The notes under the pieces: generated by a model
Told to the model about the DNA's origin: nothing
Seen by the model: only the letters and a program-made list of their open reading frames with translations
Database searches by the model: none
Part shown: one piece after another, positions 1 through 60,372 of the stretch
How the letters are laid out: each line of letters opens with the position of its first letter
Position numbering within the stretch: the first letter of the stretch is position 1
IMG/VR virus record: IMGVR_UViG_3300035698_011646
Span: 1 to 60,372 of that record
Reading direction: 5' to 3' (one strand)
DNA from: a virus
Length of the DNA: 60,372 nucleotides
Made by a program: the position numbers and the translations under genes

Positions 1-4
1 CGGC

Positions 5-682
5 TTGGTCGAAACACCACCGTTTCTAATGAAAGCCAAATCGAAACTGATTGAAGATTTACCAATTTCGTTATCGGTGCCTTCTGGCAACGGAGCTTTT
101 ACGGCTAATGTATATATGTCGGAGGCGGGAGTATGGGTTATGATCCCCGATTTCAAGTTTGCCCTACGCGAAGACCTCAAAAGTCGGCCTGAGTTTTTAC
201 CGACCCAGGCCGACCCTGAGGCGACCGGCTGGGACGTCCGTTGTGCTGAACCCGATGGTGTAACCATCCCCAATGGGGGTTATTTTAAAATCAGGCTGGG
301 CTTCCGAATGTTTGCTCCACCCGGCTGGTGGCTAGAGCTACGTGCACGTTCATCTACATTCGCAAAGAAACATTTGCATTCTTTGTACGGAGTGATAGAT
401 GAAACGTTCGAACACGAGCTGCTTTTTGGTTGCCAATACTGTCCGGAGCATTATGTTGCGGAGGAATTTCAGACCACCGGCTCGGGGCGGACGATTAGGA
501 AGCCCCCGGTGTTATCTGTTGGCTCTTTAAGGGTTGACTTTGGGGAGAGGCTTGGTCAAGTTGTCCCCGTCCGCCGCAAGGTCATGACGGTCGAAGGAAT
601 AAGCAACGAGGAATTTGATAAATTGGCCCAAGAACGTTCTGCTCAGAGGCAAGGCGGCTTTGGATCATCTGGAGAAAAGTAA
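5..682 (+). CDS. dut: dUTP diphosphatase (dUTPase)
   Basis: Trimeric-type dUTPase, which hydrolyses dUTP to dUMP and PPi and so keeps uracil out of phage DNA. All five family motifs are visible in order: GWDVRCAE (about residue 75), RARSSTFAKK (about 113), YGVIDETFE (about 128), GERLGQ (about 179) and the C-terminal glycine motif GGFGSSG (about 217). A roughly 35-residue insertion containing CQYC lies between motifs 3 and 4, making the protein longer (about 217-225 aa) than usual dUTPases (about 150). The reading frame is open to the window edge, so TTG at 5, ATG at 29 or a start upstream of the window are all possible. The stop overlaps the next ATG (TAATG). A uracil-DNA glycosylase follows 1.4 kb downstream, which fits uracil exclusion. 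Confidence 0.88.
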   Translation: MVETPPFLMKAKSKLIEDLPISLSVPSGNGAFTANVYMSEAGVWVMIPDFKFALREDLKSRPEFLPTQADPEATGWDVRCAEPDGVTIPNGGYFKIRLGFRMFAPPGWWLELRARSSTFAKKHLHSLYGVIDETFEHELLFGCQYCPEHYVAEEFQTTGSGRTIRKPPVLSVGSLRVDFGERLGQVVPVRRKVMTVEGISNEEFDKLAQERSAQRQGGFGSSGEK

Positions 683-1071
683 TGGCTGACGAAGACAATA
701 AGGTTGAGTCCGAAGAAGAGGTTAAAGAAACTGAGCCCACCCCTACTATCAATGTAGAGCCGGACCTCGTGATTAATTTCATGAATGAGGTTTTGGAAAA
801 GGACCCAGACGCCATCAAAGGCTTAATAGAAAGCCGCGTCTCGTGCAACGAAGACCTGATGAACCATGACACGGTTCAGGTTTTGTGTAAAGCAGATGAC
901 GAGGGCAAAGCCACCGATCCTACCGTGGGCATATTAGGTGTTCTGAACGGGCTTATTGGCAAACACGAAACTGGCTGGGGATACATGGCTGCCGAGTTTG
1001 ATGAGGACGGCAACCTGCATAGGTTCGTTAGGACCCCGCAAACGATTGAAAAAATCCCAGAGGCTAGATAA
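682..1071 (+). CDS. hypothetical acidic protein
   Basis: 129-aa protein not recognised. The N-terminal 25 residues are highly acidic (many E and D) and probably disordered. The rest looks like a small mixed domain ending in FDEDGNLHRFVRTP. The ATG overlaps the stop of the dUTPase gene (TAATG), so translation is probably coupled. No cysteines suggesting a metal site and no membrane segment. Confidence 0.7.
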   Translation: MADEDNKVESEEEVKETEPTPTINVEPDLVINFMNEVLEKDPDAIKGLIESRVSCNEDLMNHDTVQVLCKADDEGKATDPTVGILGVLNGLIGKHETGWGYMAAEFDEDGNLHRFVRTPQTIEKIPEAR

Positions 1072-1330
1072 GTATCAGAGCGTCTACATTCAGCGAAATG
1101 GGCAGCACCGTAGTGTTCTGCCTATTTGCTGTGTGGATGGGCCTGTGAGCAAATCTATACCTAGAGTGGTTCAAGGACGTATAAAAGATTTATCAAAAAC
1201 ATACGACGACCAATGTGACCTGTTTGTTCTGGTAGCTATCAAAGAGGATCGGATGGGTTGTGCGGCCTGGCCGCAGGACTCTGGTTTTAACTTTAAAGTA
1301 ATTTCTGCGGAGAAAGCTAATGTCGGATAA
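956..1330 (+). CDS. hypothetical protein, start uncertain
   Basis: The frame stays open from ATG 956 (or ATG 1001) to TAA 1330. The part after 1071 looks protein-like (YDDQCDLFVLVAIKEDRMGC). The part before 1071 overlaps the previous gene and reads like shadow sequence. The true start is probably near the end of that gene, but no ATG, GTG or TTG stands out there, so a rare start codon or a frameshift is possible. Function not recognised. Confidence 0.45.
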   Translation: MANTKLAGDTWLPSLMRTATCIGSLGPRKRLKKSQRLDKYQSVYIQRNGQHRSVLPICCVDGPVSKSIPRVVQGRIKDLSKTYDDQCDLFVLVAIKEDRMGCAAWPQDSGFNFKVISAEKANVG

Positions 1331-1448
1331 TCTATGCATATTCTTTTATGGAGAGTATGCAGGGGAAAAGGAAGCACAAAGTAAATATAAATTATTTCGA
1401 AACTTGGTCGCCAACAATGGCTTATGTTTTGGGGTTTTTAACAGCTGA
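1320..1448 (+). pseudogene. possible 5' remnant of a gene interrupted by the homing endonuclease gene
   Basis: ATG 1320 follows a good Shine-Dalgarno (GGAG with 7 nt spacing) and overlaps the previous stop, as real genes here do. It encodes MSDNLCIFFYGEYAGEKEAQ before running through the homing endonuclease N-terminus in another frame and stopping at 1448. The start signals look functional but the reading frame is short (42 aa). One reading is that the endonuclease gene inserted and left this stub. It could also be a chance ORF whose SD serves the endonuclease at 1348. Confidence 0.3.
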
Positions 1449-2121
1449 TGGGTCCGTTTATAATAGCACATTATCAATAGACTTGGCCACCAAAGACAAG
1501 TACGCTGTTGAATTTATAAGGGATCAATTGTCACCTGAAAAGAAGGTAGAGGAAAGAAAGAATAATGGTTCAGTAAGAGTTCGAGTTAATTCAGTGCAAT
1601 TATGTAGGTCGATTGTTAAATTTGGTATAGTGCCAAAGAAAACCGGAATAGAGAAGGTGCCACAGATACCAAAACAATATTTCTGTCATTATCTTAGAGG
1701 GGTTTTTGATGGGGATGGGTGGGTTTACACTAGAAGAAACACGGTGGAATGTGGGATTGTATCTGCCTCTGAACAATTTTTAAAGTCATTACGGGATTTA
1801 ACGGGCGGTTTAGGTCAAATCCATATTAAGGCAAGAAACAGACGAAGAACATTATATTCATGGGATATGTATTCTAATCATGCAGAGCGATTTAGAGATA
1901 TCATTTATTATGAAGGCGGGTTTGCTCTGTCAAGGAAAAAAGAAAAGTTTTTCTCTTCATACAAAGTTAAGTCTAAGAGGTTTTGGACGGATGAGCAGAT
2001 TAAAATTTTAATTAAAAGTTATACAAATTGTAGTTTGAAAACTATAGCTGATAAAACTGGTCGTTCATACAAAGCTGTGTCTAAAAAAGTTTGGGAGCTT
2101 GGTTTAGCTAATGAAAAATAA
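1348..2121 (+). CDS. LAGLIDADG homing endonuclease, free-standing
   Basis: 257-aa homing endonuclease with two LAGLIDADG-type helices: LGFLTADGSV (about residues 28-37) and LRGVFDGDGWV (about 113-123). The acidic residue ending each helix would coordinate Mg2+ for double-strand cleavage. The C-terminal 50 residues (WTDEQIKILIKSYTNCSLKT and the GRSYKAVSKKV segment) look like a SANT/HTH DNA-binding module. Codon use is more AT-rich than in the flanking genes, a sign of recent arrival. It lies between unrelated genes and its frame differs from both neighbours, so it is not an intein. Its last codons overlap the start of the uracil-DNA glycosylase gene at 2111. Confidence 0.88.
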   Translation: MESMQGKRKHKVNINYFETWSPTMAYVLGFLTADGSVYNSTLSIDLATKDKYAVEFIRDQLSPEKKVEERKNNGSVRVRVNSVQLCRSIVKFGIVPKKTGIEKVPQIPKQYFCHYLRGVFDGDGWVYTRRNTVECGIVSASEQFLKSLRDLTGGLGQIHIKARNRRRTLYSWDMYSNHAERFRDIIYYEGGFALSRKKEKFFSSYKVKSKRFWTDEQIKILIKSYTNCSLKTIADKTGRSYKAVSKKVWELGLANEK

Positions 2122-2704
2122 TATAAAAGAAAATTTACTTTCATGTATAAATGGGAAGGTTGCTAATTGTAGCAGTTGCGATCTTTGTAATTCATCTGGT
2201 TTAAGAGTGTTTGGGGAAGGTAATTTAAATGCAGATATCTTTTGGATTGGTGAGGGCTCGGGCCAGCAAGAGGCTGAAACTGGGAGACCATTTGTTGGCA
2301 AAGCAGGAAAATTATTAACTGTAATGATAGAAAGGATGGGTTTAACGCGGGAAGATATGTACATTGCAAATGTTGTTAAATGTCATCCTCCCGACAACCG
2401 GGCACCTTCTTTTGAAGAGGTGACTGCTTGTTTGCCATATTTGCAGATGCAATTAAAAATAATAGACCCCAAGATTATCGTTACCTTGGGAGCTACAGCT
2501 ACAGACGCTTTGTTAGGACCGGGAGAAAGCATCACTAAACGCCGCGGAGGCATCTATCACTATGATGTAGATGACAAAGAGATTACTGTGGTTCCGACGT
2601 TCCACCCGGCTTATTTGCTAAGAAACCCGGCCGCCAAACAGTTGGTTGCAAAAGATTTATTATTAGTTAATAGAATGCTCAAAAATGCTTCTGACAACGT
2701 TTAA
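2111..2704 (+). CDS. uracil-DNA glycosylase, family 4 (4Fe-4S)
   Basis: Removes uracil from DNA to start base-excision repair. The family signature is present: GEGSGQQEAETGRPFVGKAG (about residues 47-66) and HPAYLLRNP near the C-terminus. The cysteine pattern of the iron-sulfur families is C20-x2-C23 near the N-terminus plus C91 (CHPPDNRAPS) and C107. Length (197 aa) is normal and the N-terminus appears complete despite the adjacent homing endonuclease gene. Together with the dUTPase it implies a thymine-containing genome protected from uracil. Confidence 0.9.
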   Translation: MKNNIKENLLSCINGKVANCSSCDLCNSSGLRVFGEGNLNADIFWIGEGSGQQEAETGRPFVGKAGKLLTVMIERMGLTREDMYIANVVKCHPPDNRAPSFEEVTACLPYLQMQLKIIDPKIIVTLGATATDALLGPGESITKRRGGIYHYDVDDKEITVVPTFHPAYLLRNPAAKQLVAKDLLLVNRMLKNASDNV

Positions 2705-3014
2705 AAAAGAATTCGACCTCCGCCATGACTTTGAGGACTCCGACGTGGATTTGTTGCACGAGCGTCATTCTGACGTGAAGTTTTCCAACATTCCGGTGTC
2801 GTGGGTATTCCCCGTAGATGAAATGTTATGTCGGTTCAAATATAACCGAGCGGCCCAGGAAGTGCGCCAGGAGTTCGGGCAGCTAATCGTTATATTTAAG
2901 AACCGCCCGCAAGACCAAGGGCGATACCCGAAATACAATTCCATAGTTGCCGAGTGCGAGGCGAAAATTAAGTCTATAGATGTAGACCTACACGCCAGTA
3001 TGGAGCAACTATGA
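2685..3014 (+). CDS. hypothetical protein
   Basis: 109-aa protein not recognised. It starts 20 nt inside the end of the glycosylase gene and ends in an ATGA overlap with the next gene, so it belongs to the same transcript. Mixed charged sequence with no cysteine pairs, membrane segment or known motif; the C-terminal part is predicted helical (YNSIVAECEAKIKSIDVD). Confidence 0.65.
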   Translation: MLLTTFKKEFDLRHDFEDSDVDLLHERHSDVKFSNIPVSWVFPVDEMLCRFKYNRAAQEVRQEFGQLIVIFKNRPQDQGRYPKYNSIVAECEAKIKSIDVDLHASMEQL

Positions 3015-3196
3015 AGTATATTTATTTATGGCAGAATTGTGACGCTACCAAGATAAGGGCGTTTGCTAATAAGAAAAGCTTTAATCATTTTGTAAAAGAG
3101 CTTATGCAAGAAGCGAAATTTATGGGCCAACAAGATTTAGTTAAAGACATAAAAGACGAGATGAACCATATGGTTCAAAGGATAGAGTTAGAATAA
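3011..3196 (+). CDS. hypothetical small protein
   Basis: 61-aa protein, ATGA-coupled to the previous gene and followed immediately by the next ATG. Begins MKYIYLWQNCDATKIRAFA and continues as an amphipathic, lysine-rich helix. No function can be assigned. Confidence 0.6.
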   Translation: MKYIYLWQNCDATKIRAFANKKSFNHFVKELMQEAKFMGQQDLVKDIKDEMNHMVQRIELE

Positions 3197-4183
3197 ATGG
3201 ACCGCAAGTGGAAAATCGGCATTGCCGCCGCAGTTATATTAATAATTGCTTTTTTATTATGGCTAGCAAAATACCAGTACGACATGCTGGAACGGCAGAA
3301 GCTTATTGAAAGCTCGGTAGCAGAACAGAAAGAATTGGCGAACGGCATCATGCGGGCCCAGTCATCCTATGCTACCAAAAAGGATTTGGAGCAATGGTCT
3401 AATGATTTGGGCGTAGACCTGAGTCCTATCAGGGACGATCTAAAGAAGCTCAATGCTGACGTTCAGGGGATATCTGCGGTCAAGGTAGTGACGGTTGGGT
3501 ATCGTGGCTCGAACATAGCTTCGTCTTCAGAAGAGCCGCGGAAGCCAGAAGACAATCCTGAGCCGGTGGACCCAGACAACCCGGACCCGAACGGATATCA
3601 ACAGAAACGGCAGGTCCTGACTTTGAACGAACCTTTCTCCGGGAAGGACTCCATTCCTTTTGGAGAGGTGGGTTTCTCTGCCTGGAAGAAACGTCCCTGG
3701 GACCTGACGGTAACTCAAAGAGAGTATCGTGTCGTGAATGTGTTGGGTCAGGACGACGAGGGCCGGCACTACGTGTACAACAAGTTTTCTATCGTGGTAG
3801 ACGGCAAGAAGTATGATATAAAGATTTCGGACTCCAAGTTTATAGAGAGGTTGCCGGAGTCTAAGTTCAGGTTCAGCCCTCGATTATATTTTGGTATGGA
3901 CGGTGGGGCTTATTTCAGCAAGCCGATTGGGGCAGCAATGCCAAATATGCAGCTGTTCTTTTGGTCCAAGGGCCGGACGGCATCGGACCCCGATTGGATT
4001 TTACTTGGGGTAGGCGCTGGATATGAAATTGTTGAGGATCAGATCAGTTTCTTAATTTCTCCCGTGTCCTATAACGTAGGTCACCATTTGCCGCTGGTTG
4101 ATAACATCTTCGTAGGTCCATCTGTATCCACAGACACGCAAGGCAATTTTGCAATAATGTTTGGGGCCCGAGTAGGACTCTAG
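3197..4183 (+). CDS. membrane-anchored protein with coiled coil, proline-rich linker and beta-rich C-terminal domain
   Basis: 328 aa. One N-terminal membrane segment (about residues 7-24, IGIAAAVILIIAFLLWLA) follows a short positive N-terminus (MDRKWK). A charged helical region (about 27-95) is followed by a PxxPD/NP-rich linker (about 112-135). The C-terminal half alternates aromatic and glycine residues (FRFSPRLYFGMDGGAYF and FAIMFGARVGL), like transmembrane or packed beta strands. The topology suggests an inner-membrane anchor with a large periplasmic domain. A lysis or envelope role such as a spanin is a guess; no family is recognised. Confidence 0.65.
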   Translation: MDRKWKIGIAAAVILIIAFLLWLAKYQYDMLERQKLIESSVAEQKELANGIMRAQSSYATKKDLEQWSNDLGVDLSPIRDDLKKLNADVQGISAVKVVTVGYRGSNIASSSEEPRKPEDNPEPVDPDNPDPNGYQQKRQVLTLNEPFSGKDSIPFGEVGFSAWKKRPWDLTVTQREYRVVNVLGQDDEGRHYVYNKFSIVVDGKKYDIKISDSKFIERLPESKFRFSPRLYFGMDGGAYFSKPIGAAMPNMQLFFWSKGRTASDPDWILLGVGAGYEIVEDQISFLISPVSYNVGHHLPLVDNIFVGPSVSTDTQGNFAIMFGARVGL

Positions 4184-4188
4184 GCCCA

Positions 4189-4218
4189 TTGACAAACCTA
4201 GCCTTGTAGGATTAGGAT
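4189..4218 (+). promoter_or_regulatory. candidate sigma70-type promoter before the IF-3 cassette
   Basis: TTGACA (4189-4194) is a perfect -35 box and TAGGAT (4213-4218) a 4/6 -10 box, with 18-nt spacing. It lies just after a stop codon in one of the larger gaps of the left half and would drive the small gene at 4253, IF-3 and peptide deformylase. Seen by eye only. Confidence 0.45.
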
Positions 4219-4252
4219 ACAGGGGATAGAACGACATACAATTGGAGTGACG

Positions 4253-4408
4253 ATGTTCCCCTTCCTATACAATCCGCCAGAGAAGAAAGACAAGGATAAT
4301 TTTATGCAGGAACGGCTCTACATCGAAAGCCCTCCTGAATTTCCACCGCAAGAGGAACCGAAGACAAAAGAGGAACCGAAGCGTGGGATTGCAATTATTC
4401 AATTGTGA
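4253..4408 (+). CDS. small proline/glutamate/lysine-rich protein (51 aa)
   Basis: ATG 4253 is preceded by GGAG with good spacing (GGAGTGACGATG) and the frame runs 51 codons to TGA 4408. The product begins MFPFLYNPPEKKDKDNF and contains a duplicated EEPK segment (agaggaaccgaag twice in the DNA). It is the first gene after the candidate promoter and precedes IF-3 by 65 nt. It could be a leader peptide or a short disordered protein; no function is recognised. Confidence 0.5.
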   Translation: MFPFLYNPPEKKDKDNFMQERLYIESPPEFPPQEEPKTKEEPKRGIAIIQL

Positions 4409-4437
4409 TGAAGATTGATTATTATTAGAAAGACTTT

Positions 4438-4459
4438 CCTGTGGTGCATGCGCCACGGG
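4438..4459 (+). promoter_or_regulatory. stem-loop directly upstream of the IF-3 ribosome binding site
   Basis: CCTGTGGTG and CGCCACGGG pair as a 9-bp stem (two G-U pairs) around the loop CATG. It ends 5 nt before the GGAGG Shine-Dalgarno (4465-4469) of the IF-3 gene. Only ATTTT follows, so it is a poor terminator and more likely a translational control or RNA stability element. Confidence 0.5.
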
Positions 4460-4473
4460 ATTTTGGAGGAAAG

Positions 4474-5043
4474 ATTTTGGTACAAGGTAAAAAGTTTAGT
4501 AGTCCGCAACGTAAAAATAATTTCGTTCCGTTTAATAGTAGGATTAGGGCTCCGGAGGTCCGCTGCATAGATGCAGAGGGCAACAACATAGGGGTGGTGC
4601 CAATAAGTCAAGCTTTACGCACCGCTACTGATAGCGGCCTGGATTTAGTTCAGATTGCTAAAGGCCAGGATGGCATTCCGATCTGCCGAGTCACTGACTA
4701 TGGCAAGTTTAAATATGATATGTCAAAGCGGCAGAAAGAGACTGCTAAGAAACAGAGAGAGTCTGCCACCAAAACTAAAGAGATTAAGTTCCGTCCATCA
4801 ACTGATACCAACGATCTTGTGGTGAAGGCGGCTAAGGCTATAGAGATTTTGAATAATGGAGACCGAGTGAAAGTTTCCATTATGTTCAAGGGGCGTGAGG
4901 TTACGCACCGTGAAGTTGGGATAGGTGCCCTAAGTAGGTTCCTGGCGCTCGTTCCCAATGGACAGTTTTTGGGTCAGCCGTCGATGCAGGGACGGATATT
5001 GTCTGCAATAATAGATAAGCGAGAAGCGAAAGCCGCTTCATGA
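4474..5043 (+). CDS. infC: translation initiation factor IF-3 (phage-encoded)
   Basis: Full-length IF-3, about 189 aa (E. coli IF-3 is 180). The factor binds the 30S subunit, blocks 50S joining and checks the start codon and initiator tRNA. The N-terminal domain includes NSRIRAPEVRCIDAEGNNIG and the typical end CRVTDYGKFKYDMSKRQKE. A lysine-rich linker follows, then the C-terminal domain with KEIKFRPSTDTND, VKVSIMFKGREVTH and a final basic helix. No ATG is suitable. GGAGG at 4465-4469 is followed by ATT (4474) and TTG (4477). ATT is preferred because the nuclease gene at 16366 starts ATG with the same next 14 bases, and because bacterial infC also uses AUU. The frame is open further upstream to 4441. 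The stop overlaps the deformylase start (ATGA). Confidence 0.9.
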   Translation: MLVQGKKFSSPQRKNNFVPFNSRIRAPEVRCIDAEGNNIGVVPISQALRTATDSGLDLVQIAKGQDGIPICRVTDYGKFKYDMSKRQKETAKKQRESATKTKEIKFRPSTDTNDLVVKAAKAIEILNNGDRVKVSIMFKGREVTHREVGIGALSRFLALVPNGQFLGQPSMQGRILSAIIDKREAKAAS

Positions 5044-6638
5044 TCGTGACCGATGAGAAGGCACTCAGATTGGAGTGCTCTGATGTGCTGCCCGAAGAGA
5101 TAGCAGAACTGCGGGAGGCTCTGGAAACGGAGCTGGAGCAATCTGAAAAAAGGGGCGAGCCAGGTTTGGGCCTGGCCGCTCCACAAATAGGTATCCACAA
5201 ACGAATGGCTATCATTCGTATGGGAGATACTAAAATAGATTTAGTAAACGCTTCAATTGCTTTGGCTTTTGACGAGGCTATTTTTAAAAATGAAGGGTGC
5301 TTATCTTTTCCTGGAAGGACAGAAAACACAAAAAGGCACAAAGAGGTTCATATTTTGGACAATGTGGGGGAGCCAGGAAAGTTTATAGCTACTGGTCTAT
5401 TGGCTGTCGTGGTCCAGCACGAGTGTTTGCCTCACGATGCAATAATTCAAACCGAACATGGTTCGAAACGCATAATTGAAATCGTAAACGAGAAATATGA
5501 CGGTAAAATTTGGTGTTTGGGAAAAGATTTAGTTCCTAAATTGTCGCACGTGATTGGGTGGAGAAAAAATAAGAATATAAATAAAAAGAAGTGGGTCAGG
5601 GTTAAATTATCAACTACCGGCCCTAACAAACAACTAAAATGTACCGAAGATCACGTTTGTGCTTTTACGGATAATATTATGATAAATCCTGTTGTTGGGT
5701 TTACAGAGGCGAAAAATCTTACAGGCAAATATATTATCCGTAAACCTATCTTTAAGGAGAGGAATTCTGAGGTAGCTTTATATAACTCCGATCAAATGTC
5801 CGCTATTGTTGGTGGTTTGTTGGGCGATTTGTGCATCGCTTCTTCTGGAGAAATTATTATTTCTCATGGGGAACCGCAGAAAGAATATGCAAATTATAAA
5901 GCGAATATTCTTGATGGATATGTAAAACCAGGATATTCGGGCTATCGAGATAAGTGGTCAAATGTTGTTGTGCATGCCCCAATAACAGAACAGACCAAGC
6001 TATTGCGAACAATTGCGTATCCCGCCAAGAAAAGAATTAATAAAGAATTATTGCCGTACATTAATGATATTGCTTTGGCTTTTTGGTATATGGATGACGG
6101 TTGCTTTGTTAAAAATAAGTATGCTCAATTTCATACGGAGGGGTTTTATAAAAAAGACCTACAGTTATTACGGGAGTATTTAAAAAATAAATTTAAAATA
6201 AAGGTATCAATATCTCATAGAAAAGTTAGGTCTAAACTTAAATATTATTTGCGATTGGATTTAGAAAATTCGCAACGGTTATTTGATATAATTCATCCGT
6301 ATGTAATTCGGAGTATGGAATATAAGGTTCCTCAATCTTATCGTAACGGGACTAAGGTGACGTTGAGTTCTGCTCGTTTAGGGTTTTCGGTAAAGCGTGT
6401 GACCGCCGTTGACCCTGTCTTTAAGGAAAGTTATTTATATGACATCGAGGTGGAGGGGGATCACAACTTTTTTGCTAACAACACTCTTGTTCATAATTGC
6501 GATCATTTGCGGGGTGTGCTGCTTTCAGATGTGGCCATTTCTGAGCCGCCAGAGCTTCAAAGAAAAAAGAAGTTACGGCCAAATGATCAATGTTTATGCG
6601 GCTCTGGACTTAAGTACAAAAAGTGCTGCTCCAAATAG
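5040..6638 (+). CDS. def: peptide deformylase precursor with in-frame intein and C-terminal SEC-C motif
   Basis: Peptide deformylase removes the formyl group from nascent N-formyl-methionine at the ribosome exit, using a metal held by Cys and two His. Motif 1 is GLGLAAPQ (residues 43-49), motif 2 EGCLS (85-89). Motif 3 (HExDH) is split: residue 128 ends QHE, a 358-aa intein follows, and the sequence resumes CDHLRG. The spliced enzyme would be 174 aa. Instead of the long C-terminal helix of many bacterial deformylases it ends with a SEC-C zinc motif (QCLCGSGLKYKKCC). Translation is coupled to IF-3 by an ATGA overlap. Without splicing the active site is broken, so activity depends on the intein. 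Key residues appear intact. Confidence 0.92.
   Translation: MIVTDEKALRLECSDVLPEEIAELREALETELEQSEKRGEPGLGLAAPQIGIHKRMAIIRMGDTKIDLVNASIALAFDEAIFKNEGCLSFPGRTENTKRHKEVHILDNVGEPGKFIATGLLAVVVQHECLPHDAIIQTEHGSKRIIEIVNEKYDGKIWCLGKDLVPKLSHVIGWRKNKNINKKKWVRVKLSTTGPNKQLKCTEDHVCAFTDNIMINPVVGFTEAKNLTGKYIIRKPIFKERNSEVALYNSDQMSAIVGGLLGDLCIASSGEIIISHGEPQKEYANYKANILDGYVKPGYSGYRDKWSNVVVHAPITEQTKLLRTIAYPAKKRINKELLPYINDIALAFWYMDDGCFVKNKYAQFHTEGFYKKDLQLLREYLKNKFKIKVSISHRKVRSKLKYYLRLDLENSQRLFDIIHPYVIRSMEYKVPQSYRNGTKVTLSSARLGFSVKRVTAVDPVFKESYLYDIEVEGDHNFFANNTLVHNCDHLRGVLLSDVAISEPPELQRKKKLRPNDQCLCGSGLKYKKCCSK
5424..6497 (+). mobile_element. intein with LAGLIDADG endonuclease inside peptide deformylase
   Basis: Starts with Cys (CLPHDAIIQTEHG, block A), has a block-B TxxH-like segment (KCTEDHVCAF), two LAGLIDADG helices (IVGGLLGDLCI and LAFWYMDDGCF) and the C-terminal blocks YLYDIEVEGDHNFFA and LVHN. 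The +1 extein residue is Cys (CDHL). All nucleophiles for protein splicing are present: Cys1, terminal His-Asn, Cys+1. Insertion is between Glu and Cys of the metal-binding HECDH sequence, the most conserved point of the host enzyme. The endonuclease helices look intact, so it may still home. AT-rich like the free-standing homing genes nearby. Confidence 0.92.
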
Positions 6639-6667
6639 GCATTATTCGGGTTACTTTAGAATGACGG

Positions 6668-6898
6668 ATGGGTTATATGATTAATAGAAAGAATGGTGAC
6701 GACGATCAATTATATGAGGCGCTAACGGGATTATTGATTAGAGTCTCTGCTTTAGAGCGTGTCCTGATCGAGAAGGGCACGATTACTAAAGAAGAGTATT
6801 TAACATATTTAAATGGGTCAGTAGAAGAACTTCAAGGCGAGATGGAAGCTGCGATAGCTTCTAAAGCTGAGAAGATGGGCCAGAAAGTATTCAGCTAA
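6668..6898 (+). CDS. hypothetical small helical protein
   Basis: 76-aa, mostly helical, with a run LYEALTGLLIRVSALERVLI that could form a coiled coil; resembles small phage proteins that precede a terminator. Last gene of the IF-3/deformylase transcript; a strong terminator begins 15 nt after its stop. ATG 6668 or ATG 6677 may be the start. Function unknown. Confidence 0.6.
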   Translation: MGYMINRKNGDDDQLYEALTGLLIRVSALERVLIEKGTITKEEYLTYLNGSVEELQGEMEAAIASKAEKMGQKVFS

Positions 6899-6912
6899 GT
6901 AAGATCATGGTT

Positions 6913-6940
6913 GCCCGATTTTAGTCGGGCTTTTGTTTTT
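6913..6940 (+). terminator. rho-independent terminator
   Basis: GCCCGA and TCGGGC pair around TTTTAG, followed by TTTTGTTTTT. Ends the cassette carrying IF-3 and peptide deformylase and separates it from thioredoxin. Confidence 0.85.
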
Positions 6941-6956
6941 GTGGTGGTGAGTAACG

Positions 6957-7268
6957 ATGCAGGCTATTACTAATGAATCTGACTTCAATACTAATGATAA
7001 ATTTATGGCCGTAAAGTTTTGGGCCTCATGGTGCGGCCCGTGTAAAACGATGGAGCCAAATATTAAAAAGATGGAAAAGGAATTTCCGTCTGTTAAATTT
7101 GTATCAATAGATATTGACCAAGTGCCCACTTTGGCCCAAAAGTTCAGAGTAAAGGGGCTGCCCACGTTATTAATTCTTAAAAACGGACACGAAACAAAAA
7201 GAATAAATGGGGCCGTATTAATTGATCCATTAAGAAAGGTCTTCAGGGAGCTGACAAATTCCGAGTAG
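6957..7268 (+). CDS. thioredoxin
   Basis: 103-aa thioredoxin with active site WCGPCK (about residues 25-30), the cis-proline segment VKGLPTLLILKNG and normal family length. It reduces disulfides in the cytoplasm and in phages may serve ribonucleotide reduction or act as a polymerase cofactor; no reductase lies in this window. GGTGAG precedes the ATG with the same spacing style as other genes here. Confidence 0.92.
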   Translation: MQAITNESDFNTNDKFMAVKFWASWCGPCKTMEPNIKKMEKEFPSVKFVSIDIDQVPTLAQKFRVKGLPTLLILKNGHETKRINGAVLIDPLRKVFRELTNSE

Positions 7269-7298
7269 GAATGTTATATCTCTTTGAAGAGGTGATTT

Positions 7299-7664
7299 AT
7301 GACTGAAGAGAAAGAAAATGTAGTTGAGAAGTCTGAAGCGGACGTGATTTGGGACGACATAAGCAATCTTCCCATTGAAATGTATTCTTTACCGGGACAG
7401 AAGGTAAGGGACCACATAGCTAAGCTTGGGTCTTACGGGGATGCAGTAATTGTGCGACCCAAGTCACCGGCAGCATTACCGGCATTAGAGGCCGTTTTAG
7501 CAGGCCTGGAAGACAAATTACAGATACAGACCGCCGAGGGTGGTTACATCATGATTTGTCGGACACCCAAGTTATTGGTTGACGAGGAAGAGGAATACAT
7601 CCTATTCCCGCGTCCCAATGGAAAGGTTGATAAGGTTCCCCGTAAGAAACTTTACAATTCATAA
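7299..7664 (+). CDS. hypothetical protein
   Basis: 121 aa, acidic at the N-terminus and with a charged C-terminal segment (VDKVPRKKLYNS). Central hydrophobic segments alternate with turns (YGDAVIVRPKSPAALPALEA). No known motif. GAGGTG precedes the ATG. Confidence 0.65.
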   Translation: MTEEKENVVEKSEADVIWDDISNLPIEMYSLPGQKVRDHIAKLGSYGDAVIVRPKSPAALPALEAVLAGLEDKLQIQTAEGGYIMICRTPKLLVDEEEEYILFPRPNGKVDKVPRKKLYNS

Positions 7665-7682
7665 TATGTCATATAAGTTAAT

Positions 7683-8147
7683 GTGTCGAATGAATTATTC
7701 ACAAAAGACTTGTATCTTGTCTTGGGCTGTTTTGGCCGGATAGATGATGGTTTTGTAAATTGCGCCTCCTGTGAGAATTACATTCTAAGAATTCACACCG
7801 GCTTGGAAAACTATAATGGCATGATGGATTATTTCGATACGTGCCGATTATATGACAAGCCGACCTTTGATTTCAATGCTATCCGGCATATCCTACAGAA
7901 TATGCAGGAGCGTTTTGATCAACTGGCAACGGGGAGGCGGCTTTGGTCAGAACCCAAGGTACAGTTGCACCAGAAGTTCTTAATGGACCACCGTTTTTGT
8001 GGGTTATATTTGAAGTTAGCTTTAGCGAACGAGGACGAGAAGGAAGAGCCAGAAGAGAAATCCATTCCTATTGTGGCACATTCCAAGCAGAGGAAGTTGG
8101 TGGCTGCCCCTAAAGTTAATCTTAAACTTATTCGGGGCCGAAGGTGA
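7683..8147 (+). CDS. hypothetical protein
   Basis: 154 aa, GTG start. Has a CASC pair near residue 26 and further single cysteines, but no complete zinc-finger pattern. Contains a helical middle (FNAIRHILQNMQERFDQLA) and a basic C-terminal tail (KVNLKLIRGRR) after an acidic stretch. Not recognised. Confidence 0.6.
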   Translation: MSNELFTKDLYLVLGCFGRIDDGFVNCASCENYILRIHTGLENYNGMMDYFDTCRLYDKPTFDFNAIRHILQNMQERFDQLATGRRLWSEPKVQLHQKFLMDHRFCGLYLKLALANEDEKEEPEEKSIPIVAHSKQRKLVAAPKVNLKLIRGRR

Positions 8148-8150
8148 TTT

Positions 8151-8468
8151 ATGGAAATCAATGAACGCACGCTGGTTAGGCTGACAGAAAAAGCTTCCAC
8201 TATTACGCCAGAAGATAAAAATGAATTATATCACAAGATTATTCTTCTAATAGATGATGGCCAACATAATAATACCAAAGCTTCAGCCCAGGAAATCCTG
8301 CGATTATTGCAAACCGAAGTAGAAAACCGAGTATCTTCGCTGGCGGGGGATTTAATTAATCCTAAATCCGCCATCCCCAATAAGCCAGCATTCCGGCGGG
8401 TGGATGCCGAAGAGCCGGCCGAGCCCGAGCCTTCGGTGTCAAGCCTTATTATTTTAGGAAATGGGTAG
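8151..8468 (+). CDS. hypothetical protein
   Basis: 105 aa, starting 3 nt after the previous stop. N-terminal helical half, then a low-complexity AEEPAEPEP segment. No motif recognised. Confidence 0.6.
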   Translation: MEINERTLVRLTEKASTITPEDKNELYHKIILLIDDGQHNNTKASAQEILRLLQTEVENRVSSLAGDLINPKSAIPNKPAFRRVDAEEPAEPEPSVSSLIILGNG

Positions 8469-8492
8469 TTATCAATAAAATCTCATCATTTT

Positions 8493-8750
8493 GTGGCTAC
8501 TAACCCGGAAACAGAATGTCGTGGCGACCGCAGGCGGAAAAGATGCCGTAAGTTGCGTAAGCTATTATTGTTAAAATTGATTAAGCAGGTCCTAGAGGGC
8601 AAGCTTGACACCGCTCCGGTGAGTTTAACAAATTTGTATAATGATCAGGGCGGTGCCCGGAGGCAATACCACAGCCCCACGGATCGCAGTAGCTACGACT
8701 ATGGTTATATGAAGATACCAGAGATGCAAACCGGCCCAACAATTTGGTGA
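8493..8750 (+). CDS. hypothetical basic protein
   Basis: 85 aa from a GTG start. A strongly basic N-terminus (GDRRRKRCRKLRK) leads into a leucine-rich helix. The C-terminal half is Tyr/Ser/Gly-rich (SSYDYGYMK). Could bind nucleic acid, but no family is recognised. Confidence 0.5.
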   Translation: MATNPETECRGDRRRKRCRKLRKLLLLKLIKQVLEGKLDTAPVSLTNLYNDQGGARRQYHSPTDRSSYDYGYMKIPEMQTGPTIW

Positions 8751-8755
8751 GTGAT

Positions 8756-9145
8756 ATGCGAACAATTACAGAATTACATCGTGACCGTCTATTAGCAGAA
8801 GCTGAAGAGGCAGATACCGAGGGCATGCCCAAGGTAGCTGAGAATTTAACGAGGCAGATAGAGCGAACTGCGGTTCGGGCCAATGAGGCTGGTTACACTT
8901 ATGCTAACGAAGATTTTGTTCAGGATGTGCAAGATAATCTGTGGTCCGTGATAGTTAGAACGGCAGATTTCCATGGTGCATCCATTGATTCAAAAAAGGC
9001 TCAGGAATTAGTCGATTTCTATACCGACGAGTTATTTTCTGTTATTAAAGGGGCTGGGAAGATTACCTCCAAGATTGGGGTGTATGAGCCCCCGGTGCCA
9101 GGAGAGACCAGGCAAGTTCCTGTTATTGAAATTGAAGAGGAATAA
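8756..9145 (+). CDS. hypothetical protein
   Basis: 129 aa from ATG 8756, chosen because GGTGAG lies 4 nt upstream, as at the trigger factor start; TTG 8744 and GTG 8747 are in frame. Mostly helical and acidic, ending VIEIEEE. The ribosome binding site lies in the last codons of the previous gene. Function unknown. Confidence 0.6.
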   Translation: MRTITELHRDRLLAEAEEADTEGMPKVAENLTRQIERTAVRANEAGYTYANEDFVQDVQDNLWSVIVRTADFHGASIDSKKAQELVDFYTDELFSVIKGAGKITSKIGVYEPPVPGETRQVPVIEIEEE

Positions 9146-9147
9146 TT

Positions 9148-9648
9148 ATGGACCCCGAGAAAGTAAATTACAACGCATTTAGTGATGATGAAAGAGATGC
9201 CATGCCTGAGGGCAACGCAGGGTTAAAACTTACAAATGCGAAAAGCCGGTACACCCCAAAACAAGAACCAGGCCCTACTACGGATGATTTTGAAAATGCT
9301 GTAGCTGGGATGAAGAATGACGAGATAGAGATAAAGAACAGGATAGCGGACGCCTCCACCAAATACCGAGCTTTGCTGCGGGATCACACCGTGACCGAAA
9401 ACAAGAGCCCGCTGAAGCAGAGCCTGGAGAGGGAAGTCATTAAAGAATTAAGTGATTTGGGTTTAATTTTAAACAATGACCAGCAGCGTCCGGAAGGGAT
9501 AGGCTCGATTGGTTTGTGCAACCTGTTGATGCAGATGAATTTGCAGCAACGAGATCAGATTAACGATATGTCGTACGAGGTTGTTAAACTGAAGCGCGTT
9601 ATTGAAAAGTTAGCCCAGCAGTCGAGCGAGACCAAGGCAGATGAATAA
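9148..9648 (+). CDS. hypothetical protein
   Basis: 166 aa. Disordered polar N-terminus followed by helical segments, the last (YEVVKLKRVIEKLAQQS) likely coiled coil. It overlaps the next ATG by 8 nt. Not recognised. Confidence 0.6.
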   Translation: MDPEKVNYNAFSDDERDAMPEGNAGLKLTNAKSRYTPKQEPGPTTDDFENAVAGMKNDEIEIKNRIADASTKYRALLRDHTVTENKSPLKQSLEREVIKELSDLGLILNNDQQRPEGIGSIGLCNLLMQMNLQQRDQINDMSYEVVKLKRVIEKLAQQSSETKADE

Positions 9649-9862
9649 AGATCGTGAGATATACTCGGCGGAAGCTTTAATTCAGTTGTTAACTGAAGAG
9701 CAAGAAGCTTACACTCAGTATTTACGCCTATGCGAAAGATGGAACAGACCACCGGACCCGATAGTGGAAGCAGTGTCGAAGGCACAGGTGCAACTGCTAA
9801 AGCGGATACTGGATGGGAAGTTGAGGATACTTTCGCCTGTCGCAAAGAGATTTATAAGATAA
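9641..9862 (+). CDS. hypothetical small protein
   Basis: 73 aa, starting at an ATG that overlaps the previous stop, with AAGG upstream. Amphipathic helical sequence. Its second half overlaps the primase zinc-finger frame by 133 nt, so either this ORF or the extreme N-terminus of the next one may not be real. Confidence 0.45.
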   Translation: MNKDREIYSAEALIQLLTEEQEAYTQYLRLCERWNRPPDPIVEAVSKAQVQLLKRILDGKLRILSPVAKRFIR

Positions 9863-10407
9863 ACGAAAATTTAATTCTTATTGCGAACAAGAAAGTATCT
9901 CTAGCCGAAATATTTAATTCATATAAGATGCGCTTCGATAGCGTATATAGTCCTAGTGGTTGGACGCAAAGGAGAAGCTGTCCGCTCCCAGACCACAACG
10001 ACTCGACCCCTTCATTCAATTACAACGCAGCCGAGAACCGGTTTTATTGTTTTGGATGCAAGAGGGGTGGTCAAGCCGTGCAATTCATTGCTTTGATGGA
10101 AGGGCTACCCATGATTGCGGCGGCCGAGAAGATATTGGACCGGTTTGGATCGTTAGAAGCGGTCTTCCTGGACCTACAGGACCAGAAAAATGAGGAAATA
10201 GACCAGGCCCTATTGGAGTTTGCAAAATATGTCCGCAAATTCGTCTCTAATAATGCCGGCAAGAAAGCTCAAGAGTTCATGGAAAGCGTTACTTGGGGGC
10301 TAGACATTTATCTCCACAAGCATGTGCCGAGGTCGTCTTTAGATGTGGCTAATCTAAAAGTAAGGATAGAGTTTCTGATGAAGAAACTAGAGGACTATGG
10401 CCAATAA
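9730..10407 (+). CDS. primase zinc-binding subunit (CHC2 zinc finger), separate from the catalytic subunit
   Basis: 225 aa with a DnaG-type CHC2 zinc finger: C84-P-L-P-D-H89, then TPSFNYN, YCFGC (C107, C110) and GGQAVQFI. In DnaG this domain recognises the template start site. It lacks a TOPRIM catalytic domain, which is encoded at 29094. The residues before about 55 are unlike primases and overlap the previous ORF, so the start may lie downstream, though no obvious alternative start codon is seen. Its TGG-rich C-terminal helix region may contact the helicase or the catalytic partner; that is inference. Next to SbcCD homologues. Confidence 0.8.
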   Translation: MRKMEQTTGPDSGSSVEGTGATAKADTGWEVEDTFACRKEIYKINENLILIANKKVSLAEIFNSYKMRFDSVYSPSGWTQRRSCPLPDHNDSTPSFNYNAAENRFYCFGCKRGGQAVQFIALMEGLPMIAAAEKILDRFGSLEAVFLDLQDQKNEEIDQALLEFAKYVRKFVSNNAGKKAQEFMESVTWGLDIYLHKHVPRSSLDVANLKVRIEFLMKKLEDYGQ

Positions 10408-11602
10408 GACTTTAATCATCGGCGATATGCACCTAGGGAAAGGGCTGCGTATCGGAAAACCCGCTGTAGATGGTGCATTGAACAGCCGGATCGTAGATCA
10501 GGTTAGAATTCTAAACTGGATTTTAGATACTGGCATCAATCGTCATGTTAATCGCTTCATTATTACGGGCGACATCTTTGAAGAGCTTAAACCGGACAAC
10601 AATTTAGTTGTTGTATTTATGGATTGGTTAAAAAGCTGTACTGATTACGGCATAGAGTGCCACATCATTGCTGGAAACCATGATTTGAAGCGTGTGGGGT
10701 CCCGGTATTCCTCTATGTTGGACGTTATCGAGGCGGCCGAGCTAGACAATGTGATGTTTTATAACAAAATTTACACATTGAATACTGATGGGGTCAGCTT
10801 TACGATGGTTCCTTTCCGGGACCGGCGCAGTTTAGGGGCCGAAACCCAAGAAGAGGGCATTGAAAAGATAGTTTCAAAGCTACCTTTCGAATTAGCAGAC
10901 GTACCTATCGAAAATATCTCAGTGTTGATTGGCCATCTGTCATTTGCTGGTTCTTTTTGGACGGATGAGATTGATGACGTCAGCAATGAGCTAATGTTGC
11001 CGCTGCATCATTTTGCTGGATACGATTATGTATGGATGGGGCACGTTCATAAGCCGCAGGTGATGCAGAAGGACCCGTACATTGCTCACGTAGGCAGCAT
11101 GGACATCACAGACTTCGGCGAAACCAAGCAAAAGAAGATCGTTGTCCTGTTTGATCCGGCGAAACAGCAGCGGTTCGAGGAAATACCAATCCCCACTCGG
11201 CCTTTGAGGTTAATTAGATTGGATATTCCTAAGGATGAGATACCAACTGAGTTCCTGACGAAGGAAATCTTCATCATTAATAAGGCGACTCCGTTTAAAG
11301 GTGCCATCGTTAAGGCCGAGTTAAAGATTTTGGACCCGAACGCTCCTGAATTGGACCGAGATAAAATCATTGCGTTGCTTAATAGTCTGGGCGCATATCA
11401 TATAAGCAACTTTTCTGAGTCTCGTAATGTGTCGGTAATTCCTACCGACAAGAAACACACTGAAGATAGCGCCATAAAACCCAAAGCTGCCGTGAAGCTA
11501 TATGCGAGCGGCGTGCTTAAATGTGCCGATAAGGATGATACGTCTGAGTTCATTTGTTTGTGCAATGAAACAATTGAAGAACTTATGGCTAATCAAAAGT
11601 AA
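10397..11602 (+). CDS. SbcD/Mre11-type DNA repair nuclease (T4 gp47-like)
   Basis: 401-aa metallophosphoesterase with the Mre11 motifs in order: GDMHLG (D10, H12), TGDIFEE (D59), GNHD (94-96), GHLSFAG and GHVHKP. With the SbcC-like ATPase encoded 560 nt downstream it should form the Mre11/Rad50-type complex that opens blocked or hairpin DNA ends and processes them for recombination. The C-terminal domain after residue 270 matches the capping region in position. It overlaps the primase finger gene by 11 nt. Confidence 0.9.
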   Translation: MANKTLIIGDMHLGKGLRIGKPAVDGALNSRIVDQVRILNWILDTGINRHVNRFIITGDIFEELKPDNNLVVVFMDWLKSCTDYGIECHIIAGNHDLKRVGSRYSSMLDVIEAAELDNVMFYNKIYTLNTDGVSFTMVPFRDRRSLGAETQEEGIEKIVSKLPFELADVPIENISVLIGHLSFAGSFWTDEIDDVSNELMLPLHHFAGYDYVWMGHVHKPQVMQKDPYIAHVGSMDITDFGETKQKKIVVLFDPAKQQRFEEIPIPTRPLRLIRLDIPKDEIPTEFLTKEIFIINKATPFKGAIVKAELKILDPNAPELDRDKIIALLNSLGAYHISNFSESRNVSVIPTDKKHTEDSAIKPKAAVKLYASGVLKCADKDDTSEFICLCNETIEELMANQK

Positions 11603-11606
11603 AATT

Positions 11607-12164
11607 ATGTCAGCAGCAACAGATTTTCTGGAGGGCGTCATGGACAACGGAAGACGTGGCCGATACATCACCACATATACTGGAATTCATTTCTGGCCAT
11701 TAGACCCCAAGCAGGATGAAGTTAGCATTGATGATATTGCGCATTCTTTATCTATGCAGTGTAGGTTCAATGGACACATTGAAGAGTTCTACTCTGTGGC
11801 AGAACACAGCGTCAGGGTCAGTGCAGAATGCGAAGAGGAAAACCGATTGTGTGGTTTGCTGCACGACGCCTCCGAGGCATATCTGTGTGACATTCCTACG
11901 CCATTCAAAAAGGAACTGCCCGACTATTTAGAATATGAAGAGAAGGTGCAGAACGTAGTCTATGAGCGGTTCGGTATTGCGGCGGAGCCGGTAGATGTAA
12001 GGAAAATAGACAAGGTATTGCTGGTCACGGAGATGAGGGACTTGCGATTAAACTGTCAGATGGCCGGCTTCCCATACAAGCCGCTAAACACTACGATTAA
12101 ACCTTGGCCCCAGAACTTTGCGAAGCAAGCATTTCTAGATTGTTTTTACGCGCTGTGTAAGTAA
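11607..12164 (+). CDS. HD-domain phosphohydrolase (5'-nucleotidase-like)
   Basis: 185 aa from ATG 11607 (a longer frame to 11502 lies inside the previous gene). HD motif residues: EHSVRVS, then LLHDASEAYLCDIPTP (the HD pair) and a later conserved acidic residue (KIDKVLLVTEMRD). Resembles YfbR-like deoxynucleoside 5'-monophosphatases, which remove phosphate from dNMPs. Substrate cannot be read from the sequence. Lies between the SbcD and SbcC homologues and near a dNMP kinase, so a nucleotide-pool role is plausible. Confidence 0.8.
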   Translation: MSAATDFLEGVMDNGRRGRYITTYTGIHFWPLDPKQDEVSIDDIAHSLSMQCRFNGHIEEFYSVAEHSVRVSAECEEENRLCGLLHDASEAYLCDIPTPFKKELPDYLEYEEKVQNVVYERFGIAAEPVDVRKIDKVLLVTEMRDLRLNCQMAGFPYKPLNTTIKPWPQNFAKQAFLDCFYALCK

Positions 12165-12166
12165 AT

Positions 12167-14335
12167 ATGTTTACTCCCAAACGATTGTATGTAAAAGACT
12201 TCATGAACCACCGCGAAAGCGATGTGGACTTTACCCTATTTAATTCTTGTTTAGTGGTGGGACGGAACTCCCAGAACGACCGGGAGTCCAATGCGACGGG
12301 TAAATCCAACCTGATTGACCGGGCAATCAACTATGTTCTGTTCAATAAGTACCCAACCAAGAAGATTGAGCGGGTAGTTCGTGACGGAATGGAAAAATGT
12401 TTGGTTGAATTTGAGTTTTATATTGATAAAGATATATGGAAAGCCACCCGCCAGCGATCTAATAAGTCGAAGACGTCTGAAGCGCGATTATATCTGTGGA
12501 AAAATAACAAATGGGACTCCCAGGAACGCAAGACCAGCTCTCAAACCGAGCGGGCCCTCCAAGATTTAATTAAAATTAATTACGACGCATTTAAAAACTC
12601 TGTTATGTTTGAGCAGGGTTCCTTTTCGGACCTGGCAGAAGGCACCGAGACGGAGAAACGAAATATCCTTAAGGAACCATTAAGGTTAGCAATCTACTCT
12701 AAACTGGAGAAGATGCAAAAAAAGAAATATTCGGTTATTGAAAAAGAGTTCGATCAGACTAAGACTTTAATTTCTACTTTAGGTGATCCACCGGCCGACA
12801 TTGTGGTGTACACGGCTGAGCTTGGGGATTTAGAGACGGCGATTGCTCAGGGAACCAAGGACCGCAAAGAGATCAAGGTCCAAATTGATGCCCATCGTGT
12901 GGCTGTGTCCGATCTGGAGAAGACGTTGGGCTCCGATGAGACCCAGATAACCGACCGGCTTGTAGAATTAGACAGAAAGAGACGCGAGTTAACAGCCGCA
13001 AAGGACAAGCATGCCGCCCAGGCCAAGAATTCCGAAATGGACTTGGCTAAAAATTCGAAAGCTAGAGATGCGGCTCTGAAAAGAATAATCGAATTAAAAG
13101 ATGAGCTGGATGAGCTGGAAGCAACGAAGGTTCGTACTGAGAACGAAGTTAATGATTTAATTGTAACTCTTGAGACCAAAGAAAGTCGTGGTCATAAGTA
13201 CATTGCCAGCCTAGAGGTCCACTATGACAAGTATAGTAAGGCTCTTCCGTCCGGCTCCGAGTGTGATGTGTGCTTTAATGAGCTTACTGACGAATACCGA
13301 GACAAGATTTCCAAGGATAACCAGGCTCGGGCAGTAACTATCAAGAAGGATTTAGTATCAGGTCGTCATAAGATGACCGCAATAGCCGGCGAGAAGCGGG
13401 CTTTATATCAGGAGCTTAAAGATATCAGCCGCCACCAACAGCGTTCAGTACAAGCTTCCCAAAATATCAATAGTAAAATTGCAGAAGTGGGCAGGTTGGA
13501 TGTAGTAGGGGAAACGATCAAAAAGCTGGTTACAGAACACCAGGCCGCCGTAGCTTTGTCAGCAAGCGCCTTGGTAGAACTGGAAAACAAGGACCAGCTG
13601 CTACGAGATAAAGCTAAAGACCTGAATGTTAACGAAATAAATAACAAGATTATAGAGCTAAAGAATGAGATTAGGGGAGAAGAAATAAAAGAAAATAAAT
13701 TGATAGACGATCTCTCTAATAATAGTTCTTTAAAGGCAGTAGTAGAGGAACGTAAACGTACGAGAGAAACAGACCAACAGCAGCTGGAAGAGTTGACGAA
13801 GCAACGTGTCCAACTGGAGCGTAAGGTAAGGATACATGCCTGGGCTGTCAAGGCGTTCTCGGCTGGCGGCATACCCACCCTGATAATTCACACGATACTG
13901 GATGACCTTCAGGTCGAGGCCAATAGGATATTACAGGATTTGCGCCCCAACCTATCTTTGCAGTTCAAAGTAGAGAAGGAAGATAAGGACGCATTGGACA
14001 TTACATATTTCATGAATGGCCACGAACGAGAGTATGTAGAGTTGTCCGGCGGTCAGAAAATGTATATAGCCTTTGCCCTGAAGCTTGGGTTATCTCAGGT
14101 AATACAGAAACGGTTGGGGGTAGATATTCGTTTCTTAGCTTTGGACGAAGTTGACCAGCCATTGGATGAAGCTGGGCAGGACGCCTACGTAGATATCATC
14201 CGCAAGTATCACGACAAATATAAGATTTGTGTGGTAACACATAACAATCGGTTAAAAGATAAATTCTCGCATGCAATCTTTGTAGAGGACGATGGGGCTA
14301 ATGGCTCTACAGCAAAGGTGGTGACGCAATGGTAA
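12167..14335 (+). CDS. SbcC/Rad50-type ATPase (T4 gp46-like)
   Basis: 722 aa, the SMC-like partner of the Mre11 homologue. N-terminal Walker A is extended (GRNSQNDRESNATGKSN, residues 32-48), as in phage Rad50s. Two long coiled coils flank a zinc hook CDVC (C366, C369). The C-terminal half has the ABC signature LSGGQKMYIA, Walker B FLALDEVDQPLDE and the VVTHNN switch. Complete, with no sign of frameshift. It ends in an overlap with the dNMP kinase start. Confidence 0.92.
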   Translation: MFTPKRLYVKDFMNHRESDVDFTLFNSCLVVGRNSQNDRESNATGKSNLIDRAINYVLFNKYPTKKIERVVRDGMEKCLVEFEFYIDKDIWKATRQRSNKSKTSEARLYLWKNNKWDSQERKTSSQTERALQDLIKINYDAFKNSVMFEQGSFSDLAEGTETEKRNILKEPLRLAIYSKLEKMQKKKYSVIEKEFDQTKTLISTLGDPPADIVVYTAELGDLETAIAQGTKDRKEIKVQIDAHRVAVSDLEKTLGSDETQITDRLVELDRKRRELTAAKDKHAAQAKNSEMDLAKNSKARDAALKRIIELKDELDELEATKVRTENEVNDLIVTLETKESRGHKYIASLEVHYDKYSKALPSGSECDVCFNELTDEYRDKISKDNQARAVTIKKDLVSGRHKMTAIAGEKRALYQELKDISRHQQRSVQASQNINSKIAEVGRLDVVGETIKKLVTEHQAAVALSASALVELENKDQLLRDKAKDLNVNEINNKIIELKNEIRGEEIKENKLIDDLSNNSSLKAVVEERKRTRETDQQQLEELTKQRVQLERKVRIHAWAVKAFSAGGIPTLIIHTILDDLQVEANRILQDLRPNLSLQFKVEKEDKDALDITYFMNGHEREYVELSGGQKMYIAFALKLGLSQVIQKRLGVDIRFLALDEVDQPLDEAGQDAYVDIIRKYHDKYKICVVTHNNRLKDKFSHAIFVEDDGANGSTAKVVTQW

Positions 14336-15033
14336 AAATTATTGGAATAAGTGGCCAGGCCGGGTCAGGCAAAGACACTGCGGCCGATTACTTGGTTGAT
14401 GAGTGTGGGTTTGTGAAGGTTGCTTTAGCTGATCCAATTAAAAGATATTGCATGGATGCCTTTGCCTTCACAGAGGAACAGCTTTGGGGACCCAGCAAGT
14501 TTCGTAATGCTCCAGATAAACGGTACCCCCGAATGGAACCGGTTCTCGTTGACCAAGACGAGGAAGAAATGAGAAACTTTCCTTTGACCCCAAGGCTTGC
14601 GCTCCAGAGAATTGGCACAGAGGGCTTTCGTCATTGCTATCCTGATGTTTGGGTAGAGTACGCTATCAGAACTGCAAAGAATTTAATTAAAGCAGCAGAA
14701 GCTGGCGCCCCGGTTCGTTATGACAAAGCCATAGGTATCGAACAGGATCATGATTTACCTCCATGCCCATACAAAGGCGTTGTCATTTCCGATGTGCGTT
14801 TTGAAAATGAAATAAAAGCAATCTATAAAGCTAAGGGCCGAACAGTTAGGATAATTGGGTTCGGCCAGGGACTGACAGGCGAGGCTAGGGAGCATTCCTC
14901 GGAAAAAGACATGAGGATGATACCCGACTCGGAGTTTGATTTCGTTATTGTGAATGGCGGAACTCTGGAAGAGCTGAAGGAAAAAGTTTGTAGCATTCCT
15001 GGTCGAAAACGGAAAGCTAGCAAACACTTGTAG
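14329..15033 (+). CDS. deoxynucleoside monophosphate kinase (T4 gp1-like)
   Basis: 234 aa with P-loop GQAGSGKDTAA (about residues 9-19) and the dNMP kinase features LADPIKRYC, RLALQRIGTEGFR and VISDVRFENE. The family converts dNMPs to dNDPs, feeding dNTP supply for phage DNA. A roughly 30-residue insertion (IKAAEAGAPVRYDKAIGIEQ) precedes the DVRF motif. Overlaps the SbcC homologue by 7 nt. Confidence 0.87.
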   Translation: MVKIIGISGQAGSGKDTAADYLVDECGFVKVALADPIKRYCMDAFAFTEEQLWGPSKFRNAPDKRYPRMEPVLVDQDEEEMRNFPLTPRLALQRIGTEGFRHCYPDVWVEYAIRTAKNLIKAAEAGAPVRYDKAIGIEQDHDLPPCPYKGVVISDVRFENEIKAIYKAKGRTVRIIGFGQGLTGEAREHSSEKDMRMIPDSEFDFVIVNGGTLEELKEKVCSIPGRKRKASKHL

Positions 15034-15058
15034 GCTAATAAAATCGCATCCATATAGG

Positions 15059-15361
15059 ATGGGATTACGAGCAGAAATATCACAAAACTACCTACAACTC
15101 CTGAAAAATAAGGGAGAGGAAGGATTATATCGCCACATTGTGGGCAATGGGGTTATGCGCTCTATTAAGGTTAGAAATCCCGAAATTGAAATATTAAATC
15201 TGTCCGAGTCTTTCTTTTCATTATTTAGAAGTACCGGAAATGATGATTATTTTAAAATAGGAAGATCGCTTCGGAGGGCTGCCAATAAGCTATACAGGCA
15301 ATTTTTAAGAATTAATAAGGACAAAGAGGTTAATTTAAAATTTCTTAATGTGGTGCGCTAA
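15059..15361 (+). CDS. hypothetical protein
   Basis: 100-aa basic, helical protein. The upstream gap holds CATATAGGATGGG just before the ATG. It shares its last base with the next ATG (TAATG). No family recognised. Confidence 0.6.
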   Translation: MGLRAEISQNYLQLLKNKGEEGLYRHIVGNGVMRSIKVRNPEIEILNLSESFFSLFRSTGNDDYFKIGRSLRRAANKLYRQFLRINKDKEVNLKFLNVVR

Positions 15362-16359
15362 TGGCAGTTATAACAATCACAATTACAGAGTCGGTCATTC
15401 AGATAGTGGCCGGGATACCCAAGGAAGTCACACTTACCACTAATGTACCGTCAACAATATTTTATACTTTAGATGGTTCCGACCCGTCAGTGTTATCCAG
15501 TGTGGCTGTGGGGGCAATTGCTCTGCCCACAGATGAAAACGCAGTAGTATTGAAGGCATACGCTACGGACGGAGTTGACTCTAGTGCTGTAGTGACGCAA
15601 ACGTATGCTCCAAATATTGTAAATAACAGAAAGCCTCGGGACAAAGTTATAGGTTTGAGCGTTCAGCCATTGCCGAATGGTAACCCAGCTCAGTTTGGAA
15701 ATCCGTCTCCTAATCCGAACGTTAGTTACAACGGCATGGCCGGCATTACGGTAGATGCCCCAGACGTAGAGGGCATTCCGACTGGTTATGATGGGACGGC
15801 CACAGGAACCTACGCAGCCGAGACAGACAAAGAGTGGCATAGGTCAGCACCCGACCGCTATGACATTCATTATTCGGATAAGACAGAAACGGAAAGCGGG
15901 CCCAGCGTAGGCACTCTGCCAGCTGAAGTTACCGTAGTGGTTCCTGAGCCCGCCAATACTTCTCCCGACGCAAATAGTAAATTATTTAATCCACACGCCA
16001 TGGTTATTATCCAAGATGGCCGAGAAGAACCTGAGGACCCTAATGTGTCGTTGATAAATCGACAGTTCTTTTCTTTGGGGAACCCGGAAAAGATCAGGGA
16101 TGGCATGGGCTACCACACTACTGGTTTTGAAGGATCAGCATCAACCGGTTCTTTCATAAAACCACAATACAATCCCAGAGAGCACACTTATACATTTTAT
16201 TATCGTGACGCAGAAACAAATAGATGGATTATATCTATTGAACCAGTTAGAAGGTCCACAAATGTACAAGCAGTAAATCAGCTGCTTCTTCCGTCGAGCG
16301 CCCCCGGTGAAAGAAATGTATATAGATGGATACCGTTCAAACGTCAAATTTTAAGATAA
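15361..16359 (+). CDS. virion-like protein with chitobiase/hexosaminidase C-terminal-like beta domain
   Basis: 332 aa. Residues about 1-80 match the small Ig-like CHB_HEX_C fold, with the signature IFYTLDGSDPS and a following VVLKAYATDG strand. The middle is Pro/Gly/Asn-rich and probably extended. The C-terminal part is beta-rich (TYTFYYRDAETNRWIISIEP). Such domains are common in surface or virion decoration proteins. It lies among replication genes, not in the main virion block, which is unusual. No catalytic motif is seen. Confidence 0.65.
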   Translation: MAVITITITESVIQIVAGIPKEVTLTTNVPSTIFYTLDGSDPSVLSSVAVGAIALPTDENAVVLKAYATDGVDSSAVVTQTYAPNIVNNRKPRDKVIGLSVQPLPNGNPAQFGNPSPNPNVSYNGMAGITVDAPDVEGIPTGYDGTATGTYAAETDKEWHRSAPDRYDIHYSDKTETESGPSVGTLPAEVTVVVPEPANTSPDANSKLFNPHAMVIIQDGREEPEDPNVSLINRQFFSLGNPEKIRDGMGYHTTGFEGSASTGSFIKPQYNPREHTYTFYYRDAETNRWIISIEPVRRSTNVQAVNQLLLPSSAPGERNVYRWIPFKRQILR

Positions 16360-16365
16360 TATAAA

Positions 16366-17193
16366 ATGTTGGTACAAGGTAAGTTTTTAAAAGTCATTCC
16401 GCAGGACCGCTCTGTTTTCTTAAACCTTTCTGTAAGTAAGGTTAAAACATTCAAAACCTGCAAGGCAAAATATCATTTCTATTACATCCAGAAGCTTCCT
16501 CGTAAAGAGTGGGACTTCCAGGTGTTTGGGAAATTTCTCCATGAGGTTTTAGAGAATTTTCATGCAGAGATACTGAAGGGTTGCAAGGACTCGGATCACA
16601 TTTTGATGAAGAGATGTTTCGGTGACTCTCTAAAAGCGTGGTCGGGCAAACTCGACGCTGACATGAAAAAGGAATGTTACGAAATCCTAACCACGTATTT
16701 AAAAAAGCGGCATGATGATCAGCCGAATGGACTGCCAGAAGTTCTAGAGGTGGAGAAACAGTTCGCTATAGATATCGGTGGTTCCATTTTGTTAAATGGG
16801 TTCATTGATGTCGTGCAGCGGGACCCCGATGGTGTATTACATGTTGCGGATTACAAGACAAGCAAACACAAGAAATATTTAAAGAATGATTTCATGCAGC
16901 TTAAAACATATGCTTATGCTATGTGCCTTGCTGATCCATCTTTAGAGAAGGTTCGATGTTCATATGTAATGCTGCGATTTGGTTTTGAATCTATAGTAAC
17001 GGAGTTCACCCGCGAAGAAGTTATGGCAACAGAACAAGAGTTCGAGGGGTTTGCCGAGAAGATAAAGAAAGAGAAAGTATTTAGGCCTTCGCCCAGTCCG
17101 CTCTGTAAGTTTTGTGATTATTTAAATAATTGCGATGATGGTTTAGAGAAGATGGGAATGTCTAAGGGTAATTTTGGCGAAAGAGATTGGTGA
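16366..17193 (+). CDS. RecB/Cas4-like PD-(D/E)XK nuclease with Fe-S cysteines
   Basis: 275 aa. The catalytic core is visible as GFIDVVQRDPDGVLHVADYKTSK (the acidic D of GFID, then D and K of DYKTSK) followed by the QLKTYAYA helix. A cysteine near the N-terminus (KTCKAKYHFYY) and a C-terminal CKFCDYLNNC cluster match the 4Fe-4S staple of Cas4/AddB nucleases. It probably resects or processes DNA ends with the SbcCD and RecA homologues. Its start ATGTTGGTACAAGGTAA is nearly identical to the IF-3 start region. Confidence 0.85.
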   Translation: MLVQGKFLKVIPQDRSVFLNLSVSKVKTFKTCKAKYHFYYIQKLPRKEWDFQVFGKFLHEVLENFHAEILKGCKDSDHILMKRCFGDSLKAWSGKLDADMKKECYEILTTYLKKRHDDQPNGLPEVLEVEKQFAIDIGGSILLNGFIDVVQRDPDGVLHVADYKTSKHKKYLKNDFMQLKTYAYAMCLADPSLEKVRCSYVMLRFGFESIVTEFTREEVMATEQEFEGFAEKIKKEKVFRPSPSPLCKFCDYLNNCDDGLEKMGMSKGNFGERDW

Positions 17194-17198
17194 GTAAG

Positions 17199-18461
17199 AT
17201 GCAAGAAACAAATACTGCTGTAGAAGCTCCTGTAAATGATCCAGTAGAAATGACTATCACCACCGAAGAGGTGGAGTATTGTAAGGTTAAGGTAGATTAC
17301 GCTGCCAATCCTGAGGCTGTCAGAAAGGCCCGCGGCGAAGCTATTTCTGAACTGTGTGCCGAGAAGCTTCCGGTTCCAGGCTTCCGTCCTGGGAAGGCAT
17401 CGGACCTTGCCATTAAGGTTAAATACAAAGACCGCATTAATAGTTGGGTTAAGAATGAGATGCTTAATCAGGCTAATAACGACATCAAGTACGAAACCAA
17501 AATGCGTCCATTCCACGATCCCAATGTGGAAAGCTCCAAGCTGTCTGGTTCCAAGTTTGTGTGCCAGCTGATGTATCTGACCAAACCGGAGTTTGAGTTA
17601 AAGCAGTATAATGGTTTGGAAATCCCGGCACCCCACATGGATAAGACTGTGGATGAAATGGCCGAGGCTATGCTTAATGATGCTCGGAAAACGCACGGTA
17701 ATGCCACGCCATACGACGATGGTGATTTCGTTCAGGAAGGCGACAAAGTAACGCTTACGTATGATATCCCGAAATTGAAGCTGAAAGAAGAGGGCCAGCT
17801 GTATGTCGTGGGGTCGAACGTATTCCCAGGGTTTGATGATAACCTGATGGGAATGACTCCTAACGAGGAACGCAAGTTTACTACTGAGGTAAAGGGTACC
17901 GAGGCGGAGTGCACGGTTGTTTTACATATGGGCATGAAGACCAAGCCCTGTGCCCTGGACGACACCTTAGCTCAAAAGTGTGGCGTGAAAGATTTTGACG
18001 AATTGCATTCTACGGCCAAGACAATGGCGAACAAGCAGTACGATCTAATTCGTAATAACAAGATTGGGGAGCAGCTGAAAGATCGTCTGGTTGTATCACA
18101 CGATATCAAGCCTCCGGAATGGTTGATAGAGGCGGATGCTCAACATATCGCAGCCCAAGAAGGGGTTAAGTGGAGCGAGCTTGAGGAAGAGGCAAAGAAG
18201 GGTTACCTGGAGCGCGGAGAGAAAAGTTCCAAATTTACATTAATTCTGGATGCCATTAAGCTAGACGAGCCAGAAGTAGATGTGTCAGATGCCGAGGCCA
18301 TTGAGGGCATCAAGAACTCCCTGATAGACCGAGGAATTGCGAACGCCGAGGAATGGCTGCAACAGTCTTTGAAGGGCGGTTCTCTTGGTAAAATGATTGT
18401 TCAATTTAAAAATGATTACACATTACAGTGGTTAGTGGAACATACAAAGGTGGTAGAGTAA
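17199..18461 (+). CDS. tig: trigger factor (ribosome-associated chaperone), phage-encoded
   Basis: 420 aa; bacterial trigger factor is about 430. It docks at ribosomal protein uL23 next to the exit tunnel and holds nascent chains. The N-terminal docking signature VPGFRPGKA (G61-K66) is intact. An FKBP-type PPIase-like segment follows (about 180-260: GDKVTLTYDI and VFPGFDDNLMGM), then a helical C-terminal arm region (residues 270-420). Some segments are diverged from host proteins, and whether PPIase activity remains is unclear. Start at ATG 17199 chosen for GGTGAG 4 nt upstream; TTG 17187 is also open. Confidence 0.86.
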   Translation: MQETNTAVEAPVNDPVEMTITTEEVEYCKVKVDYAANPEAVRKARGEAISELCAEKLPVPGFRPGKASDLAIKVKYKDRINSWVKNEMLNQANNDIKYETKMRPFHDPNVESSKLSGSKFVCQLMYLTKPEFELKQYNGLEIPAPHMDKTVDEMAEAMLNDARKTHGNATPYDDGDFVQEGDKVTLTYDIPKLKLKEEGQLYVVGSNVFPGFDDNLMGMTPNEERKFTTEVKGTEAECTVVLHMGMKTKPCALDDTLAQKCGVKDFDELHSTAKTMANKQYDLIRNNKIGEQLKDRLVVSHDIKPPEWLIEADAQHIAAQEGVKWSELEEEAKKGYLERGEKSSKFTLILDAIKLDEPEVDVSDAEAIEGIKNSLIDRGIANAEEWLQQSLKGGSLGKMIVQFKNDYTLQWLVEHTKVVE

Positions 18462-18462
18462 A

Positions 18463-18768
18463 ATGCCGAAAAAAGAAAAAGACGCAAGGTTTAGTGGAGA
18501 CTTCCCTAAGAAGTGGGCAACGGTCCTCTCAAATCCGGACCATGATGAATGGCTGGACAAAGCTCAGCAATCCTCAAAAGAGGATTTAAATGCGATGATA
18601 ATCCAGTCCAGCGAGCTTTTGTCTGATTTTAAAAAGGATTTGGACAGCGACCCGGACATTAAAGATATCAAAGAGCGACTGAAGGATGCCTGTCGCATTC
18701 CCCGGGAAGGCATCAAGATCAACGAAGCTAAGCTTATGTACTGTGTTGAGTTGAAGAAATCCATGTAA
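18463..18768 (+). CDS. hypothetical protein
   Basis: 101 aa, starting 1 nt after the trigger factor stop. Charged, helical, with a DSDPDIKDIKERLKD stretch. Not recognised. Its position suggests co-translation with trigger factor. Confidence 0.6.
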   Translation: MPKKEKDARFSGDFPKKWATVLSNPDHDEWLDKAQQSSKEDLNAMIIQSSELLSDFKKDLDSDPDIKDIKERLKDACRIPREGIKINEAKLMYCVELKKSM

Positions 18769-18785
18769 TATTATAGAATTAGGGT

Positions 18786-19070
18786 ATGGTACAGAGAAGA
18801 GTAACTAAAACGTGTTGTGGTAGAAAGGCAATAGTCATTACGTCGGAAAAGCCAGTGCGTAAAAACCACATCCAAATGTTTCGACAAGCCGGATTTAACG
18901 TGCCAGAGAACTACGTTAAATCCGGTTTACTTTATGCTAAGAAGGGTGGGTTCATCGCGACGGCCACTTTTGGAATTTGTAACACGAACGTTAGATGTGC
19001 CGGTGCCGGTTGCGATGACACAATCGCTTTATTCGAGGGCATCCTAGCCAAAATTGAAAGAGAACCCTAG
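18786..19070 (+). CDS. hypothetical cysteine-containing protein
   Basis: 94 aa with CC near residue 10 and a later CNTNVRCAGAGC cluster, a possible zinc site. Basic N-terminus. Its stop overlaps the GTG of the polymerase gene (TAGTG). Not recognised. Confidence 0.6.
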   Translation: MVQRRVTKTCCGRKAIVITSEKPVRKNHIQMFRQAGFNVPENYVKSGLLYAKKGGFIATATFGICNTNVRCAGAGCDDTIALFEGILAKIEREP

Positions 19071-22000
19071 TGTCGAGCGGGATGATCCGTTCGGGATCAT
19101 TCTGTATGACTGAAGAGAAGAAAGACTACCTAGACGACGAAGAGTACTCCAAGTTTGGTGGCTCTCCCTATTTGAGCGATTATGTGTCGCTGCATAATCA
19201 TACCACATTTTCTATTTTAGATAGCCTAATCAAACCAATTCAGTTATTTGAGACGGCAAAGCTGTTGGGTCAGAAGGCCGTAGCCGTCACCGACCATGGC
19301 ACCATGGCCGGGATGTGGGACTCGTTAAAGGCATCCCGCAGCACAGGGGTCAAGCTGATAGCTGGGTGCGAGCTTTATTTTGTAGATGACGTGGCTCAAG
19401 AAGATGCCCGTATGCGTCACATTGTTTTATTAGCGAAAAATGAAATAGGTTATAGAAACCTACTATTAATGGAAGCCGCAGGGTATGATAACTTTTCTGT
19501 TGTTTTCCGCAGGGTGTTTCCCCGAATTGATTGGAATATTTTAAAACAGTATTCTGAAGGACTAATGTGTACCACCGCTTGTGCCAATGGTATATTGGGT
19601 CAATTATTAAATAGCAAGCGGGACGCAGAGGCTATGGACCAGGCTGACCGTCTCCAGCAAATATTTGGAGACGATTTAGCTATAGAGATACAGCCCCATG
19701 CTTTAAAAAGAAAAAACACATCCTATTCGGGCGAGGTCGATCAAATTGCCACCAATCGCAAGTTAAGGATTATTGCGGACAATTTGGGCATCAAGTGTAT
19801 TGCGACAAATGACGCACACTATGTGACTCCCAATCAGCATCGGGCACACGATGTGTTGTTGGCCATTGGTTCGGGCCAGCCAGTCAACTCTGGAGCTAGG
19901 CTTAAGTATGACATGGCTACAATGCACATTAAGTCGGCCGAAGAGGTATACAACAAGCTAGCTAGGATACCATCCCAAAGGGACTTTGCCAGGGAGTGTC
20001 TCGAAAATACAAAATACTTCGCGGACAAGTGTGAGTTTCCTGATTGGATTGACCCGAAGTATTCTAATCCGTCTGGTAAAGAGCTGCCCGAGTTCCCGGT
20101 TGACGACCAACCAGACACAGCCCAATTTAAAGCGTGGCTTAAGAACAATCCATTAATCGGGGCAGTTAAGGACCCAGACGAATTATATCTGAGGTACCGC
20201 TGCGACCTAGGGCTGAAGTCCAAAATTCACCCAGACAAACATGCAGAATACCAGGCCCGCCTAGAAGAAGAGTTAGACGTTATCGAATATCATAAGTTCT
20301 CATCCTACATGCTGATTGTGATGGACTACATCGAGTGGGCCAACAATAATGGCATTTCGGTTGGGCCAGGCCGCGGTTCGGTTGGCGGATCATTAATTGG
20401 GTACTTAACGGATATCCACATGGTGGACCCGATTAAGTATGGTCTCATTTTCGCTCGCTTCCACAATAAGCAAAAGACCAGCTTCCCTGATATCGATACC
20501 GACTTTGCTCCCACTGGACGTCCTTTGGTACAGGATTATATCAGGCAGAAGTATGGGGAGCACCATGTGGCACACGTTTCTAACGTGAATACGATGACGC
20601 CCAAGGTTTATGCTCGGGCCATTGCTAGGGCATTTGTGTATGGCAGTGACCGTAAAGCGGCAGTCCAGATTGGTACGGCCATTGCGGACGCCATCCCCAA
20701 CGAAGTCAAGACGGTCCCGAGGGCTTTGGAGAAGGCCGCTCTGTTTGCTGAATATGCCAAGCCCCTATCAGAGGGTGGAGGCGGCTATACAGAGCTGAGA
20801 GATTTTGCAGAAGACCTGGGAGGCAAAGCCGTAGCCTGGTCCACCCACGCTGGTGGTGTGGTAATTGGTCGCAGACCGTTACGCGGTCTTATTCCAATCC
20901 GTCGAGATAAAGAAGGTAACGTAGCGATCGAGTACGAAAAGGAAAGAGCCGAGGCTAATGGTCTGGTAAAGATGGATACGTTGGGTTTGGAGACATTGGA
21001 TATCATCGCCGAGACGTACAGATTAATTGACGAGTGTGGTAAGCCAGCTCCGCCCCGATATCCTAATTTTGATGAATACGATGAGAAGACTTACAATCTG
21101 ATTGGTGACGGAGATACCTTCTGCGTATTCCAGCTGGGAACCTCATCGGGCACTATAGATTTGTGCCGCAAGGTTAAGCCAAAAAATATTGAAGACATTG
21201 CGATCGTCAACAGTTTGGCCCGGCCATCCGCACGTGACATTCGGGCCGACTACATTACTACCCGAAATGGAGATTTGCCCATCCATATCATGCATTCCTC
21301 TTTGGAGCGGGCGTTCAGGCCGACCTTGGGGTTTGGGCTGTACGAAGAGTGTTTGCTCTATTTAGCTCAGGACGTTGCCGGATGGTCGCTACACGAAGCT
21401 GACCGTCTCCGCAAGCTGACTAAAGAGAAGGGTAAAAATCCCGAGAAGGCCAAGAAGTGGAAAGAAGATTTCATTAATGATGCCATACAAAACGGTGTGG
21501 ATAAGAAAACCGCGAAGTCCATCTGGAATGATGTGGTGGATAAGTTCCAGGGCTACGGGTTCAATAAGTCCCATGCAGTTTTCTATAGCCTCATTGGGTA
21601 CCACACAGCTTGGCTGAAGGCCAACTATCCTTTAGAGTTTTTGGTAGCCAACCTTAAATCAGAAGTAAATTCCAATGCGCGTATAGCCAAAGATAATATT
21701 GCAAAAATTAAAGAAGAGATCAGAGCATTAGATGTAAAGATTGTACCCCCGAACCTCAACGAGTCAGAGACCACTTATAAAATCATTGATAATCAAACAT
21801 TGATGACTGGCTTTGATGCATTGAAATACATGGGCAAAGATGCCATCCCGGAGATTTTATCAAAGCGACCCTTCGATAATTTTGAGGATTTCTTAACTAA
21901 GGTTGATGGGACAAAGGTTAGGGCACCAGCCATCCAGGCTCTGGCAGCTTCGGGTTGTTTGGACTCTTTTGGAATGTCCAGGAAGCTCATGTTCCTGTAT

Positions 22001-22783
22001 GCCATGGATTATAAAAAGAAATTAGGTTCTTTCTTGAAGAGGAAGACCAAGAAAGACGGCGAAGAGTTCAAATATCCGTGGCCCCAAGAAGAGGAATGGA
22101 CCATTTCTGAGCGGTGCGCATTGGAACGATACTATTTGGGTGAGAGCTTGAGTGGCGATAAAGTCCAGGCTTATAGCACTCCCAAGACCGGCCGCTTCTT
22201 TACGTATGATGCTAAGGAATTCAGGCACTTACCTAAATTGCATCCGGCTCCACCCGCCGCTATGACAGTAAAAGAACAAAGAAAATATACCAAACATATT
22301 ACTCGTTTACAAGCCGAGGTCAAGAATATGTTTGAATTCAAGGTTAAGAAGGAAGATTCAAAAATTAAAGGCGAAGTTATGGCCAAGGTCACATTGGAAG
22401 ACCCACATGGCAACCAAATGACCATGACCTGTTTCCCTGACAGCTGGGTGAAGTTGCAGAACCGATGTTTGGAACTATCTAATAATAAACACAAATTAGA
22501 TATTGGGGTGGGATTATATTTGAATGGCGAGCTGAATTGGTATGATGGAGATTTGTCCCTCATATATGGAGACCTTACGAGGTTTTCTCCCCCGCCTCAA
22601 CTACCTGATGACCTGAAGGCCAAAAAAGTAACTATGCGAAGAGCGAAGAAATCTGCATCTATAAACGATGAGGATGACCGCAATGTTATTTTGGATGAAT
22701 TAGAGGAAGAGTTAATAGAAACTGGAAACTCAGATTTGGACGACGAGGATGATGACGAATATAATCCTCCAGCACCATTTTGA
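19070..22783 (+). CDS. dnaE: DNA polymerase III alpha subunit (DnaE-type)
   Basis: About 1225-1237 aa C-family replicative polymerase. N-terminal PHP domain (SLHNHTTFSILDS; VTDHGTMAG). Palm domain with GPGRGSVGGS and catalytic PDIDTDF (D476, D478), and the third acidic site in VKMDTLGLETLDII. Helix-hairpin region and OB-like C-terminus, ending in a very acidic tail (SDLDDEDDDEY). No 3'-5' exonuclease domain is fused. Start uncertain: GTG 19070 is coupled to the previous stop, ATG 19082 follows CGGG, and ATG 19106 directly follows a hairpin. No clamp or clamp loader is seen in this window. Confidence 0.95.
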   Translation: MSSGMIRSGSFCMTEEKKDYLDDEEYSKFGGSPYLSDYVSLHNHTTFSILDSLIKPIQLFETAKLLGQKAVAVTDHGTMAGMWDSLKASRSTGVKLIAGCELYFVDDVAQEDARMRHIVLLAKNEIGYRNLLLMEAAGYDNFSVVFRRVFPRIDWNILKQYSEGLMCTTACANGILGQLLNSKRDAEAMDQADRLQQIFGDDLAIEIQPHALKRKNTSYSGEVDQIATNRKLRIIADNLGIKCIATNDAHYVTPNQHRAHDVLLAIGSGQPVNSGARLKYDMATMHIKSAEEVYNKLARIPSQRDFARECLENTKYFADKCEFPDWIDPKYSNPSGKELPEFPVDDQPDTAQFKAWLKNNPLIGAVKDPDELYLRYRCDLGLKSKIHPDKHAEYQARLEEELDVIEYHKFSSYMLIVMDYIEWANNNGISVGPGRGSVGGSLIGYLTDIHMVDPIKYGLIFARFHNKQKTSFPDIDTDFAPTGRPLVQDYIRQKYGEHHVAHVSNVNTMTPKVYARAIARAFVYGSDRKAAVQIGTAIADAIPNEVKTVPRALEKAALFAEYAKPLSEGGGGYTELRDFAEDLGGKAVAWSTHAGGVVIGRRPLRGLIPIRRDKEGNVAIEYEKERAEANGLVKMDTLGLETLDIIAETYRLIDECGKPAPPRYPNFDEYDEKTYNLIGDGDTFCVFQLGTSSGTIDLCRKVKPKNIEDIAIVNSLARPSARDIRADYITTRNGDLPIHIMHSSLERAFRPTLGFGLYEECLLYLAQDVAGWSLHEADRLRKLTKEKGKNPEKAKKWKEDFINDAIQNGVDKKTAKSIWNDVVDKFQGYGFNKSHAVFYSLIGYHTAWLKANYPLEFLVANLKSEVNSNARIAKDNIAKIKEEIRALDVKIVPPNLNESETTYKIIDNQTLMTGFDALKYMGKDAIPEILSKRPFDNFEDFLTKVDGTKVRAPAIQALAASGCLDSFGMSRKLMFLYAMDYKKKLGSFLKRKTKKDGEEFKYPWPQEEEWTISERCALERYYLGESLSGDKVQAYSTPKTGRFFTYDAKEFRHLPKLHPAPPAAMTVKEQRKYTKHITRLQAEVKNMFEFKVKKEDSKIKGEVMAKVTLEDPHGNQMTMTCFPDSWVKLQNRCLELSNNKHKLDIGVGLYLNGELNWYDGDLSLIYGDLTRFSPPPQLPDDLKAKKVTMRRAKKSASINDEDDRNVILDELEEELIETGNSDLDDEDDDEYNPPAPF
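19078..19104 (+). promoter_or_regulatory. stem-loop at the start of the polymerase gene
   Basis: ATGATCC and GGATCAT pair perfectly around GTTCG and extend to 11 bp with two G-U pairs. The stem covers ATG 19082 and ends 1 nt before ATG 19106, so it could modulate which start codon is used. Confidence 0.4.
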
Positions 22784-22841
22784 TTAGGGGTCGCTATATA
22801 TATTAGCGTGCCACTATATCGGGCGAATAAAGGGAAAAATT

Positions 22842-23903
22842 ATGAAATGTATGTCTTGTGCGGCCCCAATTTCTCCGGCTTTTAAGGCTGCAATACAATC
22901 TAATAGGTGCCCAGCGTGTGGCGAACAAATGATGAACGATAACACGCAGGAGTTATTAGGGGAATTGAAGAACGCTTTGGAGGAAATGCCTTCCGATCCG
23001 GAGGGTGTTGCGGGATGGTTGCTTTCTCATTATGAATTGAGAAAGATAGGAACGGGTGAGCCGGTCGAGCAGTTTTATGGTGCTCCCTCTGCGGCACAGT
23101 TGCAGCAGCTACATATGCAGACTGTTGGTGGTACGCCTTTAACCCCAATGCAGATGCAGCAGATGCAGATGCAGCAGATGGGAATGGGTGGAGCGACCGG
23201 CATGGTTGGCGGGCGTGAGGCTCAATTAAGAAACCAACCCTTGGTGGCTCCAAACAAGTTGCAGCAGTTTTATAACCAGGCCGGAATAAAGAAGACTAAA
23301 ACCAAAGCAGATTATGCTGCCATAGCTTCCCAGATACAAGCGGGCGGCGTGGACTATGGTGAGCCGGCTATGCCGGGGCCCAATGCGGCAATGCTGGCCG
23401 CCGCACAGCAGCAAGCACAACTACAGCAGCAGCAGCAGCAGATGTTGATGATGCAGCAACAGATGCCGCAGCAGGGGCAGCCGATTATGGAGGGCCAGCC
23501 CCTTCCGGTTTCTCCACAGATGCAGAAGCAGATGTTGCAGCAGCAGATGTTACGGAACAGGCAGCAGAACCCAAATATGATGCCGCAGATGATGGCTCAG
23601 GACCCAGCCTATTCTCAAGAATACGTAGAAGAGGCTATGGACCCGAGCTACACTCAGCAGGCATTGGCGGCCATGGGTGGAGGTGGCGGTGCCGGTGGCG
23701 GTAGCCAGATGGAGGCGGGTGGCCAGTTGTCCGCGGCGGAAATGGCAGAAATCCAAGGCTTAGTAAGTGGACCACAAACAGGTTACGACCTGCAACATTC
23801 GGACAACCTTCCTCCAGCATTGCAAGTTGGTAGGATGGACCGGCTGGAGAAGCAACGGTCATTGCAGAGCATGGGCTCCGTAGGAAAGATTACACGGAGA
23901 TAG
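22842..23903 (+). CDS. zinc-ribbon protein with Gln/Met-rich low-complexity body
   Basis: 353 aa. The N-terminus is a zinc ribbon (CMSC, C3 and C6; CPAC, C23 and C26). A short helical domain (about 35-70) follows, then a long Gln/Met-rich segment (repeated MQMQQ, QQQQQQ, MMQQQM) and a Gly-rich stretch. The C-terminus is charged. Function not recognised. It lies between polymerase and recombination genes; the composition is like scaffolds or phase-separating proteins, which is only inference. The 58-nt gap before it contains the small inverted repeat CGCTA/TAGCG (22792-22808). Confidence 0.65.
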   Translation: MKCMSCAAPISPAFKAAIQSNRCPACGEQMMNDNTQELLGELKNALEEMPSDPEGVAGWLLSHYELRKIGTGEPVEQFYGAPSAAQLQQLHMQTVGGTPLTPMQMQQMQMQQMGMGGATGMVGGREAQLRNQPLVAPNKLQQFYNQAGIKKTKTKADYAAIASQIQAGGVDYGEPAMPGPNAAMLAAAQQQAQLQQQQQQMLMMQQQMPQQGQPIMEGQPLPVSPQMQKQMLQQQMLRNRQQNPNMMPQMMAQDPAYSQEYVEEAMDPSYTQQALAAMGGGGGAGGGSQMEAGGQLSAAEMAEIQGLVSGPQTGYDLQHSDNLPPALQVGRMDRLEKQRSLQSMGSVGKITRR

Positions 23904-23908
23904 TTTAA

Positions 23909-24235
23909 ATGAATAAGGTTATTGGAAATAAACGGATAGAAATAACCCCCGATGAGTTCGCAATGTATGAACAAATTTGTGCGGGATATCCAGATGGTAA
24001 GAGTTTGTTTCAGGGATTATTTGAAACAAATGACCAGGGAATAATTACTTGTTTAATTCCTCCCAAAAAGCGGTTCGCCATGGATGTTGTTATATTTTTG
24101 CAAAACCTGCTAGTGCATCAGCATATGAGGTTGATTTACAAAGAACATGATGAGGCGATAAAAGAGTTAAAAGCATTAGCTACTCAGGCCTCCAAATTGA
24201 TTTCTGAGTTGAAGCCGTCGAGCGGCGCTAAATAA
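23909..24235 (+). CDS. hypothetical protein
   Basis: 108 aa. Mixed N-terminal half with RIEITPDEFAMYEQICAGY, then a helical C-terminal half (IYKEHDEAIKELKALATQA). Lies upstream of the recombination genes. Not recognised. Confidence 0.6.
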   Translation: MNKVIGNKRIEITPDEFAMYEQICAGYPDGKSLFQGLFETNDQGIITCLIPPKKRFAMDVVIFLQNLLVHQHMRLIYKEHDEAIKELKALATQASKLISELKPSSGAK

Positions 24236-24251
24236 TTCATAACATTTAAGT

Positions 24252-24788
24252 ATGGCAGATGATTGGTCAGTAGAAAAACCAGAAGGCGCAAAAATAATTA
24301 CGGTGGAGGACCTTATTGGGGACGGTCTTGAAGATACGTTCCTGAAGTTTAATGTCACCGAAATTCAGGATATACTTTCTAAATTGCAAAATACTAATGT
24401 GCCCGATTTGGCACACGCCGAATACCTTCAACAGCAGGCATTGCGGTGCGCAGATATTCTTTCAGAATATCTTGGAAAACTAGTAAAAACAATACATTAT
24501 TTAGAAGCTAAGGTGTCGAGAACAAAAGCCAAAGCGGCATTGAATTATACACCAGATGCTGGCGTAAGAATTTCCATAGAATTAAGGAAGATGGCCAGCG
24601 AGGACTCCCAGGAGGTTGAAGATATACAAATAAAATTGGCCAAAGCTAAAGGAAGTAAAGTAGCTTTAGACAGGAAATACGATATTATAATTAAAGCACA
24701 TCATCATTACAAGGATATTGCTTCGGGGCTTAGAAAAACCATCGTAGGTTATAGCGCACCCGTAGCAGACCCTGATCAGATTAAATAA
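24252..24788 (+). CDS. possible recombination mediator (UvsY-like), low certainty
   Basis: 178-aa helical protein directly upstream of the RecA homologue. It resembles T4 UvsY in plan: a long basic helical hairpin (HYLEAKVSRTKAKAALNY), a spacer, and a C-terminal segment IIIKAHHHYKDIASGLRKTI analogous in position to the UvsY C-terminal helix. In T4 the mediator loads UvsX on SSB-coated DNA. Resemblance is by pattern only; no shared signature proves it. Confidence 0.4.
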   Translation: MADDWSVEKPEGAKIITVEDLIGDGLEDTFLKFNVTEIQDILSKLQNTNVPDLAHAEYLQQQALRCADILSEYLGKLVKTIHYLEAKVSRTKAKAALNYTPDAGVRISIELRKMASEDSQEVEDIQIKLAKAKGSKVALDRKYDIIIKAHHHYKDIASGLRKTIVGYSAPVADPDQIK

Positions 24789-24804
24789 ATTAATGGAGTG
24801 AATT

Positions 24805-25956
24805 ATGTCTAAAAAAGACCCAATAAAAGAATTTTTTGCAAGCCAGTTAGAAGCAGGCGAAGAGGACAGCTTTAAATTTTCACATGAGGCTATGACCGGT
24901 AAGGTTGCGGTCATAAAAACTGGCTCACCTGGGCTGGACGATGCTTTATCTTCGGGAGGAATTCCCAAGGGAAGATTAATTCAATATTATGGGCCGACCG
25001 CTTCTGGCAAAACCCTAATGGCTATGTTGGCCATAAAAAATGCTCAAACAGAAGACCCTAAAGCCATGCAGCTGTTCATTGACTCGGAGGGTTCGTACGA
25101 CCCTACTTGGGCCAGGCAAATTGGGGTTAACGCAGACCATGTTGGCGTTGTTCAATATGACTTGGCGGTGAATGGCCGTCGTTGTTTTGAGTCCCTGCTG
25201 GGCGTTCCGAAAGAAGACAAAAAGACCCATCACTATAAGGGCAAGTCTAAAGAAGGAATTTTGGACAAGATTGCTAATGGTGAGAAGGGCTTCAATTTCA
25301 ACCTTATCGTTTTGGACTCCCTGGGAGCTATCATTCCTCCAGGAGATGACATTGCTGCGGTAGGCAAGATTACCATGGCTAAGCTGGCCAAGTTCCTTAC
25401 CCAGGAACTGAAGAAGGTTTCTCTTGAGATAGCTAAGGCCAAAATTCCATTTATCATGATTAACCATAAGCGTGATACTATGGACCCTTACTCCGATCAT
25501 ACTTTTGCCGGTGGCAATGCGTACGCTCATCATCTGAGTGCTAATGTGTATTTTGAACTGGTAGGCCGAAAAGACTCATTCCTTTTAGACGAAAAGGAAA
25601 ATCGTATTGGTGGAACTGTTCGCGCCACAATAGAGAAATCGAAATTTGGGCCACACCCACGAAAGTGTGAATTCAAGGTAGATTTCCGAAAAGGCGTTGT
25701 GGATACTCATGAGGAAATTGCTCAACTGGCAATTGATTATAATATTATCCAAAAGACTTCTTCTGTGTCTTATGAGTACGGAGACCAGAAGTGGGTAGGT
25801 CAACCCAAGCTTAATGCAGCATTAATTGAAAATGCGGCTTTGGTTGATGAATTAATGGTAAAAATAGAAGAGGCCCGGGACGCCAAGCGAGATGTTGTCC
25901 TGGCCGATCAAGAAAAGAAGACCGAGGAAATCATCGAAAACAGTATCCCTGAATGA
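24805..25956 (+). CDS. RecA/UvsX recombinase
   Basis: 383 aa. Walker A GPTASGKT (63-70), FIDSEGSYDP, Walker B LIVLDSLGA (D171) and the MINHKRDT segment after the L1 region. It forms filaments on single-stranded DNA for strand exchange. Nearest in style to phage RecA/UvsX proteins rather than host RecA, with a roughly 35-residue insertion containing HHYKGKSKEGILDKI. GGAG precedes the ATG. Confidence 0.92.
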   Translation: MSKKDPIKEFFASQLEAGEEDSFKFSHEAMTGKVAVIKTGSPGLDDALSSGGIPKGRLIQYYGPTASGKTLMAMLAIKNAQTEDPKAMQLFIDSEGSYDPTWARQIGVNADHVGVVQYDLAVNGRRCFESLLGVPKEDKKTHHYKGKSKEGILDKIANGEKGFNFNLIVLDSLGAIIPPGDDIAAVGKITMAKLAKFLTQELKKVSLEIAKAKIPFIMINHKRDTMDPYSDHTFAGGNAYAHHLSANVYFELVGRKDSFLLDEKENRIGGTVRATIEKSKFGPHPRKCEFKVDFRKGVVDTHEEIAQLAIDYNIIQKTSSVSYEYGDQKWVGQPKLNAALIENAALVDELMVKIEEARDAKRDVVLADQEKKTEEIIENSIPE

Positions 25957-25961
25957 TGGGC

Positions 25962-26037
25962 CGGTGCCTATAACAATCAACCTTTCAAACCCTAAGGGGG
26001 TGATAACCAAACCACGTACTAATTGTTATAGGCACCG
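25962..26037 (+). other. long perfect inverted repeat (structured RNA or DNA element)
   Basis: CGGTGCCTATAACAAT (25962-25977) and ATTGTTATAGGCACCG (26022-26037) are perfect 16-bp inverted copies around 44 nt. The loop itself holds a small ACCC/GGGT hairpin (25989-26001). It fills most of the 130-nt gap between the recombinase and the next gene. No U-run follows, so it is not a standard terminator. It is tRNA-sized but has no D or T arm. Confidence 0.6.
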
Positions 26038-26086
26038 CAACTTAGGTCGAGCCGCCAAACCCAACGAACTTAAAAAAGAGAGAAAG

Positions 26087-26479
26087 ATGACTGAGGTACT
26101 TTTAATAAATAAGACGAAAAAGCCGGACCCGGAATTGCGGGATACCGACCTACAAGAAGCGAACGCAAGAGATCAAGCGGACCAAAGAATTAGGGAAAAT
26201 TCTGCTACTAATCCGCTATATATAGTAACAGTCGCCGATCCCACTATAACGGCAAAAAAACGCAAGTTTTTCGGCCTAAAATTAAGAGATCAAAGTGCGA
26301 TTTACCTGGAGGTGATAGGAATAGAAATCGAGATTGATACACAACTAGAAGCTGTAAAAAGTTATAGTGACGTTCAGGCTCTTGCCCGACTAGAGGACAC
26401 CGCAGTTATTAGCATAAGGTTTCCTTGGGCCAGAGTAATTAACATAGAAAATAAAACATATAAGCATAAAAAGGTGTAA
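26087..26479 (+). CDS. hypothetical protein
   Basis: 130 aa from ATG 26087 (GAGAGAAAG upstream); the frame is open further back but covers the inverted repeat. Polar N-terminal half, beta-rich C-terminal half (IYLEVIGIEIEIDT, AVISIRFPWARVINI). Lies between RecA and SSB-like genes, 2 nt before the latter, so a role in DNA metabolism is possible. Not recognised. Confidence 0.6.
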   Translation: MTEVLLINKTKKPDPELRDTDLQEANARDQADQRIRENSATNPLYIVTVADPTITAKKRKFFGLKLRDQSAIYLEVIGIEIEIDTQLEAVKSYSDVQALARLEDTAVISIRFPWARVINIENKTYKHKKV

Positions 26480-26481
26480 AA

Positions 26482-27159
26482 ATGGATAACTACGGATTAA
26501 AAGACTGGGACGACGTTGAAATTAAGCAGGTAAATCAGAATCAAAACAGGCGTGACATTTACATGAGGCTCCAGAACGGCAGCAACGTTCTCCGGGTACT
26601 GACCAAGCCTCACGAGTATTTGGTGCATCGTTACGATCCAAGCAACCCGAACAATGACAAAGAGAAGAACTCGGGTTTCGGGGAGCGTATTATGTCTTCG
26701 ATGTTCCATGGCAGCGATCCTCTGGTAGAGAGAGGTTTCAAGCCGAAGCGCCGCTGGTTGGTAGGCATTTTGGATCGCAAGACCTCTAGCTACAAGATCA
26801 TGGATATGTCTGTGAGCGTGTTCAAGTCAGTCCAAGAGTTGGTTCGTGATGAAGACTGGGGTGACCCATCTCAGTACGACATTGATGTGAAGGTGGATAA
26901 GCAGGGTGGTCCCACGGGTTACTACACGGTTATCCCGAAGTCCAAGAAGCCACTGAGTGCTGCGGACTTGGATGCCAAGTCGCAGGTCGACTTGGAGGAC
27001 CTGAAGCGTCGGTGTACTCCCCCAAGCCCCGAGAAGGTTGCGGAGCTGGTGGCGGCCATAGATGCCAAGGCCAATGGGCAGACAGTGCAGGATACCAGCC
27101 AGGAAACGGAAGAGTCCGATATGGACTTCCCGGTAGTGGAAGGTAGCGACGATACCTAA
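26482..27159 (+). CDS. single-stranded DNA-binding protein (phage SSB-like)
   Basis: 225 aa. The layout matches phage SSBs: an OB-like core (YMRLQNGSNVLRVLTKPHEY, RWLVGILDRKTSSYKIMD) and an acidic C-terminal tail (EESDMDFPVVEGSDDT) of the kind that recruits partner proteins. Contains a conserved-looking helix FKSVQELVRDEDWGDP. Function is inferred from fold pattern and context (RecA upstream, RuvC-like downstream) rather than from a unique motif. Followed by a strong terminator. Confidence 0.75.
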   Translation: MDNYGLKDWDDVEIKQVNQNQNRRDIYMRLQNGSNVLRVLTKPHEYLVHRYDPSNPNNDKEKNSGFGERIMSSMFHGSDPLVERGFKPKRRWLVGILDRKTSSYKIMDMSVSVFKSVQELVRDEDWGDPSQYDIDVKVDKQGGPTGYYTVIPKSKKPLSAADLDAKSQVDLEDLKRRCTPPSPEKVAELVAAIDAKANGQTVQDTSQETEESDMDFPVVEGSDDT

Positions 27160-27179
27160 GATAAATCGTCGGGCAAAAC

Positions 27180-27208
27180 AAAAGGGCGGCTCTCGGGTCG
27201 CCCTTTTT
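27180..27208 (+). terminator. rho-independent terminator
   Basis: AAAGGGCGGC pairs with GTCGCCCTTT (one G-U) around TCTCGG, then TTTTTG. Ends the transcript carrying RecA and the SSB-like gene. Confidence 0.9.
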
Positions 27209-27229
27209 GTTTGCGTTATATATCTTTAC

Positions 27230-27784
27230 ATGAGGATATTAGGTCTGGACATTTCAAGTACGACAATCGGTGCTGCGTTAATAGAACAGGACGGCGACAA
27301 GTTTGAATTATTGTATCACGAGTATTTCAAACCGCCAAAGAAAACCAGCTTGTTTGAAAGTTTATATCAAACACGACAATGGATTATAGCAAGGGTTCTT
27401 GCTTGGGTGCCCGACGAGGTAGTCATAGAGGAAATTGCTCAGCATTTCGCGGGCCCAGGGAAGGGCGGCAGTTCTGCTGCCACAATTATCAAGCTGGCAG
27501 TGTATAACCGAACCGTTGGCCTGGCTATATATGAAAATCTAAATAAGGACCCGGTCTTGCTAAACGTCAACACAGTGCGTAGTATAATAAAGCCGTCTGG
27601 ATACCGCGGACGTTTGGCTAAAAGTGATGTGCCAGAAGTGGTGGCGGCAATATTGAAAGTAGATTTCCCGTATGTGTTAAAGAAAAACGGAAAGATGGCC
27701 GATGAGAGTTGTGATATAGCGGATGCCATGGCGGTAGCTTTGGCTTTTGGAGCATTGGAACGAGCTAAGAAAATACCACAATGA
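27230..27784 (+). CDS. RuvC-like Holliday junction resolvase
   Basis: 184-aa RNase H-fold nuclease: LGLDISSTTIG (D7), VVIEE (E67/E68), and a C-terminal acidic pair in SCDIADAMAVAL. Resolves branched DNA after recombination and before packaging. Length is close to bacterial RuvC (about 170). First gene after the terminator; TTATATAT lies about 12 nt upstream and could be part of a promoter. ATGA overlap with DnaJ. Confidence 0.85.
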   Translation: MRILGLDISSTTIGAALIEQDGDKFELLYHEYFKPPKKTSLFESLYQTRQWIIARVLAWVPDEVVIEEIAQHFAGPGKGGSSAATIIKLAVYNRTVGLAIYENLNKDPVLLNVNTVRSIIKPSGYRGRLAKSDVPEVVAAILKVDFPYVLKKNGKMADESCDIADAMAVALAFGALERAKKIPQ

Positions 27785-28746
27785 CACTCAACGAAGCATA
27801 TCGAACCCTTGGGGTTCAACAAGGCGCATCCAAAGACGAAATATCCAAGGCTTTCAAGAAGCTGGCGGCGGAGTGCCATCCAGACTCTACTAAAAAGCCA
27901 GACGAAGAGAAGTTTAAAAAGATAAACTCTGCCAAGCAAACAATTGATAATCCCCCACCAGAAATGCCAAGGCGTTCAAATCCTGGTTGGAGTCAGGTCG
28001 TTCAGATCAATATTGGTGGCAGCCGCAGTGGGCCCAAAGTTTATCCAGAACCAGTATTGGATGTTGATTTAACATTTGAAGAGTCTGTCATGGGGGCGAA
28101 AAAGAAGATTGTGTATGACAGATACACGAAATGTCATGAATGTATGGGCCAAGGCTTTATAGTAGGTGTCAATATTTGTAAGGACTGTCATGGTCAGGGT
28201 GCCACCGCAGTCCAACAAGGCCGGGTCAGGACGGTCCAGGAGTGCCCCACATGCCGAGGGACAGGGAAAGAGGTAACAGATTGTGTAAAATGCAATGGGG
28301 AGGGCGTAAAGAAGCAATCTGTGACCCAGGAGGTCCAGCTGCCGTTCAGCTTACGGGATACCCAGCTCATTCGTGGCGGTGGCAGTGGCAATTACCGTGG
28401 CTCCATGCCTACTCCGTTTGGTGGGCCACGGGATGTTTACGGAGATGCTTTAATTAGAATTCATGTAACGCCAGACCCAGATATGTCTTTGGACGATGAT
28501 GGAGTTAATCTTTTATCTACAATCAAATTAACATTGGTAGACGCCCTGAGTGGTATTAATAAAAAGGTCAGGACACTTAAAGGAGAATTGACTCTTAAAA
28601 TTCGACCGGGCTCGAAGAACGGCCATCAAATCGTAGCGCAGAATTACGGTCCTGGATATATAGGAAATCATATCTTCATTCTGGATGTAGAGTATCCGTC
28701 GGACACGGCAGAACTTATAGAATTTTTAAATAAACAGGAGAATTAG
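27781..28746 (+). CDS. dnaJ: DnaJ (Hsp40) co-chaperone, full length
   Basis: 321 aa with an N-terminal J domain containing the HPD tripeptide (AECHPDST, about residues 37-41), four CxxCxGxG zinc repeats (CHECMGQG, CKDCHGQG, CPTCRGTG, CVKCNGEG) and C-terminal substrate-binding domains. It would stimulate host DnaK and hand substrates to it; no phage DnaK is in the window. The linker is short compared with host DnaJ. The HPD motif is intact, so it should be functional. Confidence 0.93.
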   Translation: MTLNEAYRTLGVQQGASKDEISKAFKKLAAECHPDSTKKPDEEKFKKINSAKQTIDNPPPEMPRRSNPGWSQVVQINIGGSRSGPKVYPEPVLDVDLTFEESVMGAKKKIVYDRYTKCHECMGQGFIVGVNICKDCHGQGATAVQQGRVRTVQECPTCRGTGKEVTDCVKCNGEGVKKQSVTQEVQLPFSLRDTQLIRGGGSGNYRGSMPTPFGGPRDVYGDALIRIHVTPDPDMSLDDDGVNLLSTIKLTLVDALSGINKKVRTLKGELTLKIRPGSKNGHQIVAQNYGPGYIGNHIFILDVEYPSDTAELIEFLNKQEN

Positions 28747-29094
28747 ATGGGATTTCTTATTACTTGTGATAATAAAGGGTGCTTCGACACCATGGAGCCG
28801 CTATTAAATAAAAATACCGACCAAGTATTTTGTACATCCTGTGGTAAAGAGATGAAAAGCGTCACGTACTTTACCAAAGTACAGATGAAATCGCTTGGCC
28901 AGACGATGAATAACCAAAAAGCCAGCCAGGCGTTCTCGGTACGATGCTCTGCTTGTGGGACGATTGCCCAACCAACGGTTGCTGCGGACGGCAAAATTCA
29001 TTGTTCTGCCTGTGGGTCTCATTTGACTGATTTGGCAGCCCCGTTTGCACACACAATTCGTCAAATGGTAGGTAAGTCTGGTAAAGATGTCTAA
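28747..29094 (+). CDS. multi-zinc-ribbon protein
   Basis: 115 aa with repeated CxxC knuckles: FCTSCGKEM, RCSACGTIAQP and HCSACGSHL, plus two Cys near the N-terminus (TCDNKGC). Probably two zinc ribbons. It sits between DnaJ and the primase catalytic subunit and overlaps the latter by one base, so it may serve replication or nascent-chain handling; no family name can be given. Confidence 0.65.
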   Translation: MGFLITCDNKGCFDTMEPLLNKNTDQVFCTSCGKEMKSVTYFTKVQMKSLGQTMNNQKASQAFSVRCSACGTIAQPTVAADGKIHCSACGSHLTDLAAPFAHTIRQMVGKSGKDV

Positions 29095-29882
29095 TGGAGA
29101 TTAGAGACCTAGCCTCTTATACCATTAGGAGGTCAGAAAAGTTCGCAGATATTATGAGCGCCAGCTCTACTCTGCTGAAACATAGCCCGTTGGCTGGCTC
29201 AGTACGGGATTATCTGAAAACTCGGGTCCCTGATGGCGCTGATGGGTTTACATTTGGCTACTTCCCTAGCAATGAAGAGCTTGGTGCGCTCTTGGAGTTC
29301 GTTTCTTTACAAGAATTAGAGTTTCTTGATCTGGTTTATAAAAAATACGTGTACGATAGTGGTCAGCCCGAGCTAGTTAAGTGCGTGACACTAGGCAAAC
29401 ACAATCTGATCATGCCGTACAAGAATGTGTACGGAGATATTATCGGTTTAGTGGGGCGCACCTTGCTAACTAAAGCAGAACAGAAGGCCCAGGGCGTCCC
29501 GAAATATAAAAATACATCTTTATTGAAGTCCCTAAACCTATTTGGGATGTACCGGGCCAAACTACACATCTTATCCAAAGACGCAGTGATAGTGGTGGAA
29601 GGTCAGATGGACTGCATTACCTGTCATCGGGCCGGATATAAGAATGTTGTGGCTTTAGGTGGTTCTGCTTTTACTAAATTCCATTTTTTCTTGTTAAAAA
29701 GATATACTAATAATATATACCTATGTCTGGATAACGATGAAGCTGGCCGCAGAGAGACAAAAAATATAATTACTCGGTATGGTGATTTGGGGCAAATAGT
29801 TCCCATCGCGATGCCGGACTGTTATAAAGATATTGATGAGTACATCAGAAAAGGCGGCGACCCAAGTTTGCTTAAAGTCTGA
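29094..29882 (+). CDS. primase catalytic subunit (DnaG-type TOPRIM), separate gene
   Basis: 262 aa. N-terminal part resembles the DnaG polymerase N-subdomain (GFTFGYFPSN, HNLIMPYKNVYGDIIGLVGR, PKYKNTSLLKSLNLFG). TOPRIM domain with VVEGQMD (E169, D173) and CLDNDEAG (D213, D215). It lacks the CHC2 zinc finger (encoded 19 kb upstream at 9730) and the helicase-binding C-terminal domain. Synthesises RNA primers for the DnaE-type polymerase. Complete stop-to-start, no frameshift. Confidence 0.88.
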   Translation: MEIRDLASYTIRRSEKFADIMSASSTLLKHSPLAGSVRDYLKTRVPDGADGFTFGYFPSNEELGALLEFVSLQELEFLDLVYKKYVYDSGQPELVKCVTLGKHNLIMPYKNVYGDIIGLVGRTLLTKAEQKAQGVPKYKNTSLLKSLNLFGMYRAKLHILSKDAVIVVEGQMDCITCHRAGYKNVVALGGSAFTKFHFFLLKRYTNNIYLCLDNDEAGRRETKNIITRYGDLGQIVPIAMPDCYKDIDEYIRKGGDPSLLKV

Positions 29883-29908
29883 ATTATTTTTATTTAATAG
29901 GAACTTTT

Positions 29909-30352
29909 ATGGATAGGTCGAAAAATCGGAGCGATAGGTACCAGTGGGTGTTGGTGGAGGCTCCATGTTCGCCGGAAATGTTAACGGAAGTCGCGGACTC
30001 AGAGGGTATCGGGGCTCAGTTAAATCCGTTTGGTTACAATGAAGAGCTATTAAACTTAAAAGATCAATTGAAAGTGGCTTTTTGGAGAATTGTTAACACA
30101 AAGCTGACTTCAAGACAAAAAGAAGTAATTTCATTATATTGTGACGGATATACACAAACAGAAATAGCCAAGAAGTTGAACGTGAACCAGTCGTCCATTA
30201 CGAAAAGTATAAATGGAAATTGTGATTATAAAAACGGAAGGAAGATATACGGGGGTACGAAAAAGAAAATTCAAAAAATAGCAGAACAAGATGAAGAAAT
30301 ACAAGAAATACTGCTAAGAATTAAAGAAATTCAGTCTAATACGCTATATTGA
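29909..30352 (+). CDS. sigma region 4-like helix-turn-helix protein
   Basis: 147 aa. The centre (LTSRQKEVISLYCDGYTQTE followed by IAKKLNVNQSSITKSING) is a sigma-70 region 4 / LuxR-type HTH. No region 2 is visible, so it is not a full sigma factor. It is encoded shortly before the virion block, where phages often encode a late-gene transcription switch, so a role as late regulator is inferred. A generic HTH regulator is the alternative. Confidence 0.7.
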   Translation: MDRSKNRSDRYQWVLVEAPCSPEMLTEVADSEGIGAQLNPFGYNEELLNLKDQLKVAFWRIVNTKLTSRQKEVISLYCDGYTQTEIAKKLNVNQSSITKSINGNCDYKNGRKIYGGTKKKIQKIAEQDEEIQEILLRIKEIQSNTLY

Positions 30353-30355
30353 TTA

Positions 30356-30385
30356 TGGTCGAATTTTTTTCATTTGGTCGAATTT
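30356..30385 (+). repeat. 11-bp direct repeat upstream of the double-HNH gene
   Basis: TGGTCGAATTT occurs at 30356-30366 and 30375-30385, 19 bp apart, in the 69-nt gap before the HNH gene. Candidate binding site or insertion scar. Confidence 0.5.
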
Positions 30386-30408
30386 CGCAAAAAAATATAT
30401 GCATAACC

Positions 30409-30433
30409 ACACATCTTAAGTATGAAGATGTGT
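30409..30433 (+). promoter_or_regulatory. stem-loop enclosing the start codon of the HNH gene
   Basis: ACACATCTT (30409-30417) and AAGATGTGT (30425-30433) form a perfect 9-bp stem with a 7-nt loop AAGTATG that contains the start codon at 30422. It should hinder translation of full-length mRNA, as known for phage T4 intron endonuclease genes. Confidence 0.6.
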
Positions 30434-31447
30434 ACAAAATGTAAAGAAGACAAAGATTTATCATGTTTCGCAGCACGAGCTACCAGTCCAGACGGGCTGC
30501 AAGTTATATGCAAAGCGTGCCAAAAGCTTTATAGGGAAAAGAATAAAAACAAACAACCCACGCCCCCGAAAGATGGTATTCTTCGGTGTACGGCGTGCAA
30601 ACAGGATAAGCCGGTAGGCTCATTCAACAAGTCCTCATCTACTAAAACTGGTTATTTCAACTGGTGTAAAGACTGCGCCAGGGAAAACCAGACGAAGAGG
30701 AATGAGAAATATCGTGAAAAACATGGTATTAGGGAGGACGCCCAACGAAGGCGTGACAGGGTATCGTGGTTTAGAGAGTTAAAAGCCAACGAACCTTGTG
30801 CTGATTGCGGTATAACTTATGAACCATATTGTATGGATTACGACCATTTACGAGACAAAGTTAAATCAGTTTCCCGGATGGTTTTAGAAAATACACCAAA
30901 AGAAACTATATTAAAAGAAATAGAAAAATGTGAATTAGTTTGTTTATTGTGTCATAATAAAAGAACATATGGGCGTCAGACCAGGCGAGACGAGTCTAAA
31001 TATTCAGAAACCCAGGAAAAGAATTTTGAAATAATCAAACGGGCCAAAGACGTTCCGTGTAGCAAATGTGGTGTCCGGCGGGAACAATATAATATGCAGT
31101 TCGATCATTTGGACCCAACCGTTAAATACAAAGATGTATGCCAGTTAAAAAATTATAAAACAGAAACATTAATTAAAGAAATTGAAAAGTGCCGGGTAAT
31201 ATGTGCGATTTGTCATCGTCGTGAGTCATTGTTGGGGCAGAGAATTGGATTATATTCGGAAAAAAGAATAAAAAAATCGAAACGATACATTGGGGAGACA
31301 GAGCAGGAATGCCGGAAGTGTTTAGAGACAAAGCCATACAGTTGTTTTACCAAGCATGCTGTGACAAAAAACGGGTATAGCTCTTGGTGCAAAGATTGTT
31401 TTAACAAGTATAGGCAAATTAAACGGCGGACATATTTGATGAAGTGA
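30422..31447 (+). CDS. double-HNH endonuclease with three zinc-finger repeats
   Basis: 341 aa. Two HNH-like units are seen: CADCGITYEPYCMDYDHLRD with CELVCLLCHNKR, and CSKCGVRREQYNMQFDHLDP with CRVICAICHRRE. They are flanked by three similar zinc-binding repeats, two N-terminal and one C-terminal (CTKCKEDKD...CKACQ; CTACKQDKP...CKDC; CRKCLETKP...CKDC). Likely a free-standing homing-type nuclease; the repeats would read an extended DNA target. AT-rich codon use at parts of the core suggests acquisition. It sits between the replication region and the virion block. Confidence 0.82.
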   Translation: MKMCTKCKEDKDLSCFAARATSPDGLQVICKACQKLYREKNKNKQPTPPKDGILRCTACKQDKPVGSFNKSSSTKTGYFNWCKDCARENQTKRNEKYREKHGIREDAQRRRDRVSWFRELKANEPCADCGITYEPYCMDYDHLRDKVKSVSRMVLENTPKETILKEIEKCELVCLLCHNKRTYGRQTRRDESKYSETQEKNFEIIKRAKDVPCSKCGVRREQYNMQFDHLDPTVKYKDVCQLKNYKTETLIKEIEKCRVICAICHRRESLLGQRIGLYSEKRIKKSKRYIGETEQECRKCLETKPYSCFTKHAVTKNGYSSWCKDCFNKYRQIKRRTYLMK

Positions 31448-31476
31448 GCGGGGCTCTTATAAGGTACTCCCGCTTT
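31447..31476 (+). terminator. possible terminator before the virion block
   Basis: AGCGGG and CCCGCT (plus one G-U pair) pair around a 15-nt loop containing CTTATAAG, followed by TTTAT. The T-run is weak. The remaining gap to 31585 contains GTATAGATAAG (near 31491), a CTAGG/CCTAG inverted repeat (31515-31560), a 19-codon ORF at 31511-31570 of doubtful value, and no other gene. Confidence 0.4.
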
Positions 31477-31585
31477 ATGGGGCTAAGGTGGTATAGATAA
31501 GTAGTGATGCATGTCTAGGGAATTCTACTATTTATTTCATATTCCTTTAGTAAATCCTAGTGCGTTTTGATTTTGGGAGCAGAGG

Positions 31586-32071
31586 ATGGATAAATACTCT
31601 ATTGATTACGCCGAGCTTAAGTCCGACATGGATCGGCCCAGATTTTTTAAATATGCAGACGTAAAAGACCGCCTAATCAGGGTGGCCTATGACGTTGTCA
31701 AATTTCAAGATGCCAGCGAAGATATTGATGGTTTATGGCAAATTCAGTCTACCGATGACGGAGAGGTCATTGTGGCTATGTATGAGGCCCCAGTTGCTGC
31801 TGAGGGCCCAGCGGCGATAAAAACCGAGTCATCTTGGGTAGTTCTGCCTGGTCAGAACAATTCTTCCATGAATGTTTTTTATAAAGGGGCCGCAATTCAC
31901 AAGATTGCGTCGTCTCAGGTGGGTATTGCTGCCGAGGATTTACCAGATGTTTGCACAAGTGTAGCTACTAAATTAAGTGAAAACGAAGATTTTAGGCGTT
32001 CGCTGCTGGAAGAAATCCCAGCAAATGAAAAAGTGGCCCTTTTTAGTAAGTACCCAGAACTTACGGAATAA
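31586..32071 (+). CDS. hypothetical protein, first gene of the virion block
   Basis: 161 aa, GGAGCAGAGG upstream. N-terminal domain mixed, with beta strands (GLWQIQSTDDGEVIVAMYEA), and an acidic helical C-terminus. Not recognised; position suggests a structural or assembly role. Confidence 0.65.
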   Translation: MDKYSIDYAELKSDMDRPRFFKYADVKDRLIRVAYDVVKFQDASEDIDGLWQIQSTDDGEVIVAMYEAPVAAEGPAAIKTESSWVVLPGQNNSSMNVFYKGAAIHKIASSQVGIAAEDLPDVCTSVATKLSENEDFRRSLLEEIPANEKVALFSKYPELTE

Positions 32072-32083
32072 CAGGATTATATA

Positions 32084-33718
32084 ATGGACGTTAGGAGCAT
32101 ACAAGATTTAAGGCGATTTGTTGATGAGATCGGCAAAAAATTAGCTGCAAGTGATAAGTTTTTCACCGGCAGGTTAGCCACACGCTTGACTAAGGCAACC
32201 CGGCAGTTCCCGCAGGACCAGACTATCATCCAAATGGCATCTTTTTTGTCCAGGCGGGCAGATAATCCTGGTGGTCACCTAATCAGCCGGTCTGAACTTC
32301 AGCAAGCCGTCAATGATTTATGGACGAACGACACTCAATGCCGCGCTTTTTTGCAGCAGGAGTTGGGCGATAATCCAAACAACATGGTTGGAGCACAGAT
32401 AGCTCCAGCTCACCACGAGAAAGAGGGTGAGTTGGTGGAAGACCTGTACAGCAAGTATGCTGATAAGCGGTTGGTTTCCGAATTGGAAGCGGCGTTTGAT
32501 AAGGATGCTCAGTACCGGCCATACGATCCGACCGTTGCCAAGCAGGCCGAGGATATTTGCAGAAAGGTTCTGCCAGGTAACCCACTGGTCCAGGCAGTTG
32601 ATGGCCGCGAATTTGCTATTTTGTGTCAGGCCACATACGAGACGCCCCGAGGGCAGAGTAACGTACTCATTCCTGTGGAGGTTGTCAAGGGACACGCTCT
32701 GCGACCGTCGACATTCTTAAGCCAGCTTGGGTTCCAGAATTTAAGCAACGAAGCTTTAGAGCAGCACATCTTTACAACTGCCGGCCGTCACTTCAGGGTA
32801 AACGCCAGCAATTTATTTGAAACAATTCACCGAGCCAAGTTCGGCGCATCTCCTGAGTTGGACAATGTAGAGCGAGCGGTAATGATGCTCAAGGCCAAGT
32901 CAGAGACTCCGGCCGAGCACACACCTGATGGCATTTTGTATCAGGAAATCGACGCAGCTCAGACTGCGGTAGAAATCCCGGAGAGCCCTGAGGTACAGAG
33001 TTTTGCGGCAGAGCTGAACACGACTGCTGGTGGAGCTGAGTTCGTATTCGGGAAGTCCGCTGTAGAGACGGGCAAGGGTGTCATTGGTATGATGATGAAG
33101 GATTTCGGATACACCAATGCTCAGGTCCGGGTAGCGAACTTCACTCAAGATGCCATTATTTATGCGGTTTCCGTAAACGGAGCGGGGCTCAAGGTTCCGG
33201 TTCGGGTTGCTAAGAAGAATGGCAAGTTTGCGGTTAGTCGTCCGACCACAATTCTAGCTGGTGGTGCCATGGACAAGTTCACTCGGCAGGGCATTATATC
33301 AGCTCTGGGCTCCAACGATCAGGTATCGGCAGCTGCGGCAATGGGATACGACCTGGGTAACTCTCAGGCACTCATCGGCGAGGTTGATGCGGCATGTGAG
33401 TCGGGAGACCTGAAGCGTGCTGGTGATGCCGTGGCAGCACTGGAAGCATCTGGTGACCGCAATGCATTCAAGTATGGGTTTGAAACCTACATGAACGCCA
33501 TGTCTGGGGTAAAGAAGGAAGCCAGCGCCCCTCTACCTCAAATGAAGACTATTAAGATTGGTGGTAACGAGGTCGAAGCCACCACCGGCCTGCCTGTGGA
33601 CAAGGTGTACATGGACGCGCACGGGAACGTACAGCCTAATTATCGGAAGAACATGGATAAGACCGATGACGGCCTTGCTGGCGGATTTTTGAACGCTAAA
33701 GTTATTATGGGGTTATAA
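32084..33718 (+). CDS. hypothetical structural-block protein
   Basis: 544 aa, no known motif. N-terminal helical region, beta-rich centre (EFAILCQATYETPRGQSNVL; GAGLKVPVRVAKKNGKFAV), Ala/Gly-rich helical C-terminal region (VAALEASGDRNAFKYGFETY). No membrane segment, few cysteines. Ends 1 nt before the next ATG. Codon use is typical of highly expressed late genes here (GC-rich third positions), so it may be an abundant virion component. Confidence 0.65.
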   Translation: MDVRSIQDLRRFVDEIGKKLAASDKFFTGRLATRLTKATRQFPQDQTIIQMASFLSRRADNPGGHLISRSELQQAVNDLWTNDTQCRAFLQQELGDNPNNMVGAQIAPAHHEKEGELVEDLYSKYADKRLVSELEAAFDKDAQYRPYDPTVAKQAEDICRKVLPGNPLVQAVDGREFAILCQATYETPRGQSNVLIPVEVVKGHALRPSTFLSQLGFQNLSNEALEQHIFTTAGRHFRVNASNLFETIHRAKFGASPELDNVERAVMMLKAKSETPAEHTPDGILYQEIDAAQTAVEIPESPEVQSFAAELNTTAGGAEFVFGKSAVETGKGVIGMMMKDFGYTNAQVRVANFTQDAIIYAVSVNGAGLKVPVRVAKKNGKFAVSRPTTILAGGAMDKFTRQGIISALGSNDQVSAAAAMGYDLGNSQALIGEVDAACESGDLKRAGDAVAALEASGDRNAFKYGFETYMNAMSGVKKEASAPLPQMKTIKIGGNEVEATTGLPVDKVYMDAHGNVQPNYRKNMDKTDDGLAGGFLNAKVIMGL

Positions 33719-34447
33719 ATGACCGGATTTGATACTTTAAAAAAGATGGCTATGCAGTTAGTCGATGTCAATAGCGACCTTCTAACTGAAGCAGAGCGGC
33801 ACTTGAACGACGAGGACTTGGCTCTATTTGCAACCATCCTTGCCGACGCAGGTTCTAAGATTGCAGAGGCGGCCAAGTTCATTGCGGCCCGCAAGCAAAT
33901 GACTATTCAGGATGTTGAAGAGCTGGGAGCGGTAGCTCAGGCGCTCGATGAGTCTGGTGACCCGGTGTTGCAGAAGCAAGCGTCTGTAATTGATGACCTT
34001 TTGTTTACAATTGGCTCCGACCCAAAAGCACGAATGGCCTTTAAGAAAGCTCAGGACGACGAAGTCGACCGCTTGAGGGCAAAATACCGTGAGCAACGTG
34101 GCGAAGAAGCTTATACTGTTGTTAAAACACAGCATGACAAGGAAAGCAGAGTAAACGAGGCAATCAAAGCAATTGATGAAAAGGTAAAAAGGTATCGGCC
34201 CTTAGAGGCTCCTCTCAGTACACGCTATAGTCCTGATATGCCAGGTGTATCGTTGATGCGGATTGGCGACAATGTATATCAATGCCCGGTGACCAAGAAG
34301 GTTTATGATTTCCGAAGTGGTTACACGACTGCCAAGGGGAACCAAATTCCGGGTGGAGACGTATCTAACCAAACTCAGCATCTAGGACACATGGCACAGG
34401 AACATATGAATTTTAGTACCAGAGAAGAAGTGCTCAACGGGGCATAA
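33719..34447 (+). CDS. hypothetical structural-block protein
   Basis: 242 aa, predominantly helical N-terminal half containing VAQALDESGDPVLQKQASVI, one of the helical-hairpin segments repeated among late proteins here. The C-terminal part has YQCPVTKKVYDFRSGY and a histidine-rich QHLGHMAQEHMNF, which with the single Cys does not complete a zinc site. Not recognised. Confidence 0.65.
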   Translation: MTGFDTLKKMAMQLVDVNSDLLTEAERHLNDEDLALFATILADAGSKIAEAAKFIAARKQMTIQDVEELGAVAQALDESGDPVLQKQASVIDDLLFTIGSDPKARMAFKKAQDDEVDRLRAKYREQRGEEAYTVVKTQHDKESRVNEAIKAIDEKVKRYRPLEAPLSTRYSPDMPGVSLMRIGDNVYQCPVTKKVYDFRSGYTTAKGNQIPGGDVSNQTQHLGHMAQEHMNFSTREEVLNGA

Positions 34448-34464
34448 TCTCTGGAGCTAGACAT

Positions 34465-35208
34465 ATGACGGCAGACTTTTCTAAGATATTACAACATCCT
34501 GACAAAGATGAGATAGTTTCCAAGCTTGTCACGGGCGTTAAGCCCAAGGATATTGGTGATTGGCTAAAATTAAAGTACCCAGATAAGGATCAGGGTCATC
34601 TACGTATTGCTTCCAGCATGCTGAAGAGCTTCGTGGACAACAATCTTGATCTATATGGCGCATTGAAAAATGATGTTGCTAACACCAAGAGCGGCCAGAC
34701 GCCTCCCAAAGACATAGCTGACTCTTTAAAAAATAATAAGACGTACAAAGAACGCCTCAATGACATCGCTGATACCGAAATAGATATCAAGCGAGTGATG
34801 GTTGAGGCGGTTTTCTTTATTAGGCAGCGTATTGAGCAAGTATGGGACAAAATGCAAGAAAACCCACAAAATATGAAGCCAGACTATGCTTTAATTAAAT
34901 GGTTTGATACATTATTGGTTGCCGCAGAAAGATACGAGAAAATTGTGAATGAGTCGCCCGATCAGGTTATACAACATAATGTGAACTTACAACTTATAGA
35001 GCAACACACGGCCATCTTACAGGATGCGGTTCGAGCTACCATGGCCGAAGTGGACCCTGCGATGGCCTCAAGGTTTTTAGAGAACTGGACTACGCGCGCA
35101 GCACTACTTGAAGAGCCAAATCAACAGCCATTGTCCCAAGAAAAGAGGTTAGCAGAGGCCCAGGTGCTAAGTACTGAGGTGAATGAGGGTAATGAGGGGG
35201 CAGAATGA
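34465..35208 (+). CDS. hypothetical protein, possible small terminase-like
   Basis: 247 aa, helical. The N-terminal VSKLVTGVKPKDIGDWLKLK looks like a helix-turn-helix that could bind DNA, and the C-terminal region is helical and suited to oligomerisation. Small terminase subunits have this plan, but the gene lies 5.5 kb before the large subunit and no signature confirms it. ATGA overlap with the next gene. Confidence 0.5.
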   Translation: MTADFSKILQHPDKDEIVSKLVTGVKPKDIGDWLKLKYPDKDQGHLRIASSMLKSFVDNNLDLYGALKNDVANTKSGQTPPKDIADSLKNNKTYKERLNDIADTEIDIKRVMVEAVFFIRQRIEQVWDKMQENPQNMKPDYALIKWFDTLLVAAERYEKIVNESPDQVIQHNVNLQLIEQHTAILQDAVRATMAEVDPAMASRFLENWTTRAALLEEPNQQPLSQEKRLAEAQVLSTEVNEGNEGAE

Positions 35209-37043
35209 GTTTCTTGGCGAAGAAAATTAGAGAAAGAGAACATTTTATTGATGAACGTTCATCTTCTCCTGCTGAACAGAGAGAATTATTGGAAGAGCTT
35301 CATGTTTTTGCATCGTCTATGGCCGCTATTGGTGTGGCCTCCGAGCAAGATTATAAAGATTTCTTTTATATTAACACTCTAGTTGGGGAAATTTCCAAAA
35401 ATATTACCGGAACTCGACTTTCGGAAGAGGAATTAGCTAAAATTTCTCACGTTGTGTACGTATGTAGGAATGATTATCCTATAAATACTATAATTAACTT
35501 CCACAGAGCGGTTAAGAATGCGTTGGATAAGTCAGAAATACCTATTACGAAAAAGGCATATCCACAAGGACAACAGTCTGGTTACATAGCCTCACCTCAT
35601 AACCTAAATAGGTGGGTGCAAAGTATGCGTCAGATTTATGCAATGAACACAAGAGGCGAAGGCTTGGGTAAAGCATTCGAGATAGTTACAAAAAAGTGGG
35701 ATAAAATGGAGAAAACTGATTTCCGTCATTGGTTAAATTTTTATCAGTCTGGTGAGCACTTAGATTATAAGATTGCCCAGGATGGTGGTCGAAGATATTT
35801 TGAAGTTGGAGATGGAACAGCAGTAATTCCTCTTCCACGGGCAACCATTAAGGGTATGCCGGCTGTGCTGGTGGCTCCCAAGGGAGACGACAACAACATT
35901 GAGATAGCCGAACTTCGGGGACACCCCGAAGAAGTCAACTTAAAAGAGCGTACCAAGCAATTAATTGGTAGACTTAACGCAGCGGAGAAGCTTCTTACTA
36001 GGGATGATAGCTTCCGCAAGATGTTAGGCAACCAGTTTGCTCCATGGCTAGCTAAACTACATGAATTAAAGCGGTACATTCAGTCTCCGCCGATGGACAG
36101 TGGGCGTATGAGTTATGCCACCATCCAAGACATCATAATTAAGTCAAGTAATCAGTTACAGGCTGACGGCTTTGATAAGTCGGCCAAGGTAATGCTGAAG
36201 TTAGCTCAGGCTCCGCCACCACCGCCCGCTGGTGGAGACATACCGGGTGGAGACCTGTTAGGTGGCGGCCCGGACCTGGGCATGCCGGGCGAAGTACCAC
36301 CCTCGGGTGGGGCAGCCCCAATGAAAACGGACCCAGAAGGGGCTATGAAAGAGTTTTTGTCTAACTTAGGAGCCGAGGGCCCCGACGATGAGAACGAACG
36401 AGCCAAGAGGGAAGCCGCTGACATTAAGGACGGTGCCATTATTGTAGTGTCTGAGGATGAGGGTTTGACGGCCAGAGGCCAGATGGGCAACCCAATGGCT
36501 CCGCCAGAGGACATGCCTGCTCCAGACATGCCGGATGCCGCTCCTGAACCTCCACCAGAAGAGGACGCCAACCCCAAAGGTAACTCCGACGCTGTTGACT
36601 CAGCTATAGAGGGAGCTTTGGAAAACGTAACCATGGATGACTTGATTGCTAAGCTAGAGGGATCGGCAAGCTTGTATAAGCAGCGCCCATTGGCTCGCGA
36701 GTTAACTATGGCCGATCTTTATATGCAATCGTTAGGCATTGCTTCTTACTTCCCAGAGATGGCAGAAGCGACCAAGTCTGCACTGGACTCCAACCAGTAC
36801 GTACTCACACGTGTGGAGAATGTTTTAGCCAAGCTACGTGGTGCATCGGCTGGTGGAACAATAGATGATGTTAAAGCAAAGCTGGAACAGCAATCTGATA
36901 AGCAGGAGAAGAAGCAAGAGCAACGTGAAGCAGAGAGTATGGCTCCCGTAGCTCCGGAAGAAGGTCCGGCTCCTGGAGAGGCACCAGAAATGGCGGAACC
37001 AGCAGCTATAGAGCGGCCACCAGAAGGTGTTAGGGTAAGGTAA
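35205..37043 (+). CDS. large structural-block protein with Pro/Gly-rich linker
   Basis: 612 aa. N-terminal helical domain (1-310), helical-hairpin segment IIIKSSNQLQADGFDKSAKV (about 310-330), then a Pro/Gly-rich linker (APPPPPAGGDIPGGDLLGGG) and an acidic, proline-rich disordered middle. The C-terminal helical domain begins near LARELTMADLYMQSLGIASY and ends in another Pro/Glu/Ala tail. Not recognised. The one-base overlap with the nucleotidyltransferase gene implies coupled translation. Confidence 0.65.
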   Translation: MSFLAKKIREREHFIDERSSSPAEQRELLEELHVFASSMAAIGVASEQDYKDFFYINTLVGEISKNITGTRLSEEELAKISHVVYVCRNDYPINTIINFHRAVKNALDKSEIPITKKAYPQGQQSGYIASPHNLNRWVQSMRQIYAMNTRGEGLGKAFEIVTKKWDKMEKTDFRHWLNFYQSGEHLDYKIAQDGGRRYFEVGDGTAVIPLPRATIKGMPAVLVAPKGDDNNIEIAELRGHPEEVNLKERTKQLIGRLNAAEKLLTRDDSFRKMLGNQFAPWLAKLHELKRYIQSPPMDSGRMSYATIQDIIIKSSNQLQADGFDKSAKVMLKLAQAPPPPPAGGDIPGGDLLGGGPDLGMPGEVPPSGGAAPMKTDPEGAMKEFLSNLGAEGPDDENERAKREAADIKDGAIIVVSEDEGLTARGQMGNPMAPPEDMPAPDMPDAAPEPPPEEDANPKGNSDAVDSAIEGALENVTMDDLIAKLEGSASLYKQRPLARELTMADLYMQSLGIASYFPEMAEATKSALDSNQYVLTRVENVLAKLRGASAGGTIDDVKAKLEQQSDKQEKKQEQREAESMAPVAPEEGPAPGEAPEMAEPAAIERPPEGVRVR

Positions 37044-37789
37044 TGCAGTTAACAGATGTTTTACAGGTGTTGTCCTCGTCCGCGGTGCGGCTAGGGACAT
37101 CTACACCTTACATCTGTGGCGGAGCACCGAGAGATAAGGTGCTGGGCCAGACGGCAAACATAGACGACATTGATATTACTACTGGAGATAATACGATACA
37201 CCATTTAGCCAAAGATGCATCCATTAAATTAAATGGTTCTTTTAAACAGTTGCCCGACGGACATTCACAGCTGGTAATTGAGGGGCTTAAAATAGATTTC
37301 TCCAGCAATTATATCTTCCCCGGAGTGACCGCCCTGCTGGCCCAGGCCGGTTTGGGAAACCCTAACAGCATGCAATTAGAATTATATAGTAGAGACTTTA
37401 CTTGCAATGCGTTATTAATGAATTTAGATTTAAAAAAAGTAATTGATCCAATTGGGCTGGGACTTAAAGATATTAAGGCACGAACTTTAAGAACTTGTTT
37501 GCCGGCTCAGTTGACTTTAGGCAGTGATCACAAAAGGGTAGTCAGGGTTTTGTATATGGCGGCCAAGCTTGGTTTTACTGTAGATCAAGAGATTATCGAT
37601 TGGGTTAGGAAGAACCCGGCGACTATAGCTACTCCCGACAACAGGTATGTGACGAAGAAGTTGGGGCAGGCATTAGAATACAACTCAGATGTAACGGTCA
37701 AGTTATTGGACCAGATGGGGTTATGGCAATATGTTCCAGCTTCCCCGCAGTTAACTCCGTACATGTCTCATAACGTCAGGAGAATATGA
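37043..37789 (+). CDS. poly(A) polymerase / CCA-adding-type nucleotidyltransferase
   Basis: 248 aa with the class II nucleotidyltransferase head: CGGAPRDKVLG (R30, D31), metal-binding DIDDIDITTG (D42, D44), SRDFTCNALLMN (R117, D118), IDPIGLGLKDI and the DHKRVVRVLYMAAKL helix. The family adds CCA or A residues to RNA 3' ends. The protein lacks most of the C-terminal tRNA-binding body (usual length about 400 aa). No tRNA genes are seen in this window, so its RNA substrate is unknown. All catalytic residues look intact. Confidence 0.85.
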   Translation: MQLTDVLQVLSSSAVRLGTSTPYICGGAPRDKVLGQTANIDDIDITTGDNTIHHLAKDASIKLNGSFKQLPDGHSQLVIEGLKIDFSSNYIFPGVTALLAQAGLGNPNSMQLELYSRDFTCNALLMNLDLKKVIDPIGLGLKDIKARTLRTCLPAQLTLGSDHKRVVRVLYMAAKLGFTVDQEIIDWVRKNPATIATPDNRYVTKKLGQALEYNSDVTVKLLDQMGLWQYVPASPQLTPYMSHNVRRI

Positions 37790-38103
37790 TGTTAGTTGAA
37801 GCAGGGAAAAAGAAAAAGGGTAAAAAGAAGAAAGAGACGTCCAAGGATGTAACTCCGCGAGATTTTCCGGGGCCCCACGGTCCTATGATTTCCAAGAACC
37901 CGGATTTAGGGTCGGGACCTTACTCTCAGAATAATGGCAAACCATATGGTGGCGTTCCCGCTGGAGAGTTTATCAAGAAGTGGAGAAAGCGACGTAAGGG
38001 CCGAGCGGCGGAACGAAGTGCAGTCAAGGTGAATATAAATAGTATAGAGAAATTATCAAAAGAATTCTATAATCGGTGCATGAATGTCAAAAAAGATTAT
38101 TAA
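37786..38103 (+). CDS. hypothetical lysine-rich protein
   Basis: 105 aa. Begins with a Lys-rich tract (GKKKKGKKKKETSKD), a Gly/Pro/Asn-rich centre and a second basic helix (KKWRKRRKGRAAERS). Likely nucleic-acid binding or disordered. Start ATG 37786 or 37789, overlapping the previous stop. Confidence 0.55.
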   Translation: MMLVEAGKKKKGKKKKETSKDVTPRDFPGPHGPMISKNPDLGSGPYSQNNGKPYGGVPAGEFIKKWRKRRKGRAAERSAVKVNINSIEKLSKEFYNRCMNVKKDY

Positions 38104-38617
38104 AAAACTAGCGGTCATCAGATCGAACGACGATGAGCCTTGTCCTTTTGGATTAAAGGTTCCATTTGCGTGTCGTAATGCTGGAGAGCTGGTAACAAAG
38201 ATGGCACCCCTTGCTGTATTGGGAGATGAAGCGTCTAAAGAGGAACGTAAGGCGCTAACCCGGGCCAACAGAATATTACTTATGTCGGAGGGGCAAGGCT
38301 GCCGATGTGTCTTTGCCGGAAAGATTTTCAAAGAAAAAGACTCCGTAGAATGCAATCAGGACAGCAATGCTCCAGGAGTGAGTCCCGAGAAAGGAATGAC
38401 CCCATCTCCATTTTATTCCAAAGTTTACGATAATATTGCGTATGATGGGCTGTACAGCTACCCCATGGGCTGGTATGGAGATAATAATATAAGTCGTAAT
38501 TTATATTATGGGGCTTATTCTTTACAGGGTAGTGAAAATAAAGCAGAAATAGAAAAAGAGGCGGAAGAAGCAACATTGGACGACAATGGGGCTCCGGAGC
38601 CGGAACAGGAAGATTGA
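38084..38617 (+). CDS. hypothetical protein with possible metal-binding cysteines
   Basis: 177 aa. CPFGLKVPFAC near residues 20-30 and GCRC near 73 could hold a metal or Fe-S centre. The C-terminal half is Tyr/Gly-rich (YDGLYSYPMGWYG; NLYYGAYS) with an acidic tail. Not recognised. Overlaps the previous gene by 20 nt. Confidence 0.6.
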   Translation: MSKKIIKKLAVIRSNDDEPCPFGLKVPFACRNAGELVTKMAPLAVLGDEASKEERKALTRANRILLMSEGQGCRCVFAGKIFKEKDSVECNQDSNAPGVSPEKGMTPSPFYSKVYDNIAYDGLYSYPMGWYGDNNISRNLYYGAYSLQGSENKAEIEKEAEEATLDDNGAPEPEQED

Positions 38618-38686
38618 TGGTAATAATAAGGAATTTATAGAGAAAGGCTTCATCTACTCTAAATATACAAATTGGAAGGAACGCAA

Positions 38687-39718
38687 ATGAGTCTAGCCAA
38701 ACAAGCACAAAGAATTGAAAATAATCTCTCAGAATTCTGGGAGGATGACGACTCCGCCTTCGCCATTGATATGGCTATGGCTAAGGACAAGGAAGACAAG
38801 GAAGACAAGGAAGAGAAGGAAGAGGAAGATGAGGGTCCTGGAGCCGAAATCGAAGCCATTCTAGTAGAAGAGGACGACGGTCTAGAGGGCATAGAGGGCC
38901 TAGGTGATTTGGAAATCGTCAAGGAGGATGAGGACGATGAAGAGGAAGAAGATGGTTCCATTCTTCAAATTGAGGAAGTTGGAGACGATCGACCCGTCCA
39001 AGCCTTCACTTTTTCCATGCCACCTATTCCTGGTTCCGAGCTAGAAGATGCTGACATTGATGAGCTGTCGGTTGACGAGCCAGAGGAAGAGGTTGAGATA
39101 GAAGAGCGGGACCCCTGGGACTGGGCCGCAGTTGGCCTTGGTCAATTTATGACTTGGTTGCAAAGCATGTTGGCTGGCATTCCGCCACACAGTGGCAACG
39201 ATATATCTGGAATTGAGCGAGCCAAATCTTTTTTAGAGGAGCTTGACAAGATCATTTCTAAGGCCGTGCGTTCCGACCTTAGGAACGAACTAGATATTCA
39301 GCAAATTGACATGGCTAGGCGGTCCATCCGAGATGGTATCAAGCGTTTGCAGGATCGTTACGACAGGTTGACGGCTGGAGCCAAGCGTAACAAAAAGGCT
39401 GAGCTGCAAGAGAGTCTAGTAAAAGAAGCTCAAAAGATTACCGGCGTCGGGCATGTTGTAGTTACTGTCCCATTGTTGATTTCCAGAATAGCGCGTGTAT
39501 GTATTAACGGCATGGTTTCAGCAGGGCACGATATGGAAGATATGTTCGATCGCCAGGCCAAGGCTTATAGCTTAGACAAGCGTGAGCAGGCCGAATTACT
39601 ACAGCTGTTGGAAGACATGGGTTACCCAATGAGGCGTGACCGTGGCTTCTTACGCGACGAACAAATTGATACCACGAGGTCTGACAATTTCGATTGGGCC
39701 GCGAACTACCCAGGTTAA
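38687..39718 (+). CDS. structural-block protein with acidic repeat N-terminus
   Basis: 343 aa from ATG 38687 (GGAAGG upstream). The first 120 residues are very acidic and contain a 9-bp DNA repeat (gacaaggaa x3 from 38786) coding DKE/EDK. The second half is helical with WDWAAVGLGQFMTWLQSMLA and a basic segment DRYDRLTAGAKRNKKAE. Could be a scaffold or an assembly factor; not recognised. Confidence 0.6.
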   Translation: MSLAKQAQRIENNLSEFWEDDDSAFAIDMAMAKDKEDKEDKEEKEEEDEGPGAEIEAILVEEDDGLEGIEGLGDLEIVKEDEDDEEEEDGSILQIEEVGDDRPVQAFTFSMPPIPGSELEDADIDELSVDEPEEEVEIEERDPWDWAAVGLGQFMTWLQSMLAGIPPHSGNDISGIERAKSFLEELDKIISKAVRSDLRNELDIQQIDMARRSIRDGIKRLQDRYDRLTAGAKRNKKAELQESLVKEAQKITGVGHVVVTVPLLISRIARVCINGMVSAGHDMEDMFDRQAKAYSLDKREQAELLQLLEDMGYPMRRDRGFLRDEQIDTTRSDNFDWAANYPG

Positions 39719-39719
39719 T

Positions 39720-39977
39720 ATGATTGAAATTACTCCTGAAATGACCATCTCTGAGCTTTTAGAGCAGTCCAATTTAACTATGGATATACTGCAAAGCTGG
39801 GTAGAGCTGTTGGAGACCCCGCCCCCAAAGGTAGTAGATACCCGAGGTGTAGAGGTTCTTGAGGGAGGACGCGAGCCCGGAGAGGATAAGCCGCCACCAA
39901 TGTTAGAATTAATTCCTGGTGGCAAGATAAGTGGTATAGCAAACGCATTACAAAAGAAGTACGGCAAATTACTTTAA
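39720..39977 (+). CDS. hypothetical protein
   Basis: 85 aa from ATG 39720; the longer frame to 39636 lies in the previous gene. Helical N-terminus (MTISELLEQSNLTMDILQSW) and Pro/Gly-rich middle. Not recognised. Confidence 0.55.
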   Translation: MIEITPEMTISELLEQSNLTMDILQSWVELLETPPPKVVDTRGVEVLEGGREPGEDKPPPMLELIPGGKISGIANALQKKYGKLL

Positions 39978-39987
39978 GGTGAATTAA

Positions 39988-40689
39988 ATGGCTAGAGGTT
40001 TTATTCCAATTTCAAGAGTTATTGATGGTACTGGCCATGAAGAGGTTCATGGCGGCCAATTGAGCCCATGGTTACAGGCCGTGGTCGATCGTCAACCGAA
40101 TGCTGTGGACGAGGCTCGTGAGCGTAGCCACCGAGCATCTGTGATTACTCAGGTAAATACCATTATAGCTAACCCACCACGTTATGCCACCGTAGATGAT
40201 GCTGTAAAAGATATGCGTGAGCGCACCGGTTTAAATGATTATTTATCTACCAAGCAAGCAGACACGAAAAAAAAAAGACAAGCTGACGGAACGCTAACCG
40301 CCGAGGCCGTTCAACAGATTGTTGATGAAGTCCAGGAAGGCGAAGCTGAGTGCCCCGAGTCGCTAGCTAAGTATAAGGGTATCATAGATAAGATAATTCA
40401 TTACATAAAAAATACTGTTCAGAATTCCCGAGGTTTGGGGATTTCTATCCCTCAATTAATCTATGATGTGCAATCGGTATTCGGCTCGCAGTATGGCCTT
40501 CAGTCTCAGGATTTAAACAACACAGAGGTAATGGAATTTTTAAGCAAGTTATTATCCGAAGAAACTAGCAAGTATGGACCTCCACCCGATGAAAACAGTG
40601 CGGATATTGGCCGCGGGGTAGGTACCGACAAGGCCGACGCGGATGCCAACCAGGATTGGATGGGTTCGCTACAACCTGCTAAACATTAA
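39988..40689 (+). CDS. hypothetical protein upstream of terminase
   Basis: 233 aa, mostly helical and charged, with a disordered C-terminal tail. It ends 8 nt before the terminase large subunit, the usual place for a small subunit, but no HTH is obvious. A run of ten A (40267-40276) codes KKK and could cause polymerase slippage. Confidence 0.55.
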   Translation: MARGFIPISRVIDGTGHEEVHGGQLSPWLQAVVDRQPNAVDEARERSHRASVITQVNTIIANPPRYATVDDAVKDMRERTGLNDYLSTKQADTKKKRQADGTLTAEAVQQIVDEVQEGEAECPESLAKYKGIIDKIIHYIKNTVQNSRGLGISIPQLIYDVQSVFGSQYGLQSQDLNNTEVMEFLSKLLSEETSKYGPPPDENSADIGRGVGTDKADADANQDWMGSLQPAKH

Positions 40690-40697
40690 GGAGGGTT

Positions 40698-41816
40698 ATG
40701 CAGCAGGTTGGCGTATTCGATCAAATTAAATCTGGTATATGTAACGTAGATCCCGTTGCATATTGCGAAAAGAATTTAACATTAGATGGCAAACCCTTTC
40801 GGCTGCGTGGCAATGGGTTTAAGCCTTTTGCGGACATTTATCGTTACATCGGTCTGAATGGTATCAAACCAGACGCCAAGCCGGTGGTACTAGTCAAAGG
40901 ACGTCAGGTTGGCGCTACCACCATGGCGGGGGCCTTGACAATGTATTTTATGACTTCGGGCCTATTTGGCACCGGTGGGCGCCCTCCTATGCGGATGATG
41001 CACGCTTTCCCAACTTTGGTTCACGTATTCAAATATACGAAGACCAAGTTAAACCCGATGATTAAAGCTGCCAATCTGGTAGACGATCCTCGGAGGCCGA
41101 GCCGCAAAATATCTTGTATCGAAGCTATGTTGGACACAAGTTCCGAGTCCAGCAACTCTCTACAATACAAGCAGTTTTCAAATGCCAACTGGGTCAGCAT
41201 TGAGTCTACTGGAATGGATGCCGACCGTCTGCGTGGTGGTACTTTAGACGCCATGTTTTATGATGAGGTTCAGGATATCCCTAAAGAAGCCATCGCGAAC
41301 GCTAATAAGCTACTGACTGCCGCTCAGTATGGCCATCGCGGAGTAAAGGTATACTTTGGAACTCCTAAGCAAAGGGGCTCCGAGTATTACAATATGTGGG
41401 AGCGATCCAACAAGCAATACTATCATTTAGGTTGTGAGAAATGCGGCGAGTATTTCCAGTTATATACTCCAGGCAGCGATGATTGGGAGAAAATTTGGTT
41501 ATACGGCAACATAGTACGATGTCCGCACTGTGAACATACACAAGATAAATTAGAGGCAGCCGACCGGGGAACCTGGGTAGCAACCAACTCAGAGAATTGT
41601 GACAACGTTGGTTATCACATCAATCAGTTTTATACTCCTTGGTTGACTAGAGAGGATATCGACGGCGAGCGGCCGGAAAACAGTACGGTCAAATACAGAA
41701 CGCGCATGGCAAAACGAAGTCTTGGGAGAGTTTTATGCTGGCGAGCAGGGCCCGATTACCCGGGAAGAGATTTTAGAAAACTGTGCCGACAAACGTTTTA
41801 TGAGGTCCGGAATTAG
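40698..41816 (+). CDS. terminase large subunit, ATPase part (frame disrupted near 3' end)
   Basis: Packaging motor ATPase. Walker A-like VLVKGRQVGATTMAG, Walker B MFYDEVQ, the coupling motif VYFGTPKQRGS and a zinc ribbon (CEKCG, CPHCEHTQ) as in GpA-like terminases. From about residue 327 (after ERPE) the translation stops looking like a terminase (RMAKRSLGRVLCWRAGPD). The natural continuation, WQNEVLGEFYAGEQGPITRE, is in the +1 frame and is encoded by the next entry. One surplus A in AAAA at 41677-41680 would restore a single frame. Either an assembly error, a frameshift mutation or programmed frameshifting. Confidence 0.88.
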   Translation: MQQVGVFDQIKSGICNVDPVAYCEKNLTLDGKPFRLRGNGFKPFADIYRYIGLNGIKPDAKPVVLVKGRQVGATTMAGALTMYFMTSGLFGTGGRPPMRMMHAFPTLVHVFKYTKTKLNPMIKAANLVDDPRRPSRKISCIEAMLDTSSESSNSLQYKQFSNANWVSIESTGMDADRLRGGTLDAMFYDEVQDIPKEAIANANKLLTAAQYGHRGVKVYFGTPKQRGSEYYNMWERSNKQYYHLGCEKCGEYFQLYTPGSDDWEKIWLYGNIVRCPHCEHTQDKLEAADRGTWVATNSENCDNVGYHINQFYTPWLTREDIDGERPENSTVKYRTRMAKRSLGRVLCWRAGPDYPGRDFRKLCRQTFYEVRN

Positions 41817-42525
41817 CATTAATGAGGGTAAAAAAGTATTTGCGGGATTTGACTGGGGTAAAAAGAACGATGATGGAGAAAACTCAAAAGGAGGAGGCCA
41901 GTCATACAGCACGGTAGTGGTTTTGACGGAGGATGGACCCAACCGTTTACTGATCGATTTCGCAACCATATTAAAAAAGAATGATAACCAGTACAAACGT
42001 GACGTCATCCATGAGGTGATGCGGAAGTACAGTGTTACTCAGGCGGTTGGCGATATCGGCTATGCACATGAGCTGACGGAAGACATGCAGAGAGAATACG
42101 GCGACCGATTTTTATCCAGCCGTTTATGCAATACCGTGGGTGGTTATATTAAAATGAGCAATCAGGACTTCCCAAAAGAGATTTTAGCTGAACGAGAATA
42201 CCATTTACATGAAATATTTAATGTAATGAAACGTGGGTTAATTAGGTTCCCGTTGCGCAATGATAAGGCTTTTGAGCAGATTTCTTGGCTAATTGACCAT
42301 TGTTGCAGCATGGAGGTTAAGATCACTTTTAACGTAGTGAATGAGTCGGTCCGGAGATTTGTTAAGGGTTCTACCCCGAATGATGGTTTAATGGCCCTAC
42401 TTAACGCTTATATTGCATATAAGTATTACATCACCGGTGGGTTCAATAATAATCAGGCTAGCCTCGTAGATAAAAAGGGGCCAAAGAAGATTTTGGCGGT
42501 CACAGGGTATTGCCCACGGTTTTGA
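41722..42525 (+). CDS. terminase large subunit, nuclease part (continuation in +1 frame)
   Basis: C-terminal RNase H-like nuclease domain that cuts concatemers: AGFDWGKKND, VGDIGYAHEL and PNDGLMALLNAY supply the three acidic sites. The frame is open from 41647 and makes sense as terminase from about 41680; TTG 41722 is only the first formal start in this frame and has no ribosome binding site. It is therefore almost certainly the second half of the same protein, not an independent gene. Confidence 0.85.
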   Translation: MGEFYAGEQGPITREEILENCADKRFMRSGISINEGKKVFAGFDWGKKNDDGENSKGGGQSYSTVVVLTEDGPNRLLIDFATILKKNDNQYKRDVIHEVMRKYSVTQAVGDIGYAHELTEDMQREYGDRFLSSRLCNTVGGYIKMSNQDFPKEILAEREYHLHEIFNVMKRGLIRFPLRNDKAFEQISWLIDHCCSMEVKITFNVVNESVRRFVKGSTPNDGLMALLNAYIAYKYYITGGFNNNQASLVDKKGPKKILAVTGYCPRF

Positions 42526-42560
42526 TTGTTATATTAAGAGTATAGGAACCTGGAGCAATC

Positions 42561-44429
42561 ATGGAAATGTCAAAATCTGATAAGTATTTATTGAGAAAAG
42601 GGGAAGCTTTACCTACTGCTACGCCTGACATGGTCAGGTCGGTATCTCAGCACAGGCGCGAAGGCCTGGAAGAAGAGATGCACCAGGGTAAGTTCACCGA
42701 GGGTACTGGCAACCGTCATTATGGTGACCCAAGCCAAATAAAAACCCCTTTAGGTAACGTGGTTTCTTCGGTTAATCCGATGAAAAAGTTCGCTGACAGT
42801 TTTACTTCTTCGGGTGGTGATGGCGGAACAGCCACGGGATATCGTGGCTCTGGTGGTACTTTTAGACAGGTCCCAGAGGTTTATTCCCCATTATGGCTGA
42901 ACAGCAACCTGAACCTACCCCGTGACCGAGCCACTATTAACGCTTGGTCTAGGTCGTTCTTTGCCCTTAATCCCATTGTACAAAATGCCATCTCGTTGCA
43001 CTCAACGTACCCCATCTCCAAGTTAAACATAAAATGTAAAAACCCTGTGGTTAATACGTTCTTCGAAAATATGATTGACGAGATCGACCTGGAGAACATC
43101 TGTGTACAGATTGCTCAGGAATACTGGACCTTAGGTGAGGCATTTGTGTATGCTGAGTTAAATGAAAGCTCTGCTACTTGGAGCCGTCTCTTAATTCAAA
43201 ACCCAGACTACATTACAGTTAAAAGAAGTGTAATTGCTGGCGAACCAATTATTAGTTTAAGGCCAGATGAGAACTTGCGGCGCATTTGTACCGGCAATAG
43301 ACCTGCTGACTTACAACAAAGACAACAATTAGACAAGAGTATTGTTGAACATGTTAGACGCGGAGAGGACATTCCTTTAAGTAACTTTTATGCCTCCCAT
43401 ATTGCTAGAAAGATTTCTCCCTACGAAGTTAGAGGAACTGGTCTGCCGGTGAGTTGTTTCCGTCAGTTGATGTTATTCGATAAACTTAGGGAGTCTAAGT
43501 TCGCACAAGCGGACAATATGATTAACCCACTTACTTTGGTGAAGGTTGGAGGCGGAGGCGACAACTACAAGCCATCCCCGGCCGATCTTGAGATGTGGCG
43601 GCAGATATTTGAAGAAGCCCAGTATGATAAGGATTTCAAGATTTTCACCCACGATGGTGTGACGGTAGATAGGGTTGGTTTTAACCAAGGTATTTATGAT
43701 ATTTCGGGTGATGTCACCCAATTATTGAAAGAAATCTACATTGGGTTGATGGTGCCCCAGGTCATCATGGATGGTGGCTCGGATGTAACGTATGCCAACG
43801 GTGGTGTGGCTTTGGACGTGTTGCGTCAGCGGTACATGCAGTTTAGGAATACCATTAGCAACTTCCTGAGAAGGAAGATATTTGCTCCTATTGCTAAAAT
43901 TAACGATTTTTACGATATTAAGGACGGAGAAAAGGTATTAATCGTCCCGAGCGTAGAGTGGAACCACATGTCGTTGTTTGACATGGGTGATTACATTCAA
44001 AATTTGAGCCAGCTATTATCTCAGGAACCCCGCAAGGTATCTGTACAAACGTTGTACAAGTCTTTAGGGCTAGAATACGAAGATGAGCAGCGTAAGATTA
44101 GGCGAGAAAATATCGATCAAATAGTTCAGGCAAAAGAGATGGAAGCCATGCAGAGGATGAGCCTCAACGATCTTCGGTCCATCGGGGAAGAAGATGAAAT
44201 CCAAGAGATTACCGAGAGTCCGTTGCCTGGTGAACAAGCACTTGATCCAGCACAACAGCAGCCAGGGATGCCAGGTATGCCCGGCGGCGATTTGGGATTG
44301 GGCGGTCCAGGAATGGGTGGCGGCCTAGGAGGAATGCCTCCGATGCCTCCGATGGGCGGGGGCGGCGGCCCCGGACCACCACCGCCAGCTGGCCCTCCAG
44401 GAGGCGGCCCTCCGCCTATGGGCCCATAA
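42561..44429 (+). CDS. portal protein with Pro/Gly/Met-rich C-terminal tail
   Basis: 622 aa. Portal-like core: SRSFFALNPIVQNAISLHST, VQIAQEYWTLGEAFVYAELN, RLLIQNPDYITVKR, and the C-terminal half IYIGLMVPQVIMDGGSDVTY plus a long helix. Located directly after terminase, as usual. It forms the dodecameric ring for DNA entry. The last 70 residues are low-complexity (PGMPGMPGGDLGLGGPGMGG and proline runs), not part of normal portals. Confidence 0.85.
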   Translation: MEMSKSDKYLLRKGEALPTATPDMVRSVSQHRREGLEEEMHQGKFTEGTGNRHYGDPSQIKTPLGNVVSSVNPMKKFADSFTSSGGDGGTATGYRGSGGTFRQVPEVYSPLWLNSNLNLPRDRATINAWSRSFFALNPIVQNAISLHSTYPISKLNIKCKNPVVNTFFENMIDEIDLENICVQIAQEYWTLGEAFVYAELNESSATWSRLLIQNPDYITVKRSVIAGEPIISLRPDENLRRICTGNRPADLQQRQQLDKSIVEHVRRGEDIPLSNFYASHIARKISPYEVRGTGLPVSCFRQLMLFDKLRESKFAQADNMINPLTLVKVGGGGDNYKPSPADLEMWRQIFEEAQYDKDFKIFTHDGVTVDRVGFNQGIYDISGDVTQLLKEIYIGLMVPQVIMDGGSDVTYANGGVALDVLRQRYMQFRNTISNFLRRKIFAPIAKINDFYDIKDGEKVLIVPSVEWNHMSLFDMGDYIQNLSQLLSQEPRKVSVQTLYKSLGLEYEDEQRKIRRENIDQIVQAKEMEAMQRMSLNDLRSIGEEDEIQEITESPLPGEQALDPAQQQPGMPGMPGGDLGLGGPGMGGGLGGMPPMPPMGGGGGPGPPPPAGPPGGGPPPMGP

Positions 44430-44480
44430 TAAAATACCGGAACTATTATTATTACCGCCTTTTAGGTAGGAGGCTGTGTT

Positions 44481-46583
44481 ATGTCCAAATTCCAACCAGA
44501 GGGCCTATATTCAACTGCACAACAGTACAAATTGCAGCATAGGTTTCGTCCCACCGCTATAGGCCGATGGCTTGCAGAAAAATTATTTAGCCAATTTGGC
44601 GACAGAATGGAAGTTCTGGCTGTCATGGATCAGCAAATTAGAGATACGGCTTTAGGAAAAAACGAATTTAATATTTCAATAAAAGACGCTTTGGCCAAAT
44701 CAAAAGAGTCATTAAGGGCCGGCCGATACGTTGATGTCATGTATTATGCCTCCGTAATTGATGAAATTGTAATTGCCATAGCTTTGCAGTCTCAAGAGGT
44801 GATTAATCACCTAAGAAGCATAGGCCCGGAATATTCTGCTAGGACTGAAACTCCAGAGGCAGTAGAATTTTTTGAGGACAGAAAGCAAGTTGAAGCGCAG
44901 ATGCTTCAGAATGTTTGGAGAGAGTTGGCTGGCGACCCGATGGAAAGGGCATACCAAAAAGAGACACGGAAGCAAAAATCCATCTTTAATAATTTAATTA
45001 TAAACATGGAGCGATATGCCACCGAGGTGATGGGGATATTCGATCGGATGGGTATGGCTCGTTCTGGTGGCAAAATTGAAGATTGGGTATCTGAATATGA
45101 TCGTCTGGTCAACTCCCAGCCTAAGTATCATGCTTACCTTGATGGAATTTATGACAAAGACGTTAAGGAGCTGGTAGAGGTCGCCAAGCGTCTCAAGAGA
45201 GAAGACGACATTGGAGATCAGGGTAGCTTAGTATGGTTGGATAAAATTTTTGGTGGAACAGCCCCAAGCACAGCTACTCCGCCACCGCTTCCACAACAGC
45301 GTGCCCCGGCCCCACAACAGGGAGAAGAAGAGGTTATTAACGTTGAGGAAAGCGACATTGTAGAAGATGAAGAAATAGACCCGTGGGGGTTATCTCCCGC
45401 TTCTCAAGAAGCCCAGCAGGAGCAGCTTCACCAGTCTACTCCGGCGGGACAGCCCACTCAGGGCGTTCCTGTGCAACAACAGCCAAGTGCCCCAGAGGCT
45501 AAAGCTGAGCCAGCAGAGCCCCGTAGAGGCCGTGGCCGTCCCCGCAAAGAGCCAGGCACAGCGGGTGGCATTACTGATGAGCAGCTAGCTAACCTTCAAG
45601 AGGTATTGCAAAGTGTACGCAAAGAGCAAGCTCAGCTCATGGCTGAAATTATTGAGACCGTACTTAGAGCTGGCGGAGACGATGAGACAATCCAATCAGC
45701 TGACGGCGAGGTCATTGCCCAGGCACAAAATGGCGTAATAACATTTTATGGGATAGAAGGCCCGGACGGCAAAGACATACAGATATCGGTATCTATGGCC
45801 TTCAAAGCTTTGAGGCAAATGGAAATTGCCGGATTATTGCCGGGCAAGCCTACTCATAAGCGTAGCCCCGACGCCAAGCCAATTCCTATGGGTGGAGAAG
45901 TTTCTGAAGAAGAGGAAGGCGAGCCGAAGCAGTTGGGCCCGGTACCTAGTGGTAAAGGAATGCCTAAAGCAAAAAGAAAGCCCCGAGTTCGTAAACCACG
46001 GGCCGTTAAGCCAGTTGCAGAGCCAGCTGCGGAAGGTGAAGCACAGCCAGAGGCAGCACCAGAGGCAGCACCAGAGGCAAAGCCAGAGGCAAAGCCAAGA
46101 CGGCCCAAGACGCAACGAAGAGGGCTTTTGGTTTCTATTAGTGACGAGAGAATGATGGAGAAGATGCGTGCCGATCCGAAAGCCAAGAGTCGGCTTATAG
46201 GACAACTACGGAAGTTGTATTTAGCTCAGCACCCAGAAGTAAAAGAGGACTTCTCGGTATACATTGCTCCACCAGATCAGGTGCAAAAAGAAACTGACCG
46301 GTACCAGAGGCGTGGTAATTATGATGATGTGGTATTGGACTCGGTAACTTATGAGGACCTAACCAGTGCGGCTCAGGCCAAAGCATCCATGGACAATGTC
46401 GACCAGGCCATGCTGAAGGTATCAAATAACCTCTTTTATAGAGCATTAAAACAAACAGCAGAATTAAATGATCCATATTTGATGGCAACATTGATGCTAA
46501 AATATTCCAAAAAGGTAGAGGAAACAGACCCGACGCTAAGCATAAAGCTTTTGGCTAAAGCTCAGGAAATTATAAATGGTTAA
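44481..46583 (+). CDS. structural-block protein with AT-hook and Lys/Ala/Pro-rich region
   Basis: 700 aa with a strong ribosome binding site (TAGGAGG). Helical N-terminal domain (1-250). Disordered Pro/Gln-rich segment. AT-hook EPRRGRGRPRKEPG (about 345-358), a minor-groove DNA-binding motif. Small middle domain (about 370-460) with GVITFYGIEGPDGKDIQISV. Basic proline-rich stretch (KAKRKPRVRKPRAVK), then four 12-bp PEA(A/K) repeats (46047-46094). Helical C-terminus. Possibly a DNA-contacting internal head protein; not recognised as a family. Confidence 0.65.
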   Translation: MSKFQPEGLYSTAQQYKLQHRFRPTAIGRWLAEKLFSQFGDRMEVLAVMDQQIRDTALGKNEFNISIKDALAKSKESLRAGRYVDVMYYASVIDEIVIAIALQSQEVINHLRSIGPEYSARTETPEAVEFFEDRKQVEAQMLQNVWRELAGDPMERAYQKETRKQKSIFNNLIINMERYATEVMGIFDRMGMARSGGKIEDWVSEYDRLVNSQPKYHAYLDGIYDKDVKELVEVAKRLKREDDIGDQGSLVWLDKIFGGTAPSTATPPPLPQQRAPAPQQGEEEVINVEESDIVEDEEIDPWGLSPASQEAQQEQLHQSTPAGQPTQGVPVQQQPSAPEAKAEPAEPRRGRGRPRKEPGTAGGITDEQLANLQEVLQSVRKEQAQLMAEIIETVLRAGGDDETIQSADGEVIAQAQNGVITFYGIEGPDGKDIQISVSMAFKALRQMEIAGLLPGKPTHKRSPDAKPIPMGGEVSEEEEGEPKQLGPVPSGKGMPKAKRKPRVRKPRAVKPVAEPAAEGEAQPEAAPEAAPEAKPEAKPRRPKTQRRGLLVSISDERMMEKMRADPKAKSRLIGQLRKLYLAQHPEVKEDFSVYIAPPDQVQKETDRYQRRGNYDDVVLDSVTYEDLTSAAQAKASMDNVDQAMLKVSNNLFYRALKQTAELNDPYLMATLMLKYSKKVEETDPTLSIKLLAKAQEIING

Positions 46584-48555
46584 TGTTCTGATTTTAAAAA
46601 AGGCGTCATATGATTTAAACGCTCTTGACGGCAAACAAGTTGTTAAGGTTGCGGGTGTGATGGAGCGTCTTCGGTCTTGGTACCAGAGTTTATGGGACCC
46701 GGAGTACAGGGAGCAGCTACAGAAGCTGCGCTCCGAGTCATCCGTGGTGAAGGTGTTTTTAGATGAATTATCCAAATATATTGATACAGTTAATGCCGCT
46801 GTTTCCAATGGTGATATCGACACTTATAACTATGCCTTGGAGCAAGTTAAAGTAATATCAAAAGATTTAGCCAACGAACTGGCCGGCTATACCGACGTAG
46901 CTGATGCCGCAACCGCCCCGCCGGAAGCCAGAACTCCAGATTTGGGGAAAATAGAGTCTGTGTATTTTACTCCAAAAATGCGCACTCTTCCCAGGTTGCA
47001 CCAAATGATTGCGGCATCGTTTGTGCAAGTAGGATTTTCTAATGAAGAAGCTTTACAGATGGCTTCTCAGCCAGCATTTTTTGACGCCATAGAGCAAGCA
47101 ATAAAAAACGGACATATTGTTGGAAGTAGAGCGGCCCGACCGAGCAAGGGTGCTGACCGTCCGGATAGGCAGGGAGAACTGTGGGTTGACATTCAAACTC
47201 CAGTATTTCAGGTGCCCAACTATCCCGCCAGCATGCAGATGGTTGTGGAAGTTACGGACATGTCGGTAAGAACAACCGATCAAATACCTAGGATGGCGGT
47301 AAAGTGGATTAAAAAGATGGAAGCCAGGAGGACTGGGGTTACCGCATCTCCACAGCCCAGTGTAGTTAAGACAGCTGGAGAGGTTGAGTATGAGATGACT
47401 TTGGTTGGCCAGGTGGAATTTGCGAAGCTCATAGTGCAGGCATTAAGAAGCCTTGGAATGCCGCAAAAGAACATCACCGCACAGTTGGTGGGGGTTATTT
47501 GGGCTCAGTCCGTTATGGAGTCGGGACGCACTGGTAAGGGCGGTCAGGTTCGATTAAGGAACAATAATGTGGGCGGCATCACTGCTGGCAACTATGATCG
47601 TAAATGGAACGAGGGTGGCTGGCTCAAAAGTGGCCGTCCGTATATCAAGGGCAAACCTACCGACACTGGGCGTCAACTAAACTTCAAAGCATTTGCTACC
47701 CCGCTGGAGGGAATGAAAGAATATGTAAAAACCCTCATGTATTTGTATCCTCAAAGTCTTTTGTGGAAGATGTCCGGCATGCCCATGCAGGATGCTGCTT
47801 ATTTAAAGACAAGAAACTATTATGGTAATACGCCGTTAGCTCATTATGGCGGTGCCATGGACTCCATGTTTAAGGAATTCATGTCAAGCATTTACCCTCA
47901 TTTGAAGGGGGAGTTGGCTAACGACCCACGGCCTCCGCCCGAGGAACTAAGCAAATATCCGTTACCACCCGGCTACCGTGTTAAGTCAGGACAGTTCGGT
48001 TGGCAAGGGGCGGGAGTAGCACCAACTGAGCCCACTGGCCCCGGAGCGTCTGATTTAGTGACCGGAACCACAACGGCACCAAAACCAGCAGCTGCACCCC
48101 GAACCGGGGGAACATCTGAAATTGAAGAATTGGGGACTTATTTAGGAGTTAATTTGGCGATGCCTCTAACAAATATTATTACTAAAGCAATGGCTGACGT
48201 ATTGTTGGAAACAAGCGTTATGAAAATTGGCATAGACTCGGCCAACGATTACTCCAGCAAGGTCGAATATGCCTGTGTGCTTTCTGACGCACTAGAAAGA
48301 ACCATTGATGCTGATGTAAACATATACACTGATGGTAAAGATATCGAATTGAGCTGTGAGGTTACCGGAGGAAAGTCGGCAGCCAAGTGTGCAGCTATTG
48401 GTATCGCCGATGTGGTGTCGTTTGCTTTTACCAAGAAGTACGGGATCAAGGCCAGAGGGCGTTTTGGCACCGATACACAATCAAAACTAGCTAGGGCTAG
48501 CGAATTAGCTTTAGATAGAGAAAGACGTAAATTCATTCTTAAGAGAGTTGGATAA
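46576..48555 (+). CDS. virion-associated peptidoglycan hydrolase (glucosaminidase/lysozyme-like) fusion
   Basis: 659 aa. The central domain (about 285-410) matches FlgJ/LytB-type glucosaminidases: VGVIWAQSVMESGRTG (catalytic Glu likely E315), RLRNNNVGGITAG, LNFKAFATPLEGMKEYVKTL. It would cut cell-wall glycan during entry. The N-terminal 280 residues are helical with a beta-rich segment. A Pro/Thr/Gly linker leads to a C-terminal alpha/beta domain (about 520-659). Size and position suggest a tail or head component. Confidence 0.75.
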   Translation: MVNVLILKKASYDLNALDGKQVVKVAGVMERLRSWYQSLWDPEYREQLQKLRSESSVVKVFLDELSKYIDTVNAAVSNGDIDTYNYALEQVKVISKDLANELAGYTDVADAATAPPEARTPDLGKIESVYFTPKMRTLPRLHQMIAASFVQVGFSNEEALQMASQPAFFDAIEQAIKNGHIVGSRAARPSKGADRPDRQGELWVDIQTPVFQVPNYPASMQMVVEVTDMSVRTTDQIPRMAVKWIKKMEARRTGVTASPQPSVVKTAGEVEYEMTLVGQVEFAKLIVQALRSLGMPQKNITAQLVGVIWAQSVMESGRTGKGGQVRLRNNNVGGITAGNYDRKWNEGGWLKSGRPYIKGKPTDTGRQLNFKAFATPLEGMKEYVKTLMYLYPQSLLWKMSGMPMQDAAYLKTRNYYGNTPLAHYGGAMDSMFKEFMSSIYPHLKGELANDPRPPPEELSKYPLPPGYRVKSGQFGWQGAGVAPTEPTGPGASDLVTGTTTAPKPAAAPRTGGTSEIEELGTYLGVNLAMPLTNIITKAMADVLLETSVMKIGIDSANDYSSKVEYACVLSDALERTIDADVNIYTDGKDIELSCEVTGGKSAAKCAAIGIADVVSFAFTKKYGIKARGRFGTDTQSKLARASELALDRERRKFILKRVG

Positions 48556-48869
48556 TGTCTGAAGGCTTTGCTGAAGTTATTAAACGTGATTTGCTTGGTA
48601 AAAATGTAGAAATTTACCAGGGTGACGAACATCATCAACATGACTATGCCGACTTTAATAACGAAATTAAAACGGTTATTTATGGAAAATTGGTGGAGGT
48701 TACGGGTGCGTGTCTCATTTTAGAAGTAAAAAACAAAAATAGGAAAGGCAAGATATACATAAGCTCTTGGAGCGTAAGTAGCATCGTGGAGACGGATCGG
48801 ATAACAATACACGAGTCATACTCTCCGGCCACCGACATTCTTAACAAAAGGGCGAAGAACTCATTATGA
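48555..48869 (+). CDS. hypothetical small beta-barrel-like protein
   Basis: 104 aa. Alternating strands (TVIYGKLVEVTGACLILEVK, GKIYISSWSVSSIVE) recall an Sm-like or OB-like barrel. ATGA/TAATG overlaps with both neighbours. Not recognised. Confidence 0.6.
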   Translation: MSEGFAEVIKRDLLGKNVEIYQGDEHHQHDYADFNNEIKTVIYGKLVEVTGACLILEVKNKNRKGKIYISSWSVSSIVETDRITIHESYSPATDILNKRAKNSL

Positions 48870-49183
48870 GCAATCATGAGCACGCAAAGACATTACGAAG
48901 GCTAGCTAAAGATTTCCGTTTAGCTGGTGAGGATGCGGTATGTGGTAAGGTACTGTTGGCTCTAGCTGATATCACTGAGGCTACCGATGTACGAGCAGAC
49001 TTGAGTTATTCATTCATAATGAGAAAGTTACGTAAGGAAGACGAGGACCGAGCAAAGGAATTTCAGGTCGCTTACAAAGAAGCGTTTGATGAGGCGTTTT
49101 TAGCAGGCCTAGAGAACCTAGACGAAGTTGCTTTGGTACAAACCATCCAACAAATTGATTTAACGTCGGAGGAACTAGAGTGA
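48866..49183 (+). CDS. hypothetical helical protein
   Basis: 105 aa. Begins with the helical-hairpin pattern AKTLRRLAKDFRLAGEDAVC seen in several late proteins of the window. Acidic C-terminus. Function unknown. Confidence 0.6.
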   Translation: MSNHEHAKTLRRLAKDFRLAGEDAVCGKVLLALADITEATDVRADLSYSFIMRKLRKEDEDRAKEFQVAYKEAFDEAFLAGLENLDEVALVQTIQQIDLTSEELE

Positions 49184-49491
49184 GCCGCCCGGACCGGATA
49201 TTGAAGTTGGCTCAGGCCGTTGATGACTTAGGTGACCCTAGGCTCACAGGCCGCTCTATTGCGCAAATCGTACGGTTTTTGCTTAGGAAAATTCCGTATA
49301 CCAAGCGGCCGCATGCAATGATGGGATTACGTAAGAAGATTTGGGAACTTAGCGAATACGACATGGCCTCCAAGAAATCTCCGAACACAGCCTCTATCGG
49401 CCAATCAATTACCTTTATCAAGACTTTATTGAACGGAAAGCAGCCGGCCTACATTAGGCAGGTATTATCTGAGGTGGTTAGAAGTTTATGA
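49180..49491 (+). CDS. hypothetical helical protein
   Basis: 103 aa, GTG start in a GTGA overlap. Its first 30 residues (LKLAQAVDDLGDPRLTGRSI) again fit the hairpin pattern. Basic and helical throughout. Not recognised. Confidence 0.6.
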   Translation: MSRPDRILKLAQAVDDLGDPRLTGRSIAQIVRFLLRKIPYTKRPHAMMGLRKKIWELSEYDMASKKSPNTASIGQSITFIKTLLNGKQPAYIRQVLSEVVRSL

Positions 49492-50564
49492 TTGGAAACG
49501 CTTACCAGCAATACGGCATATATACCGGCTCAGAACCGCTGTTTAACGATCTGCGGCAGGCCTATAGTACGTATGGTGTAACGCACGTCTTGTCTTTGGA
49601 CCGGGACGTAGCGACTCGCGTTAAGCAGAGGATTGTCCAAGCTGGCATACCAATGCAGCAAGTGGTTTATCATATAGACCCGGGAACCCCAGCTGGACAG
49701 GCGTCACAATTTTTTAATGAGGCTCTGTCCTACTTTGCCAACGTTCCTATTCTAGTGCATTGCCGGGCAGGAAAGGACCGCACAGGGTTTGCGATTGCGT
49801 CTTTCCTTATCAAGTCTGGACGAATGAACTCGTGTAAAGCCATCGAAGACGTAACGAAAAAGCTAGGTTACGGAACAGGCGGCATATCTCCGGTAGCAAA
49901 GAACAGTATGGATAGGGTACTGGGCTGCTCTCAAGATCAAAGGGCCGATCAGAACACCGTCGAAGACATTGCTTCGGAGATGAGAGATGAATTTGCACAT
50001 CAACAAGGCGCTCAATCGGCCGGTACAGTTGATGGTGGTTACTGGGCAGACAACATAGGGTTTGGCAACAACTGGAGCGATCCAGACGCATCTTATCCTG
50101 GAGGCACCGTGGGTACCAACATTAGAGAAGCCAGAAAAAGGTTATGGAAGAGAATAATAAGGGTTGCCAAAGACAAGATACCCGGAGGGTTGTCGGACGA
50201 CAAGGTGCCTGAGTTCAAAGACGGGCAGTTGCAAAAGGGTATCAAGGTAGAGATGGAGCACACGGATGATAAAGAAATAGCTAGGGAAATAGCTCTTGAT
50301 CACCTTGTTGAGGACTCAGAATATTACGATAAGTTGGCAGAGATGGAGGGAGATAAGAATGACTCTTTCCTTGGTGGCGGCCCACAGGGGTCTCCAACGG
50401 CCGACGCATTGCCTTCCGGTGTAGGGGCACCTGCTATTCCAGGAGTAGGCATGCATGACAACTACACCGGGCAGTCTTCGTACATGAACCAATCTAGCGG
50501 TGCTCCTGGAGCACCAAACGCCGCTGGCCCCGTAATGCCGGCACAACCGAACTTAATGGGATGA
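49488..50564 (+). CDS. tyrosine/dual-specificity phosphatase fused to a DUF5661-like domain
   Basis: 358 aa. The N-terminal 150 residues are a cysteine phosphatase: VTHVLSLD, then the P-loop HCRAGKDRTG (C92, R98). The centre is Gly/Asp/Ser-rich. Residues about 225-285 (DKIPGGLSDDKVPEF, GIKVEMEHTDDKEIAREIAL, DHLVEDSEYYDKL) match DUF5661, found in many phage structural regions. A Gly/Pro/Ser-rich tail ends the protein. The catalytic Cys and Arg are intact; the target of dephosphorylation is unknown. Confidence 0.78.
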   Translation: MIGNAYQQYGIYTGSEPLFNDLRQAYSTYGVTHVLSLDRDVATRVKQRIVQAGIPMQQVVYHIDPGTPAGQASQFFNEALSYFANVPILVHCRAGKDRTGFAIASFLIKSGRMNSCKAIEDVTKKLGYGTGGISPVAKNSMDRVLGCSQDQRADQNTVEDIASEMRDEFAHQQGAQSAGTVDGGYWADNIGFGNNWSDPDASYPGGTVGTNIREARKRLWKRIIRVAKDKIPGGLSDDKVPEFKDGQLQKGIKVEMEHTDDKEIAREIALDHLVEDSEYYDKLAEMEGDKNDSFLGGGPQGSPTADALPSGVGAPAIPGVGMHDNYTGQSSYMNQSSGAPGAPNAAGPVMPAQPNLMG

Positions 50565-50594
50565 TATCAATTTTGTGGTATTAATATTGTTACT

Positions 50595-51233
50595 ATGTCT
50601 TTAGAGAAACTTGCAGAAACCATTGAAATGTCAATTGACATTCCCGAGTCGGATAAAAAGATCGCGGCCAGGGCAGTGTTGCATTTTGAAAAGCTAGTGA
50701 GAAAATTAACTGCTCTAAACAAGCATTTAAACGCCATGTATAATCCTTTTAAGGAATATCAGCAGGTGTCGCAAGAGTCTATAATGAAATACCGTGGTGC
50801 GGTTTGGCAATTTTTAAAGCAAATTCGTGAGAATTTTGAGAATATAAGAGAGATGGCCATCTTATGTGTACGAGATATGAGTCACTTTGCCACCGACACA
50901 CACATCACGGAACTTATTAGTACTTTCACTGACGATTTTGGTGATATAGAAGATCAGGTAGTTTCATTATTGCATGTATTATCCAACTGGGACCACCCTA
51001 GTTACAGGGATAATGTAGTTTCAGCTATGGAAAATCTAAAAAAAGAGGTAGCTGAACTAAGAAAACTAATTTATGATCGGGTCATTGACCACATAAATAC
51101 CAATATTCTTGTAAAAAATTGGGTAGACGAAGTAGATGGCGATTTAAGTTCTTCGATAAAAAAACGGGAACCTTTGATTTCCCGCCTGTATCGTGAACGT
51201 GAAGAGAAAGTAGAACAGATAGTGGGTGATTGA
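50595..51233 (+). CDS. hypothetical helical protein
   Basis: 212 aa, almost fully helical with heptad-like spacing (SAMENLKKEVAELRKLIYDR). Probably coiled coil and oligomeric. Not recognised. A short gap upstream contains TATTAATATTG. Confidence 0.65.
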   Translation: MSLEKLAETIEMSIDIPESDKKIAARAVLHFEKLVRKLTALNKHLNAMYNPFKEYQQVSQESIMKYRGAVWQFLKQIRENFENIREMAILCVRDMSHFATDTHITELISTFTDDFGDIEDQVVSLLHVLSNWDHPSYRDNVVSAMENLKKEVAELRKLIYDRVIDHINTNILVKNWVDEVDGDLSSSIKKREPLISRLYREREEKVEQIVGD

Positions 51234-51235
51234 TT

Positions 51236-51388
51236 ATGCCATTAATTAAAACAGGCGAAGCCGAAATCTTAGATGTATTGCCGGAAAACGATCCCGGACG
51301 TGATGATAAGGAAGCTCGTCAAGCAATGTCTCAAGCGTCAGAAGAAATGACGAAGAATTCTTTAAATAATAACACGGAGCGGCGATAA
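51236..51388 (+). CDS. small hypothetical protein (50 aa)
   Basis: ATG 51236, 2 nt after the previous stop, and TAATG overlap with the protease gene. Encodes MPLIKTGEAEILDVLPENDP and an acidic/polar remainder. The tight packing on both sides supports it as a real gene. Function unknown. Confidence 0.6.
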   Translation: MPLIKTGEAEILDVLPENDPGRDDKEARQAMSQASEEMTKNSLNNNTERR

Positions 51389-54300
51389 TGGACAGATTAC
51401 CAATTGTTAAAATAGCGGAAGCTGTAATCACGCCGGAAGATATTAGAGTTGATGCGGCAGAGAAAGACGATCCTGAAATCATTCAGTATTTCAAGAAAAC
51501 AGCTGCGGATTTAAAGGCAATCGCACCGAAAGCTAAGGACTTCCTTTACTTTACCTGTATCATGATGCACGCAGCAGAGTCTGCGTTATTGGATGAGGAA
51601 GGAAATGTAAAGAAGACTGCCGGTGGCGAAGAATTATCTGCAAAATGGGACGAAAGAAAAGATGGTTCCTGGGTATGGTCTTGCAATGACGCAAGCGTAA
51701 TGCCATACAAGAATTCTAATAATGACATTTTCCCGGAGAAAGAATTAAAGAAGGCTTATAATAAATGGATTGGCAAGCCATTATGTTTAGATCATCAGTC
51801 TTCTTCTGTAGAAATGATCCGTGGTGTCATTGTTGATACAGTATATGATGAGAAAAAGAAAAGAATTATTGCCCTGTGTGCTTTAGATAAGAAGAATTAT
51901 CCAGATTTAGCACGTAAGGTTGCTAGTGGATATGCGGCATCCGTCTCCATGGGGACGGCAGTTGGCCGAGCTATTTGCACCGAAAAGGGTTGTCACCGTG
52001 TAGCCAGAATAGAGTCAGACTTCTGTGAACACATGCGTGCCAAGTCCTGCTACGGTGAGATTAACGTTGATTTATCACCAATTGAACTATCATTGGTAGT
52101 CAATGGTGCCGATCCAAAGGCAAAAATTCTCCGAATTATTGCCGCAGCCGATACTATTGCTGACTATGTTGACAAAAAAGCAGTAGACGAAGCTGGTGAG
52201 CAAAAGCTTTCTGTAGACGAAGCTTCTGATCTAATTAAGAAATTAGAAGCGAATATCGCAGAAATAAAAGAATTAGTAGGTGACAATTTACCATTATCTA
52301 GTGAAGGTGATGAAGCCGATGTAGCGGACCCACCTTATGGTCAGCCCGGAAGAGGTTCCCTAAATATGGCAGTATCGGAAACTTCGGAAGTCGCTGGCAA
52401 CTCTCCTCAGGCACCGGGATCAGCTCGATATGCTCAGGAGGTATCTGAGATTTTAGAAAGACTCAGAGAAAAAGTGGGACAGCTAGATAAATTTATCAAT
52501 AAAATGGCTTCTGTTAAAGAGAGTAATAACAACACTTCTAACGAGGATACAAAGATGGCTAACGAAAAGAGAGCATATTTTCAGGGTGGCGGCGGAGTAA
52601 ATGAACCAACTCCGGGCCAAGTTAAATATCCTAAGGAAGACGCCGATAGCATTCGGAACAACCAGGACAAGCAATTGAACGGCCAAATGGACACTGGCCC
52701 GGTCGATGGCATGCACCCCGGTTATGACTCTTTCGGTGAGTCTGAAGAGGAACGCAAGCGTAGACTTCAGCATTTAGCGGCCGATGCTGAGGGACGTAAA
52801 ATTCGTCGTGAAGCAGCTATGGACAAAGCCAAAGAACTGATTAATCAGAAACGTGAGGCTTACTACCAGGGCGGCGGCGATGTAAATGAGCCAACCCCAG
52901 GGAAGCCAAAGTATGAAAAGGAAGACTCGGATAGCATCCGCAATAACCAGGACAGGCAAATGGAAGGTGCCCCTCCATTCCCGGGCGTTGGTAAGACGAC
53001 TGGTCTGTATGGAGACGACGAAGCTACCAAGAAAAAGCTTCTGCGTGCCAAACTAAATGCTCGTTTTGTCAAGGCAGCCAATCCTGATGGCTCTGATAAC
53101 CTGGCCGGCTCTCGCTGGGATATTTATGAGAAAGGTGATGGCGCCCGCAAACTGGTTTTGTCGGCTACCGTAGAAGAGTTGGTTGGAAAGGACAGAGTAG
53201 GCTCTCTATACTCTGCAATCGCCACCAAGAATTACGGTTCCAAGATGATGGAAACCATTCGCAGTGAGGGGCTAGCTGCCGCTCATAACATTTTCAAGAG
53301 CGCTCAGGTAGGTCCAGCCGCAGCCGGTCCAGCTGCTGCTCCAGCCGGTCCCGTTGATATGGGTGGTGCTGCGCCTGCTCCTGCCGATGCCGGTGCTCCA
53401 GCTCCTGGTCCAGATGAGGACATGGAGTATGGTGGAGAGTCCGGAAGCCCAGTTGACCAAATCCGCGACATTTCTCGTGAATTAGGAAACTTACAGGCTG
53501 ATTTAGAGAAGGCAGTAGATGCTCTGGACGAGGAAGGCGGCGAACCAGAAATGGGCCCGGAAATGGGCCCAGAAATGGGAGAGGAGGTTGCTACTGCTTC
53601 CGTTTCTCTGCCTGCCATTGGTAAACTTCTAGGACCAACTTTAAGGAAAGGTTTAAAGCAGGCCAGTGCTGAAATCGAAGACGTGAAGGACGAACTCAAG
53701 CTTATTGAGACCGTTTATAGCGAGGCTTTAGATGACAGCAATGCGTCTCTGGTGTCCGAGCTAGTGAAAGACGCTCAGGCTGATGTAAATGGCGTTAAGA
53801 AGAATGCATACAAGATGATGGCATCGTTTGTAAGGTACGCCCGAGGAACCGATGCTATTTCGAAGATGGCACAATCTGAAGAGATACCACCGGATCATAC
53901 GCCCGGATCAAAGGCTCCGCCAATACCAGAAGAGGCGCCACCAGAGGCTCCGCCAATACCAGAAGAGGCGCCAGTTCCACTAGGAGATGTAGGTATGGCA
54001 GACACATTAGAAGCATTATTAGCAGACGACGCCATGGCCGACGATCTTGGTTACGCTAAGGATAAGGACGAGGACGACGAGGACGAGGATGACAAGAAGG
54101 ACAAGCCCAAGAAGGGGCAGCCTCCGTGGCTAAAGAAGGACAAGAAGGAGGACGACGACGAAAAGGATGACGAAGAGGACGACGAAGAGGACGAGAATGA
54201 TGCGATGGACCCTGCTGTGCAGGACAAGTTGGTTGAGTTATTGGCCAATTCTTCGCGTGAAGACCGTGATGCTCTTCGTGTCAAACTCGCTCAGCAAGGC

Positions 54301-54978
54301 ATCCAGTTCTCTGACATGTTGCAGAAGGCCCATCCGGGCGGTGGCATGACCACTCAATTGGATGTTAAGCCAGAAGGCGATTTGGCCAAGGTTGAGACTC
54401 TTCCCGAGGCACACGACAGGCACATGGATGTAGCTACTGCTCCGCCACGTAATATTCGTGATGCTGCTGAGAAGATTAACATGCTGGTAACAGCTGGTGA
54501 AATCGACCCAGAGAAAGACTTCCCCGCCCTTATTGCTGAAGGTTTGGACCCGCAGGCTGTTGCTTATTGGAAGAGTCTATGGGGCCAGGCTAAGGATCCC
54601 GAGGCTAGCAAGTTCGTTACCGATATGGTAAAGGATTACAAGGTCAAGCAGGCCAGTGACAACCGTCAAGAACTACAGGTCAAGATTGCCCGAGCTTATG
54701 AGTTGGCTTATGGCATAGCAGAGCGCGGATTTATAGCCCGTCAACCTGAAGCCTTGCGTCAGCAAGTAGATAAGATCCTGAACTACAGTGATGAGAACTT
54801 CGAACACCTGAAGCACATCATTGGTCGGCTGCCCGTAAAGCAGGCCTCCGTACCAGAGTGTGGCGTCCAGGACTCGTCTCTTCACGTAGAGGCAGCCGCT
54901 GCCGTGCCCATGGGTAACGAAAGCACTGCGGACCTAACCAATCTATTTGAGCAAGCATTTAACGGCCGCAAGTACTAA
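51388..54978 (+). CDS. head maturation protease-like domain fused to long scaffold-like region
   Basis: 1196 aa. The N-terminal 230 residues resemble phage prohead proteases: KPLCLDHQSSSVEMIRGVIV (H136 candidate), GYAASVSMGTAVG (S187 candidate), followed by a Cys/His group (CTEKGCHRV and FCEHM) seen in this protease type. The remainder is long, acidic and disordered, with a duplicated segment (residues about 395-435 and 490-530), Pro/Ala-rich stretches, a K/D/E-rich region (about 890-930) and a helical C-terminus. It could be a self-cleaving protease-scaffold precursor. Catalytic assignment is by pattern only. Confidence 0.68.
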   Translation: MDRLPIVKIAEAVITPEDIRVDAAEKDDPEIIQYFKKTAADLKAIAPKAKDFLYFTCIMMHAAESALLDEEGNVKKTAGGEELSAKWDERKDGSWVWSCNDASVMPYKNSNNDIFPEKELKKAYNKWIGKPLCLDHQSSSVEMIRGVIVDTVYDEKKKRIIALCALDKKNYPDLARKVASGYAASVSMGTAVGRAICTEKGCHRVARIESDFCEHMRAKSCYGEINVDLSPIELSLVVNGADPKAKILRIIAAADTIADYVDKKAVDEAGEQKLSVDEASDLIKKLEANIAEIKELVGDNLPLSSEGDEADVADPPYGQPGRGSLNMAVSETSEVAGNSPQAPGSARYAQEVSEILERLREKVGQLDKFINKMASVKESNNNTSNEDTKMANEKRAYFQGGGGVNEPTPGQVKYPKEDADSIRNNQDKQLNGQMDTGPVDGMHPGYDSFGESEEERKRRLQHLAADAEGRKIRREAAMDKAKELINQKREAYYQGGGDVNEPTPGKPKYEKEDSDSIRNNQDRQMEGAPPFPGVGKTTGLYGDDEATKKKLLRAKLNARFVKAANPDGSDNLAGSRWDIYEKGDGARKLVLSATVEELVGKDRVGSLYSAIATKNYGSKMMETIRSEGLAAAHNIFKSAQVGPAAAGPAAAPAGPVDMGGAAPAPADAGAPAPGPDEDMEYGGESGSPVDQIRDISRELGNLQADLEKAVDALDEEGGEPEMGPEMGPEMGEEVATASVSLPAIGKLLGPTLRKGLKQASAEIEDVKDELKLIETVYSEALDDSNASLVSELVKDAQADVNGVKKNAYKMMASFVRYARGTDAISKMAQSEEIPPDHTPGSKAPPIPEEAPPEAPPIPEEAPVPLGDVGMADTLEALLADDAMADDLGYAKDKDEDDEDEDDKKDKPKKGQPPWLKKDKKEDDDEKDDEEDDEEDENDAMDPAVQDKLVELLANSSREDRDALRVKLAQQGIQFSDMLQKAHPGGGMTTQLDVKPEGDLAKVETLPEAHDRHMDVATAPPRNIRDAAEKINMLVTAGEIDPEKDFPALIAEGLDPQAVAYWKSLWGQAKDPEASKFVTDMVKDYKVKQASDNRQELQVKIARAYELAYGIAERGFIARQPEALRQQVDKILNYSDENFEHLKHIIGRLPVKQASVPECGVQDSSLHVEAAAAVPMGNESTADLTNLFEQAFNGRKY
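52566..52970 (+). repeat. duplicated segment within the protease/scaffold gene
   Basis: Two copies of a roughly 40-codon unit, at about 52566-52688 and 52851-52970. They code AYFQGGGGVNEPTPG and AYYQGGGDVNEPTPG, each followed by KEDxDSIRNNQD. The third-position differences show an old duplication. Confidence 0.8.
53913..53973 (+). repeat. 28-bp tandem direct repeat (33-bp period)
   Basis: GGCTCCGCCAATACCAGAAG and the next 8 bases occur at 53913-53940 and again at 53946-53973. Codes APPIPEEAP twice; in-frame length variation is possible. Confidence 0.85.
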
Positions 54979-54984
54979 TTAGGC

Positions 54985-55008
54985 TGGGGTCGGCTACGGC
55001 CGGCCCCA
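54985..55008 (+). terminator. strong GC hairpin with UACG tetraloop (weak terminator or processing site)
   Basis: TGGGGTCGGC pairs with GCCGGCCCCA (one G-U) around TACG, a very stable C(UACG)G loop. The following tail TCTTAAACAATTTTTAAT has only a distant T-run, so partial termination or mRNA stabilisation after the large protease/scaffold gene is likely. Confidence 0.6.
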
Positions 55009-55040
55009 TCTTAAACAATTTTTAATAGGGGTATTATACC

Positions 55041-56501
55041 ATGTTAAGGGACTCTAATCTAGGAAATTCTGTAGCTGTTGAAATGGATCGGCTTTTGTCT
55101 GATCAGGAGTTTCAATCCAAATTCGACAAGCCTAAACTAGCCCAAGAATATGAAGCGGCTCTGAACCCAGACCCTTCTTACAAGGCGTTCGTCCGTATTG
55201 CGAAGAAAAAAGAAGACGACAAGGACGAAGATAAAGAAGAGAAGGGTAGGGGTAGAGGCGGTAAAGGCAAGGGCAAGGAGAACGGCTTTGGCTTTGGTTT
55301 CGGCAAGAAAGATAAAGAAGACAAAGAGTGTAAGAAAGATAAGAAAGATAAGAAAGATAAGAAAGATAAGAAAGATAAGAAAGACAAGGAAAACGAGGCA
55401 TTAGCATTCAAGTACATCGTAAATACCCTTACTACGACTTCTGAGGCTTTGGATAACATGGGGCTCCCCAAGAGCGCCACAATAACCTTAGCTCTTATCA
55501 ATGGTCTTATTAAAGAGGCGGCTACGGTAAAGCTGGGTCAAAAGGAAGATATTATAGAGGAAATAACCAAGCGTATGAAAGGTAGTGCCCCCGGAGAGAT
55601 GTTAGACTTAGACTTCGAAGAGGATATAGACGAAGATGACCCCGACATGCCGATAGACGGGATTGATAGTATGACCATGGAAGAGGATGAGGAAACTGAA
55701 GAGGGATCGCCAGGTGACCTGCCAGATGCCGAGGAGCTTGGCGGCATATTAGACGCCAATGACTCAGACTCCACCAGGAAGCTGGAATGGGTCGTGCGTG
55801 CCCTTCAATTCCCTCCATGGAATATGACAGCAACGGAGCAGCAAATTGTTGATAGGTTTGGCGACAGATTTATTAATATGCATTCCAAAGAAGATATTGC
55901 GAGGGCGTATTATCACCAGGCTAAACCCATGACCGATGCGAATGATGAGCGTGGCGTTCCCCCGATGCCACGACCTCAACGTCCAGCTGTCCCGAAGGCT
56001 CCTGAAAAGGGACAGGTCAAGGCACCGCCAAAGACTGAGAAGGGTCGCTTGCCAGACATGCCTTGGACGGATGCTAACGATGCTAAAGATGAAACCTCTT
56101 CACATAGAGTTGAGGTAAAGCGTCCTCCGATGAAAGAGAAGTATAAGGAAACGAAGGAAACGGAACGCAAGCGTCATGAAAAAGATGACATTCCTACCGA
56201 TATGTCAAGAATGAACCGGCCAAAGTACGACTCCAATGACGCTTATGACGGCGTTGGACAGCTTGTATATGCGGCAGTTAAAGCTCTGAACCAGAAAGGC
56301 CATCGAGTAACGGCAGCTCAGGTTATGGCTAGATTAGGCAAAGAAAACGTTGTGGCAATGGCCCGGAAGTTTGATGACCCAGAGGCTATCGTCAGAGCAT
56401 ACATTAGAGCATACATTGGCGCAAACGACTCCAATAACATTCAGGACAAAGAGGTAATTGCTCTTTTCAACAAAGTTAATGAGTGGGTTAAAAAGTCGTG
56501 A
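55041..56501 (+). CDS. structural-block protein with KKD repeats and recurring AND motifs
   Basis: 486 aa. An N-terminal segment (SVAVEMDRLLSDQEF) resembles the starts of the next two genes. Then a highly charged region with GRGRGGKGKGKENGFGFGFG and a (KKD)n tract, a helical hairpin (TLTTTSEALDNMGLPKSATI), an acidic region, and a C-terminal helical domain. The short motif (D/A)ND recurs five times (LDANDSDS, TDANDERG, TDANDAKD, YDSNDAYD, GANDSNN). Not recognised. Confidence 0.65.
   Translation: MLRDSNLGNSVAVEMDRLLSDQEFQSKFDKPKLAQEYEAALNPDPSYKAFVRIAKKKEDDKDEDKEEKGRGRGGKGKGKENGFGFGFGKKDKEDKECKKDKKDKKDKKDKKDKKDKENEALAFKYIVNTLTTTSEALDNMGLPKSATITLALINGLIKEAATVKLGQKEDIIEEITKRMKGSAPGEMLDLDFEEDIDEDDPDMPIDGIDSMTMEEDEETEEGSPGDLPDAEELGGILDANDSDSTRKLEWVVRALQFPPWNMTATEQQIVDRFGDRFINMHSKEDIARAYYHQAKPMTDANDERGVPPMPRPQRPAVPKAPEKGQVKAPPKTEKGRLPDMPWTDANDAKDETSSHRVEVKRPPMKEKYKETKETERKRHEKDDIPTDMSRMNRPKYDSNDAYDGVGQLVYAAVKALNQKGHRVTAAQVMARLGKENVVAMARKFDDPEAIVRAYIRAYIGANDSNNIQDKEVIALFNKVNEWVKKS
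55332..55385 (+). repeat. 9-bp tandem repeat
   Basis: AAGAAAGAT occurs five times in a row (55332-55376), plus a sixth unit with one change. It codes KKD and can vary in length without breaking the frame. Confidence 0.9.
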
Positions 56502-56716
56502 TCCCATATCGCACAAATGATACAGCCGATGAATTGGCTATTCTCATGGATCGCGCTTTAAATGCAGATGCAGCTGAGCAGAATACCAGTGCGGGTAGTA
56601 TAAATGAAGGCTTAGTTTGTTTGACCCGGGCAGCAGATATCCTAGAGGGCCTGCAAGAACGCCAAGCCTCCGAAGCTATAACTGTAATAATTGAAAAGTT
56701 AGCAGGTGGAAAATAA
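56498..56716 (+). CDS. hypothetical small protein of the helical-hairpin group
   Basis: 72 aa, GTG start overlapping the previous stop. TADELAILMDRALNAD followed by LTRAADILEGLQERQASEAI. Looks like a minimal paralogue of the neighbouring proteins. Function unknown. Confidence 0.6.
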   Translation: MIPYRTNDTADELAILMDRALNADAAEQNTSAGSINEGLVCLTRAADILEGLQERQASEAITVIIEKLAGGK

Positions 56717-57123
56717 TGTTTGAACGCGACAAAGTAGGAGAAGAAATCCTAATAGAAATGGATAAGAACCTCCGTAGAAATGCGTTCGAAGATGATGTGC
56801 GTAAAGATAGGGAACGTTTAGAGGCTGTATCACTATTACATAAAGCCGCGGAATGTTTCGAGCAGTCTGGGTTAGCTAATGAGGCAGAGGCAATTACACG
56901 AGTAGCACAATTTGTTGTTGTAGCAAAAGACCCAGCTACTGATGGGCTCACGCCCCAAAAAGAAGTAGGTAACCTGAAGCAACACGGGCATCAATTAAAT
57001 CTAGCACCCGAAATAGCATCCACAGCAAAAAAGCCAGAATATGATGATGAAGCATCGGTCGAATGTGGTGATGAAGATGACGCGAATGATTTCGAAGGTT
57101 TGAAGAATATGTGGGAGTTTTAA
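56716..57123 (+). CDS. hypothetical protein of the helical-hairpin group
   Basis: 135 aa, sharing the plan of the previous gene (VGEEILIEMDKNLRRN, then LLHKAAECFEQSGLANEAEA). The C-terminal tail is acidic with DDANDFEG. One-base overlap with the upstream gene; terminator follows. Function unknown. Confidence 0.62.
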   Translation: MFERDKVGEEILIEMDKNLRRNAFEDDVRKDRERLEAVSLLHKAAECFEQSGLANEAEAITRVAQFVVVAKDPATDGLTPQKEVGNLKQHGHQLNLAPEIASTAKKPEYDDEASVECGDEDDANDFEGLKNMWEF

Positions 57124-57161
57124 TTAATTTATATAGAACAAGATAAATTATAAGATTATGG

Positions 57162-57190
57162 GCTCCCCCGTGCAAGCGGGGGAGCTTTTT
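57162..57190 (+). terminator. rho-independent terminator
   Basis: GCTCCCCCG and CGGGGGAGC form a 9-bp stem around TGCAAG, followed by TTTTTAT. The strongest terminator in the virion block, placed just before the homing endonuclease gene. Confidence 0.92.
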
Positions 57191-57218
57191 ATGGACGTAA
57201 ACATTTAGGGTAGTAAAT

Positions 57219-57962
57219 ATGGGTAAGTTAGGAATAAATGAACTTAGGCAAAATAAAAACGAAATAATGCTGGGATACAAAGAGGGGCAATCTACACATA
57301 AGCTTGCGAAAAAATACAATACGTTTCCGGCACAAATAAATAAGTTATTAAGAGAAAATAAAATTTCATTGCGGCCGGCGAATATAAAAAACGATATTGA
57401 GTTAAGCGGTGAGTTTGGTGAGATTTTGGATGGGTGGTTGCTGGGAGACGGACATATAGCCAGCGTGGGAATACAGGCGTATTTTTCTTTAGCTTCAAAA
57501 TATGAAGAATATATAAAATATGCCATTAAATTATTTGAGCGAAATGGTATCGCGTGCAAACAGTATTGCGCCGTCCAATTTGATAAAACTTATTATCGTA
57601 TGCATTCAAAAAGCACTCTACAATTAGGTGAATTACATCGCAGGTGGTATATTAAAAAGAAGAAAATAGTTCCAAAAGATATTGAATTGGCGCCAGATTT
57701 AATTAAACACTGGATAATGGATGACGGAACTTATGATAGAAATAAAGGACATTTACGTTTATGCACTAATGGGTTTAAACCAGAAGAGTGCGATATGTTG
57801 GCCGTGATGTTGAATAAATTTTTGGGAGTCACTGATATTCATACCATCGAAAAAAAGGTTAACACAACTAGGATATATCTGTCAAGGAATAGCACATTAG
57901 TGCTATATAAAAGGGTAGGGGCGTTGCCTGTGGTTTGTTTTAATTATAAGATGCCTCAATAA
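57219..57962 (+). CDS. LAGLIDADG homing endonuclease, free-standing
   Basis: 247 aa. N-terminal HTH (QSTHKLAKKYNTFPAQINKL) and two LAGLIDADG helices (ILDGWLLGDGHI; HWIMDDGTYD). Very AT-rich compared with its neighbours. Inserted in the gap between a terminator and the decoration-like gene, so it interrupts no reading frame. It differs in domain order from the endonuclease at 1348, whose HTH is C-terminal. Confidence 0.88.
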   Translation: MGKLGINELRQNKNEIMLGYKEGQSTHKLAKKYNTFPAQINKLLRENKISLRPANIKNDIELSGEFGEILDGWLLGDGHIASVGIQAYFSLASKYEEYIKYAIKLFERNGIACKQYCAVQFDKTYYRMHSKSTLQLGELHRRWYIKKKKIVPKDIELAPDLIKHWIMDDGTYDRNKGHLRLCTNGFKPEECDMLAVMLNKFLGVTDIHTIEKKVNTTRIYLSRNSTLVLYKRVGALPVVCFNYKMPQ

Positions 57963-57991
57963 TAACATAAATAAAAATTAGGTAAAACATT

Positions 57992-58690
57992 ATGACTTTT
58001 CGTTTAATACAAACGGGCAATAGCCAACCATTCAGTTTTCCCGTAGACCCGTCCGCTGAGTTTCAACCCGGCCAGGTGGCCCAGCTTACCGTGATGGGAA
58101 ACAACGTGGTTTGTGGTGTATCGGATGGGACGGCACCTATTGGCATAATTGATGATGTAAAAACTAATGCTTTTAATGCTTCGGCGGTTGACGAAGTAGT
58201 AATTGCGGGTCCGATTGTGGGAGTAGCTGGACCTGGGGGCACACTTATCACCCCGGTTGATGTAAGGACCGAGCTAGCCAATGCGGGCATTGACCCGGCC
58301 AGTTTCGTATCTGACCCCGTCGATGTGGAGCTTATCCCTCGAAATGGTGTAATTATTTTCTTAGCAGGAACTGTATTAAACCTAGATGCGGATGGTGACG
58401 GAATTCCCGACTCTATTCGGACTGTTGTGAGTTACGTCTATCAGGTCCCGAACATTCCTGGTGATGACTCTACCATTGGTTCGGGCCGAGTAACGGTTTG
58501 GTTCCAGCGGTTTATTGGCCAAACTGATCAATTTGATACCACGCAAAGGTACCCAATTAACGCCAACTTATTTGTGGGTGATGATGGGAAGCTGACAACC
58601 AGACAGGCTTCTGCGGATCATCCCGGCATTGCCCTAGTTTCCGGCACACCGACCAGTGTATTTGGGTCGGTTGAATTTATCTTTATTTAA
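57992..58690 (+). CDS. capsid decoration-like / head structural protein
   Basis: 232 aa, beta-rich and glycine-rich. An early segment (AQLTVMGNNVVCGVSDGTAP then IGIIDDV) resembles small phage decoration proteins of the DUF2190 kind, and the C-terminal FVGDDGKLTTRQASADHPGI with VSGTPTSVFGSVEF is typical of head proteins. DADGDGIPDS is a calcium-binding-type loop. Too small for a normal major capsid protein of a large phage. Assignment is by resemblance. Confidence 0.6.
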   Translation: MTFRLIQTGNSQPFSFPVDPSAEFQPGQVAQLTVMGNNVVCGVSDGTAPIGIIDDVKTNAFNASAVDEVVIAGPIVGVAGPGGTLITPVDVRTELANAGIDPASFVSDPVDVELIPRNGVIIFLAGTVLNLDADGDGIPDSIRTVVSYVYQVPNIPGDDSTIGSGRVTVWFQRFIGQTDQFDTTQRYPINANLFVGDDGKLTTRQASADHPGIALVSGTPTSVFGSVEFIFI

Positions 58691-58754
58691 TTCAAGCGAC
58701 TACAGCTGTTGGGAACGATTGAGAATATAGCCAAAAGGCAACGGCATAAGATAG

Positions 58755-58762
58755 TATAAATA
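58755..58762 (+). promoter_or_regulatory. T4-late-type promoter box TATAAATA
   Basis: Exact match to the phage T4 late promoter consensus, 27 nt before the ATG at 58789 in a 98-nt gap. Further on, ATAGGT/ACCTAT (58777-58790) form a dyad that overlaps this start codon. The rest of the gap shows nothing else. Confidence 0.45.
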
Positions 58763-58788
58763 GTAGATTATGCGGTATAGGTACACCT

Positions 58789-59073
58789 ATGTTTAAAGAT
58801 ATGGACTCACAGGCATTATTGGGCTCAGAAGTATTTAGAAATTACCTGGACATTGAACAGGCTCGCGAAGCTGACGAAGCTAAGCAGCATGCTGATATGG
58901 GTAAAAGCGCTCTCAAGGATTTTGAAGAATTCCAGAAGAGGGTAAACGCCAGTCCCGTGCTGAAGGATAATTTCAAGAAGCTCCAGAGTAGGATTATCAA
59001 TGATCCTGACTATAAGAAAAGTGTAAATCAAGATTTTGTTCAGGGCGTACTATTACTTAAATTCGAGGACTAA
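58789..59073 (+). CDS. hypothetical helical protein
   Basis: 94 aa, charged and helical (EQAREADEAKQHADMGKSAL; DFEEFQKRV). First gene after the TATAAATA box. The start codon lies in a small dyad. Function unknown. Confidence 0.65.
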   Translation: MFKDMDSQALLGSEVFRNYLDIEQAREADEAKQHADMGKSALKDFEEFQKRVNASPVLKDNFKKLQSRIINDPDYKKSVNQDFVQGVLLLKFED

Positions 59074-59074
59074 C

Positions 59075-60372
59075 ATGACGCTTAAGCATATTTCGTTTGG
59101 TAACAGTGAAGTAATGCGGGAGCTAGAACGTTTAGAGCTAGCTAGGACCGGGCCTGAAGATCAACCAGAAATTCAGAAGGAAGCATCAGAGGGGCCAAAA
59201 GATTTACTATCACGGATGGTATGTCTAGCCAAGTCTCTTAGGGAGAGCGGCCGAACCGAAGACGCAGACCGATTAGACGACAAGCTAGCTTTGTACTGCA
59301 CAGCTGACACGCACCTATACCGGGCCCATGACGAGGATGGGGAGGACTTACTTGACTTTGCTCACCCAGATGGAGACGTAGAGGTAGCGCCGGCACAGGA
59401 AGGCCGAGGCAGGGCTGAGACCCTAGTTAGTCAGCACAAAAAAATCCTTGACATTGTCAACAAAGCGCCAACGGGAAAATTCGCTAGTAAGACCGATGAT
59501 ATCTTGAAGGCTGCACATGATATTTTGAAGGGAGCGCAGAGTGAGTTTGTAAAGACAGATGAAGCTAATCATATTCGTACATTGGCGCATAATATAAAGC
59601 TCGAAACCAGCAGACAGAATCGTCCCGTTTGGGAGTTCATTCCCGCTCTGTCTATAGGTACAGGAATTCAGTTATCTACTGGCGAAAATGTAGTGACAGT
59701 GATAGGCGGGAAACTGCACACTGAGGGGCCTCGGTTTGCTGAGTTTGCAAAAGCTGCCGCAGAGGGAGGCAACCATGTAACGCAATCCATGATGGATAAC
59801 GTTAATACTATTGGTGATTTTAAGGGTACTTTTGCTCCGGTCCTTAATGCGGCCAATAGTAGATTGACAGAGTGGTTTGGTTTAATAGACTCTGAATTTG
59901 CTATGATTAGCTCTTTAAAGCCAACCGAGTTGGGTCGTGATTTAATTAAGTGCAAAAGCATATTAGAAAATTGGCTTCCCGGCAACAGTAGAACATGGCT
60001 AGTTAGCTTAAGAATGATGGGACGTGGCGAGCCTGATAAGAAAAAGGTGTTTGCTTGGATAGCAACGTTAAACGACATTATTAATAAAGTATGGAAGCAG
60101 AAAGCCATGTCTGTTGAGACGGCTAAGGGATTTGCTAGGTTATGGAGGCGCGTTGCCGAGACTGCCGCGTCGTCTAATAATGATGAAAAATGGAAGCGGA
60201 CGGTAATTAAGTTTGCGAATGATGTTGCTGGTGTTTTTGATGGTGCTGGAAACCAATTGTGGGAAACTACATATGATAAGTTAGTCGGCGTGGACTATGA
60301 GTCAAGGAGATTAATAACCCCAGAGGCTTGGGGGTCAAACGCCAAAGAGTATTTGTATGGCCTGGGGGCTCA
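59075..60372 (+). CDS. large structural-block protein, incomplete at window end
   Basis: Open from ATG 59075 through the last base, at least 432 codons. Begins MTLKHISFGNSEVMRELERL, then a helical hairpin LLSRMVCLAKSLRESGRTED like other late proteins. It continues as a long helical protein (NHIRTLAHNIKLETSRQNRP; KVFAWIATLNDIINKVWKQK) with a short beta segment (GIQLSTGENVVTVIGGK). No membrane segment. Not recognised; the C-terminus lies outside the window. Confidence 0.75.
   Translation, partial: MTLKHISFGNSEVMRELERLELARTGPEDQPEIQKEASEGPKDLLSRMVCLAKSLRESGRTEDADRLDDKLALYCTADTHLYRAHDEDGEDLLDFAHPDGDVEVAPAQEGRGRAETLVSQHKKILDIVNKAPTGKFASKTDDILKAAHDILKGAQSEFVKTDEANHIRTLAHNIKLETSRQNRPVWEFIPALSIGTGIQLSTGENVVTVIGGKLHTEGPRFAEFAKAAAEGGNHVTQSMMDNVNTIGDFKGTFAPVLNAANSRLTEWFGLIDSEFAMISSLKPTELGRDLIKCKSILENWLPGNSRTWLVSLRMMGRGEPDKKKVFAWIATLNDIINKVWKQKAMSVETAKGFARLWRRVAETAASSNNDEKWKRTVIKFANDVAGVFDGAGNQLWETTYDKLVGVDYESRRLITPEAWGSNAKEYLYGLGA

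Follow-up and report, generated by a model that had tools for sequence, protein, structure and literature searches.

The window, that is, the whole stretch of DNA analysed here, is an IMG/VR record of 60,372 bases and represents a fragment, a linear virus contig. All of its named genes lie on the plus strand and, together with those collected in Table 1, include genes for a terminase, a portal-like protein, RecA-like, RuvC and SbcC/D-type proteins and a DnaE-type polymerase (some identified from translations alone). No tRNA gene was found within the window. Two free-standing LAGLIDADG homing endonuclease ORFs were observed at 1348-2121 and 57219-57962, and the translation of 30422-31447, judged by eye, is a 341-aa protein in which Cys-rich and HNH-like motifs recur.

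Table 1 Coordinates of features discussed in the text (window positions, unless the large relative G026 is named)
Feature	Position	Strand	Evidence
Initiation factor IF-3	4441..5043	+	TIGR00168, 154.3 bits (cut-off 60); IF3_N and IF3_C both above cut-off
Peptide deformylase (PDF) precursor with intein	5040..6638	+	Pep_deformylase, LAGLIDADG_2, Intein_splicing, SEC-C
Intein, 358 aa, with LAGLIDADG endonuclease	5424..6497	+	TIGR01443/TIGR01445 splice blocks
SEC-C metal-binding motif, PDF C-terminus (residues 515-531)	6582..6632	+	PF02810, 27.9 bits
Thioredoxin, adjoining PDF	6957..7268	+	PF00085, 87 bits; tblastn match in 27/53 relative loci
PD-(D/E)XK / Cas4-like exonuclease	16366..17193	+	PF12705, 109 bits; conserved 5' neighbour of TF in 52/53 relatives
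Trigger factor (TF) homologue, 420 aa	17199..18461	+	Trigger_N, TIGR00115, AlphaFold/Foldseek, 53 viral relatives
TF N-terminal ribosome-binding domain, predicted (residues 18-133)	17250..17597	+	VIA match to 1oms
Docking loop GFRPGKA (residues 61-67)	17379..17399	+	Conservation across 54 phage TFs
FKBP-fold domain with eroded isomerase pocket, shortened in the window phage (~residues 172-250)	17712..17948	+	FKBP/SlyD structural matches
C-terminal helical chaperone domain (residues 251-420)	17949..18458	+	Model helices; 1w26 and 3gty alignment through residue 420
DNA polymerase III alpha (DnaE-type)	19070..22783	+	Translation read only; conserved 3' neighbour of TF in 53/53 relatives
DnaJ co-chaperone	27781..28746	+	PF00226, PF00684, PF01556 above cut-offs; J domain, Cys-rich, C-terminal domain
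Type I methionine aminopeptidase (MetAP)	G026 208039-208800		Also in 14 other large records

The IF-3, deformylase and DnaJ genes named in the earlier note on this DNA all proved real, and DnaJ carries the HPD motif of its J domain at residue 33; the intein of the deformylase had gone unmentioned there. The ATG of the PDF gene overlaps the IF-3 stop codon (ATGA), and the intein splits the active-site motif HE/CDH (junction GLLAVVVQHE/CDHLRG). After its removal the motifs GLGLAAPQ, EGCLS and HExxH are all present in the window protein, and with the insertion inside the catalytic motif, activity is expected only of the spliced enzyme. No comparable insertion was seen in the open frames of PDFs matched in related records, and we found no paper on a deformylase intein in the open-access literature.

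The C-terminus of the PDF carries a second peculiarity. A Cys-x-Cys...Cys-Cys (or Cys-His) tail is found on 33 of 35 related PDFs (loci L086-L133), 20 of which fit the strict SEC-C pattern, and this SEC-C-like tail replaces the basic C-terminal helix of E. coli PDF. The catalytic core resembles that of cyanophage PDFs (36.8% identity to the ACG-2014f enzyme), whereas the isolate-phage PDFs among the matches listed align over residues 23-142 only and leave the tail unmatched. In SecA, the metal-binding domain bears a SEC-C motif and, fused to SUMO, sediments together with ribosomes (PMC6620043); by analogy, the tail may anchor the phage PDF to ribosomes, which would suggest a second way of placing an enzyme at the tunnel exit.

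Family, fold and domains of the trigger factor homologue

The ATG at 17199 is preceded by the SD-like GGTGAG. The viral relatives begin at the residue equivalent to Met18 (ATG 17250), so that the first 17 residues are likely an N-terminal extension, unless the true start is at 17250. The protein matched Pfam PF05697 (Trigger_N) with 72.2 bits (cut-off 22.2) and PF05698 (Trigger_C) with 20.6 bits, slightly below the cut-off of 22.7. The NCBIfam model TIGR00115 ('tig') was matched over positions 1-408 of 410 with 152.7 bits, short of the equivalog cut-off of 180.2, which the TF of the large relative G026 (154.6 bits) did not reach either. A phmmer search of the PDB sequences with the window TF alone yielded zero matches at 0.001; a family profile did match, the profile of ten phage TFs finding E. 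coli TF (1w26) with an E-value of 5.8e-33 over residues 17-417.

The AlphaFold2 model (pLDDT 83.5, pTM 0.62) has the TF architecture, and its best matches in the PDB are the TFs of T. maritima and E. coli (Foldseek E-values 7.5e-19 and 8.8e-16; VIA Z 17.7 and 17.6, respectively). The N-domain alone superposes on that of E. coli (1oms) with a VIA Z of 13.5 (115 residues at 2.1 A), FKBP/SlyD structures match residues 172-250 with Z 8-9, and the C-terminal chaperone domain is covered by TIGR00115, by the ten-sequence profile to 1w26 and by structure. The large overall rmsd between the model and solved TFs probably reflects domain placement. The view of the earlier note that the gene encodes a true, full-length TF thus agrees with the Trigger_N score, with the end-to-end TIGR00115 match and with the TF-like model; the protein comprises all three domains and is a diverged trigger factor homologue, not an equivalog by TIGR00115. 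Among phage protein families, PHROG 26774 (function unknown) aligns with residues 18-318 of the window TF (54 bits); it already assembles TF-like phage proteins, under neither a function nor a trigger factor annotation.

The docking motif GFRPGKA pointed out in the earlier note lies in the most conserved stretch of the phage protein. In E. coli numbering, Gly43, Phe/Tyr44 and Arg45 are present in 54 of 54 phage TFs (G[FY]R being invariant), Gly47 in 52 and Lys/Arg48 in 49, and among 409 windows of the same spacing along the protein no other equals this loop. Position 46 is usually Pro, likewise in most of the bacteria sampled. The final Pro of the classical GFRxGxxP is relaxed: it is retained in 13 of the 54 proteins and replaced by Ser or Thr in most, with Ser in the window TF.

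The prolyl-isomerase pocket shows the opposite trend. The active-site aromatics of E. coli TF we take to be F168, F177, F185, F198, Y221 and F233. At positions 177, 185 and 221, aromatic residues occur in 79, 75 and 100% of the bacterial TFs, a limited comparison set biased toward sequences fitting the phage pattern, and in 2, 0 and 2% of the phage TFs. Positions 168 and 198 are retained in the phage proteins, and 233 is aromatic in 78% of them. In the window TF, position 233 holds Cys, position 177 falls in a gap and the FKBP hairpin is missing as well. With most of the catalytic aromatics gone, isomerase activity of the phage TF is doubtful; their absence argues against catalysis and leaves the TF fold untouched. 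Of the FKBP-like middle domain proposed earlier, the fold therefore stands and the activity is in question. The chaperone role of E. coli TF can do without isomerase activity, which supports reading the phage protein as a ribosome-bound holdase.

Taken against bacterial TF (Tig; PF05697/PF05698, TIGR00115; E. coli 1W26), the phage proteins share the three-domain order, the G[FY]RxG loop, the FKBP fold in mid-protein, the helical C-terminal chaperone domain and a length of ~415 aa. They differ in the lost pocket aromatics, the relaxed docking Pro, the sub-threshold equivalog score, the best bacterial identity found (~26%) and their separate place in the tree.

A clade of uncultured huge phages

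A viral scan with the window TF as single query returned zero matches, and an alignment of 10 TF sequences was needed as a query to recover the viral relatives. With it, 53 further viral loci were found, all metagenomic contigs (up to 481 kb), with TFs 31-50% identical to that of the window. Relatives of the window terminase occur on contigs of up to 452 kb, and 11 of 25 such records have the TF. The record G016 (181 kb) is without TF, PDF and DnaJ; as its terminase is located close to an end of the contig, the TF block is probably outside it. Isolate-phage terminases among the matches listed are ~25-28% identical to that of the window, by which measure the clade is without a close isolate in the isolate collection.

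The 53 TF-bearing contigs belong to one uncultured huge-phage clade. All of them carry the same gene block on one strand, comprising, in this order, SbcD, SbcC, dNMP kinase, PD-(D/E)XK exonuclease (52/53), TF, DnaE (53/53) and RecA-like genes; in E. coli, by contrast, tig stands beside clpP-clpX. A tree of 70 sequences separated all 47 distinct phage TFs, as one clade (support 100/99), from the bacterial TFs in the set. The stem of this clade measures 1.37 changes per column; its exact placement is not to be read from this tree, given the long branches and limited bacterial sampling. The phylogeny and HMM searches that the earlier note had proposed thus place the protein in the TF family and in a lineage of its own. 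dN/dS between close pairs was mostly ~0.05-0.12, an approximate range since dS is near saturation, and on these values the phage TF is under strong purifying selection.

TF hits in isolate-phage records were rejected as relatives. The one assigned to Acinetobacter phage MD-2021a (CAKLQH020000005.1, a 220-kb record) lies in tig-clpP-clpX chromosomal DNA; with tatABC and other chromosomal genes at the same record end, at least that part looks bacterial. Those in faecal and wastewater records are on unannotated 'unverified' contigs (22-32% identity); four of them were included in the tree, where they grouped with bacteria.

The genes for IF-3, PDF, TF and DnaJ do co-occur in the related phages, contrary to the outcome that the earlier note would have taken as refuting it, their joint absence from every related phage. 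Among the 53 TF-positive records, PDF was found in 44, DnaJ in 52 and IF-3 in 25. In the nine records that lack PDF, fewer than 8 kb precede TF, and in the sole one lacking DnaJ 3.2 kb follow it; all these absences fall on contigs that end too early, so that among these records every contig of sufficient length has PDF, TF and DnaJ. IF-3 adjoins PDF in the window's own subclade and lies ~13-28 kb upstream elsewhere. PDF stands ~9.1 kb 5' of TF wherever the locus extends that far, and DnaJ 10-13 kb from TF; replication and repair genes lie in between, and the set is not one operon. Of the 19 records that reach 200 kb or more, 15 encode peptidase M24 (MetAP). Against the type I model TIGR00500 (cut-off 171.35), five of six copies examined scored 212.8-231.1 bits; the sixth, from G012, is degenerate (79.8 bits) and seems to be without metal ligands. 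Ribosomal protein S21 is present in all 19. DnaK/HSP70 was sought in 34 large records and found in none, so that the phage DnaJ can feed only host DnaK; of the DnaJ-to-DnaK transfer envisaged in the earlier note, the co-chaperone is phage-encoded and its partner would be the host's.

Proposed role in infected cells

As the docking loop is the most conserved part of the protein and the isomerase pocket is eroded, we infer that the protein acts as a holdase on the ribosome and that its prolyl-isomerase activity is weak or absent. We consider it probable that this is a phage-adapted TF that docks on host ribosomes and attends nascent chains alongside the phage PDF, MetAP and DnaJ. During infection, its N-terminal loop would dock at the tunnel exit of the host ribosome (the uL23/uL29 site), a binding suggested by the conservation of the loop, and the phage TF would compete with or replace the host TF. 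The N- and C-terminal domains of the phage protein would cradle nascent phage proteins, for which it may have a preference, with little or no isomerase activity. PDF would act on the same nascent chains, its SEC-C tail possibly tethering it to the ribosome, as would the MetAP of the larger members, and DnaJ would pass clients to host DnaK. The missed equivalog cut-off, the relaxed docking Pro with the usual Pro at position 46, the place of the gene in a replication block, the restriction of the co-occurrence to one clade and the presence of IF-3 in only 25 of 53 records are counted against this reading. If it holds, the phages offer an experiment of nature on the importance of the individual TF activities, docking and cradle having apparently been kept by evolution and the isomerase dropped.

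Another possible explanation is that the protein, while keeping the TF fold, is a chaperone dedicated to a single large phage protein or to a handful of them (for instance DnaE or structural proteins), mostly off the ribosome. The position of the gene within a replication block makes such a narrower role possible, for example in folding DnaE, which follows TF in all 53 loci, or another large phage protein; TF also acts off the ribosome, and the eroded FKBP pocket would fit. However, an off-ribosome role leaves unexplained why the docking loop should be the most conserved part, and we regard this explanation as unlikely. It is quite improbable, in our judgement, that the protein is a decoy which fills the exit site and displaces host TF, SRP or SecA, so that host folding and export are redirected or suppressed and phage proteins not helped. 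A decoy would account for a conserved loop beside a lost pocket, and the exit site is also the target of the PDF and MetAP that these phages encode; yet a decoy needs the N-domain only, and the entire C-terminal chaperone domain is kept under purifying selection. That the gene was picked up accidentally from a host, or that the contig is contaminated with bacterial DNA, as isolate records such as that of MD-2021a apparently are, has a negligible probability and is ruled out by synteny and the tree: a single long-stemmed phage clade, one phage gene block, contigs of up to 481 kb and little bacterial identity.

Returning to the ribosome-docking holdase, a more speculative extension, rather doubtful at present, is a phage-specific nascent-chain line in which S21 and IF-3 would bias initiation, while a SEC-C-tethered PDF, MetAP, an isomerase-free TF and DnaJ would hold the tunnel exit. 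If this were true, infected cells would hold ribosomes with a wholly viral nascent-chain service. It should be noted that the co-occurrence reflects shared ancestry in one clade and shows retention, not joint working or a dedicated 'system'. Of the undescribed combined system suggested in the earlier note, the TF appears new; IF-3, PDF and DnaJ have been published from phages, the genes form no operon, and their co-occurrence is that of a single clade.

Descriptions of how phages control translation have so far centred on tRNAs, initiation and elongation. According to the main text of Al-Shayeb et al. 2020 (PMC7162821), huge phages encode IF1, IF3, S21, L7/L12, PDF and elongation, release and recycling factors, and these translation genes, including tmRNA and tRNAs, were proposed to redirect host translation; trigger factor, chaperones, DnaJ and aminopeptidase are not mentioned in that main text. 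DnaJ and IF3 are also known from jumbo phages (PMC7824862), and some moraphages have both DnaK and DnaJ, where signs of recent transfer from the host were reported (PMC12619734). The clade described here shares DnaJ with moraphages and other jumbo phages, but is without DnaK and has a TF. Phage translation toolkits, as well as IF-3, PDF, S21 and DnaJ in large phages, are therefore already known; a TF found clade-wide that retains its docking loop and has lost isomerase residues, the SEC-C-tailed PDF and the clade-wide MetAP appear to be new. In the open-access literature, including jumbo-phage papers of 2026, we found none naming a phage TF. A clade-wide viral TF would extend phage takeover to co-translational folding and, together with the clade's own protein-finishing enzymes, suggests virus control of protein finishing, beyond initiation.

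Several of the factors in the toolkits of Al-Shayeb et al. are also found in the 435-kb relative G026, from which toolkits the present clade differs in covering later nascent-chain steps clade-wide. G026 encodes ~20 tRNA genes, a tmRNA, an L7/L12-like protein and ClpP. Its tmRNA gene is located at L157 17812-18149 and a tRNA with a CUA anticodon at L160 8687-8760. A 192-aa RF1-like protein, corresponding to the C-terminal part of release factor 1 only, is encoded at 343016-343591 (L173 3016-3591, minus strand), directly upstream of dnaJ and overlapping it.
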